Assembly: GCA_017744915.1 (NCBI GenBank) | Contig: JAGIAH010000005.1 | Coordinates: forward strand, 124,001 to 188,000 | Direction of reading: 5' to 3' | Source of the DNA: Agrobacterium tumefaciens | GTDB taxonomy: Bacteria > Pseudomonadota > Alphaproteobacteria > Rhizobiales > Rhizobiaceae | DNA length: 64,000 bases | In this document: piece after piece, positions 1-64,000 of the stretch | How the letters are laid out: each line of letters opens with the position of its first letter | Numbering within the stretch: the first letter of the stretch is position 1 | Notes under the pieces: generated by a model | The model's input: the letters and a program-made list of their open reading frames with translations, nothing else | What the model was told of the DNA's origin: nothing | The model's database searches: none | Position numbers and translations under genes: made by a program

Positions 1-1
1 A

Positions 2-169
2 CCTTTCTACAGCCTGCCGAATGTGTTTCTGACACCGCATATCGCCGGCGCGACCGGCCTTGAGCGTGCACGTCTTGGCGACATGGCGATTGCCGAGATC
101 GAACGTTTCTGCATGGGCAGGGCGCTGGAACAGGAGGTTCGGCCTGAACATCTGGAACTGATCGCATGA
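2..169 (+). CDS. C-terminal part of a D-2-hydroxyacid dehydrogenase (5' end outside window)
   Basis: Only the last 55 codons are present, open from the window edge. The peptide carries LPNVFLTPHIAGAT, the conserved Pro-His stretch of NAD-dependent D-2-hydroxyacid dehydrogenases in which the His is the catalytic acid. A short C-terminal helix follows, as in 3-phosphoglycerate or glyoxylate/hydroxypyruvate reductases. The stop codon overlaps the ATG of the next gene by four bases (ATGA), so the two genes are probably translationally coupled. The substrate cannot be inferred from the tail; the linked sugar-phosphate isomerase suggests a sugar-acid pathway. Confidence 0.8.
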   Translation, partial: PFYSLPNVFLTPHIAGATGLERARLGDMAIAEIERFCMGRALEQEVRPEHLELIA

Positions 170-942
170 GGATTTTCGAGCCGGGCCTCTGTTCCGTCAC
201 CTTCCGTTCCCTGTCGCCGCAGGCGGTCATCGACCTTGCCGCGGCAAAGGGCATCAAGGCGATCGAATGGGGCGCGGATATCCATGTGCCACCGGGCGAT
301 TTCGATAATGCAAGGGATGTGGCGGAACGCACGGCCAAAGCCGGCCTCACCGTCTCCTCCTACGGCTCCTATATCTTCGCGCCGGATTACAGGCCGGAAG
401 ATGTGACGGCCGTTCTGGAAACCGCCAGGGCGCTCGGCACCGGTCACATCCGCATCTGGCCCGGCCACCGCAAACGCCCCTCGACGGACTATTCACCGCA
501 GGAGCGCCACATGGCGACGCAGGCGCTGGCAAATATCGCCCGCCAGGCAGAAGACTACGGCATGACGATCGGCCTCGAATATCACCCCAATTCGCTCACC
601 GACACCCTGCCCTCGGCCCTGCAACTGGCACAGGACCTGACCGCACCCAATCTCTTCTTCTACTGGCAGCCGGCACCCGGCCTGCCGCTTTCCGACGCGC
701 TCAAGGAAATCGCCGCCCTCGGCCCGCGCATCTGCCACCTGCACGTCTTCGCCTGGCTTGCCGATGCCAGCCGCCTGCCGCTTGGTGAGCGAGCAGACTT
801 CTGGCGGGCCTGCCTTGCTGCCCTGCCGGAAAGCGGTTGGGATAAACCGGCTTATGCAATGCTGGAATTCGTCAGGGGTGACGATGTTGGGCAATTTGCG
901 GACGATGCAGCGACGCTTCGGCAGATCCTCTGCGGGTCTTAG
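166..942 (+). CDS. Sugar phosphate isomerase/epimerase family protein (xylose isomerase-like TIM barrel)
   Basis: This is a 258-residue protein of the AP-endonuclease-2/xylose isomerase-like TIM-barrel family, whose members isomerise or epimerise sugars or keto-inositols using a divalent metal. Visible family features are the N-terminal GLCSVTF strand, IKAIEWGADIHV near residue 35, GLEYHPN near residue 140 carrying the metal-binding Glu, and CHLHVF near 190. The length is normal. It overlaps the upstream dehydrogenase stop (ATGA), so the two form one operon that begins outside the window. No signal peptide is seen, so it should be cytoplasmic. The exact sugar cannot be told from sequence. Confidence 0.8.
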   Translation: MRIFEPGLCSVTFRSLSPQAVIDLAAAKGIKAIEWGADIHVPPGDFDNARDVAERTAKAGLTVSSYGSYIFAPDYRPEDVTAVLETARALGTGHIRIWPGHRKRPSTDYSPQERHMATQALANIARQAEDYGMTIGLEYHPNSLTDTLPSALQLAQDLTAPNLFFYWQPAPGLPLSDALKEIAALGPRICHLHVFAWLADASRLPLGERADFWRACLAALPESGWDKPAYAMLEFVRGDDVGQFADDAATLRQILCGS

Positions 943-994
943 AGCCCGCTTCTGCCAGCCCGCGTATCATAAATATCCTCTAGTCACACTTCAC

Positions 995-1015
995 ATAGTG
1001 AAAATTATGCACTAT
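995..1015. promoter_or_regulatory. Possible autoregulatory operator of the DUF4160/DUF2442 pair
   Basis: An inverted repeat, ATAGTG and CACTAT separated by nine bases, lies about 25 bases before the DUF4160 start in a locally AT-rich patch. Toxin-antitoxin-like operons are often repressed by their own HTH partner, and the downstream protein has a C-terminal HTH. This is inferred from position and symmetry only. Confidence 0.3.
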
Positions 1016-1040
1016 ATTTTATGAGTGCTGTGGGTGCTGG

Positions 1041-1301
1041 ATGGGTAAACTTATTCAAATCGGAAACATCATCATCCGCGTGTATGCGAACGATCACCTG
1101 CCACCGCATTTTCACATCATAACACCCGATGCGGATGCCCTTGTCGACATAGAAACTCTGGAAATCCTGCGTGGCAAACTATCTCGCAGGGCGGAGGCCG
1201 AGGCTTTGGCAAGGGCGAAAACCAATGGGAGCCTGATTGTCGAGGAATGGAATCGCACGAACCCGCGTTTTCCCATTGTAGAAAAGGGCAGCAAGTCATG
1301 A
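1041..1301 (+). CDS. DUF4160 domain protein, putative toxin-like partner
   Basis: This 86-residue protein has the DUF4160 hallmark near the N-terminus: I-I-RVYANDHLPPHFHI, in which His and Asp residues cluster around a PPHFH motif. A second half contains a short helix and the WNR motif. DUF4160 proteins are usually encoded next to a DUF2442 protein, and such pairs have been proposed as toxin-antitoxin-like modules; the biochemical activity is not established. The stop overlaps the ATG of the next gene (ATGA), so expression is coupled. The ribosome site before ATG 1041 is weak. An inverted repeat upstream may be the operator. Confidence 0.75.
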   Translation: MGKLIQIGNIIIRVYANDHLPPHFHIITPDADALVDIETLEILRGKLSRRAEAEALARAKTNGSLIVEEWNRTNPRFPIVEKGSKS

Positions 1302-1777
1302 CACCACGCGTGAAAGCCATCCTCCCCTGCGCGCCTAGCTCACTCACCATCGACTGGGCCGACGGCGGGCGGTCAACGGCCGATCTGACGGGATGGATCG
1401 CAACGGGGGGAGAGATGCTAAATCCCCTCCGTTCAGCGGATATCTGGAATACCGCGACAGTCACCGACTATGGTGCCAGCGTGGAATGGAACGGAGAGGA
1501 TTTGGCGATCGACGCCTATCATCTTTACCAGATAGCAGAGGACCAGCGGGACTTCGACGTCGACGATTTACGCAAATGGCAGGAGGACATCGGCCTTTCC
1601 AATAATGAGGCGGCGGATTTTCTCGGTGTCACATTACGAACGTGGAATAACTACCGCGCTGGCGCGCCGGTAAGCCACGCGGTCAAAATGCTGCTGCGGG
1701 CCACCCAGCGCGACCCGCTTCTATTACATGCTCATTTCCGTCCCCGCCGGCCCGGACGCCCGAGACACGCGGCATAG
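1298..1777 (+). CDS. DUF2442 protein with C-terminal helix-turn-helix
   Basis: A 159-residue protein. The N-terminal half (VKAILPCAPSSLTIDWADGG, then LNPLRSADIWNTATV) fits DUF2442, a small domain describing how a ligand or DNA-linked partner is bound. Residues about 100-140 (DIGLSNNEAADFLGVTLRTWNNYRAG) form a clear Xre-like helix-turn-helix, suggesting an antitoxin/repressor role. The start at 1298 was chosen over an upstream in-frame ATG at 1247 because it makes the ATGA overlap with the DUF4160 gene, and the 1247 extension is merely the other frame of that gene. It faces the ABC ATPase gene convergently, with only 13 bases between the stops. Confidence 0.7.
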   Translation: MTPRVKAILPCAPSSLTIDWADGGRSTADLTGWIATGGEMLNPLRSADIWNTATVTDYGASVEWNGEDLAIDAYHLYQIAEDQRDFDVDDLRKWQEDIGLSNNEAADFLGVTLRTWNNYRAGAPVSHAVKMLLRATQRDPLLLHAHFRPRRPGRPRHAA

Positions 1778-1790
1778 GACAACTGCTCAA

Positions 1791-2867
1791 TCATATCCGA
1801 CGCCCATCCGCCCCGAACAGGTGCGTTTTCGCCAGATCAAACGCAAAAGGAATGGTCTCGCCGATGCGGATATGGCGCTGGCCGTCCAGCAACACGGTGG
1901 CGGGCTGGCCGTCGGGGGTGGCGGTGTAGACCACCGTCGAGCCACCGAGATGTTCGACAAGCTGGATCGAGGCGTCACCAAGCGAGGCCGATTGTGCCTG
2001 CGGGTTCACATGCTCCGGGCGTACGCCGAAGGTGAGCGGCTCGCCCTGCTGGGCGGCAACCGGTTTTTCCAATACGATGCGCTGGCCGGCCACTTCGATG
2101 GTGCGGTTGGAACTGTCGCCGGAGGCCACCTTTGCGGAGAGGAAATTCATCTTCGGCGAGCCGATGAAACCGGCCACGAACTGGTTGGCCGGATTGTTGT
2201 AAAGATCGAGCGGCCGGCCGACCTGCATGATGCGACCGTCACGCAACACGACGATCTTGTCGGCCATGGTCATGGCTTCCACCTGGTCATGCGTCACATA
2301 GATCATGGTGCTGCCGAGCGTCTGGTGCAGCTTGGCGATTTCGACGCGCATCTGCACGCGCAGTTCCGCATCGAGGTTGGAGAGCGGTTCATCGAACAGG
2401 AAGATTTTCGGTTCGCGCACGATGGCGCGGCCGATGGCGACACGCTGGCGCTGACCACCGGAAAGCGCCTTGGGCTTGCGTTGCAAAAGCGGGCCGATCT
2501 GCAGGATATCGGCGGCCTTCTGCACCCGCGCCTGAATTTCAGGCTTCTTGTAACCCGCCGTTTCGAGGCCGAAAGCGAGATTCTTGTAAACGCTCATATG
2601 CGGATAAAGCGCATAGGACTGGAAGACCATGGCAATGCCGCGTTTGGAGGCCGCGGTCTCGTTGACCCTTTCGCCATCGATACGCAGATCGCCTTCGGAG
2701 ATTTCCTCAAGCCCGGCGATCATGCGCAGGAGTGTGGATTTTCCGCAGCCCGAGGGGCCGACGAAAACGGTGAATTCGCCCGGCTCGATCTTCAGATCGA
2801 TACCGTGGATGACTGGAAAAGCGCCGAACCGCTTGACGATTTTTTCGAGCGTAATGCTGCTTGCCAT
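1791..2867 (-). CDS. Sugar ABC transporter ATP-binding protein (MalK/UgpC type)
   Basis: A 358-residue cytoplasmic ATPase energising the importer encoded by the next three genes. Walker A (GPSGCGKST, residues 38-46), the signature LSGGQRQRVAIGRA, Walker B (IFLFDEPLSNLD) and the switch His (YVTHDQ) are all intact. The C-terminal third is the OB-fold/TOBE regulatory region typical of carbohydrate uptake transporter family 1 ATPases (FGVRPEHV motif). A GGGAG ribosome site precedes the start. It is the last gene of the run substrate-binding protein, permease, permease, ATPase, 88 bases after the second permease. Confidence 0.93.
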   Translation of the reverse strand: MASSITLEKIVKRFGAFPVIHGIDLKIEPGEFTVFVGPSGCGKSTLLRMIAGLEEISEGDLRIDGERVNETAASKRGIAMVFQSYALYPHMSVYKNLAFGLETAGYKKPEIQARVQKAADILQIGPLLQRKPKALSGGQRQRVAIGRAIVREPKIFLFDEPLSNLDAELRVQMRVEIAKLHQTLGSTMIYVTHDQVEAMTMADKIVVLRDGRIMQVGRPLDLYNNPANQFVAGFIGSPKMNFLSAKVASGDSSNRTIEVAGQRIVLEKPVAAQQGEPLTFGVRPEHVNPQAQSASLGDASIQLVEHLGGSTVVYTATPDGQPATVLLDGQRHIRIGETIPFAFDLAKTHLFGADGRRI

Positions 2868-2955
2868 GCTGTTTCTCCCGACTGCCGCGCCGCATGAAGA
2901 GCGGCGGCGACAGTGTTGATATCTTTATAAAATACGTTCCCGATCCGGGTTCCGT

Positions 2956-3831
2956 TCAGCGTTTCATTCCCGTGGTCGCGATGCCTTCGATCAGCAGCCG
3001 CTGGAAAAACAGGAAGAACAGGAAGACCGGCACCAGCGACAGGTTGGACATGGCGAAAAGCGAGGTCCAGTCCGAGCTGCCGGTGGAATCCACGAAAGAG
3101 CGGAGGCCGAGTTGCACGGTGTAGGTGTTGATGTCGTTCAGATAGATCAGCGGCCCGAAGAAATCGTCCCAGGTCCAGATGAAGGAAAAGATGGCGGCCG
3201 TCGCCAGCACCGGCAGCGACAAGGGCAGCATGATCTTCCAGTAGATACGGAAGGGCGAGCAGCCATCCATGACGGCCGCCTCGTCCAGCTCACGCGGAAT
3301 GCCACGGAAGAACTGCACCATCAGGAAGATGAAGAAAGCGTCCGTCGCGAGGTACTTCGGCACGATCAGCGGCAGCGAAGTGTTCACCCAGCCCATTTCC
3401 AGGAACAGGATATATTGCGGGATGAGCACGACGTGATAGGGCAACATCAGGGTGCCGAGCATCAGCGCGAACCAGAAATTGCGGCCACCGAAGCGAAGCC
3501 TTGCGAAGGCGAAGGCGGCAAGCGAACAACCGACGACGTTTCCTATGGTGGCGAGCACCGAAATGAAGAAGGAGTTCCAGAAGAACTGCCCAAAACTCAC
3601 CTGCAGCCCTGTCCAGCCGCGAATATAACCGCCGACATCGACCGCCGAGGGGATGAGTGAGGAAGAGCCGAACAGCTCGTCCTGCGGCCGGAAGGAACCG
3701 GATATCATCCACAGGATCGGATAGAGCATCGCGAAAGACGCAATGATCAGCGCCGTGTGGAGCATCACCGATTTCAGCGGCGAGCGTTGCGGGCCTTGGC
3801 CCGGCCGGGGGGCGGTAACAGCATCAGTCAT
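2956..3831 (-). CDS. Sugar ABC transporter permease (MalG type)
   Basis: A 291-residue inner-membrane permease with six predicted hydrophobic spans and the cytoplasmic EAA loop (ELDEAAVMDGCSPFRIYWKIMLPLS) that docks onto the ATPase. The first span begins after a 25-residue cytoplasmic tail. The start overlaps the end of the upstream permease gene by eight bases, indicating translational coupling. With its partner permease it forms the channel of a carbohydrate importer. The substrate is unknown; the adjacent enzymes are sugar dehydrogenases and isomerases. Confidence 0.93.
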   Translation of the reverse strand: MTDAVTAPRPGQGPQRSPLKSVMLHTALIIASFAMLYPILWMISGSFRPQDELFGSSSLIPSAVDVGGYIRGWTGLQVSFGQFFWNSFFISVLATIGNVVGCSLAAFAFARLRFGGRNFWFALMLGTLMLPYHVVLIPQYILFLEMGWVNTSLPLIVPKYLATDAFFIFLMVQFFRGIPRELDEAAVMDGCSPFRIYWKIMLPLSLPVLATAAIFSFIWTWDDFFGPLIYLNDINTYTVQLGLRSFVDSTGSSDWTSLFAMSNLSLVPVFLFFLFFQRLLIEGIATTGMKR

Positions 3832-4777
3832 CGTAATGCACCCAGTATTTCGCGCTGAGGAACGAGAAGGCCGTGAACAGCGAGATGATGATCACCAAAA
3901 TCCAGGCAAGCGCCGAGGCGTAACCCATGCGGAAGAAACCGAAGGCTTCCTGGTAGAGATAAAGCGTGTAGAACAGCGTCGAATTGATCGGCCCGCCGGT
4001 GCCTTCGGAAATGATGAAGGCGGGCGTGAAGGCCTTGAAGGCATCGATCGTCTGGATCACCGCGTTGAAGAAGATCACCGGTGTCAGAAGCGGCAGGGTA
4101 ATGCGGAAGAATTGCCGCACCTTGCTCGCACCGTCGATCTCGGCGGCCTCATACATATCCTGCGGGATTTGCCTGAGCCCGGCGAGGAAGATGATCATCG
4201 GCGAACCGAACTGCCAGACGGACAGGATGACCAGCGTGTAGATCGAATAATCCGGATTGGAAATCCAGCTCGGACCTTCATAACCGAAGGCCTGCCAGAG
4301 GACCATGTTGACGAGACCGTCCGAAGCGAAAAGCTGGCGCCAGAGAACGGCGATAGCGACACTCGAACCCAGCAGCGACGGCAGGTAGAAGATCGCCCGG
4401 TAAAGCGTGAGCCCCTTGATGCCGCGATTGAAGGCGAGCGCCACGAGAAGCGCGAAGATAAGCTTCAGCGGCACAGACAGCAGCACATAGGTAAACGTCA
4501 CCTGCATGGCGGCGGCAAATTTCGGGTCGGCGGTGGCGATGCGCACATAATTGGCCGCCCCCACCCAGTCCGGCGACTGCAACAGGTCGTAATTGGTGAA
4601 GGACAGATAAAGCGACGCAAGCGCCGGGCCCAGCGTGAGGCCGAAAAAGCCGATCAGCCAGGGCAGGAGAAACAGGTAGGCATGAATGTTGCGGTCGAAC
4701 ATCCGCTTCACGCCGCCCCGCTTCGGGAGAGCCGCGCCACGGCTCTCCCCCACAAGAGTTTCAGATCGAAAGGCCAT
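3824..4777 (-). CDS. Sugar ABC transporter permease (MalF type)
   Basis: A 317-residue inner-membrane protein with about six transmembrane segments, beginning with the AYLFLLPWLIGFFGLTLGPA span, and the EAA loop (DMYEAAEIDGASKVRQFFRITLPLL). The family and pairing with a MalG-type permease indicate a carbohydrate uptake family 1 importer. The first 25 residues are hydrophilic, and an internal Met (FDRNIHAY context) is a possible alternative start. It lies six bases downstream of the substrate-binding protein gene, so the two are co-transcribed. Confidence 0.92.
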   Translation of the reverse strand: MAFRSETLVGESRGAALPKRGGVKRMFDRNIHAYLFLLPWLIGFFGLTLGPALASLYLSFTNYDLLQSPDWVGAANYVRIATADPKFAAAMQVTFTYVLLSVPLKLIFALLVALAFNRGIKGLTLYRAIFYLPSLLGSSVAIAVLWRQLFASDGLVNMVLWQAFGYEGPSWISNPDYSIYTLVILSVWQFGSPMIIFLAGLRQIPQDMYEAAEIDGASKVRQFFRITLPLLTPVIFFNAVIQTIDAFKAFTPAFIISEGTGGPINSTLFYTLYLYQEAFGFFRMGYASALAWILVIIISLFTAFSFLSAKYWVHYDD

Positions 4778-4783
4778 AAACCA

Positions 4784-6073
4784 TCACTTCCGTTTGATAA
4801 CGGTTTCGGATTCCTTGACGAGGCGGTCACCGCCCTCTTCCGGCGTGATCTTGCCGAAGCCAACTTCTTCCGCCGTGCGTTTCAAAACGAAGGCGAATTC
4901 GCCCGCGCCCGGAGGCGGTGCCGGCGGCAGATCGCCGACGCCGGGGGTAATCTCGGCGATATAATCCACCATGATCTTGCTGACCTCGTCGAGCTTGCTG
5001 CTCAACTGGCTGCGCATGGATTCCGAGGCAGGAACACCGCGCTCGACACCGAGAATATCGATGCCCTGCGGTTCGGCGACGAGGAAGTTGATGAAACCGA
5101 CCGCCTGCTCGATGCCGGGGCTGCCGGCGGCAACACTGATCAGCATGGAGGGTTTCAGATAGTGACCGGAAGGACCATCCTTCGTGCTCTTCGGATAGGA
5201 GCTTATCGCAAGCTTGGACTTGTTGAGCTTCTGATAACCGACGAACTGGTTGGAATGGGCAAAAGCGGTGGCCGCCTTGCCGGTCGTCAGAGGGTTGGTT
5301 TCGATATTGAGCTGATCCAGCGCCTGCACGTCGGCCGGCACACAGGCGCCGCTCTTGCGCAGATCCGCCCACAGAGTGAACCATTTGGTCGCATCGGTCG
5401 GATCGAAGCCGATGGCGCCATCCTGCGTATAAAGCGACTTGCCATTCTGGCGCAGCCAGTTTTCGAAGCTCGGCTCCACGCCGCTCGCATCGGCCGTGGC
5501 ATAATAACCGGGTTTCGGCTTGTTCTTGCTGAGCTTGGCGGCGTTTTCGGCAAACTCCTCCCAGGTCTGGCCGATGGACGGCGGTGTCGCGCCGGATTTT
5601 TCCCAGGCCGCCTTGTCAAAGAAGACCGCACTCGAATTGACCCCGAGATTGATGCCGTAAAGCTTGCCATCGACCCGACCGGAATCGATGTTCATCTTGC
5701 CGAAATCCTCGATCTTCAGGCCCTTGCCGATATAGTCATCGAGCGGCGCCAGCGCGCCGCGACGGCCATATTCGAAGATGTAGCGATAATCCATCTGGAT
5801 CAGGTCGGGCGCATTGCGGCCCGCCACCTGCGTGGCAAGGCGCGGCCAATAATCGCTCCAGCCGGCAAATTCGCCGGCAATGTCGAGATCGGGCTTCACC
5901 TGCTTGTAAGCCGCAATCGCCTTATTGGTACGATCGGCACGTTCCTGTGACCCCCACCACAACATGCGAAGGCGCGCGGCCTGCGCTTGCGCCGACCCTC
6001 CCCCCAATGTTGCAAGCGACAGGGCCGCAAGCCCTGTTGAAAGCACAGTTCTCCTCTTAAGCATCATGGGCAT
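4784..6073 (-). CDS. Sugar ABC transporter substrate-binding protein
   Basis: A 429-residue periplasmic family 1 extracellular solute-binding protein that should capture the sugar for the adjacent permeases. The N-terminus MPMMLKRRTVLSTGLAALSL looks like a signal peptide with a twin-arginine-like KRRTVLS motif, ending near AQAQA. The mature region starts RLRMLWWGSQERADR, typical of sugar-binding proteins. The start at 6073 was chosen because GGGAGGAG stands 7-8 bases upstream; an in-frame ATG at 6160 would place the operator inside the coding sequence. It is first in its operon, under a promoter carrying the palindrome shared with the enzyme operon at 7137. Confidence 0.92.
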   Translation of the reverse strand: MPMMLKRRTVLSTGLAALSLATLGGGSAQAQAARLRMLWWGSQERADRTNKAIAAYKQVKPDLDIAGEFAGWSDYWPRLATQVAGRNAPDLIQMDYRYIFEYGRRGALAPLDDYIGKGLKIEDFGKMNIDSGRVDGKLYGINLGVNSSAVFFDKAAWEKSGATPPSIGQTWEEFAENAAKLSKNKPKPGYYATADASGVEPSFENWLRQNGKSLYTQDGAIGFDPTDATKWFTLWADLRKSGACVPADVQALDQLNIETNPLTTGKAATAFAHSNQFVGYQKLNKSKLAISSYPKSTKDGPSGHYLKPSMLISVAAGSPGIEQAVGFINFLVAEPQGIDILGVERGVPASESMRSQLSSKLDEVSKIMVDYIAEITPGVGDLPPAPPPGAGEFAFVLKRTAEEVGFGKITPEEGGDRLVKESETVIKRK

Positions 6074-6135
6074 TGGCAACTCCTCCCTAATTGACTGCCA
6101 ATTGATGATGAACGTAAACGACACTTGCCGTTTTA

Positions 6136-6149
6136 TAACTAATTGGTTA
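6136..6149. promoter_or_regulatory. Candidate TetR operator between the ABC operon and the divergent tetR gene
   Basis: TAACTAATTGGTTA differs at two positions from TAACCAAATGGTTA at 7063-7076. On the minus strand a perfect TTGACA (6179-6174) lies exactly 24 bases before it, so the operator starts one base after where the -10 box of the ABC operon would end. On the plus strand it falls inside the likely promoter spacer of tetR (TTGCCG at 6125), so autoregulation is plausible. The role is inferred from position and recurrence. Confidence 0.65.
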
Positions 6150-6191
6150 CATGGGAACACCGATCACCAACATTGTCAAGCGGGTGCTGAA

Positions 6192-6890
6192 ATGGAAGAA
6201 ACGACAAAAAACCAGCCACTCGACACGGCCACGGAAGAAACGCCGGCGCCCAAGCGCAAACGCGCGACGACACAGGTCAGAAACCCGGAAAGAACCCGGG
6301 CCGCGATCCTTGAGGCGGCCCGCCGCGAGGTGGCGGCAAAGGGGCTGGCGGGGGCACGAATCGATGTCGTCGCCCGTCGCGCCGGCACCAACAAGCGGAT
6401 GATCTATCATTATTTTGGCGACAAGGATGCGCTTTACCTTGCCGTCCTGGAAGACGCCTATCGCCATATCCGTCACACCGAAAGGCGGCTCGATCTCGCC
6501 CGAAAGGCCCCTTCGGAGGGGTTAAGGGAACTTGCGCTTTTCACCTGGCACTACTTCCTCGACCACCCGGAATTCCTCAGCATTCTCGCCACGGAAAACC
6601 TCAATAAAGCCCGCTATCTCAGGCAATCTCCGACAATCACCGCGATGCATTCGAATTTCATTTCGGAACTTGAAGACGTGCTGCGGCGCGGCAGCGATGC
6701 CGGCGAATTCCGCGACGGCCTTGATCCGATCGATGTCTATCTGACCATCGCCTCACTCGGCGCCTTTTATCTGTCGAACCGGTTCACGCTGTCGACGATC
6801 TTCCAGCGCGACCTGACGGACCCGGCCGAGTTGGAACGCTGGGGCCAGCACATCGTCAACACCCTGCTTGCTGCGGTGCGGCCGGTCTGA
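6192..6890 (+). CDS. TetR family transcriptional regulator
   Basis: A 232-residue regulator. A basic N-terminal tail (KRKRATTQ) precedes a TetR DNA-binding domain at about residues 30-80, with the recognition helix region RAGTNKRMIYHYFGDKDALYLAVL. The C-terminal domain (about 90-230) would bind a ligand and dimerise. The start at 6192 was chosen because upstream in-frame ATGs lie within the divergent promoter and its operator. It sits between the ABC importer operon and the enzyme operon, and both carry a matching palindrome, so it is probably their local repressor, relieved by the imported sugar or a derivative. Confidence 0.88.
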   Translation: MEETTKNQPLDTATEETPAPKRKRATTQVRNPERTRAAILEAARREVAAKGLAGARIDVVARRAGTNKRMIYHYFGDKDALYLAVLEDAYRHIRHTERRLDLARKAPSEGLRELALFTWHYFLDHPEFLSILATENLNKARYLRQSPTITAMHSNFISELEDVLRRGSDAGEFRDGLDPIDVYLTIASLGAFYLSNRFTLSTIFQRDLTDPAELERWGQHIVNTLLAAVRPV

Positions 6891-6924
6891 GCCAGTCGAG
6901 CCGAATTCTCTTTTAACAACAGTG

Positions 6925-6966
6925 ACGACGCGCCATTCGCACCCGCGAAGCGCGTCGTTTTCTTTT
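6925..6966 (+). terminator. Rho-independent terminator after tetR
   Basis: Perfect 9-bp arms ACGACGCGC (6925-6933) and GCGCGTCGT (6950-6958) are followed directly by a T-rich run (TTTTCTTTT). It lies 35 bases after the tetR stop and ahead of the next promoter, so it insulates tetR from the enzyme operon. Confidence 0.8.
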
Positions 6967-7032
6967 GCGGCGCGGTGAAGACACGCAAAGGCCGCAGCAT
7001 GCGATATCCGAATTTTTCCTGCCGAAAACACC

Positions 7033-7076
7033 TTGACAGATCGCCTTCTTCGCGACCACAAATAACCAAATGGTTA
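7033..7076 (+). promoter_or_regulatory. Promoter and candidate TetR operator of the enzyme operon
   Basis: TTGACA (7033-7038) is a perfect -35 box. A 17-base spacer leads to a weak -10 (CCACAA), followed after one base by the palindrome TAACCAAATGGTTA (7063-7076; arms TAACCA/TGGTTA). The 24-base distance from TTGACA to palindrome is identical to that of the divergent ABC promoter. Binding there would cover the start of transcription, which suggests repression. The leader to the first ATG is about 60 bases. Confidence 0.65.
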
Positions 7077-7136
7077 CAAATTGCCATGTTTGACGGAAGC
7101 GACCTTGCGGGAAAAGGTCGCCTTGGGAGGAAATTC

Positions 7137-8279
7137 ATGAAACGTATCGGCGTCATCATGCACGGCATCACCGGCCGCATGGGTTACAACCAGCATCTCG
7201 TGCGCTCCGTTCTCGCCATTCGCGATCAGGGCGGTGTGCTTTTGAAGAGCGGCGAAAGGGTCATGCTCGACCCCATCCTCGTCGGCCGCAACGGCGCGAA
7301 GATCGAAGAAATCGCCAGAAAGCACAATGTCGCCCGGTGGACGACCGACCTTGATGCGGCACTGGCAAACCCCGATGACACGCTGTTCTTCGATGCCGGC
7401 ACGACGCAGATGCGCGGCAGCCTGCTGGAGAAGGCCATCAAGGCCGGCAAGAACGTCTATTGCGAAAAGCCGATTTCCGACACGATGGAAGAGGCGCTGG
7501 CGATTGCCCGGCTCGCCGAAAGCGCCGGCATCAAACACGGCGTGGTGCAGGACAAGCTGTTCCTGCCCGGCCTTCGCAAGCTGGCCATGCTGCGCGACAG
7601 CGGCTTCTTCGGCAAGATCCTCTCGGTGCGCGGCGAATTCGGTTACTGGGTTTTCGAGGGCGACTGGCAGCCGGCGCAGCGCCCCTCATGGAACTACCGC
7701 CTGAAGGATGGCGGCGGCATCATTCTCGATATGCTGTGCCACTGGCGTTACGTGCTCGACAATCTGTTCGGGCCGGTAAAATCCGTAAGCTGCCTTGGCG
7801 CCACCCACATTCCGGAACGCTTCGATGAGCAGGGCAAAGCCTATAAGGCGGATGCGGATGATGCGGCCTATGCGACCTTCGAGCTGGAAGGCGGCGCCAT
7901 CGCCCATATCAATTCCTCATGGGCCGTTCGCGTGCGCCGCGACGATCTCGTCACCTTCCAGGTGGACGGCACCCATGGCTCGGCGGTGGCGGGCCTGACC
8001 AAATGTTTTACCCAGCACCGCACCAACACGCCAAAGCCGGTGTGGAACCCCGACCAGCCGCAGACCATCGATTTCTACAAGACCTGGCAGGAAGTGCCGG
8101 ACAATGTCGTCTACGACAACGGCTTCAAGGCGCAGTGGGAGATGTTCGTGCGCCACCTCGTCGACAATGACCCATGGCCCTATGGGCTGATGGAAGGCGT
8201 GAAGGGCGTGCAGCTTGCCGAACTGGGGCTGAGATCGTGGAAGGAACGCCGCTGGCTCGACGTTCCAGCCCTTTCCTGA
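7137..8279 (+). CDS. Gfo/Idh/MocA family oxidoreductase
   Basis: A 380-residue NAD(P)-dependent sugar or cyclitol dehydrogenase. The N-terminal Rossmann strand (IGVIMHGITGRMG, residues 4-16) has an unusual loop instead of the plain GxGxxG. The family motif EKPIS, whose Lys is catalytic, is present near residue 110, and the C-terminal beta-sheet domain is complete (GGGIILDMLCHWRYVLDNLFG carries the usual conserved His). ATG 7137 was chosen because GGGAGG stands seven bases before it; the in-frame ATG at 6975 lies upstream of the promoter. It is the first gene of a four-gene operon under the shared palindrome. Confidence 0.88.
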   Translation: MKRIGVIMHGITGRMGYNQHLVRSVLAIRDQGGVLLKSGERVMLDPILVGRNGAKIEEIARKHNVARWTTDLDAALANPDDTLFFDAGTTQMRGSLLEKAIKAGKNVYCEKPISDTMEEALAIARLAESAGIKHGVVQDKLFLPGLRKLAMLRDSGFFGKILSVRGEFGYWVFEGDWQPAQRPSWNYRLKDGGGIILDMLCHWRYVLDNLFGPVKSVSCLGATHIPERFDEQGKAYKADADDAAYATFELEGGAIAHINSSWAVRVRRDDLVTFQVDGTHGSAVAGLTKCFTQHRTNTPKPVWNPDQPQTIDFYKTWQEVPDNVVYDNGFKAQWEMFVRHLVDNDPWPYGLMEGVKGVQLAELGLRSWKERRWLDVPALS

Positions 8280-8289
8280 GGAGGCGACC

Positions 8290-9453
8290 GTGAGTGAACT
8301 CAAGCTTCCAAAAGAAGATCGCGGCATCGAGGTCTACAAGCTGTCCGGTACGCCGGTCGCGGTTGAAAAACGAAGTGCCGCGGATTTCAACCGCGTCGCT
8401 TTTGCCGCCGCCCATGTGGTGGCCGATCCGCTTGCCGATAACGACCCGTGGCTGACGCCCGCCATTGACTGGGACGCGACCTTGCGCTTCCGTCACCGGC
8501 TCTGGGATCTCGGCCTTGGCGTTGCCGAGGCCATGGATACGGCGCAGCGCGGCATGGGGCTGGCATGGCCGCAGGCGCAGGAACTCATCTCCCGCTCGCT
8601 GAAGGAAGCAGCCAGCCGCAAGGATGCGCTGATTGCCTGCGGGGTAGGCACCGACCATCTGAATGGCGGCGGCCATGACCTCAACCATATTGTAGACTCC
8701 TACCTCGAACAGCTTGATTTTGTTCAGGGAGAAAGTGGGCGCGTGATCCTGATGGCCAGCCGCGCGCTGGCCGCAGCCGCCCGCTCGCCGGATGATTATC
8801 TCGAGGCCTATGCCAGGGTTCTTTCCCGCGCGGACCAGAAGGTGGTGATCCATTGGCTGGGTGAAATGTTCGATCCGGCGCTTGAGGGTTACTGGGGTTC
8901 GGGCGACCACATGCAGGCCATGGAAACCTGCCTTGCCATGATCGAGGCGAATGCCGAAAAGATCGATGGCATCAAGATTTCGCTCCTCTCCAAGGAAAAG
9001 GAAATCGTGATGCGCCGCCGTCTGCCATCAAGCGTGCGCATGTATACCGGCGACGACTTCAATTATGCCGAACTGATCGCCGGCGACGAGCAGGGCCATT
9101 CGGACGCGCTGCTCGGCATCTTCGATGCCATCGCACCGGCGGCCTCCAAGGCGTTGGCCAGCCTGAAACGCGGCGCGGACAATGAATTTTTCGACATTCT
9201 CGAGCCGACGGTGGCACTGTCGCGCCATATCTTCAAGGCCCCGACCCGCTTCTACAAGACCGGCGTGGTGTTCCTCGCCTACCTCAACGGGTTGCAGGAC
9301 CATTTCACCATGGTCGGCGGGCAGGAAAGCACCCGCTCCACCCGGCATTTCGCGGAACTTTTCCGGCTGGCGGACAAGGCCAATGTGCTGGCCGAACCCG
9401 ATCTCGCCACCCACCGCATGAAGACGTTCCTGACTGTGCGGGGCATCAGCTGA
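8290..9453 (+). CDS. DUF993 family protein, probable dihydrodipicolinate synthase-like aldolase or lyase
   Basis: A 387-residue protein starting with GTG after a strong GAGGAGG site. I recognise it as DUF993. Within it, DGIKISLLSKEKE around Lys229 followed by YTGDDFNYAELI (GDD 254-256) resembles the end of a dihydrodipicolinate synthase-type barrel, where a GIK lysine forms the Schiff base and an SGDD loop follows. The GVGTDHLNGG stretch near 120 is another conserved-looking loop. If the comparison holds, it would cleave or dehydrate a keto-sugar produced by the neighbouring dehydrogenases. The family name is established; the catalytic proposal is inference. It lies 10 bases after the dehydrogenase gene and 24 before the isomerase gene. 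Confidence 0.8.
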   Translation: MSELKLPKEDRGIEVYKLSGTPVAVEKRSAADFNRVAFAAAHVVADPLADNDPWLTPAIDWDATLRFRHRLWDLGLGVAEAMDTAQRGMGLAWPQAQELISRSLKEAASRKDALIACGVGTDHLNGGGHDLNHIVDSYLEQLDFVQGESGRVILMASRALAAAARSPDDYLEAYARVLSRADQKVVIHWLGEMFDPALEGYWGSGDHMQAMETCLAMIEANAEKIDGIKISLLSKEKEIVMRRRLPSSVRMYTGDDFNYAELIAGDEQGHSDALLGIFDAIAPAASKALASLKRGADNEFFDILEPTVALSRHIFKAPTRFYKTGVVFLAYLNGLQDHFTMVGGQESTRSTRHFAELFRLADKANVLAEPDLATHRMKTFLTVRGIS

Positions 9454-9477
9454 AGCAGAACGAGGGGAGATACCGAC

Positions 9478-10299
9478 ATGAGCCTTGAAGGCCTTTCCAT
9501 CAATTTCGCCACCGTGCGGCAGGGCGGCAATTTCGGCGCCATCGTTGATGCCTGCCTTGCACATGGCATCACCGCCATTTCGCCCTGGCGCGAGCAGGTG
9601 CACGGCGTCGGGCTCGCCGAAGCGACCCGCATCGTCGAACAGAACGGTCTGCGCCTCAGCGGCCATTGCCGCGGCGGTTTTTTCCCTGCCCCCACTGCGG
9701 AAGGCCGCCGCCTGGCGATCGAAGACAATAAACGCGCCGTCGATGAGGCCGCCGCCATGAAGGCCGATTGCCTTGTGCTCGTTGTCGGCGGCCTGCCTGC
9801 CGGCTCGCGTGACCTCAAGGGTGCGCGGCAGATGGTGGAGGACGGCATGACTGAGCTTCTGCCCTATGCACGGGCCGCCGGTGTGCCGCTGGCCATCGAG
9901 CCGCTTCACCCTTTTTATGCCGCCGACCGGGCCTGCTTCAACACGCTGAAACAGTCGCTCGATCTCTGCGACCGGCTGGGTGCAGGCACCGGCGTCGCCA
10001 TCGACGTCTACCACGTCTGGTGGGACCCGGAACTGGAGGAGCAGGTGGCGCGCGCCGGCAGGAACGGGCAAATCCTCGCCCACCATATCTGCGACTGGCT
10101 GGTGCCGACCACCGATCCGCTCAATGATCGCGGCATGATGGGTGACGGCGTGATTGACCTCAAGGCGTTTCGCGCCATGATCGAGGCCGCCGGCTTCCAC
10201 GGCCCGCAGGAAGTGGAAATCTTTTCGCACCGCTGGCAGGCCCGCCCGATGGACGAGGTTCTCGCCACCGTGGTGGAGCGTTTCAAGACTGTTTGTTGA
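9478..10299 (+). CDS. Sugar phosphate isomerase/epimerase family protein
   Basis: A 273-residue xylose-isomerase-like TIM barrel. Features include the N-terminal strand INFATVRQGG, ITAISPWREQVHG near 35-47, the metal-ligand strand PLAIEPLHPFYAADR near 140, and AIDVYHVWWDPELEEQ near 180, where Asp and His would bind metal. The C-terminal QEVEIFSHRW segment carries another Glu ligand. Members isomerise keto sugars or dehydrate inosose-like compounds. It is in the TetR-controlled operon between DUF993 and the second dehydrogenase, and an AGGGGAGA ribosome site is present. The substrate is not deducible. Confidence 0.85.
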   Translation: MSLEGLSINFATVRQGGNFGAIVDACLAHGITAISPWREQVHGVGLAEATRIVEQNGLRLSGHCRGGFFPAPTAEGRRLAIEDNKRAVDEAAAMKADCLVLVVGGLPAGSRDLKGARQMVEDGMTELLPYARAAGVPLAIEPLHPFYAADRACFNTLKQSLDLCDRLGAGTGVAIDVYHVWWDPELEEQVARAGRNGQILAHHICDWLVPTTDPLNDRGMMGDGVIDLKAFRAMIEAAGFHGPQEVEIFSHRWQARPMDEVLATVVERFKTVC

Positions 10300-10317
10300 T
10301 TATCCGGGAGAGAGACA

Positions 10318-11553
10318 ATGCCTGAAAGGGTGAAACGCAAACGCTATGCGCTGGTCGGCACCGGCAATCGCGGCACCACCATGTGGGGCCGCGAATTGCT
10401 GGCGGGCTGGAGCGACTATGTCGAGCTTGTCGGCATTTGCGACCTCAACCTGATGCGCGCCGAACGCGCCCGCGCCATGATGGGATCGAACGCGCCGCTT
10501 TACGATGATTTCGAGCGGATGATGGTGGAGCAGCGGCCCGAACTGGTGATCGTCTGCACGCCGGACGATACCCATGACGACATCATCATCCGCGCGCTTG
10601 AGGGCGGGGCAGATGTCATCAGCGAAAAACCGATGACCACCACCCCGGAAAAGATCGACCGCATTCGCGCAGCCGAAGCCAAAAGCGGCCGCCGGGTCGA
10701 CGTCTCCTTCAATTATCGTTTCTCTCCCACCGCCGCCCGCATCAAGGAACTGATAGACGACGGCGCCATCGGCACGGTTACCTCGGTCGATTTTCACTGG
10801 TATCTCGATAACCAGCACGGCGCGGATTATTTCCGCCGCTGGCATGCCTTCACCGAACATTCCGGCAGCCTGTTCGTGCACAAGGCCACCCACCATTTCG
10901 ATCTCCTGAACTGGTATCTCGATTCCGATCCCGTGGAGGTAAAGGGCTTCGGGCAATTACTGCATTATGGCAGGAACGGGCCGTTCCGCGGAACGCGCTG
11001 TCGCACCTGTCCGCATAAAGGCGAGTGCGATTATTTCATGGATCTCGGTGCCGATCCCTTCCTCGACGCACTCTATGAAGACCCGTCGAGCATCGATGGC
11101 TATATGCGGGACGCCTGCGTCTTCCGTGAGGAGATCGACATCCCCGATACGATGAGTGCGTCGATCCGTTACGCCAGCGGCGTGCAGGTCTCCTATTCGC
11201 TGAACACCTACATGCCGATCGAGGGCCACCACATCGCCTTCAACGGCCATAAGGGCCGCATCGAGATGCGCCAATATGAAAAGCAGCCGTGGACGGAGCC
11301 GCCGGCCGATGAAATCCTGCTGGTGAAAAGTTTCGGCGGCGGTGTCGAACGCATCTGGGTGCCGCATGAGCCCGGCGGCCATTATGGCGGTGACAACCGC
11401 ATGCGCGACATGATCTTCAAGCCGGGCTCCAACGACCGGCTGCGTCAGCGGGCGGGTTCACGCGCCGGCGCCATGTCCGTCCTCTGTGGCGTCGCGGCGC
11501 TGAAAAGCGCCCGCGAGGGTGGCTCCCAGCCGGTAAAATCGTTGCCCCTGTAA
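10318..11553 (+). CDS. Gfo/Idh/MocA family oxidoreductase
   Basis: A 411-residue NAD(P)-dependent dehydrogenase, last gene of the operon. The Rossmann motif is ALVGTGNRGTTMWG (residues 11-24), the catalytic motif EKPM occurs near 106, and VHKATHHFDLLNWYL carries the conserved catalytic-region His. An unusual insert near residues 223-240 contains CRTCPHKGECDYF, four cysteines in C-x2-C-x5-C spacing plus another nearby, that could bind a metal or cluster. Members of this subgroup oxidise sugar derivatives. Two dehydrogenases in one operon suggest a sequence of oxidation and reduction, for example keto-glycoside formation followed by cleavage and reduction. Confidence 0.87.
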   Translation: MPERVKRKRYALVGTGNRGTTMWGRELLAGWSDYVELVGICDLNLMRAERARAMMGSNAPLYDDFERMMVEQRPELVIVCTPDDTHDDIIIRALEGGADVISEKPMTTTPEKIDRIRAAEAKSGRRVDVSFNYRFSPTAARIKELIDDGAIGTVTSVDFHWYLDNQHGADYFRRWHAFTEHSGSLFVHKATHHFDLLNWYLDSDPVEVKGFGQLLHYGRNGPFRGTRCRTCPHKGECDYFMDLGADPFLDALYEDPSSIDGYMRDACVFREEIDIPDTMSASIRYASGVQVSYSLNTYMPIEGHHIAFNGHKGRIEMRQYEKQPWTEPPADEILLVKSFGGGVERIWVPHEPGGHYGGDNRMRDMIFKPGSNDRLRQRAGSRAGAMSVLCGVAALKSAREGGSQPVKSLPL

Positions 11554-11684
11554 CCCATGTCGGCGTGCAGTCCCTCGATCGCGGGCTGCACGCTGAAACT
11601 GCCAAAAAGAACGGACGATATTCCGCAGATTACGCGCTTCTTCCTTGCCGATAAAATGATCGCCGGGGTAAGAAAGAGTGAGTC

Positions 11685-11804
11685 ATGTCCAGTTTTGAAT
11701 CCTTCGTTCCGCTCATCATCATCGGCGTCAGCCTCGTTTTGTTTTTCAAATGGGTCGGACGCGACATGAACCGCGAAGAGAAAAAACCGCGCTCCCGCCG
11801 CTGA
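11685..11804 (+). CDS. Small single-span membrane protein (39 aa)
   Basis: A 39-residue ORF: a hydrophobic stretch of about 15 residues (FVPLIIIGVSLVLFF) followed by a charged, arginine-rich tail (RDMNREEKKPRSRR). This is the pattern of a small inner-membrane protein with its C-terminus in the cytoplasm. AAGAAAGAG about 7 bases before the ATG is a plausible ribosome site. Function is unknown. It is separated by 131 bases from the dehydrogenase gene upstream, and belongs to a run of tiny ORFs leading up to cspA and rpsU. Confidence 0.55.
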   Translation: MSSFESFVPLIIIGVSLVLFFKWVGRDMNREEKKPRSRR

Positions 11805-11887
11805 CGGCAAAAGCCCGCATGGCAGGCAGCGGGGCGGCGGAACTTCACCTTCTCTCCGGCGTTTTCCTCCAGAAGGAGAACGCGGAT

Positions 11888-12058
11888 ATGACGAAAAAAA
11901 ACAAACCGAAAAAGACCGGAAAGGAAGCTTCCAGACCGAGCGAAATTCCCCCCGCCGGTCCGCATGCCAAACCGTCCCTTACAGATTACGACAAGACGCC
12001 GGGTGCGGGCAGCCTGCCGGACGAGGGTGCGAAGGACGTATCTCCCGGCGGCGGCTGA
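11888..12058 (+). CDS. Small basic/disordered hypothetical protein (56 aa)
   Basis: A 56-residue protein with a lysine-rich start (MTKKNKPKKTGKEA) and a Pro/Gly/Asp-rich remainder ending KDVSPGGG, predicted to be disordered. AGAAGGAG lies 7 bases before the ATG, a strong translation signal. It resembles the small basic proteins encoded at 13249 and 13563. No domain is recognised. Function is unknown; RNA or ribosome association is only a guess from charge and context. Confidence 0.55.
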   Translation: MTKKNKPKKTGKEASRPSEIPPAGPHAKPSLTDYDKTPGAGSLPDEGAKDVSPGGG

Positions 12059-12180
12059 TGCGCCTGCGCGCCAAAGGCCCGCAGCTACGCGGGCAGACGG
12101 AAACGATGGAGAAAAGCGCGTGAAAACAACCGCTTGCCCTGCACGCGATTGTCGGCGACCGGTTTTTCATTCCCGGCCCA

Positions 12181-12208
12181 TTGCAAAATCAAAAATTGAG
12201 CCTATATT
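12181..12208 (+). promoter_or_regulatory. cspA promoter
   Basis: TTGCAA (12181-12186) and TATATT (12203-12208) are spaced by 16 bases. The predicted transcript would start near 12215 and carry a leader of about 125 bases before the cspA ATG, the long leader expected of cold-shock genes. No other gene is seen between 12059 and 12339. Confidence 0.5.
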
Positions 12209-12339
12209 CCCTTCATCGACCATTGCTTGTGACGTCGTTTCTGGAACACTATGTTCCCCGTCGGATTTCCTCTCAAATAATCGATCTAATTCCGCAAGGT
12301 ATCGCGGGGACCCCAACGATTCTACGAAAGGAAATCGTT

Positions 12340-12549
12340 ATGAACACTGGTACTGTAAAGTGGTTCAACGCCACCAAGGGCTTCGGCTTCATTCAGCCTG
12401 ACAATGGCGGTGCGGACGTTTTCGTTCACATTTCCGCTGTAGAGCGCGCAGGTATGCGTTCGCTCAACGACGGCCAGAAGATCAGCTATGAGATCGTTCA
12501 GGACCGCCGGTCCGGAAAAAGCTCTGCCGACAATCTTCAGGCAGCTTGA
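12340..12549 (+). CDS. cspA: Cold shock protein (CspA family)
   Basis: A 69-residue single cold-shock domain, the normal length. RNA-binding motifs are RNP1 KGFGFIQP (residues 13-20) and RNP2 DVFVHIS (26-32). Such proteins bind single-stranded RNA and melt secondary structure, aiding translation after cold shock or in slow growth. ATG 12340 follows AAAGGAAAT; upstream in-frame codons are part of the long leader. A terminator begins 62 bases after the stop. The linked downstream rpsU fits the cspA-rpsU neighbourhood often seen in rhizobia. Confidence 0.95.
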
Positions 12550-12569
12550 TATTCATCATTTGAGCTCCA

Positions 12570-12640
12570 GACCACGGATGTACTGGCTGGAGGTTTGGAT
12601 GATTGTGAGAGGTCGGGTCAAAGCCCGGCCTTTTGTTTTT
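12570..12640 (+). terminator. cspA 3' module: conserved 18-mer plus rho-independent terminator
   Basis: GACCACGGATGTACTGGC (12570-12587) precedes a hairpin GGTCGGG/CCCGGCC (12611-12630) with a six-base loop, followed by TTTTGTTTTT. The 18-mer and the hairpin recur together at 13864-13936 without a csp gene, so the whole block behaves as a unit. Confidence 0.75.
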
Positions 12641-12657
12641 GGGCCCTGGAGGTTCTC

Positions 12658-12948
12658 ATGCGCAAAAATCCCTACCGTTGCGGCGACGCTGTCTTTCTGA
12701 AGCCGGGCGTGCTGGGCGGCAACCAGCCCGACGGTCCCGGCCGGATCGTATCGGTCATGCCGGAGGCGCAGGGGGCGGTTCGCTACAGGGTGCGTTTCCA
12801 GCATGAAAATTTCGAGCGCAGCATCGCGCTCGATGAGATAGATGTGCCCACTTCGACCCCAACCCGGCCGGGCAGGAGCGAAAGCCCCTCGCCGCGCGAA
12901 GCCGGATCGAGCTGGATCAATCTGAATACGATTAAAATCAGAAAATAG
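12658..12948 (+). CDS. Hypothetical protein (96 aa), possible RNA/ribosome-linked factor
   Basis: A 96-residue protein of unknown function between cspA and rpsU. Residues 1-60 look folded: a beta-rich segment with [18 protein letters not shown] and [22 protein letters not shown], similar in feel to a small SH3/KOW-like barrel. The tail after residue 62 is Pro/Ser/Arg-rich and probably disordered. ATG 12658 follows GGAGG by five bases; the longer ORF start at 12595 would run through the cspA terminator. It lies 28 bases before the rpsU start, so the two are likely co-transcribed. Confidence 0.65.
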
Positions 12949-12976
12949 CGGCGGAGGCTGCTTAAAGGAGATATTC

Positions 12977-13213
12977 TTGCAGGTACTCGTCCGAGACAAT
13001 AATGTGGAGCAGGCGCTTCGCGTCCTGAAAAAGAAATTGCAGCGCGAGGGCATCCTTCGCGAAATGCGGGCCCGGCAGTCCTATGAAAAGCCGTCGGAAA
13101 AGCGCGTTCGTGAAGAAGCCGAAGCCGTACGTCGCCACCGCAAGCTGGCCAGGAAAAAAATGCAACGCGAAGGGCTGCTGCCCGCCCCCAAGAAGGTTGT
13201 TCGCCCCCGGTAA
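12977..13213 (+). CDS. rpsU: 30S ribosomal protein S21
   Basis: A 78-residue basic protein of the S21 family, a small-subunit component near the anti-Shine-Dalgarno end of 16S rRNA. The family core [20 protein letters not shown] is followed by [16 protein letters not shown] and a long Arg/Lys-rich helix. It starts with TTG, placed six bases after AAAGGAG, with no in-frame ATG nearby. The tail ([16 protein letters not shown]) is typical of longer alphaproteobacterial S21. Alphaproteobacteria commonly have more than one rpsU; the link to cspA suggests a cold- or stress-expressed copy. Confidence 0.94.
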
Positions 13214-13248
13214 CCGTTCGATACCGCTCTTCCGTAAAGGAGAATGCC

Positions 13249-13464
13249 ATGGCCGCGACGAAAGAGGTGTTTTTCAAACCCGGTAAACTATCCGCGCAAG
13301 ACAAGGCATCACTGACGGATAGCGCCGCCAGACAGATCATAAATGCCGAAGCCGACCAGCGCGCCCGCAAAACGGAACGCCTTCGCCAGCTTCGCGAAGC
13401 ACAGGAAGCGGCGACTGTCCCGACCGAACCTGTTCCCGGCAAGAAGCGGTCCGGAAAGACGTAA
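13249..13464 (+). CDS. Small hypothetical protein (71 aa)
   Basis: A 71-residue protein beginning MAATKEVFFKPGKLSAQDKAS, with a charged central helix (RQIINAEADQRARKTERLRQLREAQ) likely to form a short coiled coil and a basic Lys/Arg end. AAAGGAG stands about 7 bases before the ATG. It starts 36 bases after rpsU, so it is probably in the same transcript. No known domain is recognised; highly charged helical proteins of this size are common in rhizobial genomes. Confidence 0.65.
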   Translation: MAATKEVFFKPGKLSAQDKASLTDSAARQIINAEADQRARKTERLRQLREAQEAATVPTEPVPGKKRSGKT

Positions 13465-13562
13465 CCGGGCCGCATCGATCATTGCGGGACCGGCAGAAGC
13501 TCGATCGGGCGGAGAAATAACCGCTTTCGCCCGACGTCAAGCCCAGTGTGAGGAGAACACCC

Positions 13563-13700
13563 ATGGCCAAAGGTCAATTGCGCAGCAACAAGGAAATCCG
13601 CAAACCGAAAAAGGACAAGACCAAAGCCCCCGCAGCGACACCGGCGGGATCACAGGTCAAGTTTGCCAACGCCACGACGGCGGATGGCAAAAAGAAGTAA
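13563..13700 (+). CDS. Small basic hypothetical protein (45 aa)
   Basis: A 45-residue lysine-rich ORF (MAKGQLRSNKEIRKPKKDKT, then a Pro/Ala linker and GKKK end). GTGAGGAG precedes the ATG by about 8 bases. Its composition matches the 56-residue protein at 11888. It is too short for a reliable family call; nucleic acid binding is plausible from charge alone. Confidence 0.6.
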   Translation: MAKGQLRSNKEIRKPKKDKTKAPAATPAGSQVKFANATTADGKKK

Positions 13701-13762
13701 CGTCGTTCTTGGTTCGGGCAGACAGGTCGCGATGAATAAAAGCGTCTGCAAAGGCGCTGGAC

Positions 13763-13791
13763 TTGTTTTGGCCACATTGCCCATCTATATA
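13763..13791 (+). promoter_or_regulatory. Promoter of a candidate small RNA
   Basis: TTGTTT (13763-13768) and TATATA (13786-13791) are separated by exactly 17 bases. The predicted start is near 13798, with no good coding sequence downstream and a strong terminator at 13905-13940. Confidence 0.5.
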
Positions 13792-13797
13792 ACACTC

Positions 13798-13940
13798 ACA
13801 GCAACTGCTGGTGAGCGCGAATGAAATCGTCGTTCGCAGTTGTTTTAGTCGCTTCAGACTTTTGACCACGGATGTACTGGCACTGGTGTTGAGAGCGATA
13901 TGAGAAGGTCGGTGCAATATTGCCCCGGCCTTTTTTGTTG
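13798..13940 (+). ncRNA. Candidate small RNA sharing the cspA 3' module
   Basis: Predicted transcript of about 143 bases from the 13763-13791 promoter to a terminator at 13905-13936 (AAGGTCGG pairs with CCGGCCTT, inner stem GCAAT/ATTGC, then TTTTTTG). It contains GACCACGGATGTACTGGC (13864-13881), identical to the 18-mer after cspA, and a 5' hairpin around 13795-13817 (CTCAC paired with GTGAG). The only ORF crossing it is a 30-codon one that would begin upstream of the promoter. It could be a remnant of a duplicated csp gene kept as an independent RNA, or a regulatory RNA. Direct evidence is limited to the signals and the repeated motif. Confidence 0.45.
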
Positions 13941-14256
13941 CCTGCAGTCTGGCCGGCGAATGCCCTGCACCTATCCCGGAATTAACTTGCCTATTCCCCG
14001 CAAAGGGCGCACTCTTTTTTTTGGTAGTTGAAGGGCGTTACCGCCGTTTGGCCTGTTTGCCGTCCTTGAGCCCTGTTCTGCCCCTTTTCATCGATCGGCA
14101 GAAACGATCCGGCATTTACGCGACATTCATAGCGGCACGGGCCGGGAACGGTTTGCCTTGCGTCGCCCCGTTTCAAGGCGTTGAAGCGTCGGCACGGCGT
14201 CCGAGCGGGCGTTCGATGCTCCGGCTTTTGTAAGCCCCACAAGAAAGGAGGACGTC
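13941..14256. other. Intergenic region without a supported gene
   Basis: About 315 bases with no convincing coding sequence. ORFs on both strands lack ribosome sites and recognisable composition. An eight-T run occurs near 14012. The last 30 bases contain the AGAAAGGAGG ribosome site of the 14257 gene, so its promoter should lie here. Confidence 0.5.
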
Positions 14257-14544
14257 ATGTCTTCCGTATATGAAAATTGCATCATCACGTCGCAGGATCT
14301 CAACATGCTTCAGTCCGTGCTCGAAGGTCTCGGTTATGACCGCCACACCATGGATGAAGAGGTGAAACTCTACAACAATGCGGCCCGAAAGGTGATCGAG
14401 CTCTTTCAGGACGGTGTGACGGACCCCGCCGATCTTTCAGAGGAAATGCTGTTTCTGTTCGGCGTTCACAAACATGAGCGCGTGAAACCATGGAAGCCGC
14501 TGCCGCGGTATGCGATCCAGGGCCTGCCGCCTCTTTACCGGTGA
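14257..14544 (+). CDS. Hypothetical protein (95 aa)
   Basis: A 95-residue soluble protein with a strong ribosome site (AAAGGAGG, 6 bases before ATG). It looks largely helical: LNMLQSVLEGLGYDRHTMDEEVKLYNNAARKVIELFQDGVTDPADLSEEML, then a basic segment HKHERVKPWKP. Similar proteins of this length appear in rhizobial genomes without assigned function, as far as I can recall; no domain is recognised. It stands alone between a gene-free stretch and small ORFs. Confidence 0.7.
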   Translation: MSSVYENCIITSQDLNMLQSVLEGLGYDRHTMDEEVKLYNNAARKVIELFQDGVTDPADLSEEMLFLFGVHKHERVKPWKPLPRYAIQGLPPLYR

Positions 14545-14690
14545 TGCGATGGCCCTCCTTCCCGTAACGCCCACGCGAAAGCGGCCTTCAAAATCACCGA
14601 TGAAAATAACGGCTTGGCAAATGCCATATATCAGGCAACACTCAAATTGAGCGTCCCGCGTGCGATCAGGTGCGACAGGGAGGCTTGGGT

Positions 14691-14765
14691 ATGGACATAT
14701 GGAAGGCTGAATTGCGGGACCTTGACCGGCCCTGCGAAGAGGTCCGGAGGGTTCCATGCCGGTAA
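14691..14765 (+). CDS. Possible very small ORF (24 aa)
   Basis: A 24-codon ORF (MDIWKAELRDLDRPCEEVRR and four more residues) with a very good ribosome site, AGGGAGG, seven bases before the ATG. It ends 26 bases before the small membrane protein ORF at 14792. It may be a real small protein or a leader peptide. Length is too short for coding statistics, so support rests on the ribosome site alone. Confidence 0.25.
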   Translation: MDIWKAELRDLDRPCEEVRRVPCR

Positions 14766-14791
14766 GTTTTGCGTCTGCGTGGAGAGTGAGT

Positions 14792-14905
14792 ATGACGTAT
14801 GACTGGAGTGGCCGCAGAATGCGGCGCATGCGAGCGGCGAAACTGACGATCATCAGCCTCGTTGCGGCTTTTGTGCTGACGGCCCCGATCTTCGCCCATT
14901 ATTGA
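14792..14905 (+). CDS. Small membrane protein (37 aa)
   Basis: A 37-residue ORF: an arginine-rich start (SGRRMRRMRAAK) followed by one hydrophobic span (LTIISLVAAFVLTAPIFA) and a three-residue end. Positive-inside reasoning places the N-terminus in the cytoplasm; alternatively it is a cleaved export signal with almost no mature part. GAGAGTGAG precedes the ATG. Function is unknown. Confidence 0.45.
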   Translation: MTYDWSGRRMRRMRAAKLTIISLVAAFVLTAPIFAHY

Positions 14906-15028
14906 GGATATGCAACGAGAGCGTTTTCACTTTTTCCCAAATTGAGAAAACACTCCAACTTCTTGTTTCATTGCATTTTCCGACGAAAAAAGCAGAAGCT
15001 GCTTTTCCTGGAAATGCCTAATACAGGA

Positions 15029-16126
15029 TCACACCGGCTGGCGGATTTCCGTTCGTCTTCTCAGCCGGCTCTTCAGCCATGTCTGCACCGGCTGATCGTA
15101 ATGGACCGTCAGATACCATGAAAGGCAGGTCGTCGCGATCAGGAAGACGATGCCGGCGGGCAGGCCGAAATTCTCCCTGTGCACCGCCGGGATGAGAAGC
15201 TCCATCCAGGCCAGAAGCGGGATATGCAGCACATAGACCGCATAGGACGCCGTGCCGAGAAATACCGACACCATTTCCACGCGGCGCCCCGGAACCGTCT
15301 TGCTGGCCACGAACAGCAGCAGCGGCCAGACGAGCAGCACGACCACAAGATCGAAAAACGGCCGCAGCTCGCGCGACATGGGTACGGCGAGGATGAAACA
15401 GACCAGCAGAAGACAAAGTGCCGCCTGCACGGGCTTCAGCGCCGGCATGCGATTGCGGAAACGATAAATCAGCACACCGGCAAAAAACGAGAAGAACACC
15501 CTTCCCATGCCGGCATACATTTCATGCCAGCGGAAACCGGCGTGCAGCCGGCCGAACTCGGCCGCCGCCACCATCAGCACAAGGGCGCTGATGGCGAGCA
15601 CCACGGCCGTCTGTTTCGTCGTGGCCCGCACACCCCAGCGGGCATAGGCCGCATTCACCACCAGCTCGTTGAAAAGCGACCATGCCGGGCTGACGAGAAA
15701 CAATGCGCCGTTCAGGGTGAGCGTGAAGGGCGCGGGCAAGAACAGCAGTCCCGTCACCAGCGCGAAGGCAAGTTCGCCGGGATCGATCATGCGATGCAGA
15801 TCGTCGATCGGCGTCGGCAGGCCCAGCACGTAAAGGCAGATGAAATAGGCAACCATCAGGGCCAGCGCCAGCACATAGAGCGGGTAAAGACGGGCAAACC
15901 GCGCCTTCATGAAAAAGCCGGGTGTGATGACCCCTTCGCCCAGCTTCCTGCCATAGGCATGCGCCAGCACGAACCCGCTGAGTGCAAAAAACAGGTCCAC
16001 GGCGAGATAGCTCGAAGCCGTGCTTTTTCCAAACAGCGCCTCGGCATGACGATGGACGATAAAAAGGGCGGCCACACCCCTTATGCCATCGAGCAAGATG
16101 AAACGTTCCGGAAACGACTGGACCAT
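15029..16126 (-). CDS. Acyltransferase family 3 membrane protein (OafA/YrhL-like)
   Basis: A 365-residue integral membrane acyltransferase with about ten hydrophobic spans. The N-terminal [23 protein letters not shown] holds the RG(V/I)AA motif and the downstream His thought to act in acyl transfer; [19 protein letters not shown] is the second family motif. Members O-acetylate or acylate lipopolysaccharide, exopolysaccharide or Nod-factor sugars using a cytoplasmic acyl donor. ATG 16126 is preferred; a GTG at 16192 would add 22 residues that do not look like the family. It is transcribed away from the acyl carrier protein gene at 16432. The acceptor is unknown. Confidence 0.88.
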
Positions 16127-16431
16127 GGCGTGATGCTCGGCGATTTGGCGAATTTGTTCAAGACAAACGAGCTTTACCGCGTCGCGGTTCACAGATTCCA
16201 GTCAAAAACTGTTCAACGCTGCGGGCGCGCGGATATTTTGCCTCGCGCTTGCCGGAGGCCTGCACCCTTTCACACTCGCGAAAGCCATGCTACGTCCGGA
16301 TGTCATCGATGTCTTGCCCCTTTGACTCCGCCGCGCTGTCCTCACAAAAATCCGATGTGATTTGCAGGGATCATCCGGCGAATTCAAAATGGGGCACGTT
16401 CGGCGGCAAGCAACTTTTGCGGAGCCTTTTC

Positions 16432-16668
16432 ATGCCCACCATTGCAGAGCGTATCAGAAAAATCATCGTGGACCAGCTTGGCGCAGACCCCGCCACGATC
16501 GTGGACGACGCCAGTTTTGCTGACGATCTCGGTGCGGATTCCCTGGAGACCGTTCAGATCGTCATGGAAATCGAGGAAGAGTTCGGCGTGGAAATTCCAG
16601 ATTCCGCCGCGAATACGATTCTGACCGTGGGCGACGCCATCCGTTTCGTCGAAAAAAGCAAGGCGTGA
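16432..16668 (+). CDS. Acyl carrier protein
   Basis: A 78-residue acidic acyl carrier protein. The 4'-phosphopantetheine attachment Ser37 lies in [23 protein letters not shown], the classical DSL motif and helix 2. Length and sequence match AcpP-type carriers rather than the longer AcpXL used for very long chain lipid A acids. ATG 16432 follows a weak GGAGCC; no better start exists downstream. It is not next to fatty acid synthesis genes, so it is probably a second, specialised carrier. The divergent acyltransferase is a possible partner, but this is only proximity. Confidence 0.9.
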
Positions 16669-16775
16669 CCGGCAGCGGCGGATATCACCCCGCCGCGCCG
16701 GCCGGCAGAGAACCGAAAACGACGCCGATCAGTGCCGGGCAGCCGAAATATTCCATCCCCTCATAAAGAGCACAC

Positions 16776-16861
16776 GGGGGATCGCAGGCGAGCGATCCCC
16801 CGGCTGCAGCCGTTGCCGGCTGATTTCCTCCTTTACCGGGGGGGCAGATCAAGGAGGAAAT
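16776..16861. terminator. Two stable hairpins between convergent genes
   Basis: GGGGGATCGC/GCGATCCCCC (16776-16801, 10-bp stem, six-base loop) and an 11-bp stem at 16823-16833/16851-16861 with a 17-base loop. The genes on both sides converge here, so these are likely transcription end structures, though neither has a long T tract. The second stem pairs CCTCCTT with AAGGAGG, identical to anti-Shine-Dalgarno and Shine-Dalgarno sequences. Confidence 0.45.
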
Positions 16862-16875
16862 TTCGAAGCGTTGCG

Positions 16876-17577
16876 TCAGCCCCGGTCCACTTCGGGAACC
16901 GGCGGCGTCATCGCGTCATGCGGGGGAGCAAGACGATCACGTTCGGCAGGCCCGTGGCGCGGGCCGGGCGGCGGCGGCGGTATCAGCGCACGCTCCAGTT
17001 CGGCAAGTTTCAGCACCTGCTGCGGTAACAGCTTCGGTTTCAGCGCGGCGGCGGCGTCCTGCAGGACTTTCGCCTTTTCCGCCCTCCGCACGATGTCACC
17101 CGCCAGTTCCTCACCGGCAAGACGCGGCTCGGGTCTGGCCTTGCTGTCACCCGGCACAGGCGGCGGCGGTGGCGGATTTTGTTCCGCAACAGGTGACACG
17201 AGGTCGATCAGCGCCGTGGTATAGGCGCGCCACGGACCAAGCTGCTCCGGCGTGATGCCGAGATAGATTTCGGCTGCCGAAAGCCTCGTCGCCAGTCCGA
17301 GAACATCCGGCCGCCCCGGCATACCGCGCATGTGCGGCGGCGGCGGCCGACGATCCGGACCATGCTCCGGGCCGCGCGCCAAACCGGGATTCGGGCCGAA
17401 ATCGGGGCCGAGGTCCGGGCCGAAATCGTGGCCGAAATCCGGATTGACCGGCGGTGGCGCGGCGCGCTCTGCGGCTTGCGGCGGCGGAGGTCCATTCGGC
17501 TCCTCAGCCTGCGCGGCGGCGGAAGCACCGAGAAAAGCTGTCACGATGACGGTGGTAACCAGTAGTGCGTGTTTCAT
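16876..17577 (-). CDS. Proline-rich periplasmic protein, LTXXQ/Spy-like
   Basis: A 233-residue exported protein. A signal peptide (MKHALLVTTVIVTAFLGASAAAQA) is followed by a low-complexity region at residues 27-90, with repeats of D-F/L-G-P-D and Pro runs. A helical part from 90 (LGLATRLSAAEIYLGITPEQLGPWRAYTTAL) has an ITPEQ-x5-W pattern like the LTXXQ motif of CpxP/Spy periplasmic proteins, and the tail is again Pro-rich. GGAAGG precedes the ATG; the longer ORF start would run into the divergent response-regulator gene. Divergent placement next to a two-component system suggests control by, or modulation of, that system. A chaperone or metal/stress sensor role is inference. Confidence 0.65.
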   Translation of the reverse strand: MKHALLVTTVIVTAFLGASAAAQAEEPNGPPPPQAAERAAPPPVNPDFGHDFGPDLGPDFGPNPGLARGPEHGPDRRPPPPHMRGMPGRPDVLGLATRLSAAEIYLGITPEQLGPWRAYTTALIDLVSPVAEQNPPPPPPVPGDSKARPEPRLAGEELAGDIVRRAEKAKVLQDAAAALKPKLLPQQVLKLAELERALIPPPPPGPRHGPAERDRLAPPHDAMTPPVPEVDRG

Positions 17578-17779
17578 TTTACCTTCCTTCCGTTTTCCAA
17601 CATGGAAGGACGATAGGAGCGCCGCGTTTCCGGCTTTGGTCCGAATGTTTCCGGCCCTGTTCCACGGCTGGCTGATTTGTAACCGAATGTTGCCGAAGCG
17701 GCTTCGGAAAGCTTTCGTTGCAAAAATCCACCGTCCACTTGCAGCGCTTATGTATAGTGGCGTCAAAAGGCTGGACGAT

Positions 17780-18511
17780 ATGACAACGGTTTCGGTGACA
17801 CATATATTGATCGTCGATGACGATCCGGAAATACGCACATTGCTCGCCAAATATCTCGGCTCGCAGGGATTTCGCGTCTCGATGGCGGCCGACAGGCGGG
17901 AATTCGAGGAACGGATCGCAAGCTCCGATCCCGATCTCATCGTACTCGACGTGATGCTGCCCGACGGCTCCGGCCTCGATATCTGCCGCGACCTGCAGGG
18001 CCGCCGGCCGCGCATGCCCGTCATCCTCCTGACCGCGCTGAAAGAAGATGTCGACCGGATCGTCGGGCTGGAAATCGGCGCCGACGACTATCTCGGCAAA
18101 CCCTTCAATCCGCGTGAATTGACGGCGCGCATCAAAGCCGTGTTGCGCCGCGCGACACCGCAGGAAGCACCCCGCCCCCCATCCGCCACTTATAATTTCG
18201 CGGATTTCACCGCCGATCCGGAACAGCGCTCCGTCATCCGCGCCGGCGGCGAGAAGATCGAGCTGACGGGGGCGGAATTCGATCTGCTGAAGGTGTTTCT
18301 CGACCGGCCCGGCCGGCTTCTTTCCCGCGACCAGCTTCTCGATCTGACACAGGGCAAGGATCGCGGCCCCTTCGACCGCTCCATCGACGTACTGATGAGC
18401 CGGCTGCGCAGGAAGCTGGATGCGGACGCCCGTGCGCCGATCTTCAAGACGGTGCGCAATGGCGGTTACCAGATGACGGTTCAGGTCAGAACCTTGCCGG
18501 TGCAGCGATGA
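17780..18511 (+). CDS. OmpR family response regulator
   Basis: A 243-residue two-domain regulator. The receiver domain (about 6-120) has acidic DDD at 13-15, phospho-acceptor Asp57 (LIVLDVMLPDGSG), the conserved Thr in ILLTA and Lys in GKPF. The winged-helix DNA-binding domain (about 140-238) shows GAEFDLLKVFLDRPGRLLSRDQLLDL and the C-terminal RNGGYQM hairpin. ATG 17780 was chosen because the in-frame extension runs into the divergent gene. Its last codons overlap the histidine kinase start (ATGA). It should be phosphorylated by that kinase; target genes probably include the divergent proline-rich protein. Confidence 0.93.
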   Translation: MTTVSVTHILIVDDDPEIRTLLAKYLGSQGFRVSMAADRREFEERIASSDPDLIVLDVMLPDGSGLDICRDLQGRRPRMPVILLTALKEDVDRIVGLEIGADDYLGKPFNPRELTARIKAVLRRATPQEAPRPPSATYNFADFTADPEQRSVIRAGGEKIELTGAEFDLLKVFLDRPGRLLSRDQLLDLTQGKDRGPFDRSIDVLMSRLRRKLDADARAPIFKTVRNGGYQMTVQVRTLPVQR

Positions 18512-19770
18512 GTTCGCTCAGAAACCGCATCGCCGCCCTGCTGATCGTCTCCATCGTCGCCGTCATCGCGCTTGCGACGGTGGTGGCTGACCGGACATTG
18601 CAACCGCCGCCGCCCGATCGCGCCATGGAACCGCTGGCCCGCAGCCTCGCCTTTGCCGTGACCATGGCCGAGCGCGACCCCTCCCTGCGTCAACCGGGTT
18701 ATTTCCAAATCCAGCGAAAACCGCCGGACGGCGATCTGGACCCGTTGCTGTCGGACTTTCTGGAAAAGTCGCTGGCCCGCGTTGGCGAGCCGCGCACCGC
18801 CATGGTCCTCCGTATGCGGAGAAACCCCGCTCCCGTTGCGGCAATTGCGCTAAAAACCGATGGATGGTTGATTGCGGAAATTCCGCATATGGGTCCACCG
18901 CCCGACGGCTGGAAGAGTTTCGGCATGTGGATCGGCCTCATCATTGTCGGCAGTGCGGCGGTGTCCATCTTTGCCGCCCGCAAGATCACCCGCCCGCTCG
19001 ACATGCTGGAAAATGCCGCCGCCAGCATCGGCCCGGACGGTTCGCTGCCGCACCTGCCGGAAACCGGCTCGGGTGAAATCCGCGCCACGGCGCGGGCGCT
19101 GAACGAACTCGCCCGCCGCCTGAAGGCGGCGATGGAAAGCCGCATGCGCCTCGTCGCCGCCGCAGGCCACGACCTTCGCACACCGATGACCCGTCTGCGG
19201 CTTAGGGCGGAATTCATCGAAAACGACGAGGAGCGCGCCAAATGGCTGGCGGACCTCGAGGAACTCGACGCCATCGCCGACAGTGCCATTCTGCTGGTGC
19301 GCGAGGAAGTAAGCCAGGACAGCATCAAGACGATCGATATCGGCAGGCTGCTTGGCGAAATCGTCAGCGAACTTTCCGATCTCGGCCATGCCGACGCGCT
19401 CGATTTTACCGCGCCGGATGCGCCCATGACCATCAAGGCCGCACCGCATGCACTCAAGAGAGCCCTGCGCAACCTCGTGCTGAACGCCGTCACCCACGGC
19501 AAGAAGGCGCATATCGATCTGACCGGGGACGATAGGGAAATCGTCGTGACGATCCGCGACGAAGGCCCCGGCATTCCGCAGGAACTGCTCGGACGGGTTT
19601 TCGAACCCTTCTTCCGGGTGGACCTCGCCCGGCGCAAATCAATCCCCGGCGTCGGGCTCGGCCTTGCCATCGCACGGGAAATCATCGAGCGCTTCGGCGG
19701 CACGATCACCATTGCCAACCACAAGAAACTCGGGCTGGTCCAGACGGTGATCTTCACCAGGGCGACGTAA
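18508..19770 (+). CDS. Sensor histidine kinase
   Basis: A 420-residue inner-membrane kinase. Transmembrane 1 spans about 8-27, a short periplasmic sensor of about 110 residues follows, and transmembrane 2 is about 138-157. A HAMP linker (ARKITRPLDMLENAAASIG) leads to the HisKA helix with phospho-acceptor His221 (AAGHDLRTPMTRLRLRAEF). The catalytic domain contains the N box (NLVLNAVTHG), G1 (DEGPGIP), F (FEPFFRVD) and G2 (GVGLGLAIAREI) motifs, all intact. It is translationally coupled to the response regulator. The signal is unknown. Confidence 0.93.
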   Translation: MSSLRNRIAALLIVSIVAVIALATVVADRTLQPPPPDRAMEPLARSLAFAVTMAERDPSLRQPGYFQIQRKPPDGDLDPLLSDFLEKSLARVGEPRTAMVLRMRRNPAPVAAIALKTDGWLIAEIPHMGPPPDGWKSFGMWIGLIIVGSAAVSIFAARKITRPLDMLENAAASIGPDGSLPHLPETGSGEIRATARALNELARRLKAAMESRMRLVAAAGHDLRTPMTRLRLRAEFIENDEERAKWLADLEELDAIADSAILLVREEVSQDSIKTIDIGRLLGEIVSELSDLGHADALDFTAPDAPMTIKAAPHALKRALRNLVLNAVTHGKKAHIDLTGDDREIVVTIRDEGPGIPQELLGRVFEPFFRVDLARRKSIPGVGLGLAIAREIIERFGGTITIANHKKLGLVQTVIFTRAT

Positions 19771-19782
19771 TTTTCCGCCGCT

Positions 19783-20898
19783 TCACAACATCCTATCGCT
19801 CGGTATTGGCAGCCGAAGGCTTTCCGCATAGGCCATCATCAGCGGCCCGACACCCTTGGCATCATCGGACACGACCGGCTCCGTCAGATAATAGCCCGGC
19901 GATCCATCGCGATAATTGCCCTCGAAGCCGCCAAGGCCCGCAACATGGACGATGCCGGTAAAGCGGGTGACGCCCGTCTCATCCGCCCTGAGCCGCGTTT
20001 CCAAAAGTGCCGCAAGTGCGCGGTGACCGGCCGCGCGGGCGGCCTGCGCCTTCTCACCCTGCAAAAGCCGGAGCCGGGCCGCGCGCAGCAAGGCATAGGC
20101 GAACATTGCCGAGGCGGACGTCTCCTCGTAATTGCCGGCAAGACCCGGACTGTCGAGAACCTGCATCCAGAGACCGGCTTCGGTCTGCCGCGCGACAATG
20201 CCGGCCAGAAGCAGACGCGCATTTTCCCGCAGCGATGCCGTTGCCTCATCTTCCGGCAGGATGACCAGCGCATCCACCAGTGCCATGGCGAGCCAGCCCA
20301 CCGCGCGAGCCCAGACGGCTGGAGATTTGCCGCTGGACGGATCGGCCCAGCGCTGGCTGCGGCTATCGTCGTAACCATGGACGTGGAGCCCGCCAATATC
20401 CGCCGTCAGTGCAAGCGCGGTTGAAAACTGCCGGAGCGCATCGTCGATCAGTTCGGCGCGGCCCGTGGCCTGCGCATATTCGATCTGGAACGGAAGCCCC
20501 ATGTAAAGCCCATCCAGCCATACCTGATGCGGATAACGTTTCTTGTGCCAGTAATTGCCCACCGCAATGCGCGGATGGCTGCGGAGCTGGCCTGCCAGAT
20601 GTTCCGCGGCGGCGAGATAACGTTTATCGCTTGTTTCCACCGCCAAAGGAAAGAGGATGCGACCGGCAAGGATATGGTCGATATTATATTCCTGCGGATC
20701 ATAACCGGCGAGCGTTCCATCGGGTCCGATCTGGGCATCGGCCAGACGATGCAGGTGCCCGTTCCAGCGCGCCTCTCCGGTTGCCTCAAACAGCAGCTGC
20801 AAACCCCGATAGACACAGCCATCCTCGTAACACCAGTTGCCGCCCTTGTAATGCCGGTAGCGGCTGGCGAAATCATCGAAATAGGAGGTGGGGCTCAT
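19783..20898 (-). CDS. Glycoside hydrolase family 88/105, unsaturated uronyl hydrolase
   Basis: A 371-residue alpha/alpha-barrel enzyme of the GH88/GH105 group, which removes the delta-4,5-unsaturated uronic acid left at the non-reducing end by pectate or rhamnogalacturonan lyases. Motifs seen are HQVWLDGLYMGLPF (catalytic Asp region), SPAVWARAVGWLAMALVD and SASAMFAYALLRA. No signal peptide is found, so it acts in the cytoplasm on imported oligomers. The start at 20898 gives the usual length; the upstream extension is not family-like. It follows the TRAP genes in the same direction after 91 bases, fitting uptake of pectin fragments followed by hydrolysis to the unsaturated uronate handled by KdgF and KduI. 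Confidence 0.9.
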   Translation of the reverse strand: MSPTSYFDDFASRYRHYKGGNWCYEDGCVYRGLQLLFEATGEARWNGHLHRLADAQIGPDGTLAGYDPQEYNIDHILAGRILFPLAVETSDKRYLAAAEHLAGQLRSHPRIAVGNYWHKKRYPHQVWLDGLYMGLPFQIEYAQATGRAELIDDALRQFSTALALTADIGGLHVHGYDDSRSQRWADPSSGKSPAVWARAVGWLAMALVDALVILPEDEATASLRENARLLLAGIVARQTEAGLWMQVLDSPGLAGNYEETSASAMFAYALLRAARLRLLQGEKAQAARAAGHRALAALLETRLRADETGVTRFTGIVHVAGLGGFEGNYRDGSPGYYLTEPVVSDDAKGVGPLMMAYAESLRLPIPSDRML

Positions 20899-20989
20899 GA
20901 GGTACTCAATCTGTCTCTGACAAAGGCATTGCGCGATGTGTAACAGCCCCGCCCGCCACGGCGGGGCCTGATTGCGGGTGGCGTGGAAG

Positions 20990-22270
20990 TCACCGGAAAA
21001 GCGATGGCAACCACAGGGAAAGCGAAGGAATATAGGTGACGGCGAGCAGCACGGCGATGCTGGCACCGAAGAACGGCCAGATCGTCCGCATCGCTTCCCT
21101 GATCGATATGCCGCCCACCGCGCAGCCGACGAAGAGCACCGTTCCGACCGGCGGCGTGTTGAGGCCGATACCGGCGTTCAGGATCATCACCACGCCGAAA
21201 TGTACGGGATCGATGCCGAAGGCCTTCACGACAGGCAGAAGCACCGGTGTTGAGATGATGACCATCGGCGCCATGTCCATGAAGGTGCCGAGCAGCAGCA
21301 GGATAACGTTGATGACGAGCAGCACGATGATCGGATTGTCCGAAATCGCGCTGATTGCCGCAATCATCAGCGTCTGCACCTGCAGGAAGGCCATCAGCCA
21401 GCCGAAGGACGCCGCCGTGCCGATGACGAGCAGAACCATGGCCGTGGTGCGGACGGCGCCCATGACCGCTTCCACAAAACCGTCCCAGTTGAGCTCGCGA
21501 TAGACCAGCATGGCGACAAGGAACGCATAAAGCACGGCGATGCAGGAACTCTCCGTCGCTGTGAAGATGCCCGACCGCACGCCACCAAAGATGATGCCGA
21601 TCAGCAGGATGCCGGGGAATGAGGCCAGCAGATAATACATCAGCTTGGAGAAACCCGGAAACGGCTCGGATGGATAACCCTTGCGCCGGGCGACGATATA
21701 GGCCGTCACCATCAGCGCTGCGGCCAGAAGCAGGCCCGGAATGATGCCGGCGGTGAAGAGATCGGCCACCGAGACATTGCCACCCGCCGCGATCGAATAG
21801 AGGATCATGTTATGCGAGGGCGGGATCATCAGGGCGATGATGGCGGCATTGACGGTGACATTGACGGCATAGTCCCTGTCATAACCGCGCTTGGCCATTT
21901 GCGGGATCATCAACCCGCCGACGGCCGAGGCATCGGCGACGGCCGAGCCGGAAATGCCACCGAACAACGTGGACGCGACGATATTGACCTGGCCGAGACC
22001 ACCACGCAGGTGCCCGACGAGACCGGCGGCGAAGCGGATGAGGCGATGGGCGATGCCACCGCGCACCATCAGGTCCCCCGCGAAGATGAAGAACGGGATC
22101 GCCATCATCGCGAAGACATTCATGCCGGAATTCATCTGCTGGAACACCACGATGGGTGGCAGGCCGAGATAAAGAACCGTGGCGAAGGAAGCGATGCCGA
22201 GGCAAAAGGCGATCGGCGTGCCGATCAGCATCAGCAGGGTGAAGACCCCGAAAAGAATGGTGTAAGCCAT
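20990..22270 (-). CDS. TRAP transporter large permease (DctM type)
   Basis: A 426-residue inner-membrane protein with about twelve hydrophobic spans, the DctM length. The family loops GGISGSAVADASAVGGLMIPQMAKRGY and GTFMDMAPMVIISTPVLLPV are clear. It forms the ion-driven translocation channel with the DctQ partner; the start overlaps the DctQ stop (TAATG). Together with the downstream hydrolase and upstream binding protein it imports a uronate or pectic oligomer. Confidence 0.95.
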   Translation of the reverse strand: MAYTILFGVFTLLMLIGTPIAFCLGIASFATVLYLGLPPIVVFQQMNSGMNVFAMMAIPFFIFAGDLMVRGGIAHRLIRFAAGLVGHLRGGLGQVNIVASTLFGGISGSAVADASAVGGLMIPQMAKRGYDRDYAVNVTVNAAIIALMIPPSHNMILYSIAAGGNVSVADLFTAGIIPGLLLAAALMVTAYIVARRKGYPSEPFPGFSKLMYYLLASFPGILLIGIIFGGVRSGIFTATESSCIAVLYAFLVAMLVYRELNWDGFVEAVMGAVRTTAMVLLVIGTAASFGWLMAFLQVQTLMIAAISAISDNPIIVLLVINVILLLLGTFMDMAPMVIISTPVLLPVVKAFGIDPVHFGVVMILNAGIGLNTPPVGTVLFVGCAVGGISIREAMRTIWPFFGASIAVLLAVTYIPSLSLWLPSLFR

Positions 22271-22791
22271 TATGCGGCCTCCTGCACGATGACGTCAGCC
22301 GCGATGTCCTCACCGATGGCAAGATCGATGAAACGTTCTGCGGAAAACAGCGCGATGAGGAAACCGCCGCCGATCAGCGGGAAGAAATCCGTGCCGCCCG
22401 GCCAGCCGAGAACGGGAATCGTCGCTGTCCAGGTGCCCATGGAAAGCGAGGTGCCATACCAGGCCATGCCGACGCCGAAGAAGAAGATGAGCGCAAGGCT
22501 CGTCAGGTCCATGCCCTTCTGCACGCGCGGCGGCATCATGTAACGCAGGATGTCGAGCCCCAGATGCACGCTTTCGCGCACGCCGACGGCTGCCCCCAGC
22601 ATGATGAACCACGACATGAGATGCAGCGATAGCGGCTCCGACCAGCTGGGGGAATCATTGAGAATATACCGGGCGAAGACCTGCCAGCCGACGATAAGCG
22701 TCATGGCGATCATGCCGATACCGGCAATATAAAGCGACGCGTGGCTGAGCGCGCCGAGAAAGGGGCGGATTGCCCGCATGAAATTTCGCAT
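22270..22791 (-). CDS. TRAP transporter small permease (DctQ type)
   Basis: A 173-residue membrane protein with four hydrophobic spans, the normal DctQ size, including ARYILNDSPSWSEPLSLHLMSWFIMLGAA, the conserved W-x-E motif region. ATG 22791 was chosen because GGAGGAAC lies nine bases upstream; an in-frame ATG at 22821 has no such site. It sits 69 bases after the binding-protein gene and overlaps dctM by one base. It stabilises DctM and helps dock the substrate-loaded binding protein. Confidence 0.92.
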   Translation of the reverse strand: MRNFMRAIRPFLGALSHASLYIAGIGMIAMTLIVGWQVFARYILNDSPSWSEPLSLHLMSWFIMLGAAVGVRESVHLGLDILRYMMPPRVQKGMDLTSLALIFFFGVGMAWYGTSLSMGTWTATIPVLGWPGGTDFFPLIGGGFLIALFSAERFIDLAIGEDIAADVIVQEAA

Positions 22792-22860
22792 TGTCTGTTC
22801 CTCCCGCGTCAACGGCGACAAAAGAAAACCGGCCCTGTTTCCAAGGCCGGTTTTCGCGCG

Positions 22861-23838
22861 TTACTTGACCGCTTTCACCCGTTCCAGAAGGTCTTTCATC
22901 TTCGGATCGGTGACGAACTTGTCGTAGACCGGACCCATCGCCGCGGCGAATTCCTCCTTGTTGACCTTGATGACATTGACGCCACCGGCGCGAACCTTTT
23001 CTTCCGACGCCTTTTCGCGGGCGCTCCAGAGTTCGCGCATCTTGCCGACCGAATCCTTGGCCGCCTGGCGCAGCAGCTTCTGGTCTTCCGGCGAGAGCTT
23101 GTCATAGGAGATCTTGGAAATGACAAGGATTTCCGGGTTGAGGGAATGTTCCGTCAGCGAGTAGTTCTTCGCGACTTCATAGTGGCGGGCGGATTCGTAG
23201 GACGGCCAGTTGTTTTCGGCACCGTCGACCACACCGGTCTCAAGCGAGGAATAAACTTCGCCCATCGGCATCGGCGTCGGGTTGGCGCCAAAGGCCTGCA
23301 TCATCGAAATCCACAGATCCGACTGCTGCACGCGGATTTTTAGACCCTTCAAGTCCGCCAGTTTTTCGATGGGCTTTTTGGTGGTGTAGAAGGAACGCGC
23401 GCCGGAATCGTAAAAGGCAAGACCGACGAGGCCATGCGGTTCGAAGGCCGCCAGAACCTCATCACCGATCGGGCCGTCGACCGTATTGTGCATGTGCTCC
23501 GTCGAGCGGAACAGGAAAGGCAGGCCGAGAACGGTGGTTTCTTTGACCAGATTGTTGAAGGGGGCGGCGTTGACGCGGTTCATGTCGATGACGCCGAAGC
23601 GGGTCTGCTCGATGGTGTCCTTCTCGCCGCCGAGAACGGAATTGTTCATCACCTGGATCTTGATGCGGCCCTTGCTGCGCTCTTCCAGCAGCTCGCCCAT
23701 ATATTTCACGGCCTCGACGGTCGGATAACCGTCCGGGTGGATATCGGCGGAGCGCAGGGTGATTTCCTGCGCGCTGGCGGAAACACCTGACAGCGCGATC
23801 CCCATCGCGACGCACATCATGCTTGCAATCTTTTTCAT
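22861..23838 (-). CDS. TRAP transporter substrate-binding protein (DctP family), probably uronate-specific
   Basis: A 325-residue periplasmic DctP protein. The signal peptide is MKKIASMMCVAMGIALSG ending near SASAQ, and the mature part starts EITLRSADIHPDGYPTVEAV. The carboxylate-binding Arg region (LKGLKIRVQQSDLWISMMQAFGANPTPMP) and VYSSLETGVVDGAENNW are canonical. GGAGGAAAGC precedes the ATG. Its place beside GH88/105 and the galacturonate pathway suggests D-galacturonate or glucuronate as ligand; the TRAP genes linked to gli/gci in A. tumefaciens are, as I recall, associated with these acids. First gene of its operon. Confidence 0.92.
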   Translation of the reverse strand: MKKIASMMCVAMGIALSGVSASAQEITLRSADIHPDGYPTVEAVKYMGELLEERSKGRIKIQVMNNSVLGGEKDTIEQTRFGVIDMNRVNAAPFNNLVKETTVLGLPFLFRSTEHMHNTVDGPIGDEVLAAFEPHGLVGLAFYDSGARSFYTTKKPIEKLADLKGLKIRVQQSDLWISMMQAFGANPTPMPMGEVYSSLETGVVDGAENNWPSYESARHYEVAKNYSLTEHSLNPEILVISKISYDKLSPEDQKLLRQAAKDSVGKMRELWSAREKASEEKVRAGGVNVIKVNKEEFAAAMGPVYDKFVTDPKMKDLLERVKAVK

Positions 23839-23982
23839 GCTTTCCTCCTCCATTGTTGAAACGGCCCAGCCCCTCCAAGGCTATCGGACCGATTTTTTTG
23901 ACGCCCATCCGGGCCGGCATGCAAAGTCCTTTCAGTTGAAAAGGATGACGGGGCCTCCCTTCCCCAACCATCCCGGATAAAA

Positions 23983-24861
23983 CTAGGTCACCTTGACCGG
24001 CGACAGCCTGAACAGAGCTTCCGGGTTTTCGACCAGCGCCCGATGGCGCGCCGCCTCGTCCGGCAGCCAACCGAGCGTCAGTTCCGCAAGGCGGGCATCG
24101 TCGGGATAGGCGGCCGTTTCGCGCACCGAATTATGCGGCCAGTTGGTGCCCCAGACGATGCGCTCCGGCGCATGGGCGGCGATCACCCGCGAAAAGGCGG
24201 CGACGTCGGCATAGGGCCAGCTTTCGCGGGCGCTTTCATAAACGCCGGCGAATTTGAACCAGAGATTGCCGCGGTCGATGAGCTTCAGAAGTGCTGCCAT
24301 TTCCGGCCCATCCGTCCTGATGCCCTTGAAGAACTTGCCATGATGATCGAACACCCAGCGGGAGCGGATTTTCTGAAGGCGCGGCAGATGATCAAGAAGA
24401 CCATTGCCGTCGAACTGCACCGCCACCATCCAGTCGGCCGCATGTGCCCGCTCGTCCACCACTTCCAGCTCGGAAAGGTTCACCGCACCGCCCGGCAGAT
24501 CCATGATGCGCGCGCCAACCGCACCGGCAGCGGTGAGCTTTTCCATGTCCTTTTCGGTCGTTGTCGCATCGATGATGACCACGGCGCGGGCCGCCTCGCC
24601 CATCTCGGCAACGCAGGCAAGCGTGTTGCCATTATCGCGCTGATGGGCGTTACCCTGCGTGATGATGACCCGGTCTATGCCGAGCCATAACATCAGGCGG
24701 CGATAATCCTCCGGTCCCGGCAGGGTGCCCGGCGGCAGGCCGGGACCACCCGGCAAGGCGGGATAACCGGGCAGATACATATGCATCTGCGTATCGACCG
24801 CCCCTTTTGGGAAAGCGGGGTTCGGCGCCGTGCCGCTCAGTTTTCTGACGAGTTCGCTCAC
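23983..24861 (-). CDS. gli: D-galactarolactone isomerase (amidohydrolase fold)
   Basis: A 292-residue amidohydrolase-superfamily TIM barrel (AVDTQMHMYLPGYP at the N-terminus; VQFDGNGLLDHLPRL and ERIVWGTNWPHNS later). In Agrobacterium the gene next to gci encodes galactarolactone isomerase, which moves D-galactaro-1,5-lactone made by Udh to the 1,4-lactone used by Gci. The identification rests on sequence recognition and this exact neighbour order. The GTG start overlaps the gci stop (GTGA), so the two are translationally coupled. The family often needs a metal; this branch can work without one. Confidence 0.9.
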   Translation of the reverse strand: MSELVRKLSGTAPNPAFPKGAVDTQMHMYLPGYPALPGGPGLPPGTLPGPEDYRRLMLWLGIDRVIITQGNAHQRDNGNTLACVAEMGEAARAVVIIDATTTEKDMEKLTAAGAVGARIMDLPGGAVNLSELEVVDERAHAADWMVAVQFDGNGLLDHLPRLQKIRSRWVFDHHGKFFKGIRTDGPEMAALLKLIDRGNLWFKFAGVYESARESWPYADVAAFSRVIAAHAPERIVWGTNWPHNSVRETAAYPDDARLAELTLGWLPDEAARHRALVENPEALFRLSPVKVT

Positions 24862-25994
24862 GGGTCTGGCATCCTGAATTCGGTCAATGCGTCACGGTTG
24901 ATCTCGATGCCGAGACCGGGACCATCGGGAATGGCGACAACGCCGTTCACCGCCTCGAGAGGCTGGCGCAACACGGCCTGACGGAACGGATTATGGGTGC
25001 GGTCAAATTCCATGATCGGCTCGATGGGATTGACGCGAACCGGGTCGGGCACCATCGCCGCCATGAATTGCAGCGCGGCGGCGATCTGCACGCCGGTGCC
25101 CCAGACATGCGGCACGATGCGCACGCCGTGCAGCGTGGCGAGCGTGGCGATCTTCTGGGTTTCGGAAAAACCCCCGCAGCCGCAGAGATCAGGCTGGAGA
25201 ATATCCACGGCACCGGCGGAAAGCGCCTGCCACATGCCATAACGCCCATGCCAGGTCTCGCCGCCCGCAACCGGGATCGGCTGGCCGGCCCGCACCCGGG
25301 CATAGGCATCAAGCTGTTCCGGAACCACCGGCTCCTCGAACCAGTCGACGCCGAATTCGGCCGCGCGATTGCCGAGCGTGATGGCTTCCGTGATGGTATA
25401 ACCATGATTGGCGTCGATCATCAGCCGCATATCCGGCCCGATCGCTTCACGCACCGCAGCGATGACCCGGAGGTCTTCCTCGATGCCGAAACCGATCTTG
25501 ATCTTGCAGGCGTGAAAACCCTCCGCCCGGCGCTCGGCCATCTCGGAGGCATTGTCGGAGACGCGGTCAACGCCATCGCGCTTGAAGCTGCCGGTGGCAT
25601 AGGCCCGCACGCTTTCGCGCCAGCGCCCGCCAAGCAGCATGGAGACGGAAGCGCCGTAATGCTTGCCCTTGATATCCCAGAGCGCGATATCGATGCCGGA
25701 CAAGGCGGTGAGGCTGAGGCCGCGCTGGCCCTGATCGCGCAGGGCATTATAAAGCACGGCCCAGATCTTTTCGGTCTGGCGCGGGTCCTGGCCGATCAGC
25801 CAGCCCGAGTAAGCCTGAACCACGGCCGCGTTGGGTCTTGCCGGGCCGAGGCATTCACCCCAGCCGACGGTACCGTCGTCGCATTCGATCTCCACCAGAA
25901 CATGGGCCCGCCGATCAAAGCGCATGGATGCGCTTTCAAATGGCGTGTCCAGCCGGTGTTCGAGCAGATGCGTGCGCACCGCAGTGATTTTCAT
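24858..25994 (-). CDS. gci: D-galactarolactone cycloisomerase (enolase superfamily)
   Basis: A 378-residue mandelate-racemase/muconate-lactonising-type enzyme whose sequence I recognise as Agrobacterium Gci. It opens D-galactaro-1,4-lactone to 3-deoxy-2-keto-L-threo-hexarate. Visible elements are the N-terminal capping domain, the KIKIGFG lysine motif near 168, metal ligands in MIDANHGY, DWFEEPV and VAGGETWHG, and the catalytic-side His in VPHVWGTG. GGGAGGGGAG precedes the ATG. It lies 24 bases after kdgD and overlaps gli by four bases. Confidence 0.95.
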   Translation of the reverse strand: MKITAVRTHLLEHRLDTPFESASMRFDRRAHVLVEIECDDGTVGWGECLGPARPNAAVVQAYSGWLIGQDPRQTEKIWAVLYNALRDQGQRGLSLTALSGIDIALWDIKGKHYGASVSMLLGGRWRESVRAYATGSFKRDGVDRVSDNASEMAERRAEGFHACKIKIGFGIEEDLRVIAAVREAIGPDMRLMIDANHGYTITEAITLGNRAAEFGVDWFEEPVVPEQLDAYARVRAGQPIPVAGGETWHGRYGMWQALSAGAVDILQPDLCGCGGFSETQKIATLATLHGVRIVPHVWGTGVQIAAALQFMAAMVPDPVRVNPIEPIMEFDRTHNPFRQAVLRQPLEAVNGVVAIPDGPGLGIEINRDALTEFRMPDP

Positions 25995-26018
25995 GGCTCC
26001 CCTCCCGTTATGCCGTGA

Positions 26019-26951
<933 letters not shown>

Positions 26952-27000
26952 TCACTGACTGAAAGCCACCTAAGCCGCTTACCGCATCTTTGTCAACAAC

Positions 27001-27023
27001 TCATCATACATCTTGTATGATGA
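27001..27023. promoter_or_regulatory. Candidate GntR-type operator upstream of kdgD
   Basis: A perfect palindrome with 10-bp arms: TCATCATACA, a three-base centre TCT, and TGTATGATGA. A TTGACA box for the kdgD direction follows immediately (26996-26991 on the minus strand). A related sequence lies at 28665-28684 in front of kduI and udh. The neighbouring GntR regulator at 29644 is the obvious candidate to bind both; this is inference from symmetry and recurrence. Confidence 0.6.
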
Positions 27024-27044
27024 ATTTCGAAAATCTGTGACAGA

Positions 27045-27788
27045 TTAACGCGCCAGCCAGCCGCCATCGACATTGAGAATGGCGCCGTGCACGTAATCCG
27101 CAGCCGGCGACGCCAGAAATACCGCCGCGCCGGCAATATCCTGCGAGTGCCCCCAGCGACCTGCCGGAATGCGCTCGAGAATGGCCTTGTTGCGGGCGGC
27201 ATCCGCACGCAGCGCCTCGGTATTGTTGGTTTCGATATAACCGGGGGCAATGGCATTCACATTGATGCCCCTGGCGGCCCACTCATTGGCCAGAAGCTTG
27301 GTGAGACCCGCAACGCCATGTTTCGCCGCCGTGTAGGACGGCACGCGAATGCCACCCTGAAACGACAGGAGCGAGGCGATATTGACCACCTTGCCGGAGC
27401 GACCTTTCGCCAGCAGTTCTTTCGCGAAAGCCTGCGTGGTGAAAAACAGCGCCTTCAGATTGACGTCCATCACCTCATCCCAGTCGAGTTCGGAAAACTC
27501 GACGGAATCGGCGCGGCGGATGATGCCGGCATTGTTGACGAGAATATCGAAACCGGCGTCAGCAAAACTGTCCTTCGCCGCCAGCGGATCGGCGAAATCG
27601 ATGAGCAGTGCGCTCGCCTTGCCGCCTTCTTTTGCGATGATATCAAGCGTTTCATCCGGTGCCCGGCGGGCAGCGCAGACCACCTCTGCGCCAGCGGCGG
27701 CGAGACCAACAGCAATCGCCTGGCCAAGACCGGTATTTGCGCCCGTCACAAGCGCCTTGCGCCCTTCAAGCGAAAAGGGGTTTCTCAT
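27045..27788 (-). CDS. kduD: 2-dehydro-3-deoxy-D-gluconate 5-dehydrogenase
   Basis: A 247-residue short-chain dehydrogenase. The cofactor motif TGANTGLGQAIA (residues 15-26), NNAG near 88, catalytic Ser (NIASLLSFQGG) and YTAAKHG give the full SDR signature. The sequence matches KduD, which reduces 2,5-diketo-3-deoxygluconate to 2-keto-3-deoxygluconate with NADH. Its start overlaps the kduI stop by four bases. Together with kdgF and kduI it completes the unsaturated-uronate branch; the product would be phosphorylated and split by KDPG aldolase, one copy of which lies at 62824. Confidence 0.93.
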   Translation of the reverse strand: MRNPFSLEGRKALVTGANTGLGQAIAVGLAAAGAEVVCAARRAPDETLDIIAKEGGKASALLIDFADPLAAKDSFADAGFDILVNNAGIIRRADSVEFSELDWDEVMDVNLKALFFTTQAFAKELLAKGRSGKVVNIASLLSFQGGIRVPSYTAAKHGVAGLTKLLANEWAARGINVNAIAPGYIETNNTEALRADAARNKAILERIPAGRWGHSQDIAGAAVFLASPAADYVHGAILNVDGGWLAR

Positions 27789-28609
27789 TTCAGATCCCCC
27801 GGCTGGATGAAGTCCATGTCGGTGTAATCGACATTGTCGCCAGCCATCGCCCAGATGAAGGTGTAAGAGCCGATGCCGGCGCCGGAATGGATGGACCAGG
27901 GCGGCGAAATGGCGCCTTCTTCGTTGGAAATGAACAGATGGCGAGTCTCCTGCGGCTCACCCATCAGATGCAGCACGCGCGACTTTTCATCCATGCCGAA
28001 ATAGAGATAGGCCTCCATGCGGCGGTCATGAATGTGCGAGGGAATCGTGTTCCAGACCGAGCCGTCCTCCAGCATCGTATAACCCAGCACCAGCTGGCAG
28101 CTTTCCATGACCAGCGGATGGATGAACTGGTTGATGGTGCGCTTGTTGGAGGTTTCGGTCGCGCCGAGCTTGACTTCCTTGCTGTTGGCGAGCGTGACGA
28201 GCTTGGCCGGCAGGCTGCGATGCGCCGGGCAGGAGGTGATATAGAATCGGCCGGCGCCATCAAAAGTGACAGCGCCGCTGCCGGCACCGAGATAAAGCAC
28301 ATCGCCGCGATTGAGCGTGTAGGTCTGCCCGCCGGCGTTGACGGTGCCGGTCTCACCGATATTGACGATGCCCATCTCACGCCGGTCGAGAAAGGACGGC
28401 GTCTTGGTTTCTTCCACCTTGTCCAGCGTCAGCGGCGCGCCATCAGGCACCGCGCCACCCATGACGAACCGGTCGTAATGGGTGTAAATCAGCCTGATTT
28501 CACCGGAACGGAACATGTCGTTGGCGAGGAAATGCCGGCGGAGCCCTTCGGTATCCAGCGTTTTTGCATAGTCCGGGTTCACGGCCTGCCTGGTTTCGAC
28601 GGTCAGCAT
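27785..28609 (-). CDS. kduI: 5-dehydro-4-deoxy-D-glucuronate isomerase
   Basis: A 274-residue KduI: a cupin-fold, metal-dependent isomerase converting 5-keto-4-deoxyuronate to 2,5-diketo-3-deoxygluconate. Family stretches are HAKTLDTEG-like DYAKTLDTEGLRRHF near the start, the metal-binding NTIPSHIHDRRMEAYLYF and the C-terminal WSIHSGAGIGSYTFIWAM. The start at 28609 is preferred because GAAGG lies nine bases upstream; an ATG at 28618 directly abuts that site. First gene of the kduI-kduD unit, divergent from udh over a 138-base promoter region. Confidence 0.94.
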   Translation of the reverse strand: MLTVETRQAVNPDYAKTLDTEGLRRHFLANDMFRSGEIRLIYTHYDRFVMGGAVPDGAPLTLDKVEETKTPSFLDRREMGIVNIGETGTVNAGGQTYTLNRGDVLYLGAGSGAVTFDGAGRFYITSCPAHRSLPAKLVTLANSKEVKLGATETSNKRTINQFIHPLVMESCQLVLGYTMLEDGSVWNTIPSHIHDRRMEAYLYFGMDEKSRVLHLMGEPQETRHLFISNEEGAISPPWSIHSGAGIGSYTFIWAMAGDNVDYTDMDFIQPGDLK

Positions 28610-28664
28610 CAAACTCATCCTTCATGATTGTTGCGTATGGCACATAATATATGTTATCCGCTTT

Positions 28665-28684
28665 TTGTACGATCTGTATGACAA
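28665..28684. promoter_or_regulatory. Candidate GntR-type operator between kduI and udh
   Basis: TTGTACGATCTGTATGACAA has outer arms TTGT/ACAA. Its reverse strand aligns with the 27001-27023 palindrome through TCATACA, a T, and GTA. It lies centrally in the divergent promoter region and could control both directions. Confidence 0.45.
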
Positions 28685-28747
28685 GGTCAAGAGGCGGCGA
28701 CACTTCTGACCACAGCGCAGATGCAGAAATGACTTGGGAGAATGGCG

Positions 28748-29545
28748 ATGAAACGGCTTCTTGTTACCGGTGCGGCGGGCCAGCTTGGCCGTGTCATGCG
28801 CGAGCGCCTTGCACCGATGGCCGAGATAGTGCGTCTTGCCGACCTCTCCCCGCTCGATCCGGCCGGGCCGAACGAGGAATGTGTGCAATGCGACCTTGCC
28901 GATTCGGCGGCCGTGGACGCCATGGTCGCCGGTTGCGATGGCATCGTGCATCTCGGCGGCATATCGGTGGAGCGGCCCTTCGAGCAGATTTTGCAGGGCA
29001 ATATCATCGGGCTTTATAATCTCTACGAGGCCGCCCGCGCCCATGGGCAGCCACGCATCGTTTTTGCGAGTTCCAACCATACGATCGGTTATTATCCCCA
29101 GACCGAGCGTCTCGGCCCCGATGTTCCCGTCCGCCCGGACGGGCTTTACGGCGTCTCCAAATGTTTCGGCGAAAACCTCGCCCGCATGTATTTCGAGAAA
29201 TTCGGACAGGAGACGGCGCTGGTGCGCATCGGCTCCTGCACGCCGGAACCCACCAATTACCGCATGTTATCCACCTGGTTCTCGCAGGATGATTTCGTGT
29301 CGTTGATCGAGGCGGTGTTTCGCGCGCCGGTGCTCGGCTGCCCGGTCGTCTGGGGCGCTTCGGCCAATGATGCCGGCTGGTGGGACAATTCCCATCTCGG
29401 TTACCTCGGCTGGAAACCCAGGGACAATGCCGAAGCCTTCCGCGAACAGATCGCGCAGACCAGCCCGACGCCAGACCCCGACGATGCACTTGTCCGTTTT
29501 CAGGGCGGCGTCTTCGTTGACAACCCGATCTTCAAGGCGACGTGA
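28748..29545 (+). CDS. udh: Uronate dehydrogenase
   Basis: A 265-residue extended-type short-chain dehydrogenase matching Agrobacterium Udh. It oxidises D-galacturonate or D-glucuronate with NAD+ to the 1,5-lactone of galactarate or glucarate. Present are TGAAGQLG (residues 7-14), HLGGISVERPFEQ, FASSNHTIGYYPQ with the catalytic Ser, and YGVSKCFGENLA with the YxxxK pair. ATG 28748 is placed eight bases from GGGAG; the ATG at 28742 is too close to it. It is first in line for gli, gci and kdgD, which are on the opposite strand. Confidence 0.95.
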   Translation: MKRLLVTGAAGQLGRVMRERLAPMAEIVRLADLSPLDPAGPNEECVQCDLADSAAVDAMVAGCDGIVHLGGISVERPFEQILQGNIIGLYNLYEAARAHGQPRIVFASSNHTIGYYPQTERLGPDVPVRPDGLYGVSKCFGENLARMYFEKFGQETALVRIGSCTPEPTNYRMLSTWFSQDDFVSLIEAVFRAPVLGCPVVWGASANDAGWWDNSHLGYLGWKPRDNAEAFREQIAQTSPTPDPDDALVRFQGGVFVDNPIFKAT

Positions 29546-29561
29546 GCTGCCACACGAAACG

Positions 29562-29578
29562 CCCGCCCAAGCGGCGGG
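29562..29578 (+). terminator. Weak hairpin after udh
   Basis: CCCGCC and GGCGGG pair around a five-base loop 17 bases after the udh stop. No clear T run follows, so termination is uncertain. Confidence 0.3.
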
Positions 29579-29643
29579 ATTGCAAGCGGGGCCGCGAATG
29601 ACGTATCGAGGAACACGCATGCAACCGAATTTTTAGAACGGCG

Positions 29644-30387
29644 ATGAAAATGACAAAAGCGACGAGCTCGGAACCGGCAGCGCCCCAGGGCAGAACGCTT
29701 GTGGTGAAGGTTTCGGAGGAACTGCGCAGCCAGATCGCCAAGGGCCGTTACAAGACCGGCGACCGCCTGCCCTCCGAAGCGCAACTGACGCAGGAATTCG
29801 GCGTGAGCCGCACGGTGGTGCGCGAGGCGATCGCCTCATTGCGCTCCGATGGTCTGGTCGAGCCACGTCAGGGCGCCGGCGTCTTCGTGCTGGAGCCCGC
29901 GCCCGTGGAGCGGCGGCCATTTCACAATGTCGATCTCGCGCGTGTTTCCTCGCTGATCGAGATGCTGGAACTACGCACGGCCGTGGAAGGCGATGCCGCC
30001 GGCCTTGCCGCCATTCGCCGCTCGCCGGCGCAGGAAGAAAAGATCATCGAGGCCTTTGATGCCTTCCGCGCCAGCGCCGCCCGGGGCATTCCGACGGCCG
30101 AGGCCGATTTCGCCTTTCATCTGGCCGTGGCCGAAGCGACCAACAATCCCCGTTTCAGCGAGTTCCTGCAGGTGCTTGGCCCGACCGTCATTCCGCGCCG
30201 TGCCGTGACTGACAACGGCACGGAAACGGTGCTTTCGCCTGCCGATCTCGAACGGCTGGTCGGCGAGCACGAGGCAATCCTGATCGCCATTCAGGATGGC
30301 GACGAAGAGGCGGCGCGAAGCGCCATGCGCCAGCACCTGAAAAGCAGCCAGACGCGTTACCGCGCCATGTTGCGCGCACCACGCTGA
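29644..30387 (+). CDS. GntR (FadR subfamily) transcriptional regulator of uronate genes
   Basis: A 247-residue regulator. The winged HTH is at about residues 18-85 (RLPSEAQLTQEFGVSRTVVREAIASLRSDGLVEPRQGAGVFVLE). The C-terminal FCD helical domain has the Asp/His metal-ligand pattern (VEGDAAGLAA, EADFAFHLAVAEATNNP, HEAILIAIQDGDEEAA). It follows udh by 98 bases and precedes kdgF, so a uronate-derived effector is likely. The two related palindromes at 27001 and 28665 are the natural targets. Such regulators usually repress until the sugar acid binds. Confidence 0.9.
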   Translation: MKMTKATSSEPAAPQGRTLVVKVSEELRSQIAKGRYKTGDRLPSEAQLTQEFGVSRTVVREAIASLRSDGLVEPRQGAGVFVLEPAPVERRPFHNVDLARVSSLIEMLELRTAVEGDAAGLAAIRRSPAQEEKIIEAFDAFRASAARGIPTAEADFAFHLAVAEATNNPRFSEFLQVLGPTVIPRRAVTDNGTETVLSPADLERLVGEHEAILIAIQDGDEEAARSAMRQHLKSSQTRYRAMLRAPR

Positions 30388-30439
30388 AACTGCCCGCCTG
30401 AACCGCCCTGAAGCGCATTACAAGACCGAGGAGAAACCC

Positions 30440-30757
30440 ATGCAGCAGCTTCCCAAATTCCCCACCGTTTCGCCCGACGATGGCGTGGAACGCACCGTGC
30501 TTTCCGAAGCACCCGAGCTGATGGTGGTGTCTTTCCGTTTCAAGACCGGCGCGGAAGGCAAGCTGCACAGCCATCCGCATGTGCAATCCACCTATGTCGC
30601 CAGCGGCAGTTTCCGTTTCTACCGCGATGGCGAAGCCTATGACCTTGAGAAAGGCGACAGCCTTGTGGTGCCCGGCCATATCGAACACGGTTGCCTGTGT
30701 CTGGAAGAGGGCGAGCTGATCGACTGCTTCACCCCGCGCCGCGACGATTTCCTCTGA
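30440..30757 (+). CDS. kdgF: KdgF-type cupin, unsaturated uronate ring-opening enzyme
   Basis: A 105-residue single-domain cupin. HSHPHVQSTYVASGSFRF supplies two His and the Gln of the metal site, and VVPGHIEHGCLCLE supplies the last His, matching KdgF. KdgF speeds conversion of 4,5-unsaturated uronates to the linear 5-keto-4-deoxyuronate, the KduI substrate. It starts 52 bases after the GntR gene with a good GAGGAG site, so it is probably in that operon. It links the GH88/105 hydrolase product to KduI. Confidence 0.9.
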   Translation: MQQLPKFPTVSPDDGVERTVLSEAPELMVVSFRFKTGAEGKLHSHPHVQSTYVASGSFRFYRDGEAYDLEKGDSLVVPGHIEHGCLCLEEGELIDCFTPRRDDFL

Positions 30758-30765
30758 GACGGCAC

Positions 30766-31998
30766 TCAGCTTCTGGATAAATCTCTCAGAGTGCGGGGCA
30801 GCGTGTTCATGCACTCCGCGCCTGACGATGTGACGAGGAACTGGTCCTCGATCATCAAGGCACCCAGCCCCTCGCCATAAAAAGGCGCTTCGAGCGCGAC
30901 CACCATGCCGGGAAGGATGATTTCCGGATTTTCATGGGAAAAGAACGGCCATTCCTCGATGCCCACCCCACCGCCGACGGAATGGCCGAAATGGCCGCGA
31001 TAATATTCGCCGAAACCGTCCCTGCGCATCGAGGCCAGCATGGCGGCGTGCACCGCGCCGAAGCTGTTGCCCGGTCGGATCGATTCAAGCCCGGCAGCAA
31101 AAGCCGCTTCCAGCGCCTTGAAGATATCCGCCGCCAGAGGCGAGACCGGGCCCCATGAGAAGGTTCTTGCACCATCGGAAGAATAACCATCGACCAGCGT
31201 GCCGACATCAGCCTTGATGAGCGCACCCGGCGTCATCACGGCCGCCATATCCGACAGGGCGGGCCCGACGGATATGTAATCCCAGTGCCCGCTCAGTGAA
31301 AAACCGGATGCCGTGGCATACGCCTGCGCGCCCGCCTTCCAGGCGGCGGAAAGCCCGCCGAGCGCCGCCCCCGGCCTGACGGCCGCCGCCATCGCGACCA
31401 GCCCCGCCTCAGCCGCCGCTGCCGCGCGCCGCAGAAGCCCGATCTCACGTTCGGATTTCACCGCGCGCAGACGCCGCAACACGGCCGAGCCATCGATCCA
31501 GCTCACATCGGGAAGCGCCTGACGCAGGGCCAGAAAATCGGCGGCCGGCATGAATTCGACATCGGCGCCGATGCGCGCCGCAGACAGCCCGCGCTCCCGC
31601 AGCAAGTCAGCCAACAGGCCGAAACAGACGGCACGATCGAATGTCTCCGGTCTCGGCCCGCGGGAAGCACTACGGCGATAGGCGTCATCCACCTGCGCGA
31701 CGGTTTCCACACCCGAAAGATCGACCATGTCGATCCAGATGCGATGGCAGCGCAGTTCAACGTCCGGTGCGGCCCGTCTGACGAGCGGGGCGGCATGATC
31801 ACTGACGACGGCGGCAAGTCTCGCCCCCACATCGGCCGGCACCAGCGCAATCGCCGAGCCCGCCCTGCCCCACATGGTCGCCACGCCGGCGTGAGCGCCG
31901 ACCGCATAACGGAAGGCTTCGGGCTGGAACAGCACCAGCGCGTCGATATCCGCCTCCCGCATCAGCTCATGCGCACGGTTTCGGTCGATATCGCCCAT
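30766..31998 (-). CDS. M24 family metallopeptidase (Xaa-Pro peptidase/creatinase-like)
   Basis: A 410-residue pita-bread-fold protein. The N-terminal creatinase-like domain (1-160) precedes the catalytic domain, with likely metal ligands in LIKADVGTLVDGYSSDGARTFSWGP (two Asp), GHSVGGGVGIEEWPF (His) and VALEAPFYG and LMIEDQFLVT (two Glu). Members hydrolyse Xaa-Pro bonds or amidino compounds such as creatine. It ends nine bases from kdgF in convergent orientation and follows the fused oxidoreductase gene, with 216 bases between. A link to that ABC cluster is possible but unproven. Confidence 0.85.
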   Translation of the reverse strand: MGDIDRNRAHELMREADIDALVLFQPEAFRYAVGAHAGVATMWGRAGSAIALVPADVGARLAAVVSDHAAPLVRRAAPDVELRCHRIWIDMVDLSGVETVAQVDDAYRRSASRGPRPETFDRAVCFGLLADLLRERGLSAARIGADVEFMPAADFLALRQALPDVSWIDGSAVLRRLRAVKSEREIGLLRRAAAAAEAGLVAMAAAVRPGAALGGLSAAWKAGAQAYATASGFSLSGHWDYISVGPALSDMAAVMTPGALIKADVGTLVDGYSSDGARTFSWGPVSPLAADIFKALEAAFAAGLESIRPGNSFGAVHAAMLASMRRDGFGEYYRGHFGHSVGGGVGIEEWPFFSHENPEIILPGMVVALEAPFYGEGLGALMIEDQFLVTSSGAECMNTLPRTLRDLSRS

Positions 31999-32123
31999 GG
32001 GAACTCCGGTGATTGTTTCGCGACGCGTCTATGAACCTAGGCTTTAGCAGTCACCGGAAAAGGAAAGAAGATGAAAGATAGCGCCCTCCGCAGGATCGCC
32101 ATGGAATAAGCGGGTGCCGCCTG

Positions 32124-32150
32124 TTTCTTCTCCCCGCCGGGGAGAAGAAA
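32124..32150. repeat. Perfect 12-bp stem hairpin repeat
   Basis: TTTCTTCTCCCC and GGGGAGAAGAAA with a three-base loop. The same CTTCTCCCC/GGGGAGAAG core occurs twice in 37140-37285, so this is a dispersed palindromic element. It may also end transcription of the fusion gene. Confidence 0.75.
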
Positions 32151-32214
32151 TATGCCGCAGCGCTTCGTCCTATCCGAATGGCGGCGGACTTATCCGCCGC
32201 CTTCCTGATCGGCC

Positions 32215-34218
32215 TTACGCCTCCAGCCACTTCACCTGCTCGCCCGTCAGCGCAATATCCAGCGCCGAAAGACTATCCTCCAGCTCGGCGATGGTGCGCG
32301 GCCCGATCAGCGGGATGACCGGGAAAGGCTGGGCGATGACATAAGCAAGCGCGATATGGATCGGGTGCCGCCCGAGTTTCTGCGCAAGCTCGATTGCCCG
32401 GTCGCGGCGAACGAAGTTGCGGTCGGAATACCAGACACGGACGATCTCCTCGTCATCATGCTTATTCCGCCCTGCCCGATCGGTGAAGAAACCCCGCCCC
32501 TGGCTCGACCAGGCGAAGTTGGGGATCTGGCGGGATCTCAGCCATTCCTTCCACTCATCATCCGACGCAGCGACGCAGCCCGCCCAGATGGGATCGAGCA
32601 TTTCGGCGAGCGAGAAATTGTTGGAAAGCGCGCCCGGGGCCTGCTTGCCGTTCTTCCCGGCATAGGCGGCAGCTTCATCCATGCGTTCCCGCGTCCAGTT
32701 GGAGCCGCCGAAAATGCCGCGAATGCGCCCGCGCCGGACTTCGGCATCCATGGCATCGACGAATTCGGCGACCGGAACGTCAAGATTATCGCGATGCATG
32801 AAATAGGCATCGACATAATCCGTCTTCAATCGCTCCAGCGACTGATCGAGCTGCCTGGCGATCATGTCGGGATAGCAGAGCGGCGAATGCGCGCCCTTGC
32901 CGATCAGCACGATCTCCTCGCGCGGCACATTGCGGCTCCTATGCCAGTCACCAAAAATCGCCTCCGTCTTGCCGCCGCCATAGACATAGGCCGTATCGAA
33001 GAGATTGCCGCCCGCTTCGTAAAACGCATCGAGCGTCAGCGATGCGGAGGCGAAATTGGGGAAAAATTCGAAACCGAGCGCGACCACGGAAGCCGGCTTG
33101 GCAATGCCCGGTATCTGCCGCTTCGGAACCGCATTTCCGGCCACCACCTTGCCGCCGGCAATATTCGCAACGCGCGACGTTGCCTTCTCAATGCTGTATT
33201 CCAGCCCGACGGAAGCACGCCACTGATCCATGACCCGCAAATTGCCAAGGCTGTCGGCCCAGCCCATGCCTGGCGCATCGAATTCCTTTTTGCCCTGCCG
33301 GATAGCCTCGCCGGCCGCATCGACCTCGAAGGAATAAAGCCACCGATCTTCCGGCACTTCGATAGTTTCCCCCTTGTCGCCGCGAATGATGTCGATCCGC
33401 CCGGTGCCGCCCTTGTGGCCAGCGGCGAACCAGAAATCCTTGACTTCGATGCGACCTTCCGAGCCGATGATGCGCAGCACATTGTCCTGCCCCGCCATGA
33501 TCGAGCATGAGACTTCGGCGACGATGCCATTGGGGAATTTCAGCACCGCCGAGGCCCATTCATCGACACCCGACTGGCCGAGACTGGCGGCACCCGCCAC
33601 CTTTTCCGGCTCGGCAAAGGGTTTCCCGTCTACCGCACCGGCAATCATGCGCACCATGGAGACCGGATAACCGCCGACATCGAGAATGCCGCCGCCCGCC
33701 ATTTCATTAGCGAAAAGCCGGTGATCGGCCCGGAACGAGCCCATGTTGAAACCGAAGCTGGAACGGATGATGCGGATATCGCCGACAGCACGGGCTTTCA
33801 CCAGTTCCAGCAGTTTCGCCGTCTGCGGGTGCAGGCGATACATATAGGCCTCGCCGGCAAAGACGCCTGCCTTTTTCGCCTCGTGGAAAATGGCATCGGC
33901 GTCATAGGCGGAAAGCGCGATGGGTTTTTCCACCAGCACGTTCTTGCCGGCGCGGATCGCCTTGATCGCCCATTCGGCGTGGCCGGTGTGGGGGGTGGCA
34001 ATGTAAACCGCGTCAATATCGGGATCGGCAAGCAGCGCATCGTAACCATGGATGATGCGCGCGCCGGCAAAAGCTTCGGCAAGGCCGGGCTTGTCCGGAT
34101 TGCGGGTGGCGATGGCCTCTAACCTGCCGGTGCGGGAATGGGCAATGCCGTCCGCAAATGTTTTGGCGATGGTGCCCGGGCCGATGATGCCCCAGCGGAT
34201 CGGTTGTTCGGTCGTCAT
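32215..34218 (-). CDS. Natural fusion: Gfo/Idh/MocA dehydrogenase plus aldo/keto reductase
   Basis: A 667-residue two-enzyme protein. Residues about 1-335 are a Gfo/Idh dehydrogenase (IIGPGTIAKTFADGIA Rossmann motif, EKPIAL near 96, GGGILDVGGYPVSMVRMI). From about 352 a full aldo/keto reductase follows, with the catalytic tetrad visible: Asp/Tyr in NLFDTAYVYGGGKTE, Lys in VLIGKGAHSP and His in AYFMHRDN; its C-terminal NADP-binding IPLIGPRTIAELEDSL is intact. No frameshift or stop separates the halves, so it is a genuine fusion. It ends the ABC operon, 37 bases after the ATPase gene. It could oxidise then reduce one sugar, i.e. act as a redox epimerase; this is inference. Confidence 0.9.
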   Translation of the reverse strand: MTTEQPIRWGIIGPGTIAKTFADGIAHSRTGRLEAIATRNPDKPGLAEAFAGARIIHGYDALLADPDIDAVYIATPHTGHAEWAIKAIRAGKNVLVEKPIALSAYDADAIFHEAKKAGVFAGEAYMYRLHPQTAKLLELVKARAVGDIRIIRSSFGFNMGSFRADHRLFANEMAGGGILDVGGYPVSMVRMIAGAVDGKPFAEPEKVAGAASLGQSGVDEWASAVLKFPNGIVAEVSCSIMAGQDNVLRIIGSEGRIEVKDFWFAAGHKGGTGRIDIIRGDKGETIEVPEDRWLYSFEVDAAGEAIRQGKKEFDAPGMGWADSLGNLRVMDQWRASVGLEYSIEKATSRVANIAGGKVVAGNAVPKRQIPGIAKPASVVALGFEFFPNFASASLTLDAFYEAGGNLFDTAYVYGGGKTEAIFGDWHRSRNVPREEIVLIGKGAHSPLCYPDMIARQLDQSLERLKTDYVDAYFMHRDNLDVPVAEFVDAMDAEVRRGRIRGIFGGSNWTRERMDEAAAYAGKNGKQAPGALSNNFSLAEMLDPIWAGCVAASDDEWKEWLRSRQIPNFAWSSQGRGFFTDRAGRNKHDDEEIVRVWYSDRNFVRRDRAIELAQKLGRHPIHIALAYVIAQPFPVIPLIGPRTIAELEDSLSALDIALTGEQVKWLEA

Positions 34219-34255
34219 GAAATCCTCGTCTTACATTGGGTGCTTGGGAAAGGGT

Positions 34256-35341
34256 TCAGCGCAGGCGTTCGCCCTTGCTGTCGAAAAGGAAAGCCTTGCG
34301 GGCGGAAAGACCGACCGTCAGCCGGTCGCGATTGCCGACATCGCGCGATTCCGGCCGCTCGATGATGAGCTGTTCGCCGCCTTGCGCGCGGGCATAGACA
34401 TAGCTGGTATTGCCGAGATGTTCGGCGACATCGACATGAACGGTGAGATCGGCATCGCCTTGCCCCGCATCGGCGAAATGTTCGGGCCGGATGCCGAGCG
34501 AAACCCTGGCGCCGTCGTTCAAACGGGCCTTGACCGGCAGGGTCAGCCGCACCGCAGGATCGCTGTCGAGCAAGAGCGTGACGCTTTCCGCACCGCTGCC
34601 GATGATGGTGGCGTCGAGAAAATTCATCTTCGGCGAACCGACGAAACCGGCGACGAAACGATTGGCGGGATCGTCATAAAGATCGAGCGGCGCGCCGACC
34701 TGTTCAATATTGCCCGCCCGCAAAACCACGATCTTGTCGGCGAGCGTCATCGCCTCGGTCTGGTCATGGGTCACATAGATCATCGTGGTGCCGAGCTGCT
34801 TGTGCAGCCGCGATATTTCCACGCGCATCTGTACCCGCAGTTCGGCATCGAGGTTGGACAGCGGCTCATCGAACAGGAAGACCTGCGGTTCGCGCACAAT
34901 GGCGCGGCCGATGGCCACACGCTGGCGCTGGCCACCGGAAAGCTGTTTCGGGCGGCGCTGCATCAATTCGTTGATCTGCAGGATTTCGGCGGCGCGGTTG
35001 ACCCGCTTTTGCGTATCTGCTTTGGGGTTGCCGTTCATTCGAAGGCCGAAGGACAGATTTTCGGCGACCGTCATATGCGGATAAAGCGCATAGGACTGGA
35101 ACACCATGGCGATGCCGCGATCGGCCGGATCGGCATCGCTCACCGTTCTGCCGCCAATCACGATATCGCCGCCGGAGATATCTTCCAGCCCGGCGATCAT
35201 TCTGAGAAGCGTGGATTTGCCGCAGCCGGACGGGCCGACAAAAACGACGAACTCCCCGTCTTCCACCTCCAGATTTGCGCCATGGATGACTTCGAGCGCG
35301 CCATAACGCTTGAGCACGTTCCTGAGCGAAAGTTCCGCCAT
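34256..35341 (-). CDS. Sugar ABC transporter ATP-binding protein (UgpC/MalK type)
   Basis: A 361-residue ATPase with Walker A (GPSGCGKST), signature (LSGGQRQRVAIGRA), Walker B (FLFDEPLSNLD) and switch His (YVTHDQTEAMTL), plus the C-terminal regulatory fold (LGIRPEHFAD). The start at 35341 was selected because MAELSLRNVLKRYG is the standard beginning; the 51-residue upstream extension is an overlap with the permease gene. It lies 10 bases after the permease and serves the second ABC importer of the window. It is clearly a paralogue of the ATPase at 1791. Confidence 0.94.
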   Translation of the reverse strand: MAELSLRNVLKRYGALEVIHGANLEVEDGEFVVFVGPSGCGKSTLLRMIAGLEDISGGDIVIGGRTVSDADPADRGIAMVFQSYALYPHMTVAENLSFGLRMNGNPKADTQKRVNRAAEILQINELMQRRPKQLSGGQRQRVAIGRAIVREPQVFLFDEPLSNLDAELRVQMRVEISRLHKQLGTTMIYVTHDQTEAMTLADKIVVLRAGNIEQVGAPLDLYDDPANRFVAGFVGSPKMNFLDATIIGSGAESVTLLLDSDPAVRLTLPVKARLNDGARVSLGIRPEHFADAGQGDADLTVHVDVAEHLGNTSYVYARAQGGEQLIIERPESRDVGNRDRLTVGLSARKAFLFDSKGERLR

Positions 35342-35351
35342 GTAGCCTCCC

Positions 35352-36188
35352 TTACTTGACTGCCCCGGCGGAAATGCCGGCGATGAAGTGACGCTGCAGA
35401 GCCACGAAAACCACGAGGATGGGTGCGGTGAGCAGCACCGCGCCGGCCATGATGCCGCCCCATGACACCTTGGTGAGCCCGATGAGGGTGCCAAGCGCCA
35501 CGGGTGCGGTCATCATTCCTGGGCGGGAATTGATGAGAAGCGGCCAGAGGTAATTGTTCCACGAGGCCAGGAAGAGAATGATCGACAGCGCCGCCATTGT
35601 GGGACGCGCCAGCGGCAAGGCGATGCGCAGGAATATCTGCCATTCCTTCACGCCTTCCACCCGTGCCGCATCAAAAAGCTCGGTCGGCATCATCGAGAAG
35701 GATTGCCGCATGAACAGCACGCCGAGCGAATTGAACAGCGGCGGCACGATGAGCGCGATCCAGCTATTGGCCAGCTTGAATTCCCGCGCCACCATGATGA
35801 ATTGCGGAATGACAACGACCGCAAACGGCAGGGTGATGGTGCCCAAAATGATGGCGATCACCACCCCACGTCCTGCAAAGCGGTAACGCGCCAGCGCCCA
35901 GCCCGCCATCGACGTCAGCAACACCGAAAGAACCGTGTAGATGACGGCGACGGTGATCGAGATGAACATGGCCCGCAGGAAATTGGTGTCCGCCTGTAGA
36001 TTGTTGAAATTTTCAATGAAGTTGGTGGACGGCACCAGCACGATATCCGGGCTGAAAATGCCGTAATCCGGCATGGTCGAGAACACGAACATCATCCACA
36101 GTGGAAACAGCCAGATGATGGCGAGCGGCGTCAGCGCCGCATGCAGCGCGATCTTCTGCCAGAAAAGCGATCTGGATTTCGACCTCAT
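35352..36188 (-). CDS. Sugar ABC transporter permease (MalG type)
   Basis: A 278-residue inner-membrane permease with six spans and the EAA loop (ELFDAARVEGVKEWQIFLRIALPLARP), where the EAA is replaced by DAA. The start at 36188 overlaps the stop of the partner permease by four bases (ATGA); the longer ORF prolongs into the partner gene and is not real. Belongs to the carbohydrate uptake family 1 importer with the adjacent genes. Confidence 0.93.
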   Translation of the reverse strand: MRSKSRSLFWQKIALHAALTPLAIIWLFPLWMMFVFSTMPDYGIFSPDIVLVPSTNFIENFNNLQADTNFLRAMFISITVAVIYTVLSVLLTSMAGWALARYRFAGRGVVIAIILGTITLPFAVVVIPQFIMVAREFKLANSWIALIVPPLFNSLGVLFMRQSFSMMPTELFDAARVEGVKEWQIFLRIALPLARPTMAALSIILFLASWNNYLWPLLINSRPGMMTAPVALGTLIGLTKVSWGGIMAGAVLLTAPILVVFVALQRHFIAGISAGAVK

Positions 36189-37045
36189 TTCGGCTCCCTC
36201 CCGACCCAGAGATTGAGAAGTGAAATGGCGATGGCGAGCGCCGCCATGGTGTAGGCGATGGCCGAAGCGTAACCGAAATTGAGCGAGGTAAAGCCCTGCC
36301 GATAGAGGAACAGCCCCAGCGTTTCCGTGCCGCCGCCCGGCCCGCCGCGATTGGTGATGAGGAAAGGCTCGGCAAACAGCTGCATGGTGCCGATGACCGA
36401 CAGGACGACGCAAAAGAGGATGATGGGTTTGAGGAGCGGCAACGTGATGTGGAAAAATTGCTGGCGCTTGCTCACCTTGTCCAGCGTCGCCGCCTCGTAG
36501 ACATCACCCGGAATGGATTGCAGCCCGGCCAAAATGATGATGGCGTTATACCCCGCCCAGCGCCAGGTGACGGCGATGATGACGAGTGCCATGGCCGCAT
36601 TGGCATTGTCGAACCACGAGACCGGCGAAAGGCCGACGGAGGTGATGAGCTTGTTGATGATGCCGAAATCGACGCTGAACATCAGCCGGAACACCGCCGC
36701 ATAGGCGACCTCTCCAACGACAACAGGCGCGAAAAAGGCGAAGCGGTAGAGCGGTCGCGCCTTTAAGAGCGGCGAATTCAGCAGCACCGCCATGACGGTG
36801 GCGAGCGCGATCATCACCGGCACCTGAATGACCAGAATGATCAACGTGTTGTAGAGCGCATTATAAAAGGCTGGATCGGAAACGAGCCGCCCCCAGTTCA
36901 CGGAGGGCGCGAACCGCCACGGGTTGATGCGCGTATTCTGGAACGACAGCATGAACGAGCTGATGATCGGCCAGACCCAGAAGGTGGCGAAAATCAGGAG
37001 ATAGGGCGCTAGGAACGCATAAGCGATCCTGTTCCTTGACGGCAT
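36185..37045 (-). CDS. Sugar ABC transporter permease (MalF type)
   Basis: A 286-residue permease with six hydrophobic spans (AYAFLAPYLLIFATFWVWPII first) and the EAA loop (DVYEAATLDKVSKRQQFFHITLPLLKP). ATG 37045 follows TGGAGG by about six bases. The gap back to the binding-protein gene is 263 bases and contains a palindromic repeat, so transcription or mRNA levels may drop here, giving more binding protein than permease. Confidence 0.93.
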   Translation of the reverse strand: MPSRNRIAYAFLAPYLLIFATFWVWPIISSFMLSFQNTRINPWRFAPSVNWGRLVSDPAFYNALYNTLIILVIQVPVMIALATVMAVLLNSPLLKARPLYRFAFFAPVVVGEVAYAAVFRLMFSVDFGIINKLITSVGLSPVSWFDNANAAMALVIIAVTWRWAGYNAIIILAGLQSIPGDVYEAATLDKVSKRQQFFHITLPLLKPIILFCVVLSVIGTMQLFAEPFLITNRGGPGGGTETLGLFLYRQGFTSLNFGYASAIAYTMAALAIAISLLNLWVGREPK

Positions 37046-37139
37046 GACGACCTCCAGATGCCGGCGGTTCGGCCGGATAAATGGAAAAGCTTGGAAGAGG
37101 CCTGCCCCCGTTTGAGGACGAGGCCATCGCAAGACGGCA

Positions 37140-37285
37140 CGGCGTATTTCTTCTCCCCGAGGGGGAGAAGGTGGCCCGAAGGGTCGGATGAGGGGGCAAG
37201 CTCTCGGTCCATCGCTGACGTCGCCCCCTCATCCCGCTGCCGCGGACTTCTCCCCATCGGGGAGAAGAAACGTGCGGCACCCTCT
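37140..37285. repeat. Composite palindromic repeat inside the ABC operon
   Basis: Two hairpins with the CTTCTCCCC/GGGGAGAAG core (37150-37170 and 37247-37267) flank a segment containing GGATGAGGGGG and its approximate complement CCCCCTCATCC. This is the form of the dispersed intergenic palindromic elements of rhizobia. It lies between the binding-protein and permease genes. Confidence 0.7.
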
Positions 37286-37308
37286 CGGTCCAGAAAACAG
37301 CCGCCCGT

Positions 37309-38580
37309 TTACTCCGAGACCGGCAACCCCGTTGCCGTTTCGATCTGCTTGGCGGCATCATCCAGCGCCGCTTTCGCATCGGGATATCCGCCCGCGAAAT
37401 ATTTCGTCTGCGTCGCCTTGTAGATCGCATCCGCATCCGACTGGAACGCCGTGCCACGGCTCGGCACGATCTTCGGCAGGGTGGCGAGAATATCGGTCCA
37501 CACCGCCTGTCCACCCCAATAGGGCTGCTTTTCCTTGACGAAAGGATCGTCGATGGCGGAGAGCAGCGAAGGAACGAGGCCGAAGGACTTCAGCATCGTC
37601 ACCTGACCTTCATTGGTGGTCAGCGCATAATCGATATATTTCCACGCGGCTTCCTTGTGCTGGGACGTGGAGCTGACTGCCAGCGAAGAGCCGCCGAGAT
37701 TGGCCGCATGCGGGCCATCCGGCGTCAGGCTCGGCATCAGATAGACGCCCCATTTGCCGGAAAGATCGGGAGAGCCGGAACGGACCGTGCCCTCATACCA
37801 GGCGCCATACATCTGGCTTGCGGCCTTGCCGGCCGTGTTGGCCTGGATCTTCTCATCCCAGATCGCGGCCGTGATGATGCCCGCACCCTTCATTTCCTTG
37901 ATCTTTTCAAGGGTCGCCACACAGGCCGGCTTGTTGATGGTGATGCTTTGGCCGTCGGTCGAAAAGTAACCGCATCCCTGCTCATTGGCGATCATGCGAA
38001 ACCATTCGCTGTCGCCGTTGAAATCGGCCTGCGCCATGACGGTGCCGGGATTGGCGGCCATGACCTTCTTGCCGGCGACTATGAAATCGTCCCAGCTCTT
38101 TATGGTAGCCGGGTCAACGCCCGCCTTTTCATAGAAGTCGCGGCGATAAAACACCGCCACCGGGCCGGAATCCCATGGCACGGCATAGGCAACGCCATCA
38201 ACCTCCAGTTCGGTGCGTTTGAAATCCGGGAAAAGCGCCTGTTTCTCAGGGGTATAGCCAAGCTCGGTCAGATTGGCGAAACAATCCGGAAAGCGGCTCC
38301 AGAACAGTTCCGCCTCGAAATTCTCGATGGTCACGATATCCGGAAGCCCATCGCCACCGGCTGCGCAGGCGGCCAGCGTCTTGTCAAAAACCTGACCGTT
38401 TCCAAGGTCTTCCACGACGATCTTGATGTCAGGATTCTGCTTGTTGAAACCCTCGACCGTGGATTTCAGCGCCGAGGCGGCGACATTCCAGCTCCAGATG
38501 TTAACGGTCTCGGTTTGCGCGAAAGCGGGGGCTGCAAGAAGCAGCAGAGCCGTAGACGCGCCAAGAAATTTCAAGCACAT
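37309..38580 (-). CDS. Sugar ABC transporter substrate-binding protein
   Basis: A 423-residue family 1 solute-binding protein. Signal peptide MCLKFLGASTALLLLAAPAFA is cleaved before Q; the mature protein starts TETVNIWSWNVAASALK. Typical features are the IVTIENFEAELFW stretch, YAVPWDSGPVAVFYRRD near the ligand pocket and the LGGSSLAVSSTSQHKEAAWKYI hinge region. GGGAGG lies before the ATG. It heads a minus-strand run with both permeases, the ATPase and the fused oxidoreductase. The AraC regulator gene diverges from it 92 bases away. Confidence 0.93.
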   Translation of the reverse strand: MCLKFLGASTALLLLAAPAFAQTETVNIWSWNVAASALKSTVEGFNKQNPDIKIVVEDLGNGQVFDKTLAACAAGGDGLPDIVTIENFEAELFWSRFPDCFANLTELGYTPEKQALFPDFKRTELEVDGVAYAVPWDSGPVAVFYRRDFYEKAGVDPATIKSWDDFIVAGKKVMAANPGTVMAQADFNGDSEWFRMIANEQGCGYFSTDGQSITINKPACVATLEKIKEMKGAGIITAAIWDEKIQANTAGKAASQMYGAWYEGTVRSGSPDLSGKWGVYLMPSLTPDGPHAANLGGSSLAVSSTSQHKEAAWKYIDYALTTNEGQVTMLKSFGLVPSLLSAIDDPFVKEKQPYWGGQAVWTDILATLPKIVPSRGTAFQSDADAIYKATQTKYFAGGYPDAKAALDDAAKQIETATGLPVSE

Positions 38581-38672
38581 TGAAAACCTCCCTTTTTCAA
38601 TTGCCGTTCTTCAGCGAACATGGGCACATTAGCGGCGGCAGGAAATCTGTCTCGTAAAAAGGGAACATCGAT

Positions 38673-39563
38673 TTGGCGGAAAGTAAGATTGCCGAAAGAG
38701 CCTTTTACCAGCCGGGTGCGAGCAGCATCGAAGGTATGCCAACCACGCTTCAGCTTTTCCATAACCACCCGCCCATCATGCTCCGCCCCCATTGGCACGC
38801 GCAGGTGGAGGTGAATTATGTGATGTCGGGATCGGTGCATTACCGCATGGGCGATCATGAGCTGACACTCCATGCCGGCCAGATGTGCATTTTCTGGGGC
38901 GGCCAGCCGCACCAGATGGACCAATCCTCCGACGATTCCTTTTACGCCGGCGCGCATCTGCCGCTCGTGCATTTCTTCCGCATGCGCCTACCGGCCGCCG
39001 TCTCCAGCCAGCTGATGGGCGGCGCAACCATGGTGAGCGCCGAGACAGACAGGGCCGATGCGGAAAATTTCGGCCGATGGTTCCGTTATGTTACCTCCGG
39101 TGATCCGGCGAAAGCTCAGCATGCGGTGGAGGAATTGCTTCTCAGGGTGGAGCGGATGTTTCTCGAACCCTATTCCGTCATCTCATCCGCGACCGATGGA
39201 AAAAGCAAAGAGGATGAGGAAGGCATGGCGCCCTCCATCGGCGTCGTGCGCATGTGCGATTTCATCGCCGCCAATTTCCTCGATGATATCGACGCGACCG
39301 ACATCGCCCGCGCCGCCTCGCTGCATCCGAAATATGCAATGAACCTGTTCCGCAAATCCACCGGCATGACGCTGATCAAATATCTGACCCTGCTCCGGCT
39401 TTCCCGCGCGCAGGCGATGCTGATGACCGGCAAGGACAACATCCTGCAGATCGCCATGGAAAGCGGCTTTGGGTCGGTCAGCGCCTTCAACAAGGCCTTT
39501 CGCCAGATCGCCGGCATGTCGCCATCCGATTTCCGGCGCGATATGCGCGCGGCGGCGGCTTAG
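38673..39563 (+). CDS. AraC family transcriptional regulator with N-terminal cupin
   Basis: A 296-residue regulator. The N-terminal part (about 20-170) is an AraC-type sugar-binding cupin (HWHAQVEVNYVMSGSVHYRMGDHEL, QMCIFWGGQPHQM). The C-terminal part (about 190-292) has two HTH motifs, with MESGFGSVSAFNKAFRQIAGMSPSDFRRD as the second. A TTG start at 38673 is proposed, following AAAGGGAAC; the first internal Met would cut into the cupin. It is divergent from the ABC operon and most likely controls it in response to its sugar. Confidence 0.87.
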   Translation: MAESKIAERAFYQPGASSIEGMPTTLQLFHNHPPIMLRPHWHAQVEVNYVMSGSVHYRMGDHELTLHAGQMCIFWGGQPHQMDQSSDDSFYAGAHLPLVHFFRMRLPAAVSSQLMGGATMVSAETDRADAENFGRWFRYVTSGDPAKAQHAVEELLLRVERMFLEPYSVISSATDGKSKEDEEGMAPSIGVVRMCDFIAANFLDDIDATDIARAASLHPKYAMNLFRKSTGMTLIKYLTLLRLSRAQAMLMTGKDNILQIAMESGFGSVSAFNKAFRQIAGMSPSDFRRDMRAAAA

Positions 39564-39599
39564 GATGTCGCCGAATCCTGCCATGGCACGTCGGCGCCG

Positions 39600-39665
39600 T
39601 GAAAGGGCCCTCTTGTGATCAAGCCCTTGATCACGCTGGATCCCTGTGACCAGCACAAGGATGAG
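39600..39665. repeat. Partial copy of the dispersed palindromic element
   Basis: Contains GTGATCAAG/CTTGATCAC (39615-39634), then CTGGATCCCTGTGAC as in the copies at 45480 and 46498. It lies between the AraC gene and the iol regulator gene. Confidence 0.6.
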
Positions 39666-39705
39666 ATAAGCCAGCCGCCCTCATTCCCCAGCCCCTCAAA
39701 AAACC

Positions 39706-39727
39706 CAATGGAATAAAAATTCCATTG
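39706..39727. promoter_or_regulatory. Candidate IolR operator upstream of the iol regulator
   Basis: A palindrome with 9-bp arms, CAATGGAAT and ATTCCATTG, around AAAA. It contains GGAA-N6-TTCC, the motif reported for IolR binding in Sinorhizobium meliloti inositol genes. A weaker GAAA-N6-TTCC occurs at 40635-40648 ahead of iolC. Confidence 0.65.
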
Positions 39728-39770
39728 CAGCTAATGTACACATAATTTCAGTCTGCACAAAGGAATGACA

Positions 39771-40586
39771 ATGACAGCAATCGAGGCGCCAGATTCGGTG
39801 AAGGCTTTTGAGGAGCGATTGCTCCAGGTGGCGGAGGGCCTGCCGAAGCGGTTGCGGCAATGCGCCGATTATGTCGCCTCCAATCAGGATCGCATCGCCG
39901 TTTCCACCGTCGCCGAAATGGCGGAAGGGGCTGGCGTGCAACCCTCGGCCTTCATGCGCTTCTGTCAGATCATGGGCTTTTCCGGCTTTTCGGAAATGCA
40001 GCGCCTGTTCCGTGATTCCTATGTCGGCGGCTGGCCGGATTATGCCACGCGGCTCGACCATCTGCGCGAAAAAGGCGATGAAAGCGCCTCCGGCCTGCTG
40101 GCGGAATTCGTCGAAGCCGGCCGTTCTTCGCTCGAAATGCTGCTGAAATCGGTCGATACCAAGCAGCTAGACGAGGCGGTTTCGGCGCTTTCAAAGGCGC
40201 GAACCGTGCATATCATGGGCCTGCGCCGCTCATTCCCCATCGCCAGCTATCTGGCCTATGCCTTCGAGAAGATGAAGGTGCCGGCCGTGCTGCACAGCGC
40301 CGTTGGCGGGCTCGGCAATATCAGCGCCATCTCCCGCGAAGACGCGCTGATCGCGATCACCTTTTCCCCCTATTCCACTGAGACGCTGGAACTGGCGGAA
40401 AACGCCCGCGCCAACGGCATTCCGGTCGTGGCGCTTTCCGATTCTGCGGTCAATCCGCTCCGGAAGTCCGGCGCGACGCTTCTGACGGTGACGGAAATTG
40501 ATTTCGGCGCATTCCGCTCGCTTTCGGCCACGCTCTGTCTCGCCATCACGCTGGCGGTTGCTGTGGGAACACGCAAGACGGCCTGA
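39771..40586 (+). CDS. iolR: MurR/RpiR family regulator, probable IolR
   Basis: A 271-residue regulator with an N-terminal RpiR HTH (about 20-90: RQCADYVASNQDRIAVSTVAEMAEGAGVQPSAFMRFCQ) and a C-terminal SIS sugar-isomerase-like domain (about 125-265: VHIMGLRRSFPIASYLAYAF, DALIAITFSPYSTETLELAENA). It directly precedes iolCDE, as the RpiR-type IolR does in rhizobia, where it represses inositol genes until an inosose-type intermediate is made. ATG 39771 is seven bases from AAAGGA; ATG 39765 is too near. A GGAA-N6-TTCC palindrome lies upstream, supporting autoregulation. Confidence 0.88.
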   Translation: MTAIEAPDSVKAFEERLLQVAEGLPKRLRQCADYVASNQDRIAVSTVAEMAEGAGVQPSAFMRFCQIMGFSGFSEMQRLFRDSYVGGWPDYATRLDHLREKGDESASGLLAEFVEAGRSSLEMLLKSVDTKQLDEAVSALSKARTVHIMGLRRSFPIASYLAYAFEKMKVPAVLHSAVGGLGNISAISREDALIAITFSPYSTETLELAENARANGIPVVALSDSAVNPLRKSGATLLTVTEIDFGAFRSLSATLCLAITLAVAVGTRKTA

Positions 40587-40790
40587 ATATTTTTATTGAA
40601 AACGAGAAAAATAGAATTTATGATCCAAATCCATGAAACGGGCATTCCACGACTGTCCGTCTCGTGACGGGACAAGTGAGCGGAGGAGGCTCACCGGAGC
40701 GGGATGGCGATAGCTGGCGGCATGGTTGCCTGATCCGCTCGACACACATGAGGCAGACCGCGCCAGCGTGCGGTGCTAAGGAGGAACCTT

Positions 40791-42707
40791 TTGAAAAAAC
40801 TTGATCTTATCACGATCGGGCGCTCGTCTGTCGACCTTTACGGTTCGCAGGTCGGCGGCCGTCTGGAGGACATGGCCTCCTTTGCCAAATATATTGGCGG
40901 CTCCCCCACCAATATCGCCGCCGGTGCCGCCCGCCTTGGATTGAACAGCGCCGTCATCACCCGTGTGGGCGATGAACATATGGGCCGTTTCATCCGCGAA
41001 CAGCTGGTGCGCGAAGGCGTCGACGTGCGCGGCGTGAAGACAGACCCCGAGCGGCTGACCGCGCTGGTGCTGCTCGGCATTCGCGACCAGAACCAGTTCC
41101 CGCTGATCTTCTATCGCGAAAACTGTGCCGACATGGCGCTCAGCGAAGACGACATCGATCCCGCCTTCATTGCCGAGGCTGGCTGCGTCTGCGCCACCGG
41201 CACGCATCTGTCGCATCCGAAAACGGAAGCGGCCGTGCTGAAGGCGCTGAAACTCGCCCGCGAGAATGGCGCAAAGACCGCGCTCGATATCGATTACCGT
41301 CCCAATCTCTGGGGTGTGGCCGGCCATGGCGATGGCGAAAGCCGTTTCGTCGAATCGCAGAAGGTCACCGCCAAGCTGCAATCCACCCTGCATCTGTTCG
41401 ATCTGATCGTCGGCACCGAGGAAGAATTCCACATTGCCGGCGGCTCGACCGATACGCTGACCGCACTGAATGCCGTGCGTAAGGTTTCGAACGCGACGCT
41501 GGTGTGCAAGCGTGGGCCCATGGGCGCTTCGGTTTTCGCCGGCGATATTCCTGCCAGCCTCGACGATGGTGAGACCGGCGAAGGTTTCCCGATCGAGGTC
41601 TTCAACGTTCTCGGTGCGGGTGACGGCTTCATGGCCGGCCTCTTCCGCGGCTGGCTGCGCGGCGAAGACTGGCCGACGACGCTGAAATACGCCAATGCCT
41701 GTGGCGCCTTCGCCGTTTCCCGCCATGGCTGCACACCGGCCTATCCAAGCTGGGAAGAGCTGCAATATTTCTTCAAGGCCGGCATCCGCAACAAGGCGCT
41801 GCGCAAGGACGAGGCGCTGGAGCAGGTGCATTGGTCCACCAACCGCAAGGGCGACTGGGAGACGATGCGCGTCTTCGCTTTCGACCACCGCATGCAGCTG
41901 GAGGCCATCGCCGACGAACTTGGCATCAAGCACGAGCAAATCGGCGCTTTCAAGAAGCTCTGCCTTCAGGCCGCGCAGAAAGTTTCCGGTGGCGAAGCGG
42001 GTTACGGCATTCTCTGCGACGGTCGTCTTGGCCGCGACGCACTGTTTGCCGCCAGCGGCTCCGGCCTCTGGATCGGCCGTCCGGTGGAATGGCCGGGCTC
42101 GCGCCCGCTGACGCTGGAACCGGAGCTTGGCAAGGATTTCGGCGGGCTCTCCGAATGGCCGCTTGAAAACGTCGTCAAGGTTCTCTGCTTCTATCACCCC
42201 GATGACACCGAGGAGATGCGCGCAGCACAGGAAGAGACCGTGATGCGCCTGTTCGAGGCGGCACGGCGCAACCGGCTGGAAATGCTGCTGGAGATCATTC
42301 CCTCCAAGGTCGGCCCGACCGACGATTTGACCGCCGCCCGCATCATCGAGCGCTTTTACGAGATCGGCGTTTACCCCGACTGGTGGAAGCTGGAGCCGAT
42401 GAAGACCCGCGCCGCGTGGAAGAATGCCTGCGACGCCGTCAATCGCAACGATCGTTACGTGCGGGGCATCGTCGTTCTCGGTCTCGACGCACCGCAAAGC
42501 GAGCTGGAGGAAAGCTTCCGCCTTGCCGCCGGTTTCGATCTGGTCAAAGGTTTCGCCGTTGGCCGTACGATCTTTGCAGAAGCCGCCCGCGGCTGGCTTT
42601 CGGGCAAGATAACCGACGAGGAAGCGGTGAAGGACATGGCGCAGCGCTATACCAGCCTGTGCCGCATTTGGGATGAGGCGCGCGCCAAAAAGGGAGAGGC
42701 AGCGTGA
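40791..42707 (+). CDS. iolC: 5-dehydro-2-deoxygluconokinase with C-terminal DUF2090 domain
   Basis: A 638-residue bifunctional-type IolC as found in rhizobia. Residues about 1-325 are a PfkB-family kinase (GRSSVDLYGSQ start, GGSPTNIAAGAARLGL, ATP-site NVLGAGDGFMAGLFRGWL) that phosphorylates 2-deoxy-5-keto-gluconate. The remainder (about 340-638) is DUF2090, which resembles class I aldolases and may cleave the phosphorylated product (IolJ-like step). The TTG start at 40791 lies six bases after AAGGAGG. It overlaps iolD by four bases. Confidence 0.93.
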   Translation: MKKLDLITIGRSSVDLYGSQVGGRLEDMASFAKYIGGSPTNIAAGAARLGLNSAVITRVGDEHMGRFIREQLVREGVDVRGVKTDPERLTALVLLGIRDQNQFPLIFYRENCADMALSEDDIDPAFIAEAGCVCATGTHLSHPKTEAAVLKALKLARENGAKTALDIDYRPNLWGVAGHGDGESRFVESQKVTAKLQSTLHLFDLIVGTEEEFHIAGGSTDTLTALNAVRKVSNATLVCKRGPMGASVFAGDIPASLDDGETGEGFPIEVFNVLGAGDGFMAGLFRGWLRGEDWPTTLKYANACGAFAVSRHGCTPAYPSWEELQYFFKAGIRNKALRKDEALEQVHWSTNRKGDWETMRVFAFDHRMQLEAIADELGIKHEQIGAFKKLCLQAAQKVSGGEAGYGILCDGRLGRDALFAASGSGLWIGRPVEWPGSRPLTLEPELGKDFGGLSEWPLENVVKVLCFYHPDDTEEMRAAQEETVMRLFEAARRNRLEMLLEIIPSKVGPTDDLTAARIIERFYEIGVYPDWWKLEPMKTRAAWKNACDAVNRNDRYVRGIVVLGLDAPQSELEESFRLAAGFDLVKGFAVGRTIFAEAARGWLSGKITDEEAVKDMAQRYTSLCRIWDEARAKKGEAA

Positions 42708-44530
42708 AGACAATCAGATTGACGGCTGCGCAGGCCATGGTTCGTTACCTGGCAGCGCAGATGAATGAGCACGGCGAAACCTATATTGCCGGCATGTGGG
42801 CCATTTTCGGCCATGGCAATGTCGCCGGCATCGGCGAAGCGCTTTATGGCATCCGCGACGAACTGCCGACCTATCGCGGCCAGAACGAGCAGTCCATGGC
42901 CCATGCGGCTATCGCTTATTCCAAGCAGCTGCGCCGCCGCCGCGCCATGGCGGTCACCTCCTCCATCGGCCCCGGTGCGGCAAACATGGTGACGGCGGCA
43001 GCGCTGGCGCATGTCAACCGCCTGCCGGTTCTGTTGATCCCCGGCGATGTCTTCGCCAATCGCGGCCCGGACCCGGTGCTGCAGCAGCTCGAAGATTTCG
43101 GCGATGGCACGATGACGGTGAATGACTGCTTCCGCCCGGTCAGCCGGTATTTCGACCGCATCATGCGGCCGGAACAGTTGCTGACGGCCCTTCCCCGCGC
43201 CATGCGCACCATGACGGACCCGGCCGATTGCGGCCCCGTCACGCTCGCCTTCTGCCAGGATGTGCAGGCGGAAGCCTATGATTACCCCGAAAGTTTCTTC
43301 GAAAAGCGGGTCTGGCGCCAGCGTCGTCCTGAGCCGGATGTGGTGGAATTCGAAGAGGCGGTCGCTGCGCTCAAAGCAGCGAAGAACCCTGTTATCGTCG
43401 CCGGCGGCGGCGTGCATTTTGCCGGCGCAACCGAGACACTGAAGCGCTTTGCCGAAACCCACTCCATTCCCGTCGTCGAAACGCAGGCTGGCAAATCGGC
43501 CCTCGCATGGGATCATGATCTGAATTTCGGTCCCGTCGGCGTCACCGGTGCTGAAAGCGCCAATATCGTCAGCGAAAAGGCCGATCTCGTCTTCGGCGTC
43601 GGCACCCGTTTTCAGGATTTCACCACCGGCTCCTGGGCGCTGTTCAAGAACCCGAACCGCAAGATCCTGGCGCTCAACGTGCAGCCCTATGACAGCGCAA
43701 AGCACGATGCGATCAGCCTGACGGCGGATGCAAAGATCGGGCTTGAAAAGCTCTCCGCCGCCCTCGGCAGCCACCGTTATGCGGCCCCGGATGCCAAGCT
43801 CAAGGCGGCATGGTTCGAAAAGGCCGATGCCGATACGGCGGCACCGGGCGAGGAGCATGTGAACAGCCTGCCGACAGACATGCAGGTGATCGGCGCGGTG
43901 CAGCGCCAGTCGCGTGACAACACCGTCGTCATGTGCGCGGCGGGCACCATGCCGGGAGAACTTCATCAGCTGTGGAAATCCAAGCTGCCGCTCTCCTATC
44001 ACATGGAATACGGCTTCTCGTGCATGGGTTATGAAGTGGCCGGCGGCCTCGGCATCAAGATGGCGGAACCCGACCGCGACGTGATCGTCATGGTCGGCGA
44101 CGGCTCCTACATGATGATGAATTCGGAGCTTGCGACATCGGTCGCCATGAGCGTGAAAATCACGCTCGTCATCACCGACAATCGCGGTTACGGCTGCATC
44201 AACCGCCTGCAGATGGAAACCGGCGGCGCGGAGTTCAACAACCTCTACGCCCACACCAACGTCAATCCGATCGCCATCGATTTCGTGGCCCATGCCGGCT
44301 CGATGGGGGCGGATGCACGCAAGGTCTCCACCATAACCGAGCTGGAAGAGGCGCTTGCCGCCGCCCGTGCCTCCAGCCGCACCACCGTCATCGTCATCGA
44401 TACCGACCCTTACCCGACGCCGCAGGCCGGCGGTCACTGGTGGGATGTCGCGGTGCCTGAAGTATCCGACCGCGCCGAAATCGGCCCGGCCCGCGCCCGT
44501 TATGAAAACCATGTCAAGGAAAGACAATAA
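42704..44530 (+). CDS. iolD: 3D-(3,5/4)-trihydroxycyclohexane-1,2-dione acylhydrolase
   Basis: A 608-residue thiamine-diphosphate enzyme that opens the diketo-inositol ring to 5-deoxy-D-glucuronate. N-terminal pyrimidine-binding domain contains [28 protein letters not shown] with the catalytic Glu region; the middle Rossmann-like domain follows; the C-terminal ThDP motif is [12 protein letters not shown] with the closing Asn in ITDNRG. Length fits IolD. It starts GTG overlapping the iolC stop and is two bases from iolE, so the three genes are tightly coupled. Confidence 0.95.
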
Positions 44531-44531
44531 G

Positions 44532-45440
44532 ATGATCCGTTACGGTACCAACCCGATTGCCTGGTCCAACGACGACGACCGCACGCTCGGCGCCCATATC
44601 AGCCTGGAGCAATGCCTTGATGAAACCGCCAAGATCGGTTTCGACGGTATCGAAAAAGGTCACAAATTCCCGACGGAGCCGGAAGGCCTGAAAGGCGTGC
44701 TTTCGCCGCGCGGCCTCTCCTTCGTCTCCGGCTGGCATTCGCTGAACCTTCTGACTGACGACATCGAATCCGAGAAGAAGGCCATGCAGCCGGCGCTTGA
44801 TCTCTTGAAGGCCATGGGCTCGAAGGTCATCATCGTCTGCGAAACCTCCAACGCCATTCACGGCGCTGACGACACGGCGCTGGTCGACCGTCCGCGCCTT
44901 GCGGCCGAGGACTGGGCGAAGTTCGGTGCGGGCGTCGAGGCACTGGCCGCCTTTGCCGCCGAACAGGGCATCACCCTCGTTTATCACCATCACATGGGAA
45001 CGGTGGTGGAGAGCGAAGAGGAAATCGACCTGCTGATGAAGCATACCGGTCCGAAGACGCATCTGCTGCTCGATACCGGCCATTGCCTGTTCGGCGGCGG
45101 CGATCCCGTGCGCGTCGCGCAGAAATATATGGGCCGTGTCGGCCATATCCATGCAAAGAACGTGCGTCCCGTCATTGCCGATCAGGTGCGCAACGAGCGG
45201 CTTTCCTTCCTCGAAGGCGTTCGCCGCGGCGTGTTCACCGTTCCCGGCGACAGCGAAGGCGGCGTCAACTTTCCGCCGGTGCTGAAGGTCGCGGCCGAGC
45301 ATGGTTACAGCGGCTGGCTGGTGATCGAGGCGGAACAGGATCCGGATGTGCGCAATCCGTTCGAATATCAGAGCCTGGGGCTGAAATCGCTGAAGGCTTT
45401 TGCGCGCGAAGCGGGGCTGGATAAGGCTGAGGCTGCTTGA
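44532..45440 (+). CDS. iolE: Inosose dehydratase
   Basis: A 302-residue TIM barrel that removes water from 2-keto-myo-inositol to give the diketone used by IolD. It begins [16 protein letters not shown], the family start, with [47 protein letters not shown] and [10 protein letters not shown] carrying metal-binding Glu, Asp and His. Start 44532 lies just after the iolD stop; a longer ORF upstream is the wrong frame of iolD. A 235-base gap with a palindromic repeat separates it from iolB. Confidence 0.95.
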
Positions 45441-45474
45441 AGCCTCTCCTGCCTCAAGGCAGAGGGGGTCAAGG

Positions 45475-45635
45475 TTTCTCCTCCCTCATTCCTGTGCTTG
45501 TCACAGGAATCCAGCCGACGCGCGTCTGCGCGGCGGAAAGACTCCTCTCAGCCCAAGGACTTGGGCTGGCTGGATCCCTGTGACGTCCTCGGGCTTGTCC
45601 CGGGGAACAGGGATGAGGGAAACGCGGGAATAGCC
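45475..45635. repeat. Dispersed palindromic element between iolE and iolB
   Basis: Contains CCTGTG/CACAGG around CTTGT, GCCCAAG/CTTGGGC around GA, and a second CCTGTGAC block, in the order shared with 46498-46625. It could form one long hairpin at RNA level. Confidence 0.75.
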
Positions 45636-45675
45636 GCCCGATAAATTGAACGACTGACCAAAAAGGAACACCACC

Positions 45676-46488
45676 ATGACCTCACTTCTGCGCAAGCCGG
45701 TCGCGACCAGCGGCAAGGTGCACGATATCACGCCCCAAAGCGCGGATTGGGGTTATGTCGGTTTCGGCCTCTACCGCCTGAAACCGGGCGAGACGGCGGC
45801 GGAAAACACCGGAGATACGGAAGTCATCCTCGTGCTGGTCGAAGGCAAGGCGACGATTTCCGCAGGCGGCAAGGATTTCGGTGAACTCGGCGACCGCATG
45901 AACGTGTTCGAGCGCAAGCCACCGCATTGCATTTATGTACCGGCCGGTTCCGAATGGTCGCTGACGGCCACGACGGATTGCACCGTCGGCGTCTGCACCG
46001 CACCCGGCGAAAAAGGCAGCCGCGAGGCGCAGCAGATCGGCCCCAATGGCGTGCAGCTGACGGAGCGCGGCAAGGGCGCCAATACGCGTTACATCTTCCC
46101 CATCGCCATGGAGGAGCGCGACGTGGCCGACAGCCTGCTGGTAACGGAAGTCTTCACCCCGTCAGGCAACTGGTCGTCCTATCCGCCGCACCGGCATGAC
46201 GAGGATAACTACCCCGACATGACCTATCTGGAAGAGACCTATTATCACCGCCTCAACCCGGCGCAGGGTTTCGGTTTCCAGCGCGTCTTCACCGAGGACG
46301 GCTCGCTAGATGAGACCATGGCGGTGTCGGATGGCGATGTCGTGCTGGTGCCCAAAGGCCACCACCCCTGCGGCGCGCCCTATGGTTATGAGATGTATTA
46401 TCTGAACGTGATGGCGGGGCCGATGCGCAAATGGCGTTTCAAGAACCACCCGGATCATGACTGGATTTTCAAGCGGGATAACCCGTAA
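45676..46488 (+). CDS. iolB: 5-deoxy-glucuronate isomerase
   Basis: A 270-residue bicupin that turns 5-deoxy-D-glucuronate into 2-deoxy-5-keto-D-gluconate for IolC. The second cupin shows the metal site SYPPHRHDEDNYPDMTYLEETYYHRLNP and LVPKGHHPCGAPYGYEMYYLNVMAGP; the first has CIYVPAGSEWSLTA. GGAAC precedes the ATG by nine bases. It is separated from iolE by a palindromic repeat but is the same strand and pathway, so it is probably in the same transcript. Confidence 0.95.
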   Translation: MTSLLRKPVATSGKVHDITPQSADWGYVGFGLYRLKPGETAAENTGDTEVILVLVEGKATISAGGKDFGELGDRMNVFERKPPHCIYVPAGSEWSLTATTDCTVGVCTAPGEKGSREAQQIGPNGVQLTERGKGANTRYIFPIAMEERDVADSLLVTEVFTPSGNWSSYPPHRHDEDNYPDMTYLEETYYHRLNPAQGFGFQRVFTEDGSLDETMAVSDGDVVLVPKGHHPCGAPYGYEMYYLNVMAGPMRKWRFKNHPDHDWIFKRDNP

Positions 46489-46497
46489 GGCATCCAC

Positions 46498-46625
46498 TTC
46501 CCTCATTCCTGTGCTTGTCACAGGAATCCAACCTGCGCGCGTCTGTTGGTGGGGAGAGTCTACCCAGCCCAAGGACTTGGGCTGGCTGGTCCCCTGTGAC
46601 AAGCATAGGGATGAGGGACGCGGGG
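46498..46625. repeat. Dispersed palindromic element after iolB
   Basis: Same order of blocks as 45475-45635: CATTCCTGTGCTTGTCACAG, GCCCAAGGACTTGGGC, then CCCTGTGACAAGC. It directly follows the iolB stop. Confidence 0.75.
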
Positions 46626-46697
46626 TTTTCGCGCGCCGCATTTAAGAAAATGCTCAAAATATTGATTTCATTCTAAAACTCTCGGGAGGAGAATACC

Positions 46698-47825
46698 ATG
46701 GCCGCTCTTGGCGTGGGCCTTATCGGCACCGGTTACATGGGCAAATGCCACGCGCTGGCGTGGAACAACGTCACGAGCGTCTTCGGCGATGTGGAACGCC
46801 CCCGCCTCGTGACGCTCGCGGAAGTCAACCCGGAGCTGGCAGCCAAGAAAGCCGCCGAGTTCGGTTTTGCCCGCTCGACAGGCAACTGGCGCGACCTGCT
46901 TTCCGATCCCGAGATCGACGTCATCTCGGTCACCACGCCCAACGCCTTCCACCCGGAAATGGCCATTGCCGCCCTTGAGGCCGGCAAACATGTCTGGTGT
47001 GAAAAACCGATGGCGCCCGCCTTTGCCGATGCGGTGAAGATGCGCGATGCGGCCCGCCGATCCGGCAAGGCAGCGGCGATGGGTTACAACTACATTCAGA
47101 ACCCCGTCATCCGCCACATCCGCCGCCTGATCGACGAAGGCGCGATCGGCAACGTCTATCACGTCCGCGCCGAAATGGACGAGGACTTCATGGCCGATGC
47201 CACCCAGCCCTTCTACTGGAAGAGCGAGGCCTCCTCCGGTTACGGCGCGCTGGATGACTTTGCCGTGCATCCGCTGTCGCTGCTCTATGCCCTGTTCGGC
47301 CACGCACAAAGCGCCATCACGGACATGGTGAAACCTTACAAGACCCGCCCGCTTGCCGGCGGTGGCGAGCGCGCGGTCGAGACACATGATCTCGCCAGCG
47401 TTCTCCTGAAGCTCGAAGGCGGCATTTCCGCCGTGCTCATCGCCAACCGCTCCGCCTGGGGCCGCAAGGGCCGCATCGCCATCCAGATCTATGGCTCCAC
47501 CGGCTCGATCCTGTTCGATCAGGAGCGGATGAACGAATTCCAGCTCTACACCACGGATGGACGCCCGGAAGAACAGGGTTTCCGAACCATCCTCACCGCC
47601 CCCCATCACAAGCCCTATGACCGCTTCATCCCCGCCCCCGGCCACGGCCTCGGCTTCAACGACCTGAAGGTCATCGAATGCCGGGAGCTGATTGCGGCGA
47701 TCGAGGGCAAGAAGGCCCATATCATCGACTTCGAGGAAGGGCTGAAGATCGAGCGCAGCATTCACGCCATGGCCCGGTCGTTTGCCGAAGGGCGCTGGGT
47801 GGGGACAGAGGAGGTTGCGGAATAG
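46698..47825 (+). CDS. Gfo/Idh/MocA oxidoreductase, possible inositol dehydrogenase
   Basis: A 375-residue NAD(P)-dependent dehydrogenase with GLIGTGYMGKCHA (residues 8-20), WCEKPMAPAF (catalytic Lys near 99) and FAVHPLSLLYALFG, the conserved His region. CGGGAGGAG precedes the ATG. It lies 209 bases after iolB on the same strand, so it may oxidise myo- or scyllo-inositol or a related cyclitol to an inosose that IolE accepts. It is not a close match to the classical IolG that I recall, hence no symbol. Confidence 0.85.
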   Translation: MAALGVGLIGTGYMGKCHALAWNNVTSVFGDVERPRLVTLAEVNPELAAKKAAEFGFARSTGNWRDLLSDPEIDVISVTTPNAFHPEMAIAALEAGKHVWCEKPMAPAFADAVKMRDAARRSGKAAAMGYNYIQNPVIRHIRRLIDEGAIGNVYHVRAEMDEDFMADATQPFYWKSEASSGYGALDDFAVHPLSLLYALFGHAQSAITDMVKPYKTRPLAGGGERAVETHDLASVLLKLEGGISAVLIANRSAWGRKGRIAIQIYGSTGSILFDQERMNEFQLYTTDGRPEEQGFRTILTAPHHKPYDRFIPAPGHGLGFNDLKVIECRELIAAIEGKKAHIIDFEEGLKIERSIHAMARSFAEGRWVGTEEVAE

Positions 47826-47867
47826 GCGCGGATGCCGCGCGGAGTTAGCCGCCGTCATCACAAACCT

Positions 47868-47990
47868 CCCTTCCGTCATGCCGGACTTGATCCGGCATCC
47901 AGCCACGGCGCGTCTGCGCCGTGAACAGAGTCTTTGGCGATCAAGGACTTGATCGCGCTGGACCCCGGATCAAGTCCGGGGTGACGGTGC
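47868..47990. repeat. Dispersed palindromic element
   Basis: Contains GTCATGCCGGACTTGATCCG, GGCGCGTCTGCGCCGTG and GATCAAGGACTTGATC, ending in a block complementary to the beginning (GGATCAAGTCCGGGGTGAC). It fills the gap between two convergent genes. Confidence 0.7.
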
Positions 47991-48059
47991 GCGGGGTTTG
48001 TGAGCGGGCAAAGCCATTCGCCTCACTAAAGGGTGATGGTCAGGGCTTGCCAAAAGGCC

Positions 48060-49022
48060 TCACCCCTTGACCGGCGTTTCCGGCACCGGTGTCAGCACCG
48101 TGCCGTCCCTGAACCAGCCGAGAATATTATCCGCCACCAGATCGGCCATGGCGTTGCGCGTCGGGATCGAGGCGGAAGCGACATGCGGCAGCAGGGAGAC
48201 ATTCGGCAACGCAAAAAACGCTTCCGGCACCTTCGGCTCGGCATAAAACACATCGAGACCGGCAGCACCCAAAACACCGCTCTTAAGCGCCTGCAGAAGC
48301 GCATCCTCATCGACGCTGGAACCTCGGCCGACATTGATGAACACGCCCTCAGGCCCAAGCGCCGTCAGGATTTCGGCATTGATCGCCTTGTGCGTTTCCG
48401 GCGTGCCGGGCACGATGCAGATCAGCGTATCGACGGCCTCGGCCATCTCCTTCAGCGAGCCGTAATAGGTGTAGGAGAGTTCCTCACGCTTGCTGCGGGT
48501 GTGGTATCCGATTTCCACCTTGAAGGGCTCGAGCCGCTTGGCGATTTCCTGGCCGATGCGGCCCATGCCGAAGAGGCCGACCTTGCGGCCGCGCAGCGAG
48601 AACGGCGAGAGCGCAAACGGCCCTTCGCCAACCCATTTGCCATCACGCAGCCAGGTCTCGGCCTGATAAAGACGGCGCACGGTGTTGATCAACAGCGCAA
48701 TCGTCGTATCGGCCACTTCGTCGTTCAGCACATCAGGCGTATTCGTCACCACGATACCGCGTGTGGCGGCGTGTTTGGCGTCAACGCCGTCATAACCCAC
48801 ACCGAAATTGGCGATGATCTCGAGCTTCGGCAGCGCATCGATCCATTTGGCATTGACCACGCCGGAAACGGCGATGGCATTGATGCGCGCGGCCGCACCC
48901 TCAGGCAGAACCGGCTCGGCACCGGCAGGCACTGTTACGATCTCGACCTTGCCTTCGAGGCGTTCGAGAACGCGCGGGTTTATCTTGCCGGGAACGAGAA
49001 CGACGGCCTTTTTGTCAGACAT
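48060..49022 (-). CDS. 2-hydroxyacid dehydrogenase (glyoxylate/hydroxypyruvate reductase type)
   Basis: A 320-residue NAD(P)-dependent D-2-hydroxyacid dehydrogenase. NFGVGYDGVDAKHAATRGI is the substrate-domain motif; KVGLFGMGRIGQEIAKRLEPF the nucleotide-binding motif; INVGRGSSVDEDALLQAL and LPHVASAS carry the catalytic Arg-Glu-His set. The start at 49022 follows TGGAGGAAT; the longer ORF has a non-family 47-residue extension. The family interconverts glyoxylate/glycolate or hydroxypyruvate/glycerate. It converges on the inositol-side dehydrogenase gene. Confidence 0.9.
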   Translation of the reverse strand: MSDKKAVVLVPGKINPRVLERLEGKVEIVTVPAGAEPVLPEGAAARINAIAVSGVVNAKWIDALPKLEIIANFGVGYDGVDAKHAATRGIVVTNTPDVLNDEVADTTIALLINTVRRLYQAETWLRDGKWVGEGPFALSPFSLRGRKVGLFGMGRIGQEIAKRLEPFKVEIGYHTRSKREELSYTYYGSLKEMAEAVDTLICIVPGTPETHKAINAEILTALGPEGVFINVGRGSSVDEDALLQALKSGVLGAAGLDVFYAEPKVPEAFFALPNVSLLPHVASASIPTRNAMADLVADNILGWFRDGTVLTPVPETPVKG

Positions 49023-49189
49023 GAGCGGATATTCCTCCAGATAACATTCCGATATCAGAGCGGGTTTCAGGCGAACCGCTCCTCTGGGCGGCGATCTTTT
49101 CAAACAACGGTGGCCGTGAAAAGGGCAATAAGGGGATGTTATGGGGGCAGATCGAAGTTTCATGCCGATTTTTTTGCGGCACTTGCAAG

Positions 49190-49322
49190 GCCGTCATGCC
49201 GGACCCGAACCGGCATCCAGCCAGCCCAGGTCCTTGGGCTGAGAGAGTCTTTTCGCCGCGTAGATCACCGCGTAGACACGCGGTGGCTGAATTCCGGCTC
49301 AAGGCCGGAATGACGGAAGGAG
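49190..49322. repeat. Dispersed palindromic element in the 49023-49383 gap
   Basis: GTCATGCCGGAC-type start, GCCCAGGTCCTTGGGC, a GCGTAGATCACCGCG block and a closing GCCGGAATGAC. The gap from 49023 to 49383 (361 bases) holds this repeat, the leader of the hydroxyacid dehydrogenase gene and nothing that looks coding. Confidence 0.7.
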
Positions 49323-49383
49323 GAAACATCGTGAACGATCAGGAACATGCAGCCTGCCGCATCCATGCCCCGGAGCGATATAC

Positions 49384-50406
49384 TCACACCCGCGGCCGCA
49401 CCGGCCCGGTCGATTGCCGGATACGCATTTCCGGCTTGATGAGGTGAATACCATCCGGCTCATGACTGCCCGCCAGCCGGTCCAGCAGCGCACGCGCCGC
49501 CAAGCGCCCGACTTCGGCCTGGCCGTTGGAAACGGTGGTCAGCGCCGGAGTGGCGATTGCCGCCTCCTCCAGATCGTCATAGCCGGTGACGGAAATATCG
49601 ACGCCCGGCACCAGACCGGCGCGGGAAATACCGTTCATGAGACCGATGGCGACGAGATCGTTCCAGCAGACGGCGGCCGTGGGCTTCTGAGGCAGGGAGA
49701 GGAAATGCACTGCCGCTTCAAAGCCGCCCTGCTTGGAACGCGGGCCGGGAATGCGCAGGTTCGGATCGACCTCGATGCCGGCCTTGCGCAATGCGTTGAC
49801 ATAACCCTGGTAACGGTCACGGCCCGTCGAGGTCTGGTCGGTACCGCCAACCATGGCGATGGTGCGATGGCCGAGGCTGATAAGATGGTTGGTGGCGAGC
49901 GAAATGCCGTAGCTGTCGTCGCCGCGATAGGTAGGCATGTCGACACCATCCAGAGAGCGGGCCACGAGGATGGCCGGCATGCCGTTTTCTTCGGCAAGCG
50001 TCATGTCCTCTATCGGCGTGCCGATAGCCGGCGACATGATGATGCCGTCGGAGCCGAGCTGCAGCAGCGTTTCAATGAAGGTGCGCTGTTTTTCCACCGA
50101 ATCATAATGGTTGGACAGAATGAAGGTCTGGCGGCTGCGGTCCAGCTCGCTTTCGATGGCTTTCAGGATTTCGCCATAGAACGGGTTCATCACGTCATGG
50201 AACACCACGCCGACAATGCCGGAGCGCGAGGTGCGCAGGCTGGCGGCGCGGCGGTTGTAGATATAACCCAGCGCCCGCGCCTGTTCCTTGATCTTGTCGC
50301 GCGTATCGGAAGCAACCAGCGGACTGTCACGCAATGCCAGCGAAATCGTGGCGGTCGAAAGACCGAGGCTTTCAGCAATCGTCGACAGTTTAACCTTTTG
50401 TGCCAT
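49384..50406 (-). CDS. LacI family transcriptional regulator
   Basis: A 340-residue LacI/GalR regulator. The HTH is at residues 5-25 (KLSTIAESLGLSTATISLALRDSP) with the hinge helix (YNRRAASLRTSRSGIVGVVF) and a periplasmic-binding-like effector domain from about 62. GAGGAAT precedes the ATG at 50406. An inverted repeat GTTTAAAT/ATTTAAAC lies 40 bases upstream. It probably controls itself and nearby sugar genes such as the hydroxyacid dehydrogenase; the effector is unknown. Confidence 0.92.
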   Translation of the reverse strand: MAQKVKLSTIAESLGLSTATISLALRDSPLVASDTRDKIKEQARALGYIYNRRAASLRTSRSGIVGVVFHDVMNPFYGEILKAIESELDRSRQTFILSNHYDSVEKQRTFIETLLQLGSDGIIMSPAIGTPIEDMTLAEENGMPAILVARSLDGVDMPTYRGDDSYGISLATNHLISLGHRTIAMVGGTDQTSTGRDRYQGYVNALRKAGIEVDPNLRIPGPRSKQGGFEAAVHFLSLPQKPTAAVCWNDLVAIGLMNGISRAGLVPGVDISVTGYDDLEEAAIATPALTTVSNGQAEVGRLAARALLDRLAGSHEPDGIHLIKPEMRIRQSTGPVRPRV

Positions 50407-50446
50407 GGCATTCCTCCCCAAACGCATGTCAGCGACGGATGTCCCT

Positions 50447-50474
50447 GTTTAAATCGCAATTAAACAATTTAAAC
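50447..50474. promoter_or_regulatory. Candidate LacI-type operator
   Basis: Perfect 8-bp arms GTTTAAAT and ATTTAAAC around 12 bases, with a further TTAAAC inside, in the AT-rich leader of the lacI-family gene. LacI-type repressors commonly bind their own promoters. Confidence 0.4.
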
Positions 50475-50539
50475 AAAATCCGCAACCCGTTTAAGGAATA
50501 CCCATAAAAACAGAGGGCACATTTAAAAATTTCAACAAA

Positions 50540-51049
50540 TTATTGAAGATTGGCGTCGATTGCCTTGAGAAGTTTAACGACGTTGCGAATATCCTTGGCC
50601 GAAAGCCCCTCTATGGCCCTTGCCCCGCAATCCGCAATGGATGTGTTGATGTGGTCGACGCTCTTCAGCCCGGCCTCCGTCAGCTTCACCAGCGTCACAC
50701 GGCCGTCCTCGTCGTCACCGCTGCGTTCCACGAAACCCTGGGCTTCCATGCGGCCGATGGTGCGCGTCATGGTCGGTGCCTTGACGCCGAGTTTCTGGGC
50801 GATCTGCCCCGGTGTCAGGCTGCCTTCCTGCGCCAGCGCCAGGATAACGCCGTCCTGCCCGGCATAAAGCCCGCTTTCGGAAAGGCTGTGGCTCAGCGCC
50901 GTGCGCATGGAGCGAGCGGCCTGGGTGATGGATTGCGCCAGTTCCTCGGGGTTGAAATTCTCATCCCTTTTTTTGGCGTCCTTTACCTTCTTGCTGCCCT
51001 TTTCCTTCTTGGCGCCTTTGTCCTTATGCCCGGATTTGTCCTTGCTCAT
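50540..51049 (-). CDS. MarR family regulator with lysine-rich N-terminal tail
   Basis: A 169-residue protein. Residues 1-30 (SKDKSGHKDKGAKKEKGSKK and on) are a Lys-rich, likely disordered tail; the MarR winged-helix fold follows (about 45-165), with LTPGQIAQKLGVKAPTMTRTIGRMEAQGFVER as recognition region and DDEDGRVTLVKLTEAG as the wing. Start 51049 was chosen because AAAAGG precedes it and the longer ORF begins in the divergent gene's leader. It diverges from the creatininase-family gene 79 bases away and may regulate it. Confidence 0.85.
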   Translation of the reverse strand: MSKDKSGHKDKGAKKEKGSKKVKDAKKRDENFNPEELAQSITQAARSMRTALSHSLSESGLYAGQDGVILALAQEGSLTPGQIAQKLGVKAPTMTRTIGRMEAQGFVERSGDDEDGRVTLVKLTEAGLKSVDHINTSIADCGARAIEGLSAKDIRNVVKLLKAIDANLQ

Positions 51050-51128
51050 ATGCGAGTGCCTTTTACCCTGTGGCGGAACCGATATATGTTGCTGGAAATC
51101 CTTACCGAATGCACGCGCGGACTGCCAG

Positions 51129-51929
51129 ATGCCAAACTCATACACGCATTATCACGACGAAAACGTAACAGACCCTCATCTTCGCGCAACAGGTGCAATT
51201 TCCGTCCTGCCGCTCGGCGCACACGAACAGCACGGCCCGCACCTGCCCTTCGAGACCGACACGCTGATTGCGGCGGGCATCGTCTCCCGCCTCGCCGCCG
51301 TTTTGCCGGCTCATCTTCCGGTCTCCTTCCTGCCGGTGGAGCCCGTCGGTTATTCCATCGAGCACATGGATGTGCCGGGCACGAAGACCCTGCGTTACGA
51401 CGAAGCCATCGAGCGCTGGCTCGGTATTGCGGAGGCAGAGCATGAAAAAGGCGTGCGCAAATTCGTGATGCTGAACGCCCATGGCGGCAATTCACCGCTG
51501 ATGACCATCGTCGCCACCGAAGCGCGGGCCCGTTTCGGCATGCTGGCGGTTGCCACCAGCTGGACCCGCTTCGGTGTGCCGGCCGATATCGTGAAACCGG
51601 AGGACAAGGCGGTCGATATCCATGGTGGCGATATAGAAACATCCGTCATGTTGGCGCTTCATCCCGAACGTGTGGCGATGGCAAAGGCCGCGAATTTCCC
51701 TTCGCGCCAGAGCGATTTCGCAAAGCGCTTCAGCCATCTGCGCGCCTATGGTCCGCATGCCTTCGGCTGGCTGATGAGCGATCTCAACGCAGATGGCGTT
51801 GCCGGAAACGCCGCCGCCGCTACTGCGGAAAAGGGCGAAAGGCTCATTTCCCATGCCGTCAACGGCCTTCTCGAACTGCTTGAAGATGTCCACGCTTTTG
51901 ACATAACGTTATTTCATAACAAAATTTGA
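51129..51929 (+). CDS. Creatininase family protein
   Basis: A 266-residue metal-dependent amidohydrolase of the creatininase/MftE family. Metal ligands are visible in LPLGAHEQHGPHLPFETDTL (Glu, His, Asp), MLNAHGGNSPLM and VDIHGGDIETSVML (second His and Glu). The family includes creatinine amidohydrolase and related ring-opening or peptide-trimming enzymes, so the substrate is open. ATG 51129 gives the normal length; the longer ORF starts inside the marR gene. Its last codons overlap a possible Zur operator of the next gene. Confidence 0.87.
   Translation: MPNSYTHYHDENVTDPHLRATGAISVLPLGAHEQHGPHLPFETDTLIAAGIVSRLAAVLPAHLPVSFLPVEPVGYSIEHMDVPGTKTLRYDEAIERWLGIAEAEHEKGVRKFVMLNAHGGNSPLMTIVATEARARFGMLAVATSWTRFGVPADIVKPEDKAVDIHGGDIETSVMLALHPERVAMAKAANFPSRQSDFAKRFSHLRAYGPHAFGWLMSDLNADGVAGNAAAATAEKGERLISHAVNGLLELLEDVHAFDITLFHNKI
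51908..51920. promoter_or_regulatory. Candidate Zur operator for the CobW-type GTPase
   Basis: GTTATTTCATAAC is a palindrome with GTTAT/ATAAC arms. This core resembles alphaproteobacterial Zur boxes, as I recall them, and it lies about 120 bases before a zinc-chaperone-like CobW gene. It overlaps the 3' end of the creatininase-family gene. Confidence 0.45.
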
Positions 51930-51934
51930 GTGCG

Positions 51935-52009
51935 ATGGCCGAATTCGGCCAAAATCTCTTTGAACTGCCCGGACGTCGCGCCTATATGGACGACGACACA
52001 TCTTCCTGA
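51935..52009 (+). CDS. Possible leader ORF before the CobW gene (24 aa)
   Basis: ATG 51935 opens a 24-codon ORF (MAEFGQNLFELPGRRAYMDD and four more residues) ending 33 bases before the CobW start. It begins inside the palindrome TGGCCGAATTCGGCCA (51936-51951). There is no strong ribosome site. It may be a leader peptide or chance. Confidence 0.2.
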   Translation: MAEFGQNLFELPGRRAYMDDDTSS

Positions 52010-52042
52010 GGCCTGCCGGCCTCTCTCCATGCGGGGTTTTCC

Positions 52043-53158
52043 ATGACCGAAACAGCTATAGCCAAGCCCATTCCAGTCACCGTCCTGACGGGATATCTCG
52101 GCGCCGGCAAGACGACGCTTCTCAACCGTATCCTCTCCGAGAACCACGGCAAGAAATACGCTGTCATCGTCAATGAATTCGGCGAGATCGGCATCGACAA
52201 CGATCTGATCGTCGAGTCTGATGAAGAAATCTACGAAATGAACAATGGCTGCGTGTGCTGCACCGTGCGCGGCGACCTGATCCGCGTCGTGGAAGGCCTG
52301 ATGCGCCGTCCGGGCCGCTTCGACGGCATTATCGTCGAGACGACGGGCCTTGCCGATCCGGTGCCCGTTGCCCAGACCTTCTTCATGGATGACGATGTGC
52401 GCGCCAAGACCGAGCTTGACGCCGTCGTTGCCCTCGTTGATGCCAAGCACCTGCCGCTGCGCCTGAAGGACAGCCGCGAGGCCGAAGACCAGATCGCCTT
52501 TGCCGATGTCGTCGTCGTCAACAAGACCGACCTCGTTTCGCCGGAGGAAGTGGCCCGCATCGAGGATATCGTCCGCGCCATCAATCCTTCCGCCCGCATC
52601 TACAAGACCACCCGTTCCGGCGTCGATCTCGCCCGGGTTCTCGACCAGGGCGCCTTCAATCTGGAACGCGCGCTCGAAAACGATCCGCATTTCCTCGAGC
52701 ACGGACATGAGGATCATGCCTGCGGCCCCGATTGCGATCATCATCACCACGACCATGACCACCATCATCACGACCACGACCATGATCACGGGCATCATCA
52801 CCATGATCACGACCATGGCCACGATCACCACCATGGCGCGGTCTCCCCGATCCATGATGTGACGGTGCAGTCGGTTTCGCTGCGCGGCGGCGAGATGAAC
52901 CCCGAGCGGTTCTTCCCGTGGATCCAGAAGGTCACCCAGACCGATGGCCCGAACATCCTGCGCCTCAAGGGCATCATCGCCTTCAAGGGCGATGCCGAGC
53001 GTTACGTGGTGCAGGGTGTGCACATGATCATCGAGGGCGATCACCAGCGCCCGTGGAAGGAAGATGAAAAGCGCGAAAGCCGCCTCGTCTTCATCGGCCG
53101 CGAGCTGGACCGCGAGAAGCTGGAAAAAAGCTTCAACGCCTGCCTCGCGACGGCCTGA
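52043..53158 (+). CDS. CobW/COG0523 family GTPase, His-rich metallochaperone
   Basis: A 371-residue P-loop GTPase. Walker A is GYLGAGKTT (residues 14-22), the metal motif CVCCTVR (about 71-77) is the CxCC of COG0523 proteins, and NKTD gives guanine specificity. Between about 225 and 270 is a very His/Asp-rich run that would bind zinc or other divalent metals. The C-terminal CobW_C domain (LRLKGIIAFKGDAERYVVQGVHM) closes it. These proteins deliver zinc or cobalt to client enzymes, often under zinc limitation; the upstream GTTAT-N3-ATAAC palindrome would fit Zur control. The WD40-type gene follows 236 bases later. Confidence 0.93.
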   Translation: MTETAIAKPIPVTVLTGYLGAGKTTLLNRILSENHGKKYAVIVNEFGEIGIDNDLIVESDEEIYEMNNGCVCCTVRGDLIRVVEGLMRRPGRFDGIIVETTGLADPVPVAQTFFMDDDVRAKTELDAVVALVDAKHLPLRLKDSREAEDQIAFADVVVVNKTDLVSPEEVARIEDIVRAINPSARIYKTTRSGVDLARVLDQGAFNLERALENDPHFLEHGHEDHACGPDCDHHHHDHDHHHHDHDHDHGHHHHDHDHGHDHHHGAVSPIHDVTVQSVSLRGGEMNPERFFPWIQKVTQTDGPNILRLKGIIAFKGDAERYVVQGVHMIIEGDHQRPWKEDEKRESRLVFIGRELDREKLEKSFNACLATA

Positions 53159-53171
53159 TACTTTCGCCTCC

Positions 53172-53290
53172 GTCACCCCGGCCTTGAGCCGGGGTTTCGC
53201 CGCGGCGCATCCGTGCCGCGAGTGATAAACCTTTCCTAATCAATGACTTGATCGTTCCGGCTTCTGGCTGATCACCGGAATGACGGATAA
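53172..53290. repeat. Dispersed palindromic element between cobW and the WD40-type gene
   Basis: Contains GTCACCCCGGCCTTGAGCCG, CGCGGCGCATCCGTGCCGCG, AATCAATGACTTGATC and a closing GATCACCGGAATGACGGAT. Block order is shared with the copies at 47868 and 49190. Confidence 0.65.
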
Positions 53291-53394
53291 GACTTACGAC
53301 TCGACGGGCGCAAACAATCCTCATAGAACTATGGCGACCGCCGGGCCGACACGACGTCGTCCCATCAGACACAGATACGAAAGACCGATGCCCC

Positions 53395-54387
53395 ATGCCG
53401 ACTGTTGCCCCGCTTGATATCGAAGGCCACGTGGTCTCGACCCATTTTCTCGGCGACATTCCGCTGTTTGCCACCGCCGCCGGCACCATTCACCGGCTGG
53501 ATGGCGGCGAGAAGGTGACGCAGGCGCATGACGGGCTTTTGACCTGCGTGCGCGATCCCTACAGCGCCACACTGCTTTCCGGCGGTGAAGACGGGCGCGT
53601 GCTGCGCATCGGCCATGATGGCAGCATCAGCGAAATTGCCAATGTGCCGCGCAAATGGGTGGGCGTCGTTGCCGGTGGGCCGCAGAAAGCGGTCGCTTAT
53701 GGCGTCGGCAAGTCCAGCTTCGTGCGGCTTTCGGATGGCACGGTCAAGGAATTCAAGGAAGAACGCACGGTGGAGGCTATCGCCTTTGCACCGAAGGGCC
53801 TGCGCATTGCCGTTGCCCGTTATAACGGCGTGACGCTGCACTGGGTGGCGACCGCGGGCGATCCCGTCGATCTGGAATGGAAGGGTGCCCATACCGGCGT
53901 CACTTTCTCGCCCGACGGCAAGTTCCTCGTCACCACCATGCAGGAAAACGCCCTGCATGGCTGGAAAATGGAAGCCACCAAGGGCGGCATGGAAGCCCGC
54001 CACATGCGCATGACGGGTTACCCCGCCAAGGTCAAATCCGTGTCCTGGTCGGCAAAGGGCAAATGGCTCGCCTCCTCCGGCGCGCCGGCCGCCATCGTCT
54101 GGCCGTTTGCCGGCAAGGACGGCCCGATGGGCAAGGCACCGGAGGAACTCGGCAGCCGCGCCAATATCATGGTCACCAATGTCGCCTTCCACCCGGTGGA
54201 AGACGTGCTCGCCATCGGTTTCATCGACGGCATGATTCTTGGCGTGCGGCTCGCGGACGGCAAGGAAGCCCTGCTACGTCGCCCCGGCAAGGGCGCTATC
54301 ACGGCCATGGACTGGAGCGCCACCGGCAAGCTGCTGGCCTTTGCCTCGGAAGCGGGCGATTGCGGGATTATCGATATTTCGGCGTGA
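53395..54387 (+). CDS. WD40 repeat-like protein
   Basis: A 330-residue soluble beta-propeller-like protein. Repeat units such as QAHDGLLTCVRDPYSATLLSGGEDGRVLRI, AHTGVTFSPDGKFLVTTMQENALHGWKM and KSVSWSAKGKWLASSGAPAAIVWPF have the SPDGK-LVT and W-K/D pattern of WD40 repeats, probably seven blades. No signal peptide is seen. Such proteins are scaffolds; in rhizobia I recall this gene next to a COG0523 GTPase, so it may help metal delivery or bind the same client. Function is not established. Confidence 0.75.
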   Translation: MPTVAPLDIEGHVVSTHFLGDIPLFATAAGTIHRLDGGEKVTQAHDGLLTCVRDPYSATLLSGGEDGRVLRIGHDGSISEIANVPRKWVGVVAGGPQKAVAYGVGKSSFVRLSDGTVKEFKEERTVEAIAFAPKGLRIAVARYNGVTLHWVATAGDPVDLEWKGAHTGVTFSPDGKFLVTTMQENALHGWKMEATKGGMEARHMRMTGYPAKVKSVSWSAKGKWLASSGAPAAIVWPFAGKDGPMGKAPEELGSRANIMVTNVAFHPVEDVLAIGFIDGMILGVRLADGKEALLRRPGKGAITAMDWSATGKLLAFASEAGDCGIIDISA

Positions 54388-54397
54388 GGCACGGAAG

Positions 54398-54500
54398 CGC
54401 CCGTCATTCCGGCCTGGAGCCGGAATCCGGCCAGCCCAAATCCTTGGGCTGAAAAGGATTTTTTGCGCCGCGCAGATCCGCACCGGCTGAAGACTGACAT
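54398..54500. repeat. Dispersed palindromic element
   Basis: GTCATTCCGGCCTGGAGCCG, GCCCAAATCCTTGGGC, GCGCCGCGCAGATCCGC and GACATGACGG in the family order, immediately after the WD40-type gene. Confidence 0.65.
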
Positions 54501-54623
54501 GACGGAAGTGAGGACGTACCGGGAGCGAGATCTTTACGTCGTATGCGGTGAGAGAACCCGTGCAACGGCATTTATGTGCTTACCCGGACGCAATTATTGC
54601 GCCGAAACAGCCGCGCGATTGCC

Positions 54624-55805
54624 CTATTCCGCCACCTGCCGCCGCGTCAGGAACAAGAGCAGCAATGCCGCGCCGGCCCCGACGGAAGCCAGCCGGATCG
54701 CCGCGCCGAAGCTTGCATATTGCGCCACGAAGCCCATCAGCGGCACCGCAAAAAGCGCGGCGAGGAAGATGGAATTCATGTAGAGCGCCGTTGCGCGCGC
54801 CATGCGGCCACGCGCGAAGCCCTGCACGAAGGTCAGCGATGCGCCGGCGCAAAGGCCGTAATAGGCCCCTTCCATGGCCGCACCGACCAGCATGGCCGGC
54901 AATGTCGTTACCGAAGCGATGACATTGAAGGCGATGATGGCCATCACCGCCGCAACGCACAGAAGCAGCCGGGCGCTGACCCGGCGCATCATCCGCGGCG
55001 CAAGCAGGATCAACAACACCTCCATGGCACATTTGACGCTGAGCGACAGGCCCGGTGCGTAATCCGGCAGGCCGACCTCGCGCACCAGAAACACCGGCAG
55101 CGCCGAAGCGCAGAGCGCATGGGCGAAGGACATGCAGAAACTCGCCGTCGCCGCCATCAATAGCGGCAGGTTACGCCCGGCATCGGCTCCGCCGTCCTCG
55201 CGCCGTTCCATCGGGCACGTCTGGCCGCGCGGCACGATGGCAAGCGCCAGCCCGGCCCAGATCGCCGTCATCAGCATGGCATTGGCGAAGACGGCCTTCG
55301 CCCCGGCAAGATCGACGATCAGAAAGGCAGCGGCCGGAAACAGCATCCATGCCAGCGACACCATCATCCGCAGGAAGGCGTTATAGGAGGCCGTATCGAG
55401 TGCCTTCACCCGCCCATGATAGCGCCCGTAGCTGAAGACGAGGGTGCTGGCGGCGTTGGAAAGCCCCATGCCCGTCGCCGTTACCGCCACCAGCAGCGCC
55501 AGATGCCCGAAACTGGCAGCCACCGCCGCAACGAAGGCGCCGAGCGCGGAAAGCAACAGCAGCGGCCGCACCCGCACCCCGGCATCCACCCTTTCGCCAT
55601 AAAGACGACTGGCCACAATGGACGCCACCATCGCCGTCACGCTGTAAAGACCGAGCGTAGCCGGCGGGTGGCCAAGCACCTGAATGATATAAAAACCGAT
55701 AAACGGCACGATGGACGCATTAGTGCTGCCGGCAACGAAAACCAGCAACGCGATCATATAGGCCTGACGATCAAAAGCGCCGGGCGAAGTACTTCTCTGT
55801 AGCAT
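54624..55805 (-). CDS. MFS transporter, sugar efflux (SetA/SotB)-like
   Basis: A 393-residue membrane protein with about twelve hydrophobic spans in two halves joined by a charged loop (PRGQTCPMERREDGGADAG). The start FDRQAYMIALLVFVAGSTNASIVPFIGFYI and the loop SRLYGERVDAGVRVRP resemble the sugar efflux transporter group of the major facilitator superfamily. The substrate is not deducible. It stands alone; 285 bases without a recognisable gene separate it from the outer-membrane protein gene. Confidence 0.82.
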   Translation of the reverse strand: MLQRSTSPGAFDRQAYMIALLVFVAGSTNASIVPFIGFYIIQVLGHPPATLGLYSVTAMVASIVASRLYGERVDAGVRVRPLLLLSALGAFVAAVAASFGHLALLVAVTATGMGLSNAASTLVFSYGRYHGRVKALDTASYNAFLRMMVSLAWMLFPAAAFLIVDLAGAKAVFANAMLMTAIWAGLALAIVPRGQTCPMERREDGGADAGRNLPLLMAATASFCMSFAHALCASALPVFLVREVGLPDYAPGLSLSVKCAMEVLLILLAPRMMRRVSARLLLCVAAVMAIIAFNVIASVTTLPAMLVGAAMEGAYYGLCAGASLTFVQGFARGRMARATALYMNSIFLAALFAVPLMGFVAQYASFGAAIRLASVGAGAALLLLFLTRRQVAE

Positions 55806-56090
55806 GGGAATCGACTGGAGACGGCAGTGGGTTGAAACCCAACATCACACCAAAACAGCCTGCCGTTCAAGGCCGCCTGAAGGGGACGCGGCGCAGTTTC
55901 GTGTCCGGATGAAACCAAACCGCCATTCACTGACGGCCAGACGTCACCTTTCAGGCGCGACGCGGACCAGAGGCCCCCGCCCGGAGGATGGTTTCCACCG
56001 AGCAGGCTGGGGAATCGATGTTGCGGCGAGACTGCCCCCGTGCAGGCGCCGTGGCGACAGACACCTGCTGCGGGACCGACGTGCCGTGGA

Positions 56091-56738
56091 TCAGAACTTC
56101 ACGCCGAGGCCGACATTAACGACGTGGTCGCTAAGCTTTCCATCGGCGGAAATGCCCTGGACCGTGTAGGTTTCCTTACCGAAATCGTTGTAACGATATT
56201 CGAGACGGCCAAAGACATTGTCGGTGAAGGCGTAATCAATGCCCGCGCCGATCGTCCAGCCATTCAGCACCTTGCTGGCATTGCCGATGGGTGTCTTGAT
56301 CTCGCTGTCCGTCGCGGTGTAACCACCGGCGGTGTAGATGAGCGCGCGGTCCATGGCGTAACCGGCACGCAGGCGGGCAGAGCCGTTCAGGCCTGCGGAA
56401 ACCTTGCTGAGATCGATGGTCTTCTTGCCCCAGGCATAACCGAGATCGCCCTCGACGCCGAGAATGACCGACGGTGCAACCTCGGCATTATAACCGGCGA
56501 AACCCGCAAAACGTCCGCCGTCGAAACTATGCTTTTCGGTATCGCCGCCTTCGGTCGACTTCAACCGATTCCAGCCATAACCTCCGGAAACACCGGCATA
56601 AAAACCATCCCAGGAGAAGGAGGGCGTACCATCATCGACGACCGGTGCTGCCGGAACATCGCTCACGGCATCAGCGGCAACAGCCGCGCTGGAAAGAATG
56701 CCGAGCACGGCAAGTGCAAGAAATGACTGTTTCAACAT
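56091..56738 (-). CDS. Outer membrane beta-barrel protein (Omp25/Omp31/RopB-like)
   Basis: A 215-residue outer-membrane protein. The signal peptide is MLKQSFLALAVLGILSSAAV, cleaved near ADA. The mature part has WDGFYAGVSGGYGWN, then alternating strands (FAGYNAEVAPSVILGVEGDLGYAWG, RLRAGYAMDRALIYTAGGYTATD, WTIGAGIDYAFTDNVFGRLEYRY) and ends in Phe, the beta-barrel assembly signal. This is the rhizobial/Brucella porin-like surface family, eight-stranded. AAGGAGTTATTTC is the ribosome site. An AT-rich stretch lies upstream. Confidence 0.92.
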   Translation of the reverse strand: MLKQSFLALAVLGILSSAAVAADAVSDVPAAPVVDDGTPSFSWDGFYAGVSGGYGWNRLKSTEGGDTEKHSFDGGRFAGFAGYNAEVAPSVILGVEGDLGYAWGKKTIDLSKVSAGLNGSARLRAGYAMDRALIYTAGGYTATDSEIKTPIGNASKVLNGWTIGAGIDYAFTDNVFGRLEYRYNDFGKETYTVQGISADGKLSDHVVNVGLGVKF

Positions 56739-57273
56739 GAAATAACTCCTTCAAAATTTCCTTGCCCGACAAAAAGCGGGCCGCAAACGAACCCACCACC
56801 GAAAGCACAATCGCAAATGGCGAGTCGGAGGCATGTAGCAATGGAAACATTCAAAGGTTAAAAGCAAGTAACAAAAACAGAAAAACTGAAGTATTTAAAA
56901 ATAAAGGCTCGAATATCCGGAATATTATTAAGTTTATAAAGCAATAAATTAGTAATTTTCGATACGTATTTCCCGACAGATCAATCCCCGCCCTCGCTCG
57001 GACCGGCAGGCGCGGCATGCATGCCTGTCGTTGCACCGCGCTGGCGGGCCACGCCGAAAAAAAGGGAGCCTCGGGGGGCTCCCTTCCAGTCATGCGATGC
57101 GCCGTTTGTTCTTGCCGGCCACGCCCTGCGCCATACACACGCAACTCGGGGAGTGTTCCGGCTTATGCGCTGCGCGCATCGTTTTCGTCGAAAACCCCTG
57201 TCGGTTTTCGAATTGCCCCATGGGAGCAGGATGGCGAAATGCCCAGCGGTTTCGCCATCCCGTTCTTCGTCCC
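56739..57273. other. AT-rich intergenic region
   Basis: About 535 bases without a supported gene. From 56860 to 56960 the sequence is strikingly AT-rich for this genome and holds AATAT-N5-ATATT (56912-56926), likely part of the omp promoter. A minus-strand terminator lies at 57062-57085. Short ORFs here lack ribosome sites. Confidence 0.6.
57055..57085 (-). terminator. Rho-independent terminator, minus strand
   Basis: On the minus strand AAGGGAGCC/GGCTCCCTT with a six-base loop is followed by a T-rich run (TTTTTTT). It would end transcription of the small secreted protein gene at 57274-57561 after a 3' leader of about 190 bases. Confidence 0.75.
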
Positions 57274-57561
57274 TTAGTGCCGGCGCTTCTTGCCGCCGTC
57301 ATTCTTGTTGTCGATGACATCAACGGAGGTCTTGTTACCGTTCAGCACACCGTTCAGGATACCGGTCTTGTTGCCATTCAGAATCCCGTTATTGGACAGG
57401 ATACCGCTGACACCGAGATCGATGCTCGGCGAGACGACGACAAGTGCGCCGCCCTTGTTGCTGTTTCCGGACAGGATGCCACCCAGAAGACCGCCCGCAT
57501 TGGCCTGACCAACGGAAGCGACAGTAAGAATAGCGGCGACACAAGCAAATTTAGCAATCAT
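57274..57561 (-). CDS. Small secreted Asn/Gly-repeat protein (95 aa)
   Basis: A 95-residue exported protein. Signal peptide MIAKFACVAAILTVASVGQANA is followed by GGLLGGILSGNS and then short repeats around G-I/V-L-N-G-N-K (SNNGILNGNKTGILNGVLNGNKTS), ending in a basic GGKKRRH tail. No family is recognised. Repeats of this sort suggest a surface or matrix-associated peptide. GAGAGAG precedes the ATG. It lies in an AT-rich region between the outer membrane protein gene and a second beta-barrel gene. Confidence 0.65.
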   Translation of the reverse strand: MIAKFACVAAILTVASVGQANAGGLLGGILSGNSNKGGALVVVSPSIDLGVSGILSNNGILNGNKTGILNGVLNGNKTSVDVIDNKNDGGKKRRH

Positions 57562-57825
57562 TTCTCTCTCCTCTATGTTTGATCACGCCATCTGGCGTAA
57601 CTGAACTGTATATTTAGAGGATTCTAATTCAAGCAAAGGCTAATATTACAATAAACGATTAACATTAATACTTGCAATTTTAATTAAATTTTAAAGTCCA
57701 TCCATCCGCATCCTCCCTCCCTTTCCGCACATTTCCAGTCACCACCCGTGCCGCGACAGTAAAGTGGCGCAGCGAAACTTTGTTAACCATCCAAATATAA
57801 GATATTGCTTAATTAGAGACCGGAG

Positions 57826-59010
57826 ATGCGAATGCGGCTGGGGGGATACATCGCGCTTGTTCTTTGGCTTGCCTGCGCCTGCGGCGCGCGGGCGGGTGAA
57901 AAGGCCGATGAGCACAACATCACCTATAAATCCGGTATCGTCTATGACACCAATTATTTCGCCGACACCAACCGGTTGAGCGCAATTTCGCTGCGCGCCG
58001 GCTTCGGGCTCAACGGCAAGATCGCATTGGAGGGGGCAGAGCTGCGTTATTCGCTGGAACAGGAGGAAGTCCGCCTGCCCCGCTACCGTTTCGCCAACGA
58101 ACATAATACCATCGCCTCGCTGGGGCTGACGAAACGCTTTTCCGAAAAGCTGGAATGGGCCTTGGAACTGCGCGGCACCCGCAGCGATGCCGGCGATATA
58201 TTCCTGCATCTGCCCGAGGAAGACATCGGCTACCGGCAGCTGGATCACAAGCTGGAGGCCTCTTCCCGGCTCGGCCTGCTTGCGCTTGGCGGCAAGACCA
58301 CGCTGACGACAAGCCTTGCCAGCCTGATGAAGGGCAAGGCGCGTTTCCGCCCGGCCTATTTCGAACCCACGCGGCTGGAGGCCAACGAGGCGCTTCTGTC
58401 CCTCAAGGCCGAATATGAGCGGCCGCTGGCCGGTGGCGAAGCCGGATTGACGATTGCCTATGACCGCATTCTCGTGCCGCAAGGGCAGCGGGAGAAATAT
58501 GAGCGGTTCCAGGCCAATACGCTGCGCGGCTCTTTGGCCTATGGCTACAGGTTCTCCGACCGTTTCGCGGTTCTGGCCGAAGCGGGCCTGACGACCATCA
58601 CCGGTGACGAGATCAGCGACAAGGTGAAACGCTCGCGGCCCTATCTCAGGGCGGAAGCGGAGATGAAGGCCACCGACCGCATCGCCTTCGGCATCGGCTT
58701 TTCGCAGGACTACGCACTTTTCGATCCGGATGATCCCATTGCCGAATTTCACCGCCGCTGGCAATTCGTCGTAAAAAGCAGGCTTTCCGAGAAAGTGGGG
58801 CTCGATCTTGCCCTGCACCGTGTCCACAAGGACTGGATCTATTATAACTATGACAGCAGCGAGCGCCGGCTGGTCGCCACGCTGTCTTTCGACACCGGTA
58901 AGAACAGCAAGCTGGAAGTGGAATTCAACCGTCTTCTGCACGGCGAGCGGGACACCGAGTTCTCCTATAGCGGCTCCAGCATCGCCTCCCGTTTCAGCGG
59001 CACCTTCTGA
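57826..59010 (+). CDS. Predicted outer membrane beta-barrel protein (394 aa)
   Basis: A 394-residue protein with a signal peptide (about 1-23, ending CGARAG) and then alternating polar/hydrophobic strands throughout (ISLRAGFGLNGKIALEGAELRYSLEQ, LRGSLAYGYRFSDRFAVLAEAGLTTI, YLRAEAEMKATDRIAFGIGFSQDYALF). It ends SIASRFSGTF, with the terminal Phe expected for barrel insertion. It looks like the outer-membrane barrels found near exopolysaccharide genes, but no family is certain. The upstream 264 bases are AT-rich and hold no gene. Confidence 0.7.
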   Translation: MRMRLGGYIALVLWLACACGARAGEKADEHNITYKSGIVYDTNYFADTNRLSAISLRAGFGLNGKIALEGAELRYSLEQEEVRLPRYRFANEHNTIASLGLTKRFSEKLEWALELRGTRSDAGDIFLHLPEEDIGYRQLDHKLEASSRLGLLALGGKTTLTTSLASLMKGKARFRPAYFEPTRLEANEALLSLKAEYERPLAGGEAGLTIAYDRILVPQGQREKYERFQANTLRGSLAYGYRFSDRFAVLAEAGLTTITGDEISDKVKRSRPYLRAEAEMKATDRIAFGIGFSQDYALFDPDDPIAEFHRRWQFVVKSRLSEKVGLDLALHRVHKDWIYYNYDSSERRLVATLSFDTGKNSKLEVEFNRLLHGERDTEFSYSGSSIASRFSGTF

Positions 59011-59121
59011 GATAGACCGCCCCGCCCGCGCGACGCATCAAACGGCACGGCAGGTCGAAATTCGGTCCCATTTTCTGTTACAGTCGGGCCGTCGAGATTC
59101 GAAGGCAGGACAGACCGGATA

Positions 59122-59763
59122 ATGAACAGACGATTTTTGCTCCTCGCGGCCGGCCTTGCCTGCATTCCCGTCGCGGCCTCCGCGCATCCGCATATCTTTG
59201 CCGAAGCGCGCATGGAAATTGTCGAGGGACCGAACGGCACCGTTCAGGAAGTGCGCAACATCTGGCGTTTCGACGAGATGTTCTCGGCAAGCGTGGTGAT
59301 GGATTACGACAAGAACAGCGATCTGAAGCTGGATAAGGACGAGCTCGCCGATATCGGCAATACGGTTCTGGAATCTCTTGCCGAATATTCCTATTACACC
59401 TTCATCACCGCCAATGGAAAACCGGTGGAGTTCGGAAAGCCCGACGCCATTCACGTCGATTACAAGGATCAGCAGATCCTGATGTTCTTTTCCGTGAAGC
59501 CGAACAAACCTCTCGCCATCAAGGGCAAGCTGAGTTTCGGCGCTTGGGATCCGACCATGTATACGGCGATCGACTTCGCCAAGGACGGTGATATCGCCAC
59601 CGAAGGCAAGGACCTCAATGCCTGCAAACACCATATCGTCCGGCCCGATCCCGACGAGGTGATTTCGCAGAACCAGGGCACGCTCACCGATGCCTTCTTC
59701 AACGACCCGACCGGCACCGACATGACCAAGCTCTTCGCCACCCGGCTGGAGGTGACATGCTGA
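59122..59763 (+). CDS. DUF1007 family periplasmic protein, partner of a NicO transporter
   Basis: A 213-residue exported protein. The signal peptide ends at AASA and the mature protein begins HPHIFAEARMEIVEG, the DUF1007 hallmark; the HPH triad could bind nickel or cobalt. YDKNSDLKLDKDELADIG resembles an EF-hand-like acidic loop. DUF1007 genes sit next to NicO/RcnA nickel-cobalt transporters. The stop overlaps the next gene by seven bases, so the two are coupled. It probably hands metal to, or receives it from, the transporter. Confidence 0.87.
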   Translation: MNRRFLLLAAGLACIPVAASAHPHIFAEARMEIVEGPNGTVQEVRNIWRFDEMFSASVVMDYDKNSDLKLDKDELADIGNTVLESLAEYSYYTFITANGKPVEFGKPDAIHVDYKDQQILMFFSVKPNKPLAIKGKLSFGAWDPTMYTAIDFAKDGDIATEGKDLNACKHHIVRPDPDEVISQNQGTLTDAFFNDPTGTDMTKLFATRLEVTC

Positions 59764-60818
59764 GCCGCAGGGCGGGCCTGACGGCAAGCCTCTTCGCCGT
59801 CGCCATCGGCCTGCTTGCGGCAGCCGGCGCCGCCCATGCGCAGTCACCGCTCGGCATCGGCTCGGCCGAGCCGTCCTTTTCCGTCGGCGGGCCGTTTGGA
59901 CCGCTGATGCAATGGATCAATGTGCACCAGCAGATGTTTTATCGCGCATTGACCGGCGCGTTGAAGGCCATGCGCGAGGATGGCTGGGCGCTGGGTTCGC
60001 TGATCGGCCTTTCTTTTGCCTATGGCGTTTTCCATGCCGCCGGCCCCGGCCACGGCAAGGCGGTCATCTCGTCGTATATGATCGCCAATGAAACACAGCT
60101 GAAACGCGGCATTCTCATTTCCTTCGTTTCGGCGCTCATCCAGGGCGCGGTCGCCATCGGCCTCGTCGGCGCCGCATGGCTCGTGCTGCGCGGCACCTCC
60201 ATCACCATGACGAAAGCGACACAGGCGATGGAAATCGCCAGTTTCGCCATGGTCGCCCTGTTCGGCGCCTGGCTTCTGGTGCGAAAACTCTGGTCGCTGC
60301 GCATCCGGCGCGAACCCGTCGCCGTCTTCGCCACGGCGGGCGAAACCCCGGCCGGCAGAACCACCGGCATGGGCACGGGGCTCAGATTTCAGGGAAAGCC
60401 GGTTTTTGCCGATCACGACCATGACGGCACCGGTGATCTCTGCGCGGCCTGCGGCAAATCCCATGCGCCCGATCCCATGCTGCTGAAGGGCCGGAATTTC
60501 AGCCTGCAGGAAGCCTGGTCGGCCATCATCGCCGTGGGGCTCCGCCCCTGTTCGGGCGCGATCATCGTTATGAGCTTCGCGCTTTTGAACGGGCTTTTTC
60601 TCGGCGGCGTGCTCTCCGTGCTTGCCATGTCGCTCGGCACCGCCATCACGGTGTCGCTGCTCGCCACCATGGCCGTGTCGGCCAAGGGCCTCGCCGTGCG
60701 TTTCGCCGGCCCCGGCAGCAGCAGGGCAGCCGGCATCAGCCACGCGATCGAAATCGCCGGCGCGCTGTTCGTGCTCTTGATGGGCCTGATGCTGCTCGGC
60801 GCGTCGCTTCAGTCCTGA
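59757..60818 (+). CDS. NicO family nickel/cobalt transporter
   Basis: A 353-residue membrane protein of the NicO/RcnA group. The motif AYGVFHAAGPGHGKAVISSY (about residues 88-107) contains the conserved His pair, and VGLRPCSGAIIVMSFALLNGLFLGG is the second family motif. A small His/Cys loop (DHDHDGTGDLCAACGKSHAPDP, about 220-241) may bind metal. Six spans or more are predicted. Members export or import Ni2+/Co2+; the pairing with DUF1007 is widespread in alphaproteobacteria. It ends overlapping, tail to tail, with the gene at 60809. Confidence 0.9.
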   Translation: MLSRRAGLTASLFAVAIGLLAAAGAAHAQSPLGIGSAEPSFSVGGPFGPLMQWINVHQQMFYRALTGALKAMREDGWALGSLIGLSFAYGVFHAAGPGHGKAVISSYMIANETQLKRGILISFVSALIQGAVAIGLVGAAWLVLRGTSITMTKATQAMEIASFAMVALFGAWLLVRKLWSLRIRREPVAVFATAGETPAGRTTGMGTGLRFQGKPVFADHDHDGTGDLCAACGKSHAPDPMLLKGRNFSLQEAWSAIIAVGLRPCSGAIIVMSFALLNGLFLGGVLSVLAMSLGTAITVSLLATMAVSAKGLAVRFAGPGSSRAAGISHAIEIAGALFVLLMGLMLLGASLQS

Positions 60819-61060
60819 CCGTCGCGGCGGCGCTGATAACGCGCGCGCAGCCAGAACAGCAGGAAGAAACACAGCACCGCCACCGTGCCGAAGGCCGCCG
60901 CCAGCCAGGGCGAATATTCACCCAGCCACAGCATGATTTTGGGCATGATGAAGAATATCAGCCCGAAGCCGATGATGATGGCGGCGGCGGCGATGGCCGG
61001 CGACCGATCCTTCTTCGCTGGCGTTTGCTCTTCAGTCGCTGGCTTCTCATTTCCCGGCAT
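60809..61060 (-). CDS. Small membrane protein (83 aa)
   Basis: An 83-residue protein: a hydrophilic start (MPGNEKPATEEQTPAKKDRS), two hydrophobic spans (IAAAAIIIGFGLIFFIMPKIM and WLAAAFGTVAVLCFFLLFWL) and a basic tail (RARYQRRRDGQD). It overlaps the upstream GNAT gene by 14 bases and the nicO gene at its end by 10, an unusually packed site. Function is unknown. Confidence 0.7.
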   Translation of the reverse strand: MPGNEKPATEEQTPAKKDRSPAIAAAAIIIGFGLIFFIMPKIMLWLGEYSPWLAAAFGTVAVLCFFLLFWLRARYQRRRDGQD

Positions 61061-61739
61061 GGACAAGCTCCGCGCGAATATTCTCGAGCTTGCGCTTCTG
61101 CGTGCCATCGGCCGCAAAATTCTCCGGCGAAAGCCAGGCCTCGAAGGCCCTGCCGATCAGCGGCCATTCGCCGTCGATCATCGAAAACCACGCCGTATCG
61201 CGGTTCTCGCCCTTCGAGATCATATGCTGGCGGAAAACGCCCTCGAAGCTGAAGCCGTAACGTTTCGCGGTGATCTTGGAAGGTTCGTTTTCGTTGTGGC
61301 ACTTCCACTCGTAGCGGCGATACCCCAGATCCTCGAACACATGTTTCGCCATCAGGTAGTGGGCTTCCGTCGCAAGGGGCGAGCGCTTCATCTTTGCGCC
61401 ATGGGCGACGGAACCGACCTCGACCACGCCATTGGCGGGATCGGGCCGCATGTAGCTCGCCATGCCAACGACGTCGCCGGTGGCGTTTTCGATAAAGATG
61501 AGCGTGACCCAGTTGAGCTTCTCACCCGCGCCGATGAGCCAGTCACCAAAGGCATCGGCACCAGGAAAGGCGCTTTGCGGGAAATATTTGAGAAGCGCAT
61601 TCACGCCCTCGCCGCCCAGTGCGGCCCAGAGCTTTGCGAGATGTTTTGCGCGATCAAACGGCTCGGCCGTCACATAACGACCCTTCAGCACCACCGGCTG
61701 CGGCGCCGGGCATCCCTTGAAATCACTCAGATCACGCAT
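61047..61739 (-). CDS. GNAT family N-acetyltransferase
   Basis: A 230-residue acetyltransferase of the RimJ/RimL-like type (acetyl-3 domain). WVTLIFIENATGDVVGMASYMRPDPANGVVEVGSV and ATEAHYLMAKHVFEDLGYRRYEWKCHNENEPSKITAKRYGFSFEGVFRQHMISKGENRDTAWFSM follow the family order, with the acetyl-CoA site near KRYGFSFEG. ATG 61739 was chosen as GGGGAAGAG lies just upstream. The acceptor, a protein N-terminus or small amine, is unknown. The stop lies inside the small membrane protein gene. Confidence 0.87.
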   Translation of the reverse strand: MRDLSDFKGCPAPQPVVLKGRYVTAEPFDRAKHLAKLWAALGGEGVNALLKYFPQSAFPGADAFGDWLIGAGEKLNWVTLIFIENATGDVVGMASYMRPDPANGVVEVGSVAHGAKMKRSPLATEAHYLMAKHVFEDLGYRRYEWKCHNENEPSKITAKRYGFSFEGVFRQHMISKGENRDTAWFSMIDGEWPLIGRAFEAWLSPENFAADGTQKRKLENIRAELVHAGK

Positions 61740-61838
61740 TCTCTTCCCCATTTGCTGGGAGAAGGATTAGGGCAAGCGGGGCGGGATGACAACAGTGGAT
61801 GTGGGGGGGCGATGCGGTGAGCTTGTCGGGTGGCGCTC

Positions 61839-61995
61839 ACCCCCCTCTGCCCTGCCGGGCATCTCCCCCACAAGGGGGGAGATCAGCAGTAGGCGCTACC
61901 ACCACTTCATTCGCAAAGGTTGAGATGGGCGAGACCTAACCGCTTGTCGATCTCCCCCCTTGTGGGGGAGATGCCCGGCAGGGCAGAGGGGGGTG
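61839..61995. repeat. Perfect 47-bp inverted repeat with 63-base centre
   Basis: Arms 61839-61885 and 61949-61995 are exact reverse complements, with the internal units CTGCCCTGCCGGGCA and CTCCCCC/GGGGGAG. The centre holds no ORF. It lies between two genes reading the same way. The layout resembles a miniature inverted-repeat element or a dispersed rhizobial palindrome. Confidence 0.85.
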
Positions 61996-62019
61996 AAGCC
62001 ACGCCCTCCGCCTCCAACC

Positions 62020-62718
62020 TCAAACCTTCGCCGCCACCACTGTCGTCTCGATGTGATCGACCAGCGCATCCGGCAGCCCAAGACGCCCGGCGAGAAGGTC
62101 GAGATAACCGCGTTCCGCGCGTGAATCGGCCTCGATGGCAAGCCGCGAGGCGGTGTAGATTTCCACCTTCTGCTCTTCCGTCCGGGCGGCGGCCACCAGC
62201 GCGTCGATGTCGAGCGGATCGGCCAGTTCCTTTTCAAGGAAACGTTCGGCCTCCGTGTCGAGACCGGAGACCTGCACCTTTTCCATGATGCTGGCGCGCT
62301 CCTTCTCATCGATATGACCATCTGCCTTGGCGGCGGCGATCATGGCCTGGATGAGCTTCAGCGCGAAATCGTTGGAAAGGGCCGGCGACTGCGGGTGAAA
62401 GGCGGAATCGGCGGGCGGGGCAAGAAGCTCCGGCTCGGGTTTCGGCGCGGCTTCCGGCGTCTGTCCGGATTTGTAGTTCTTGTAGGCGAGATAACCGAGG
62501 CCGGCGATGGCCGCGACGCCGCCGATGGTGGCGACATTGCCGGCAAGCTTGCGACCCGTCTTGGTGCCCAGAATGGCGGCGGCAAGGGCACCGGCCTTGA
62601 GGGGATTGTTTCTGGCGATATCGGCGGCCTGCCCGGCTCTGTCACGGACGCTTCCCGAAAGGCCCGGCACCTGTGAGCCGAGGAATTGTTCAAGAAGCTT
62701 CTTGGCGTCGAACATCAA
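62020..62718 (-). CDS. DUF533/TerB-like (YebE family) protein
   Basis: A 232-residue protein. The N-terminal half contains a Gly/Ala-rich hydrophobic segment (ARNNPLKAGALAAAILGTKTGRKLAGNVATIGGVAAIAGLGYLAYKNY) of DUF533 membrane-associated proteins; residues about 125-230 are a helical TerB-like bundle (LIQAMIAAAKADGHIDEKERASIMEKV, with acidic metal-binding residues). Length is normal. Function is unknown; the family includes E. coli YebE, linked to envelope stress. CAGGAG lies before the ATG. Confidence 0.85.
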   Translation of the reverse strand: MMFDAKKLLEQFLGSQVPGLSGSVRDRAGQAADIARNNPLKAGALAAAILGTKTGRKLAGNVATIGGVAAIAGLGYLAYKNYKSGQTPEAAPKPEPELLAPPADSAFHPQSPALSNDFALKLIQAMIAAAKADGHIDEKERASIMEKVQVSGLDTEAERFLEKELADPLDIDALVAAARTEEQKVEIYTASRLAIEADSRAERGYLDLLAGRLGLPDALVDHIETTVVAAKV

Positions 62719-62779
62719 AATCTCCTGTAAGGGTCAAATCTACAGGGGAGATAGGAAGCCGTGGGCCGAATACAAATGT

Positions 62780-62811
62780 CAAACCCGCTCACGCCTTCGT
62801 GAACGGGTTTG
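62780..62811 (-). terminator. Terminator of eda, minus strand
   Basis: Arms CAAACCCG and CGGGTTTG with an inner TCACG/CGTGA form a long hairpin 13 bases after the eda stop; the minus-strand continuation is ACATTTGTATT. Confidence 0.7.
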
Positions 62812-62823
62812 ACAGGACGCAAA

Positions 62824-63462
62824 TCAGCCGCGCAGCGCAGCTGCTTCCGCGGCAAGCTTGGTGATGCCCGCCCAGTCGCCGGTCGCCACCAGTTCACGCG
62901 GGGCAACCCAGGAGCCGCCGACGCAGACGACGTTCGGCAGCGACAGGTAATCATTAGCGTTCTTCAGCGACACGCTGCCGGTCGGGCAGAACACCGTGCC
63001 GGCGAGCGGCGAGGACAGCGCCTTGAGGTAGGGCGCGCCACCGGCCTGTTCGGCCGGGAAGAACTTCAGAACCTTGTAGCCCTCGTCGCGCAGCGCCATG
63101 ACTTCGCTGGCGGTGGCAGCACCCGGAAGCAGCGGCACCTTTGAACCGCGCGCGGCTTCCAGCACGCTTTTATTGATGCCGGGGCTGACGATGAAGGTGG
63201 AGCCCGCCTCGGCCGCCGCTTCGAAATCCTTCGCATTGAGGATGGTGCCGGCACCGACATTGGCGCCTTCCACTTCCGCGGCAACCGCGCGGATGGCATC
63301 GAGTGCGGCCGGCGTGCGCATGGTGATCTCGATTGCCTTCAGGCCGCCTGCGACCAAAGCGCGCGCGAGCGGCACGGCAGATGCGGCATCATCCACGATC
63401 AGCACCGGCACGACCGGCTGAAGCTTGAGGATGGAGAGCAGTTTTTCGGAGTCCTGGGCCAA
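62824..63462 (-). CDS. eda: KDPG/KHG aldolase
   Basis: A 212-residue class I aldolase that cleaves 2-keto-3-deoxy-6-phosphogluconate to pyruvate and glyceraldehyde-3-phosphate. Glu45 (IEITMRTPAAL) and Schiff-base Lys133 (VLKFFPAEQAGG) are present, with GAGTILNAKD and GTVFCPTGS binding loops. The TTG start at 63462 follows AGGAGG by six bases, and an extended ORF has no family match. Besides Entner-Doudoroff flow it would finish the KduD branch after a kinase, here not seen. Confidence 0.95.
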   Translation of the reverse strand: MAQDSEKLLSILKLQPVVPVLIVDDAASAVPLARALVAGGLKAIEITMRTPAALDAIRAVAAEVEGANVGAGTILNAKDFEAAAEAGSTFIVSPGINKSVLEAARGSKVPLLPGAATASEVMALRDEGYKVLKFFPAEQAGGAPYLKALSSPLAGTVFCPTGSVSLKNANDYLSLPNVVCVGGSWVAPRELVATGDWAGITKLAAEAAALRG

Positions 63463-63632
63463 GATGAGCCTCCTTGCGCTATTGAAACGATTGAAATTCC
63501 GTCTACGAATTAGCCTGCCTCGCCTTTCATGTCGAGGCGCACCAGCCGCATTTTTATCCAGAGACTTCAATCAATTCACTTCATAAAAATGTCACACTGC
63601 GCTAGTCTGGCGCACCAGTTTGTGGAGTCAGC

Positions 63633-64000
63633 ATGGCCAAGGAAATCGAACGGAAGTTTCTTGTTGCGGGCGGTGAATGGCGCGATGAAGTGACCCATAG
63701 CATGGCTTTCCGGCAGGCATATGTCGCTTCCATGGAACATCGTTCGGTCCGGGTGAGAATCGTCGATGGGCGGGATGCGACACTGACTATCAAGATCGGC
63801 GCGAGCGCGCTTGTCCGCGACGAATATGAATATTCCATCCCCCTGAAGGACGCGGAAGAGCTGATGGCGAGCGCCGCGGGCGTGGTGATCGAAAAGACGC
63901 GCCACACCGTCGATCATGGCGGTTTCACCTGGGAGATCGATGTTTTCGAGGGCAAATATCGTGGCCTGATCGTGGCCGAAGTGGAAATGGACGACGAAAA
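63633..64000 (+). CDS. CYTH domain protein (3' end outside window)
   Basis: The first 122 codons of a CYTH/triphosphate tunnel metalloenzyme. The ExExK motif is at residues 4-8 (EIERK), followed by RVRIVDGRDATLTIKIG and EIDVFEGKYRGLIVAEVEM, all charged strands facing the tunnel. Members hydrolyse inorganic triphosphate or act on adenylate-type substrates. A GTGGAG ribosome site lies before the ATG. It is divergent from eda. Confidence 0.9.
   Translation, partial: MAKEIERKFLVAGGEWRDEVTHSMAFRQAYVASMEHRSVRVRIVDGRDATLTIKIGASALVRDEYEYSIPLKDAEELMASAAGVVIEKTRHTVDHGGFTWEIDVFEGKYRGLIVAEVEMDDE

Follow-up and report, generated by a model that had tools for sequence, protein, structure and literature searches.

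A DUF993 protein of Agrobacterium tumefaciens with a predicted DapA-type fold: a candidate Schiff-base lyase in a conserved dehydrogenase operon

The window examined here, a stretch of 64,000 nucleotides from a contig of Agrobacterium tumefaciens (JAGIAH010000005.1, positions 124,001 to 188,000), harbours a cluster of genes around a member of the DUF993 family. An ABC transporter is encoded on the reverse strand, and a TetR-family regulator precedes a catabolic operon in which the DUF993 gene is accompanied by those of a xylose-isomerase-like TIM barrel and of two Gfo/Idh/MocA dehydrogenases, GfoA and GfoB (Table 1). The DUF993 reading frame is intact, running from a GTG codon at 8290, preceded by GAGGAGG, to a stop at 9453. 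It encodes 387 residues, and the Pfam family covers the protein end to end (620.6 bits against a cut-off of 24). NCBIfam gave no match above cut-off for GfoA, the TIM barrel or GfoB, and the structure of the close homologue of GfoA, 3oqb, is titled just 'Oxidoreductase'. In an even draw of 398 genomes from the phylum of the window, its own genome included, DUF993 is present in 36. Elsewhere in the window, a reverse-strand gene at 26019–26933 encodes a true 5-dehydro-4-deoxyglucarate dehydratase (KdgD, above its cut-off) and stands beside an enolase-superfamily-like gene; it likely belongs to a separate uronate pathway. The genome as a whole contains eight PF00701 matches and a separate dapA at another locus (L092).

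Table 1. Genes, codons and candidate operators of the DUF993 locus, with positions in the window
Feature	Position	Strand	Basis
ABC ATPase, UgpC/MalK type	1791–2867	-	Pfam, NCBIfam
ABC permease 2	2956–3831	-	Pfam
ABC permease 1	3824–4777	-	Pfam
ABC transporter solute-binding protein	4784–6073	-	Pfam; start is an inner ATG, chosen by eye
Palindrome-like TAACTA-AT-TGGTTA, candidate operator, between transporter and regulator genes	6136–6149	+	
TetR-family regulator	6192–6890	+	Pfam
Palindrome TAACCA-AA-TGGTTA, candidate operator, upstream of catabolic operon	7063–7076	+	
GfoA, Gfo/Idh/MocA dehydrogenase, directly upstream of DUF993	7137–8279	+	Pfam; PDB 3oqb match, E 6.3e-195
DUF993 protein, DapA-fold, candidate Schiff-base lyase	8290–9453	+	Pfam PF06187, E 1.2e-186; model pLDDT 85; DHDPS fold match
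D83-T84-A85-Q86-R87 codons, replacing DapA G43-T-T-G-E47	8536–8550	+	Alignments; least confident loop of the model
His188 codon, at the usual catalytic Tyr position (DapA Tyr133)	8851–8853	+	His in 30/30; 8/8 alignments
Lys229 codon, candidate Schiff-base lysine, barrel strand 6	8974–8976	+	Conserved in 30/30; DapA Lys161 in 8/8 alignments
T253-G254-D255-D256 loop codons, after strand 7	9046–9057	+	E. coli DapA SGDD 185–188 in 8/8 alignments
Xylose-isomerase-like TIM barrel (AP_endonuc_2)	9478–10299	+	Pfam; close homologue of structures 3qc0 and 3ju2
GfoB, second Gfo/Idh/MocA dehydrogenase	10318–11553	+	Pfam

Lys229 of the DUF993 protein lies within the stretch DGIKIS, and residues 253–256 read TGDD. 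A sequence-only reading of the locus had placed TGDD 25 residues beyond the lysine and had likened this order to that of DapA. The open reading frame bears this out, with the loop starting at 24 residues and its glycine, Gly254, standing at 25, the spacing that also separates Lys161 from Gly186 in E. coli DapA. When the protein was shuffled 200,000 times, the pattern K-x23-[ST]GDD arose in 136 shuffles and G[ILV]K-x22..26-[ST]GDD in 11. For comparison with the DHDPS family, 24 proteins were assembled, comprising E. coli DapA, YagE and NanA as well as proteins of the window's genome and its relatives: the positions of E. coli residues 186, 187 and 188 hold Gly in 20, Asp in 3 and Asp in 15 of them, respectively. 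As many motifs could catch a reader's eye and the DHDPS family itself varies at the GDD, the lysine and TGDD taken by themselves are uncommon and suggestive, short of decisive. The shared fold and the common register described below make the match more than chance.

An AlphaFold model built from 38 sequences (mean pLDDT 85, pTM 0.86) displays eight strands that follow one another in barrel order at residues 36–40, 77–80, 115–119, 151–154, 185–190, 225–231, 250–253 and 273–277. Lys229 is located on strand 6 and Thr253 closes strand 7, and the loop spanning residues 81–90 is the weakest region (block mean 55). A Foldseek search with the model yielded the crystal structure 4dnh as the top match (E 4.4e-49), followed, among the 50 best matches listed, by DHDPS-type entries with a best E of 7e-10. 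VIA-align 2 re-aligns Foldseek's list, and the two fold results are not independent; it assigned 4dnh a Z of 53.7, and the next 49 entries listed are all of DHDPS type, MosA and YagE included, with Z from 28.9 to 27.9 over 284–289 residues at 2.3–2.7 Å, covering model residues ∼35–370. The best DHDPS chain superposes over 284 residues with an rmsd of 2.4 Å, and E. coli DapA (1dhp) and YagE (2v8z) reach Z 28.0 and 28.1. The structural comparison with DapA proposed in the sequence-only reading thus came out in its favour: the predicted model has a DHDPS-type (beta/alpha)8 barrel, and Lys229, rather than lying away from the barrel, occupies the strand-6 Schiff-base position, a correspondence of position only that is judged by its strand and by its alignment to Lys161.

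Residue equivalences between DUF993 and DapA were taken from sequence alignments and not from the superposition. Five hhalign settings and three MAFFT modes gave eight alignments, all of which share the same register. Other sequence comparisons were carried out at the level of profiles and single proteins. A 38-member DUF993 alignment compared with the 24 DHDPS-family proteins produced a probability of 6%, and a more diverse 30-member alignment a probability of 45% (E 2e-4), which is below the level usually trusted; three unrelated control families (the operon's TIM and Gfo proteins and the enolase-type protein) scored 0.1–0.2%. BLASTP of the DUF993 protein against E. coli DapA gave no significant match (best E 4.6), and hmmsearch of PDB sequences with the 38-sequence profile returned 4dnh and then entries at E 0.031 and worse, none of which is a DHDPS. 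No PF00701 match was listed for any of five DUF993 proteins in a Pfam scan at E up to 10, a range in which the HMMER filters drop most matches above 0.1. In view of the BLASTP, hmmsearch and profile results, a proof of homology from sequence only was dropped, and, as the 45% depended on the more diverse alignment, the case for kinship rests mainly on the fold of the model. The best explanation is that DUF993 would belong to the DapA/N-acetylneuraminate-lyase (DHDPS/NAL) superfamily as a branch that has diverged far.

A diverse set of 30 DUF993 sequences, that of the window included, served to survey conservation. K229, T253, D255, T84, D83, R87, H188, W189 and Y201 are invariant in all 30, and K229 is likewise invariant in the separate 38-sequence alignment. 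G254 and D256 are each found in 29, the exception being a Streptomyces protein (L138) that reads TSDT where the others have TGDD and retains the lysine; conservation of the lysine thus extends to a protein with an altered GDD loop. In all eight alignments K161, SGDD and T44 of DapA correspond to K229, TGDD and T84, and T45, E47, Y107 and Y133 are replaced by A85, R87, L160 and H188. R138 corresponds to L198 in seven and is uncovered in the remaining one.

In DapA relatives the [GS]-[TS]-[TS]-G-E segment grips the carboxylate of the 2-keto acid. In DapA itself Arg138 serves for aspartate-semialdehyde and Tyr133, Tyr107 and Thr44 form a relay; Thr44/45 are also among the residues with active-site roles. 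The DapA segment GTTGE has become D83-T-A-Q-R87 in DUF993, so that the G-[TS]-[TS]-G-E pattern is absent, and the replacement loop is poorly modelled. The catalytic tyrosine, usual though not universal in the superfamily, is missing as well: the Tyr133 position holds Tyr in 23 and Phe in one of the 24 DHDPS-family proteins. The set that marks DapA proper (Arg138 with Tyr133, Tyr107 and Thr44) is answered by Leu198, His188, Leu160 and Thr84. New invariant polar residues have appeared, namely D83, R87, D122, H188, W189, Y201, D255 and D266. To judge from the aligned residues, the rest of the DapA active site appears rebuilt and the chemistry may have changed. With GTTGE, Tyr133, Tyr107 and Arg138 all altered, a pyruvate-type substrate is not indicated. 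The earlier suggestion of a class I enzyme for a keto-sugar acid therefore stands in part: the DapA-type barrel with Lys229 agrees with it, but the exchange of GTTGE for DTAQR and of Tyr133, Tyr107 and Arg138 for His, Leu and Leu speaks against the keto-sugar-acid, pyruvate-type portion. A study of KdgD and KdaD published in 2026 (PMC13398020) defines the superfamily by its barrel and Schiff-base lysine and describes in KdaD a catalytic glutamate where the rest of the superfamily has tyrosine. The tyrosine has thus been replaced before, and DUF993, with histidine, would add a third residue at this position.

The operon is conserved among close relatives. In the best 80 of at least 591 places matching DUF993, a GfoA-type gene lies directly upstream in 76, a TIM-type gene is found within 1.8 kb downstream in 76, and both share the DUF993 strand in 74. 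Two of the six loci without the full triad (L020 and L079) place DUF993 near a contig end. GfoB accompanies the triad in part of the loci only. Several of the more distant DUF993 loci have a dehydrogenase of another family or lack the TIM gene. The usual Gfo place upstream of DUF993 is taken in Paraburkholderia caribensis by the gene of a shikimate-dehydrogenase-like protein with a ThiF-family annotation (L104:9110-9934). In a subgroup of four loci (L105, L139, L140 and L144) a '3-ketoacyl-ACP reductase' stands instead of Gfo, and genes for CoA-transferase, enoyl-CoA hydratase, acyl-CoA dehydrogenase and aldo/keto reductases lie near DUF993. Type I polyketide synthase genes adjoin the DUF993 gene or lie close to it on two Streptomyces plasmids (L141:8998-10188 and L142:8998-10185); the protein with TSDT mentioned above is 100% identical to that of L141.

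Neighbours were also counted over 109 loci by tblastn of named reference proteins. The transporter varies by lineage and may be a sugar ABC system, an ABC system of NMT1/THI5 type, a tripartite tricarboxylate transporter, another sugar ABC system (pAO1) or an MFS protein. This variety is too great for the substrate to be decided from the transporters. An enolase-type protein is encoded near DUF993 in 45 of the 109 loci. Neither Pfam nor NCBIfam recognized it in the members scanned, and no enolase domain was found in three of them with Pfam at E up to 10; a model of one member (L006, pLDDT 88.5) matches structures of the enolase superfamily. The KxK, D/E/E and second Lys motifs can be picked out by eye in two members (L106:7390-8778 and L006:11166-12602). 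A search of the window's genome with the L006 protein as query, run with no positive control, found no such partner.

Two copies of a palindrome, TAACYA-N2-TGGTTA, frame the regulator gene in the window, and none occurred in 100 shuffles of the window. The looser form TAACYA-N2-TRGTTA is confined to these two places in the 4.9-Mb genome (two forward and two reverse matches, against one and one for a reversed control pattern). When up to two mismatches are allowed, the window contains three places against 0.68 expected, and the third, mismatched site (29268) is probably due to chance. Across the DUF993 loci the palindrome is present in 32 of 109, compared with 0, 0, 0, 1 and 0 in five rounds of single-base shuffling, and is absent in this form from the other 77. 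In a subset of 87 loci it was found in 28, and in 27 of these a named cluster gene follows within 400 bases. Roughly two thirds of the 28 are of Rhizobium, Agrobacterium or Ensifer type, and Erwinia, Caulobacter, Marinobacterium and Microvirga are also represented. Caulobacter sp. (L052) has it ahead of a TonB receptor gene, of an MFS transporter gene and of the Gfo-DUF993 operon. DUF993 clusters that belong to different bacterial classes and differ in their transporters have this palindrome in common. It is likely to be the operator of the TetR protein, and is regarded here as a candidate.

A further clue comes from glycerate kinase, which tblastn located near DUF993 in 13 of the 109 loci (ten of MOFRL type and three of TIGR00045 type), with domains checked by profile in three (L052, L101 and L100). 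These loci, not all of which are mutually independent, include pAO1 and Embleya among the Actinomycetota, in addition to Caulobacter, Erwinia, Marinobacterium, two Paracoccus plasmids, S. meliloti pSymA and five other genomes of the window's class. Eleven of the kinases lie on the DUF993 strand no more than 3.4 kb away; the remaining two are on the opposite strand, at 4.5 kb (L101) and 6.2 kb (L048). On pAO1 the gene order is GMC oxidoreductase, AldH, Gfo, DUF993 and glycerate kinase. These loci and the pAO1 arrangement are the reason why cleavage to a three-carbon unit is preferred. No glycerate kinase was found near DUF993 in 96 of the 109 loci, and none of the 13 is among the closest relatives of the window. 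A genome-wide search for the TIGR00045 type found none in the window's genome and 20 relatives. With none of this type in these 21 genomes and no kinase of either type near DUF993 in most loci, the three-carbon product is without direct support in the window's own lineage.

In the preferred reading, the GfoA dehydrogenase encoded upstream would produce a ketone with which Lys229 on strand 6 would form a Schiff base. A retro-aldol step would then cut a carbon–carbon bond, the invariant His188 taking the place of the usual tyrosine, and the xylose-isomerase-like barrel encoded downstream may isomerise, epimerise or dehydrate the ketone before or after cleavage. The substrate would be a polyol, cyclitol or sugar acid, imported by the transporter that each lineage happens to have recruited; a three-carbon unit ending as glycerate would be among the products. 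That DUF993 is a class I Schiff-base C–C lyase of the DapA fold, acting on a keto-polyol made by GfoA and ending in a three-carbon unit, is given a probability of about 0.5. The analysis shows the fold resemblance of a model, the conserved lysine, the conserved operon and the candidate operator, and the Schiff base, the cleavage, the order of steps and the product are what we infer. The enolase-type partner was counted in favour of the lyase; the CoA-transferase, enoyl-CoA hydratase and acyl-CoA dehydrogenase genes of other subgroups are not accounted for by the pathway. A wider and more tentative proposal, less probable than the lyase claim itself, envisages DUF993 as a new branch of DapA/NAL proteins, a Schiff-base lyase with His for Tyr and without the 2-keto-acid carboxylate site, that would cleave a 3-keto sugar, a keto-cyclitol or a branched keto-polyol. 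Gfo dehydrogenase, TIM isomerase and DUF993 would constitute a new oxidative pathway to glycerate, distributed over many bacteria, governed in part by one TetR-type operator and reused in Streptomyces polyketide clusters with an altered GDD loop.

Other chemistries could be accommodated on the same barrel. Lys229 might bind the ketone for elimination of a beta-hydroxyl, with or without decarboxylation and with no C–C bond cut, as in a Schiff-base dehydratase of the KdgD or KdaD kind. Both of these are dehydratases of the superfamily, and the glutamate of KdaD, as described in PMC13398020, offers a precedent for the lost tyrosine among dehydratases; the enolase-type partner also hints that elimination-type chemistry may be around. 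However, DUF993 carries histidine rather than glutamate, and the 13 glycerate kinase loci, some with aldehyde dehydrogenase, fit C3 cleavage better, which leaves a dehydratase unlikely. The loss of the superfamily tyrosine, together with the new invariant polar residues, would suit an enzyme that forms no Schiff base (an isomerase, a hydrolase or a metal-dependent lyase) and whose Lys229 merely binds substrate. Against this stand the invariance of Lys229 and, in all but one of the 30 sequences, an [ST]GDD-type loop with unchanged spacing, and such an enzyme is considered quite unlikely.

An aldolase of the canonical pyruvate type, like KDG aldolase or DHDPS, would act on a 2-keto-3-deoxy sugar acid. 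It accords with the retained equivalents of K161 and SGDD and with sugar-acid enzymes near some loci, for example a ManD-type D-mannonate dehydratase in L052, but not with the exchanges of GTTGE, Tyr133 and Tyr107 in all eight alignments and of Arg138 in the seven that cover it. Furthermore, none of the window's cluster genes scanned with Pfam came out as a known sugar-acid dehydratase, whether of the enolase type or another. This is the least probable of the readings considered; canonical DapA or KDG aldolase was set aside as first choice on account of the residues surrounding the lysine, which are not kept.

The idea of kinship between DUF993 and DapA is not new and is already present at family level in public annotation: homologues are named 'dihydrodipicolinate synthase family protein' by NCBI and, in one case, 'DUF993 family protein'. 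The structure 4dnh, released in 2012 as 'hypothetical protein SMc04132 from Sinorhizobium meliloti 1021', has a title that gives no function. It matches the window's protein over residues 5–386 (phmmer E 1.9e-181) with no notable difference, and SMc04132 is probably its ortholog. The locus tag of the TIM homologue 3ju2, SMc04130, is close to SMc04132. A paper on the AniA/PhaR regulator (PMC12542648) tabulates SMc04132 with SMc04133, 04135, 04138 and 04139. In the open-access literature no paper was found on DUF993 or PF06187 or on the function of 4dnh, and no lead to a substrate; '4DNH' gave a single match, in a lizard gut paper, and the codes of the neighbours gave nothing useful. Nor was any description found there of the rebuilt active site, the glycerate-kinase link or the candidate operator. 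All three core proteins of the operon have close homologues of solved structure (4dnh, 3oqb and 3qc0/3ju2), and no assigned reaction was found. The anatomy of DUF993 narrows the question of function to one lysine, one histidine, one dehydrogenase that would make the substrate, a binding protein and a candidate operator with its inducer. If the proposed Schiff-base lyase proves correct, a well-studied superfamily gains a lyase whose acid/base residue has changed, and an unmapped catabolic route opens.

Pathways of the levoglucosan and inositol dehydrogenase type combine Gfo dehydrogenases and a xylose-isomerase-like barrel in one operon, and the window's operon resembles them in this respect. 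These pathways were rejected as an assignment, as GfoA and GfoB match the corresponding models weakly, far under the curated cut-offs. To our knowledge they have no DapA-fold partner, in contrast to the operon of the window, which includes one. With the DHDPS/NAL superfamily (DapA, NanA, YagE; PF00701) DUF993 shares the barrel and the lysine of strand 6, and its strand 7 is likewise followed by an [ST]GDD-type loop, spaced from the lysine as in E. coli DapA. DUF993 differs in ∼34 extra N-terminal residues, most fold alignments starting at model residue 35, and in a five-residue insertion after His188-Trp189 seen in the profile alignment. Like KdaD, as characterized in PMC13398020, DUF993 is devoid of the conserved tyrosine of the superfamily, whereas the residue in its place, glutamate in KdaD by that description and histidine in DUF993, sets the two apart.
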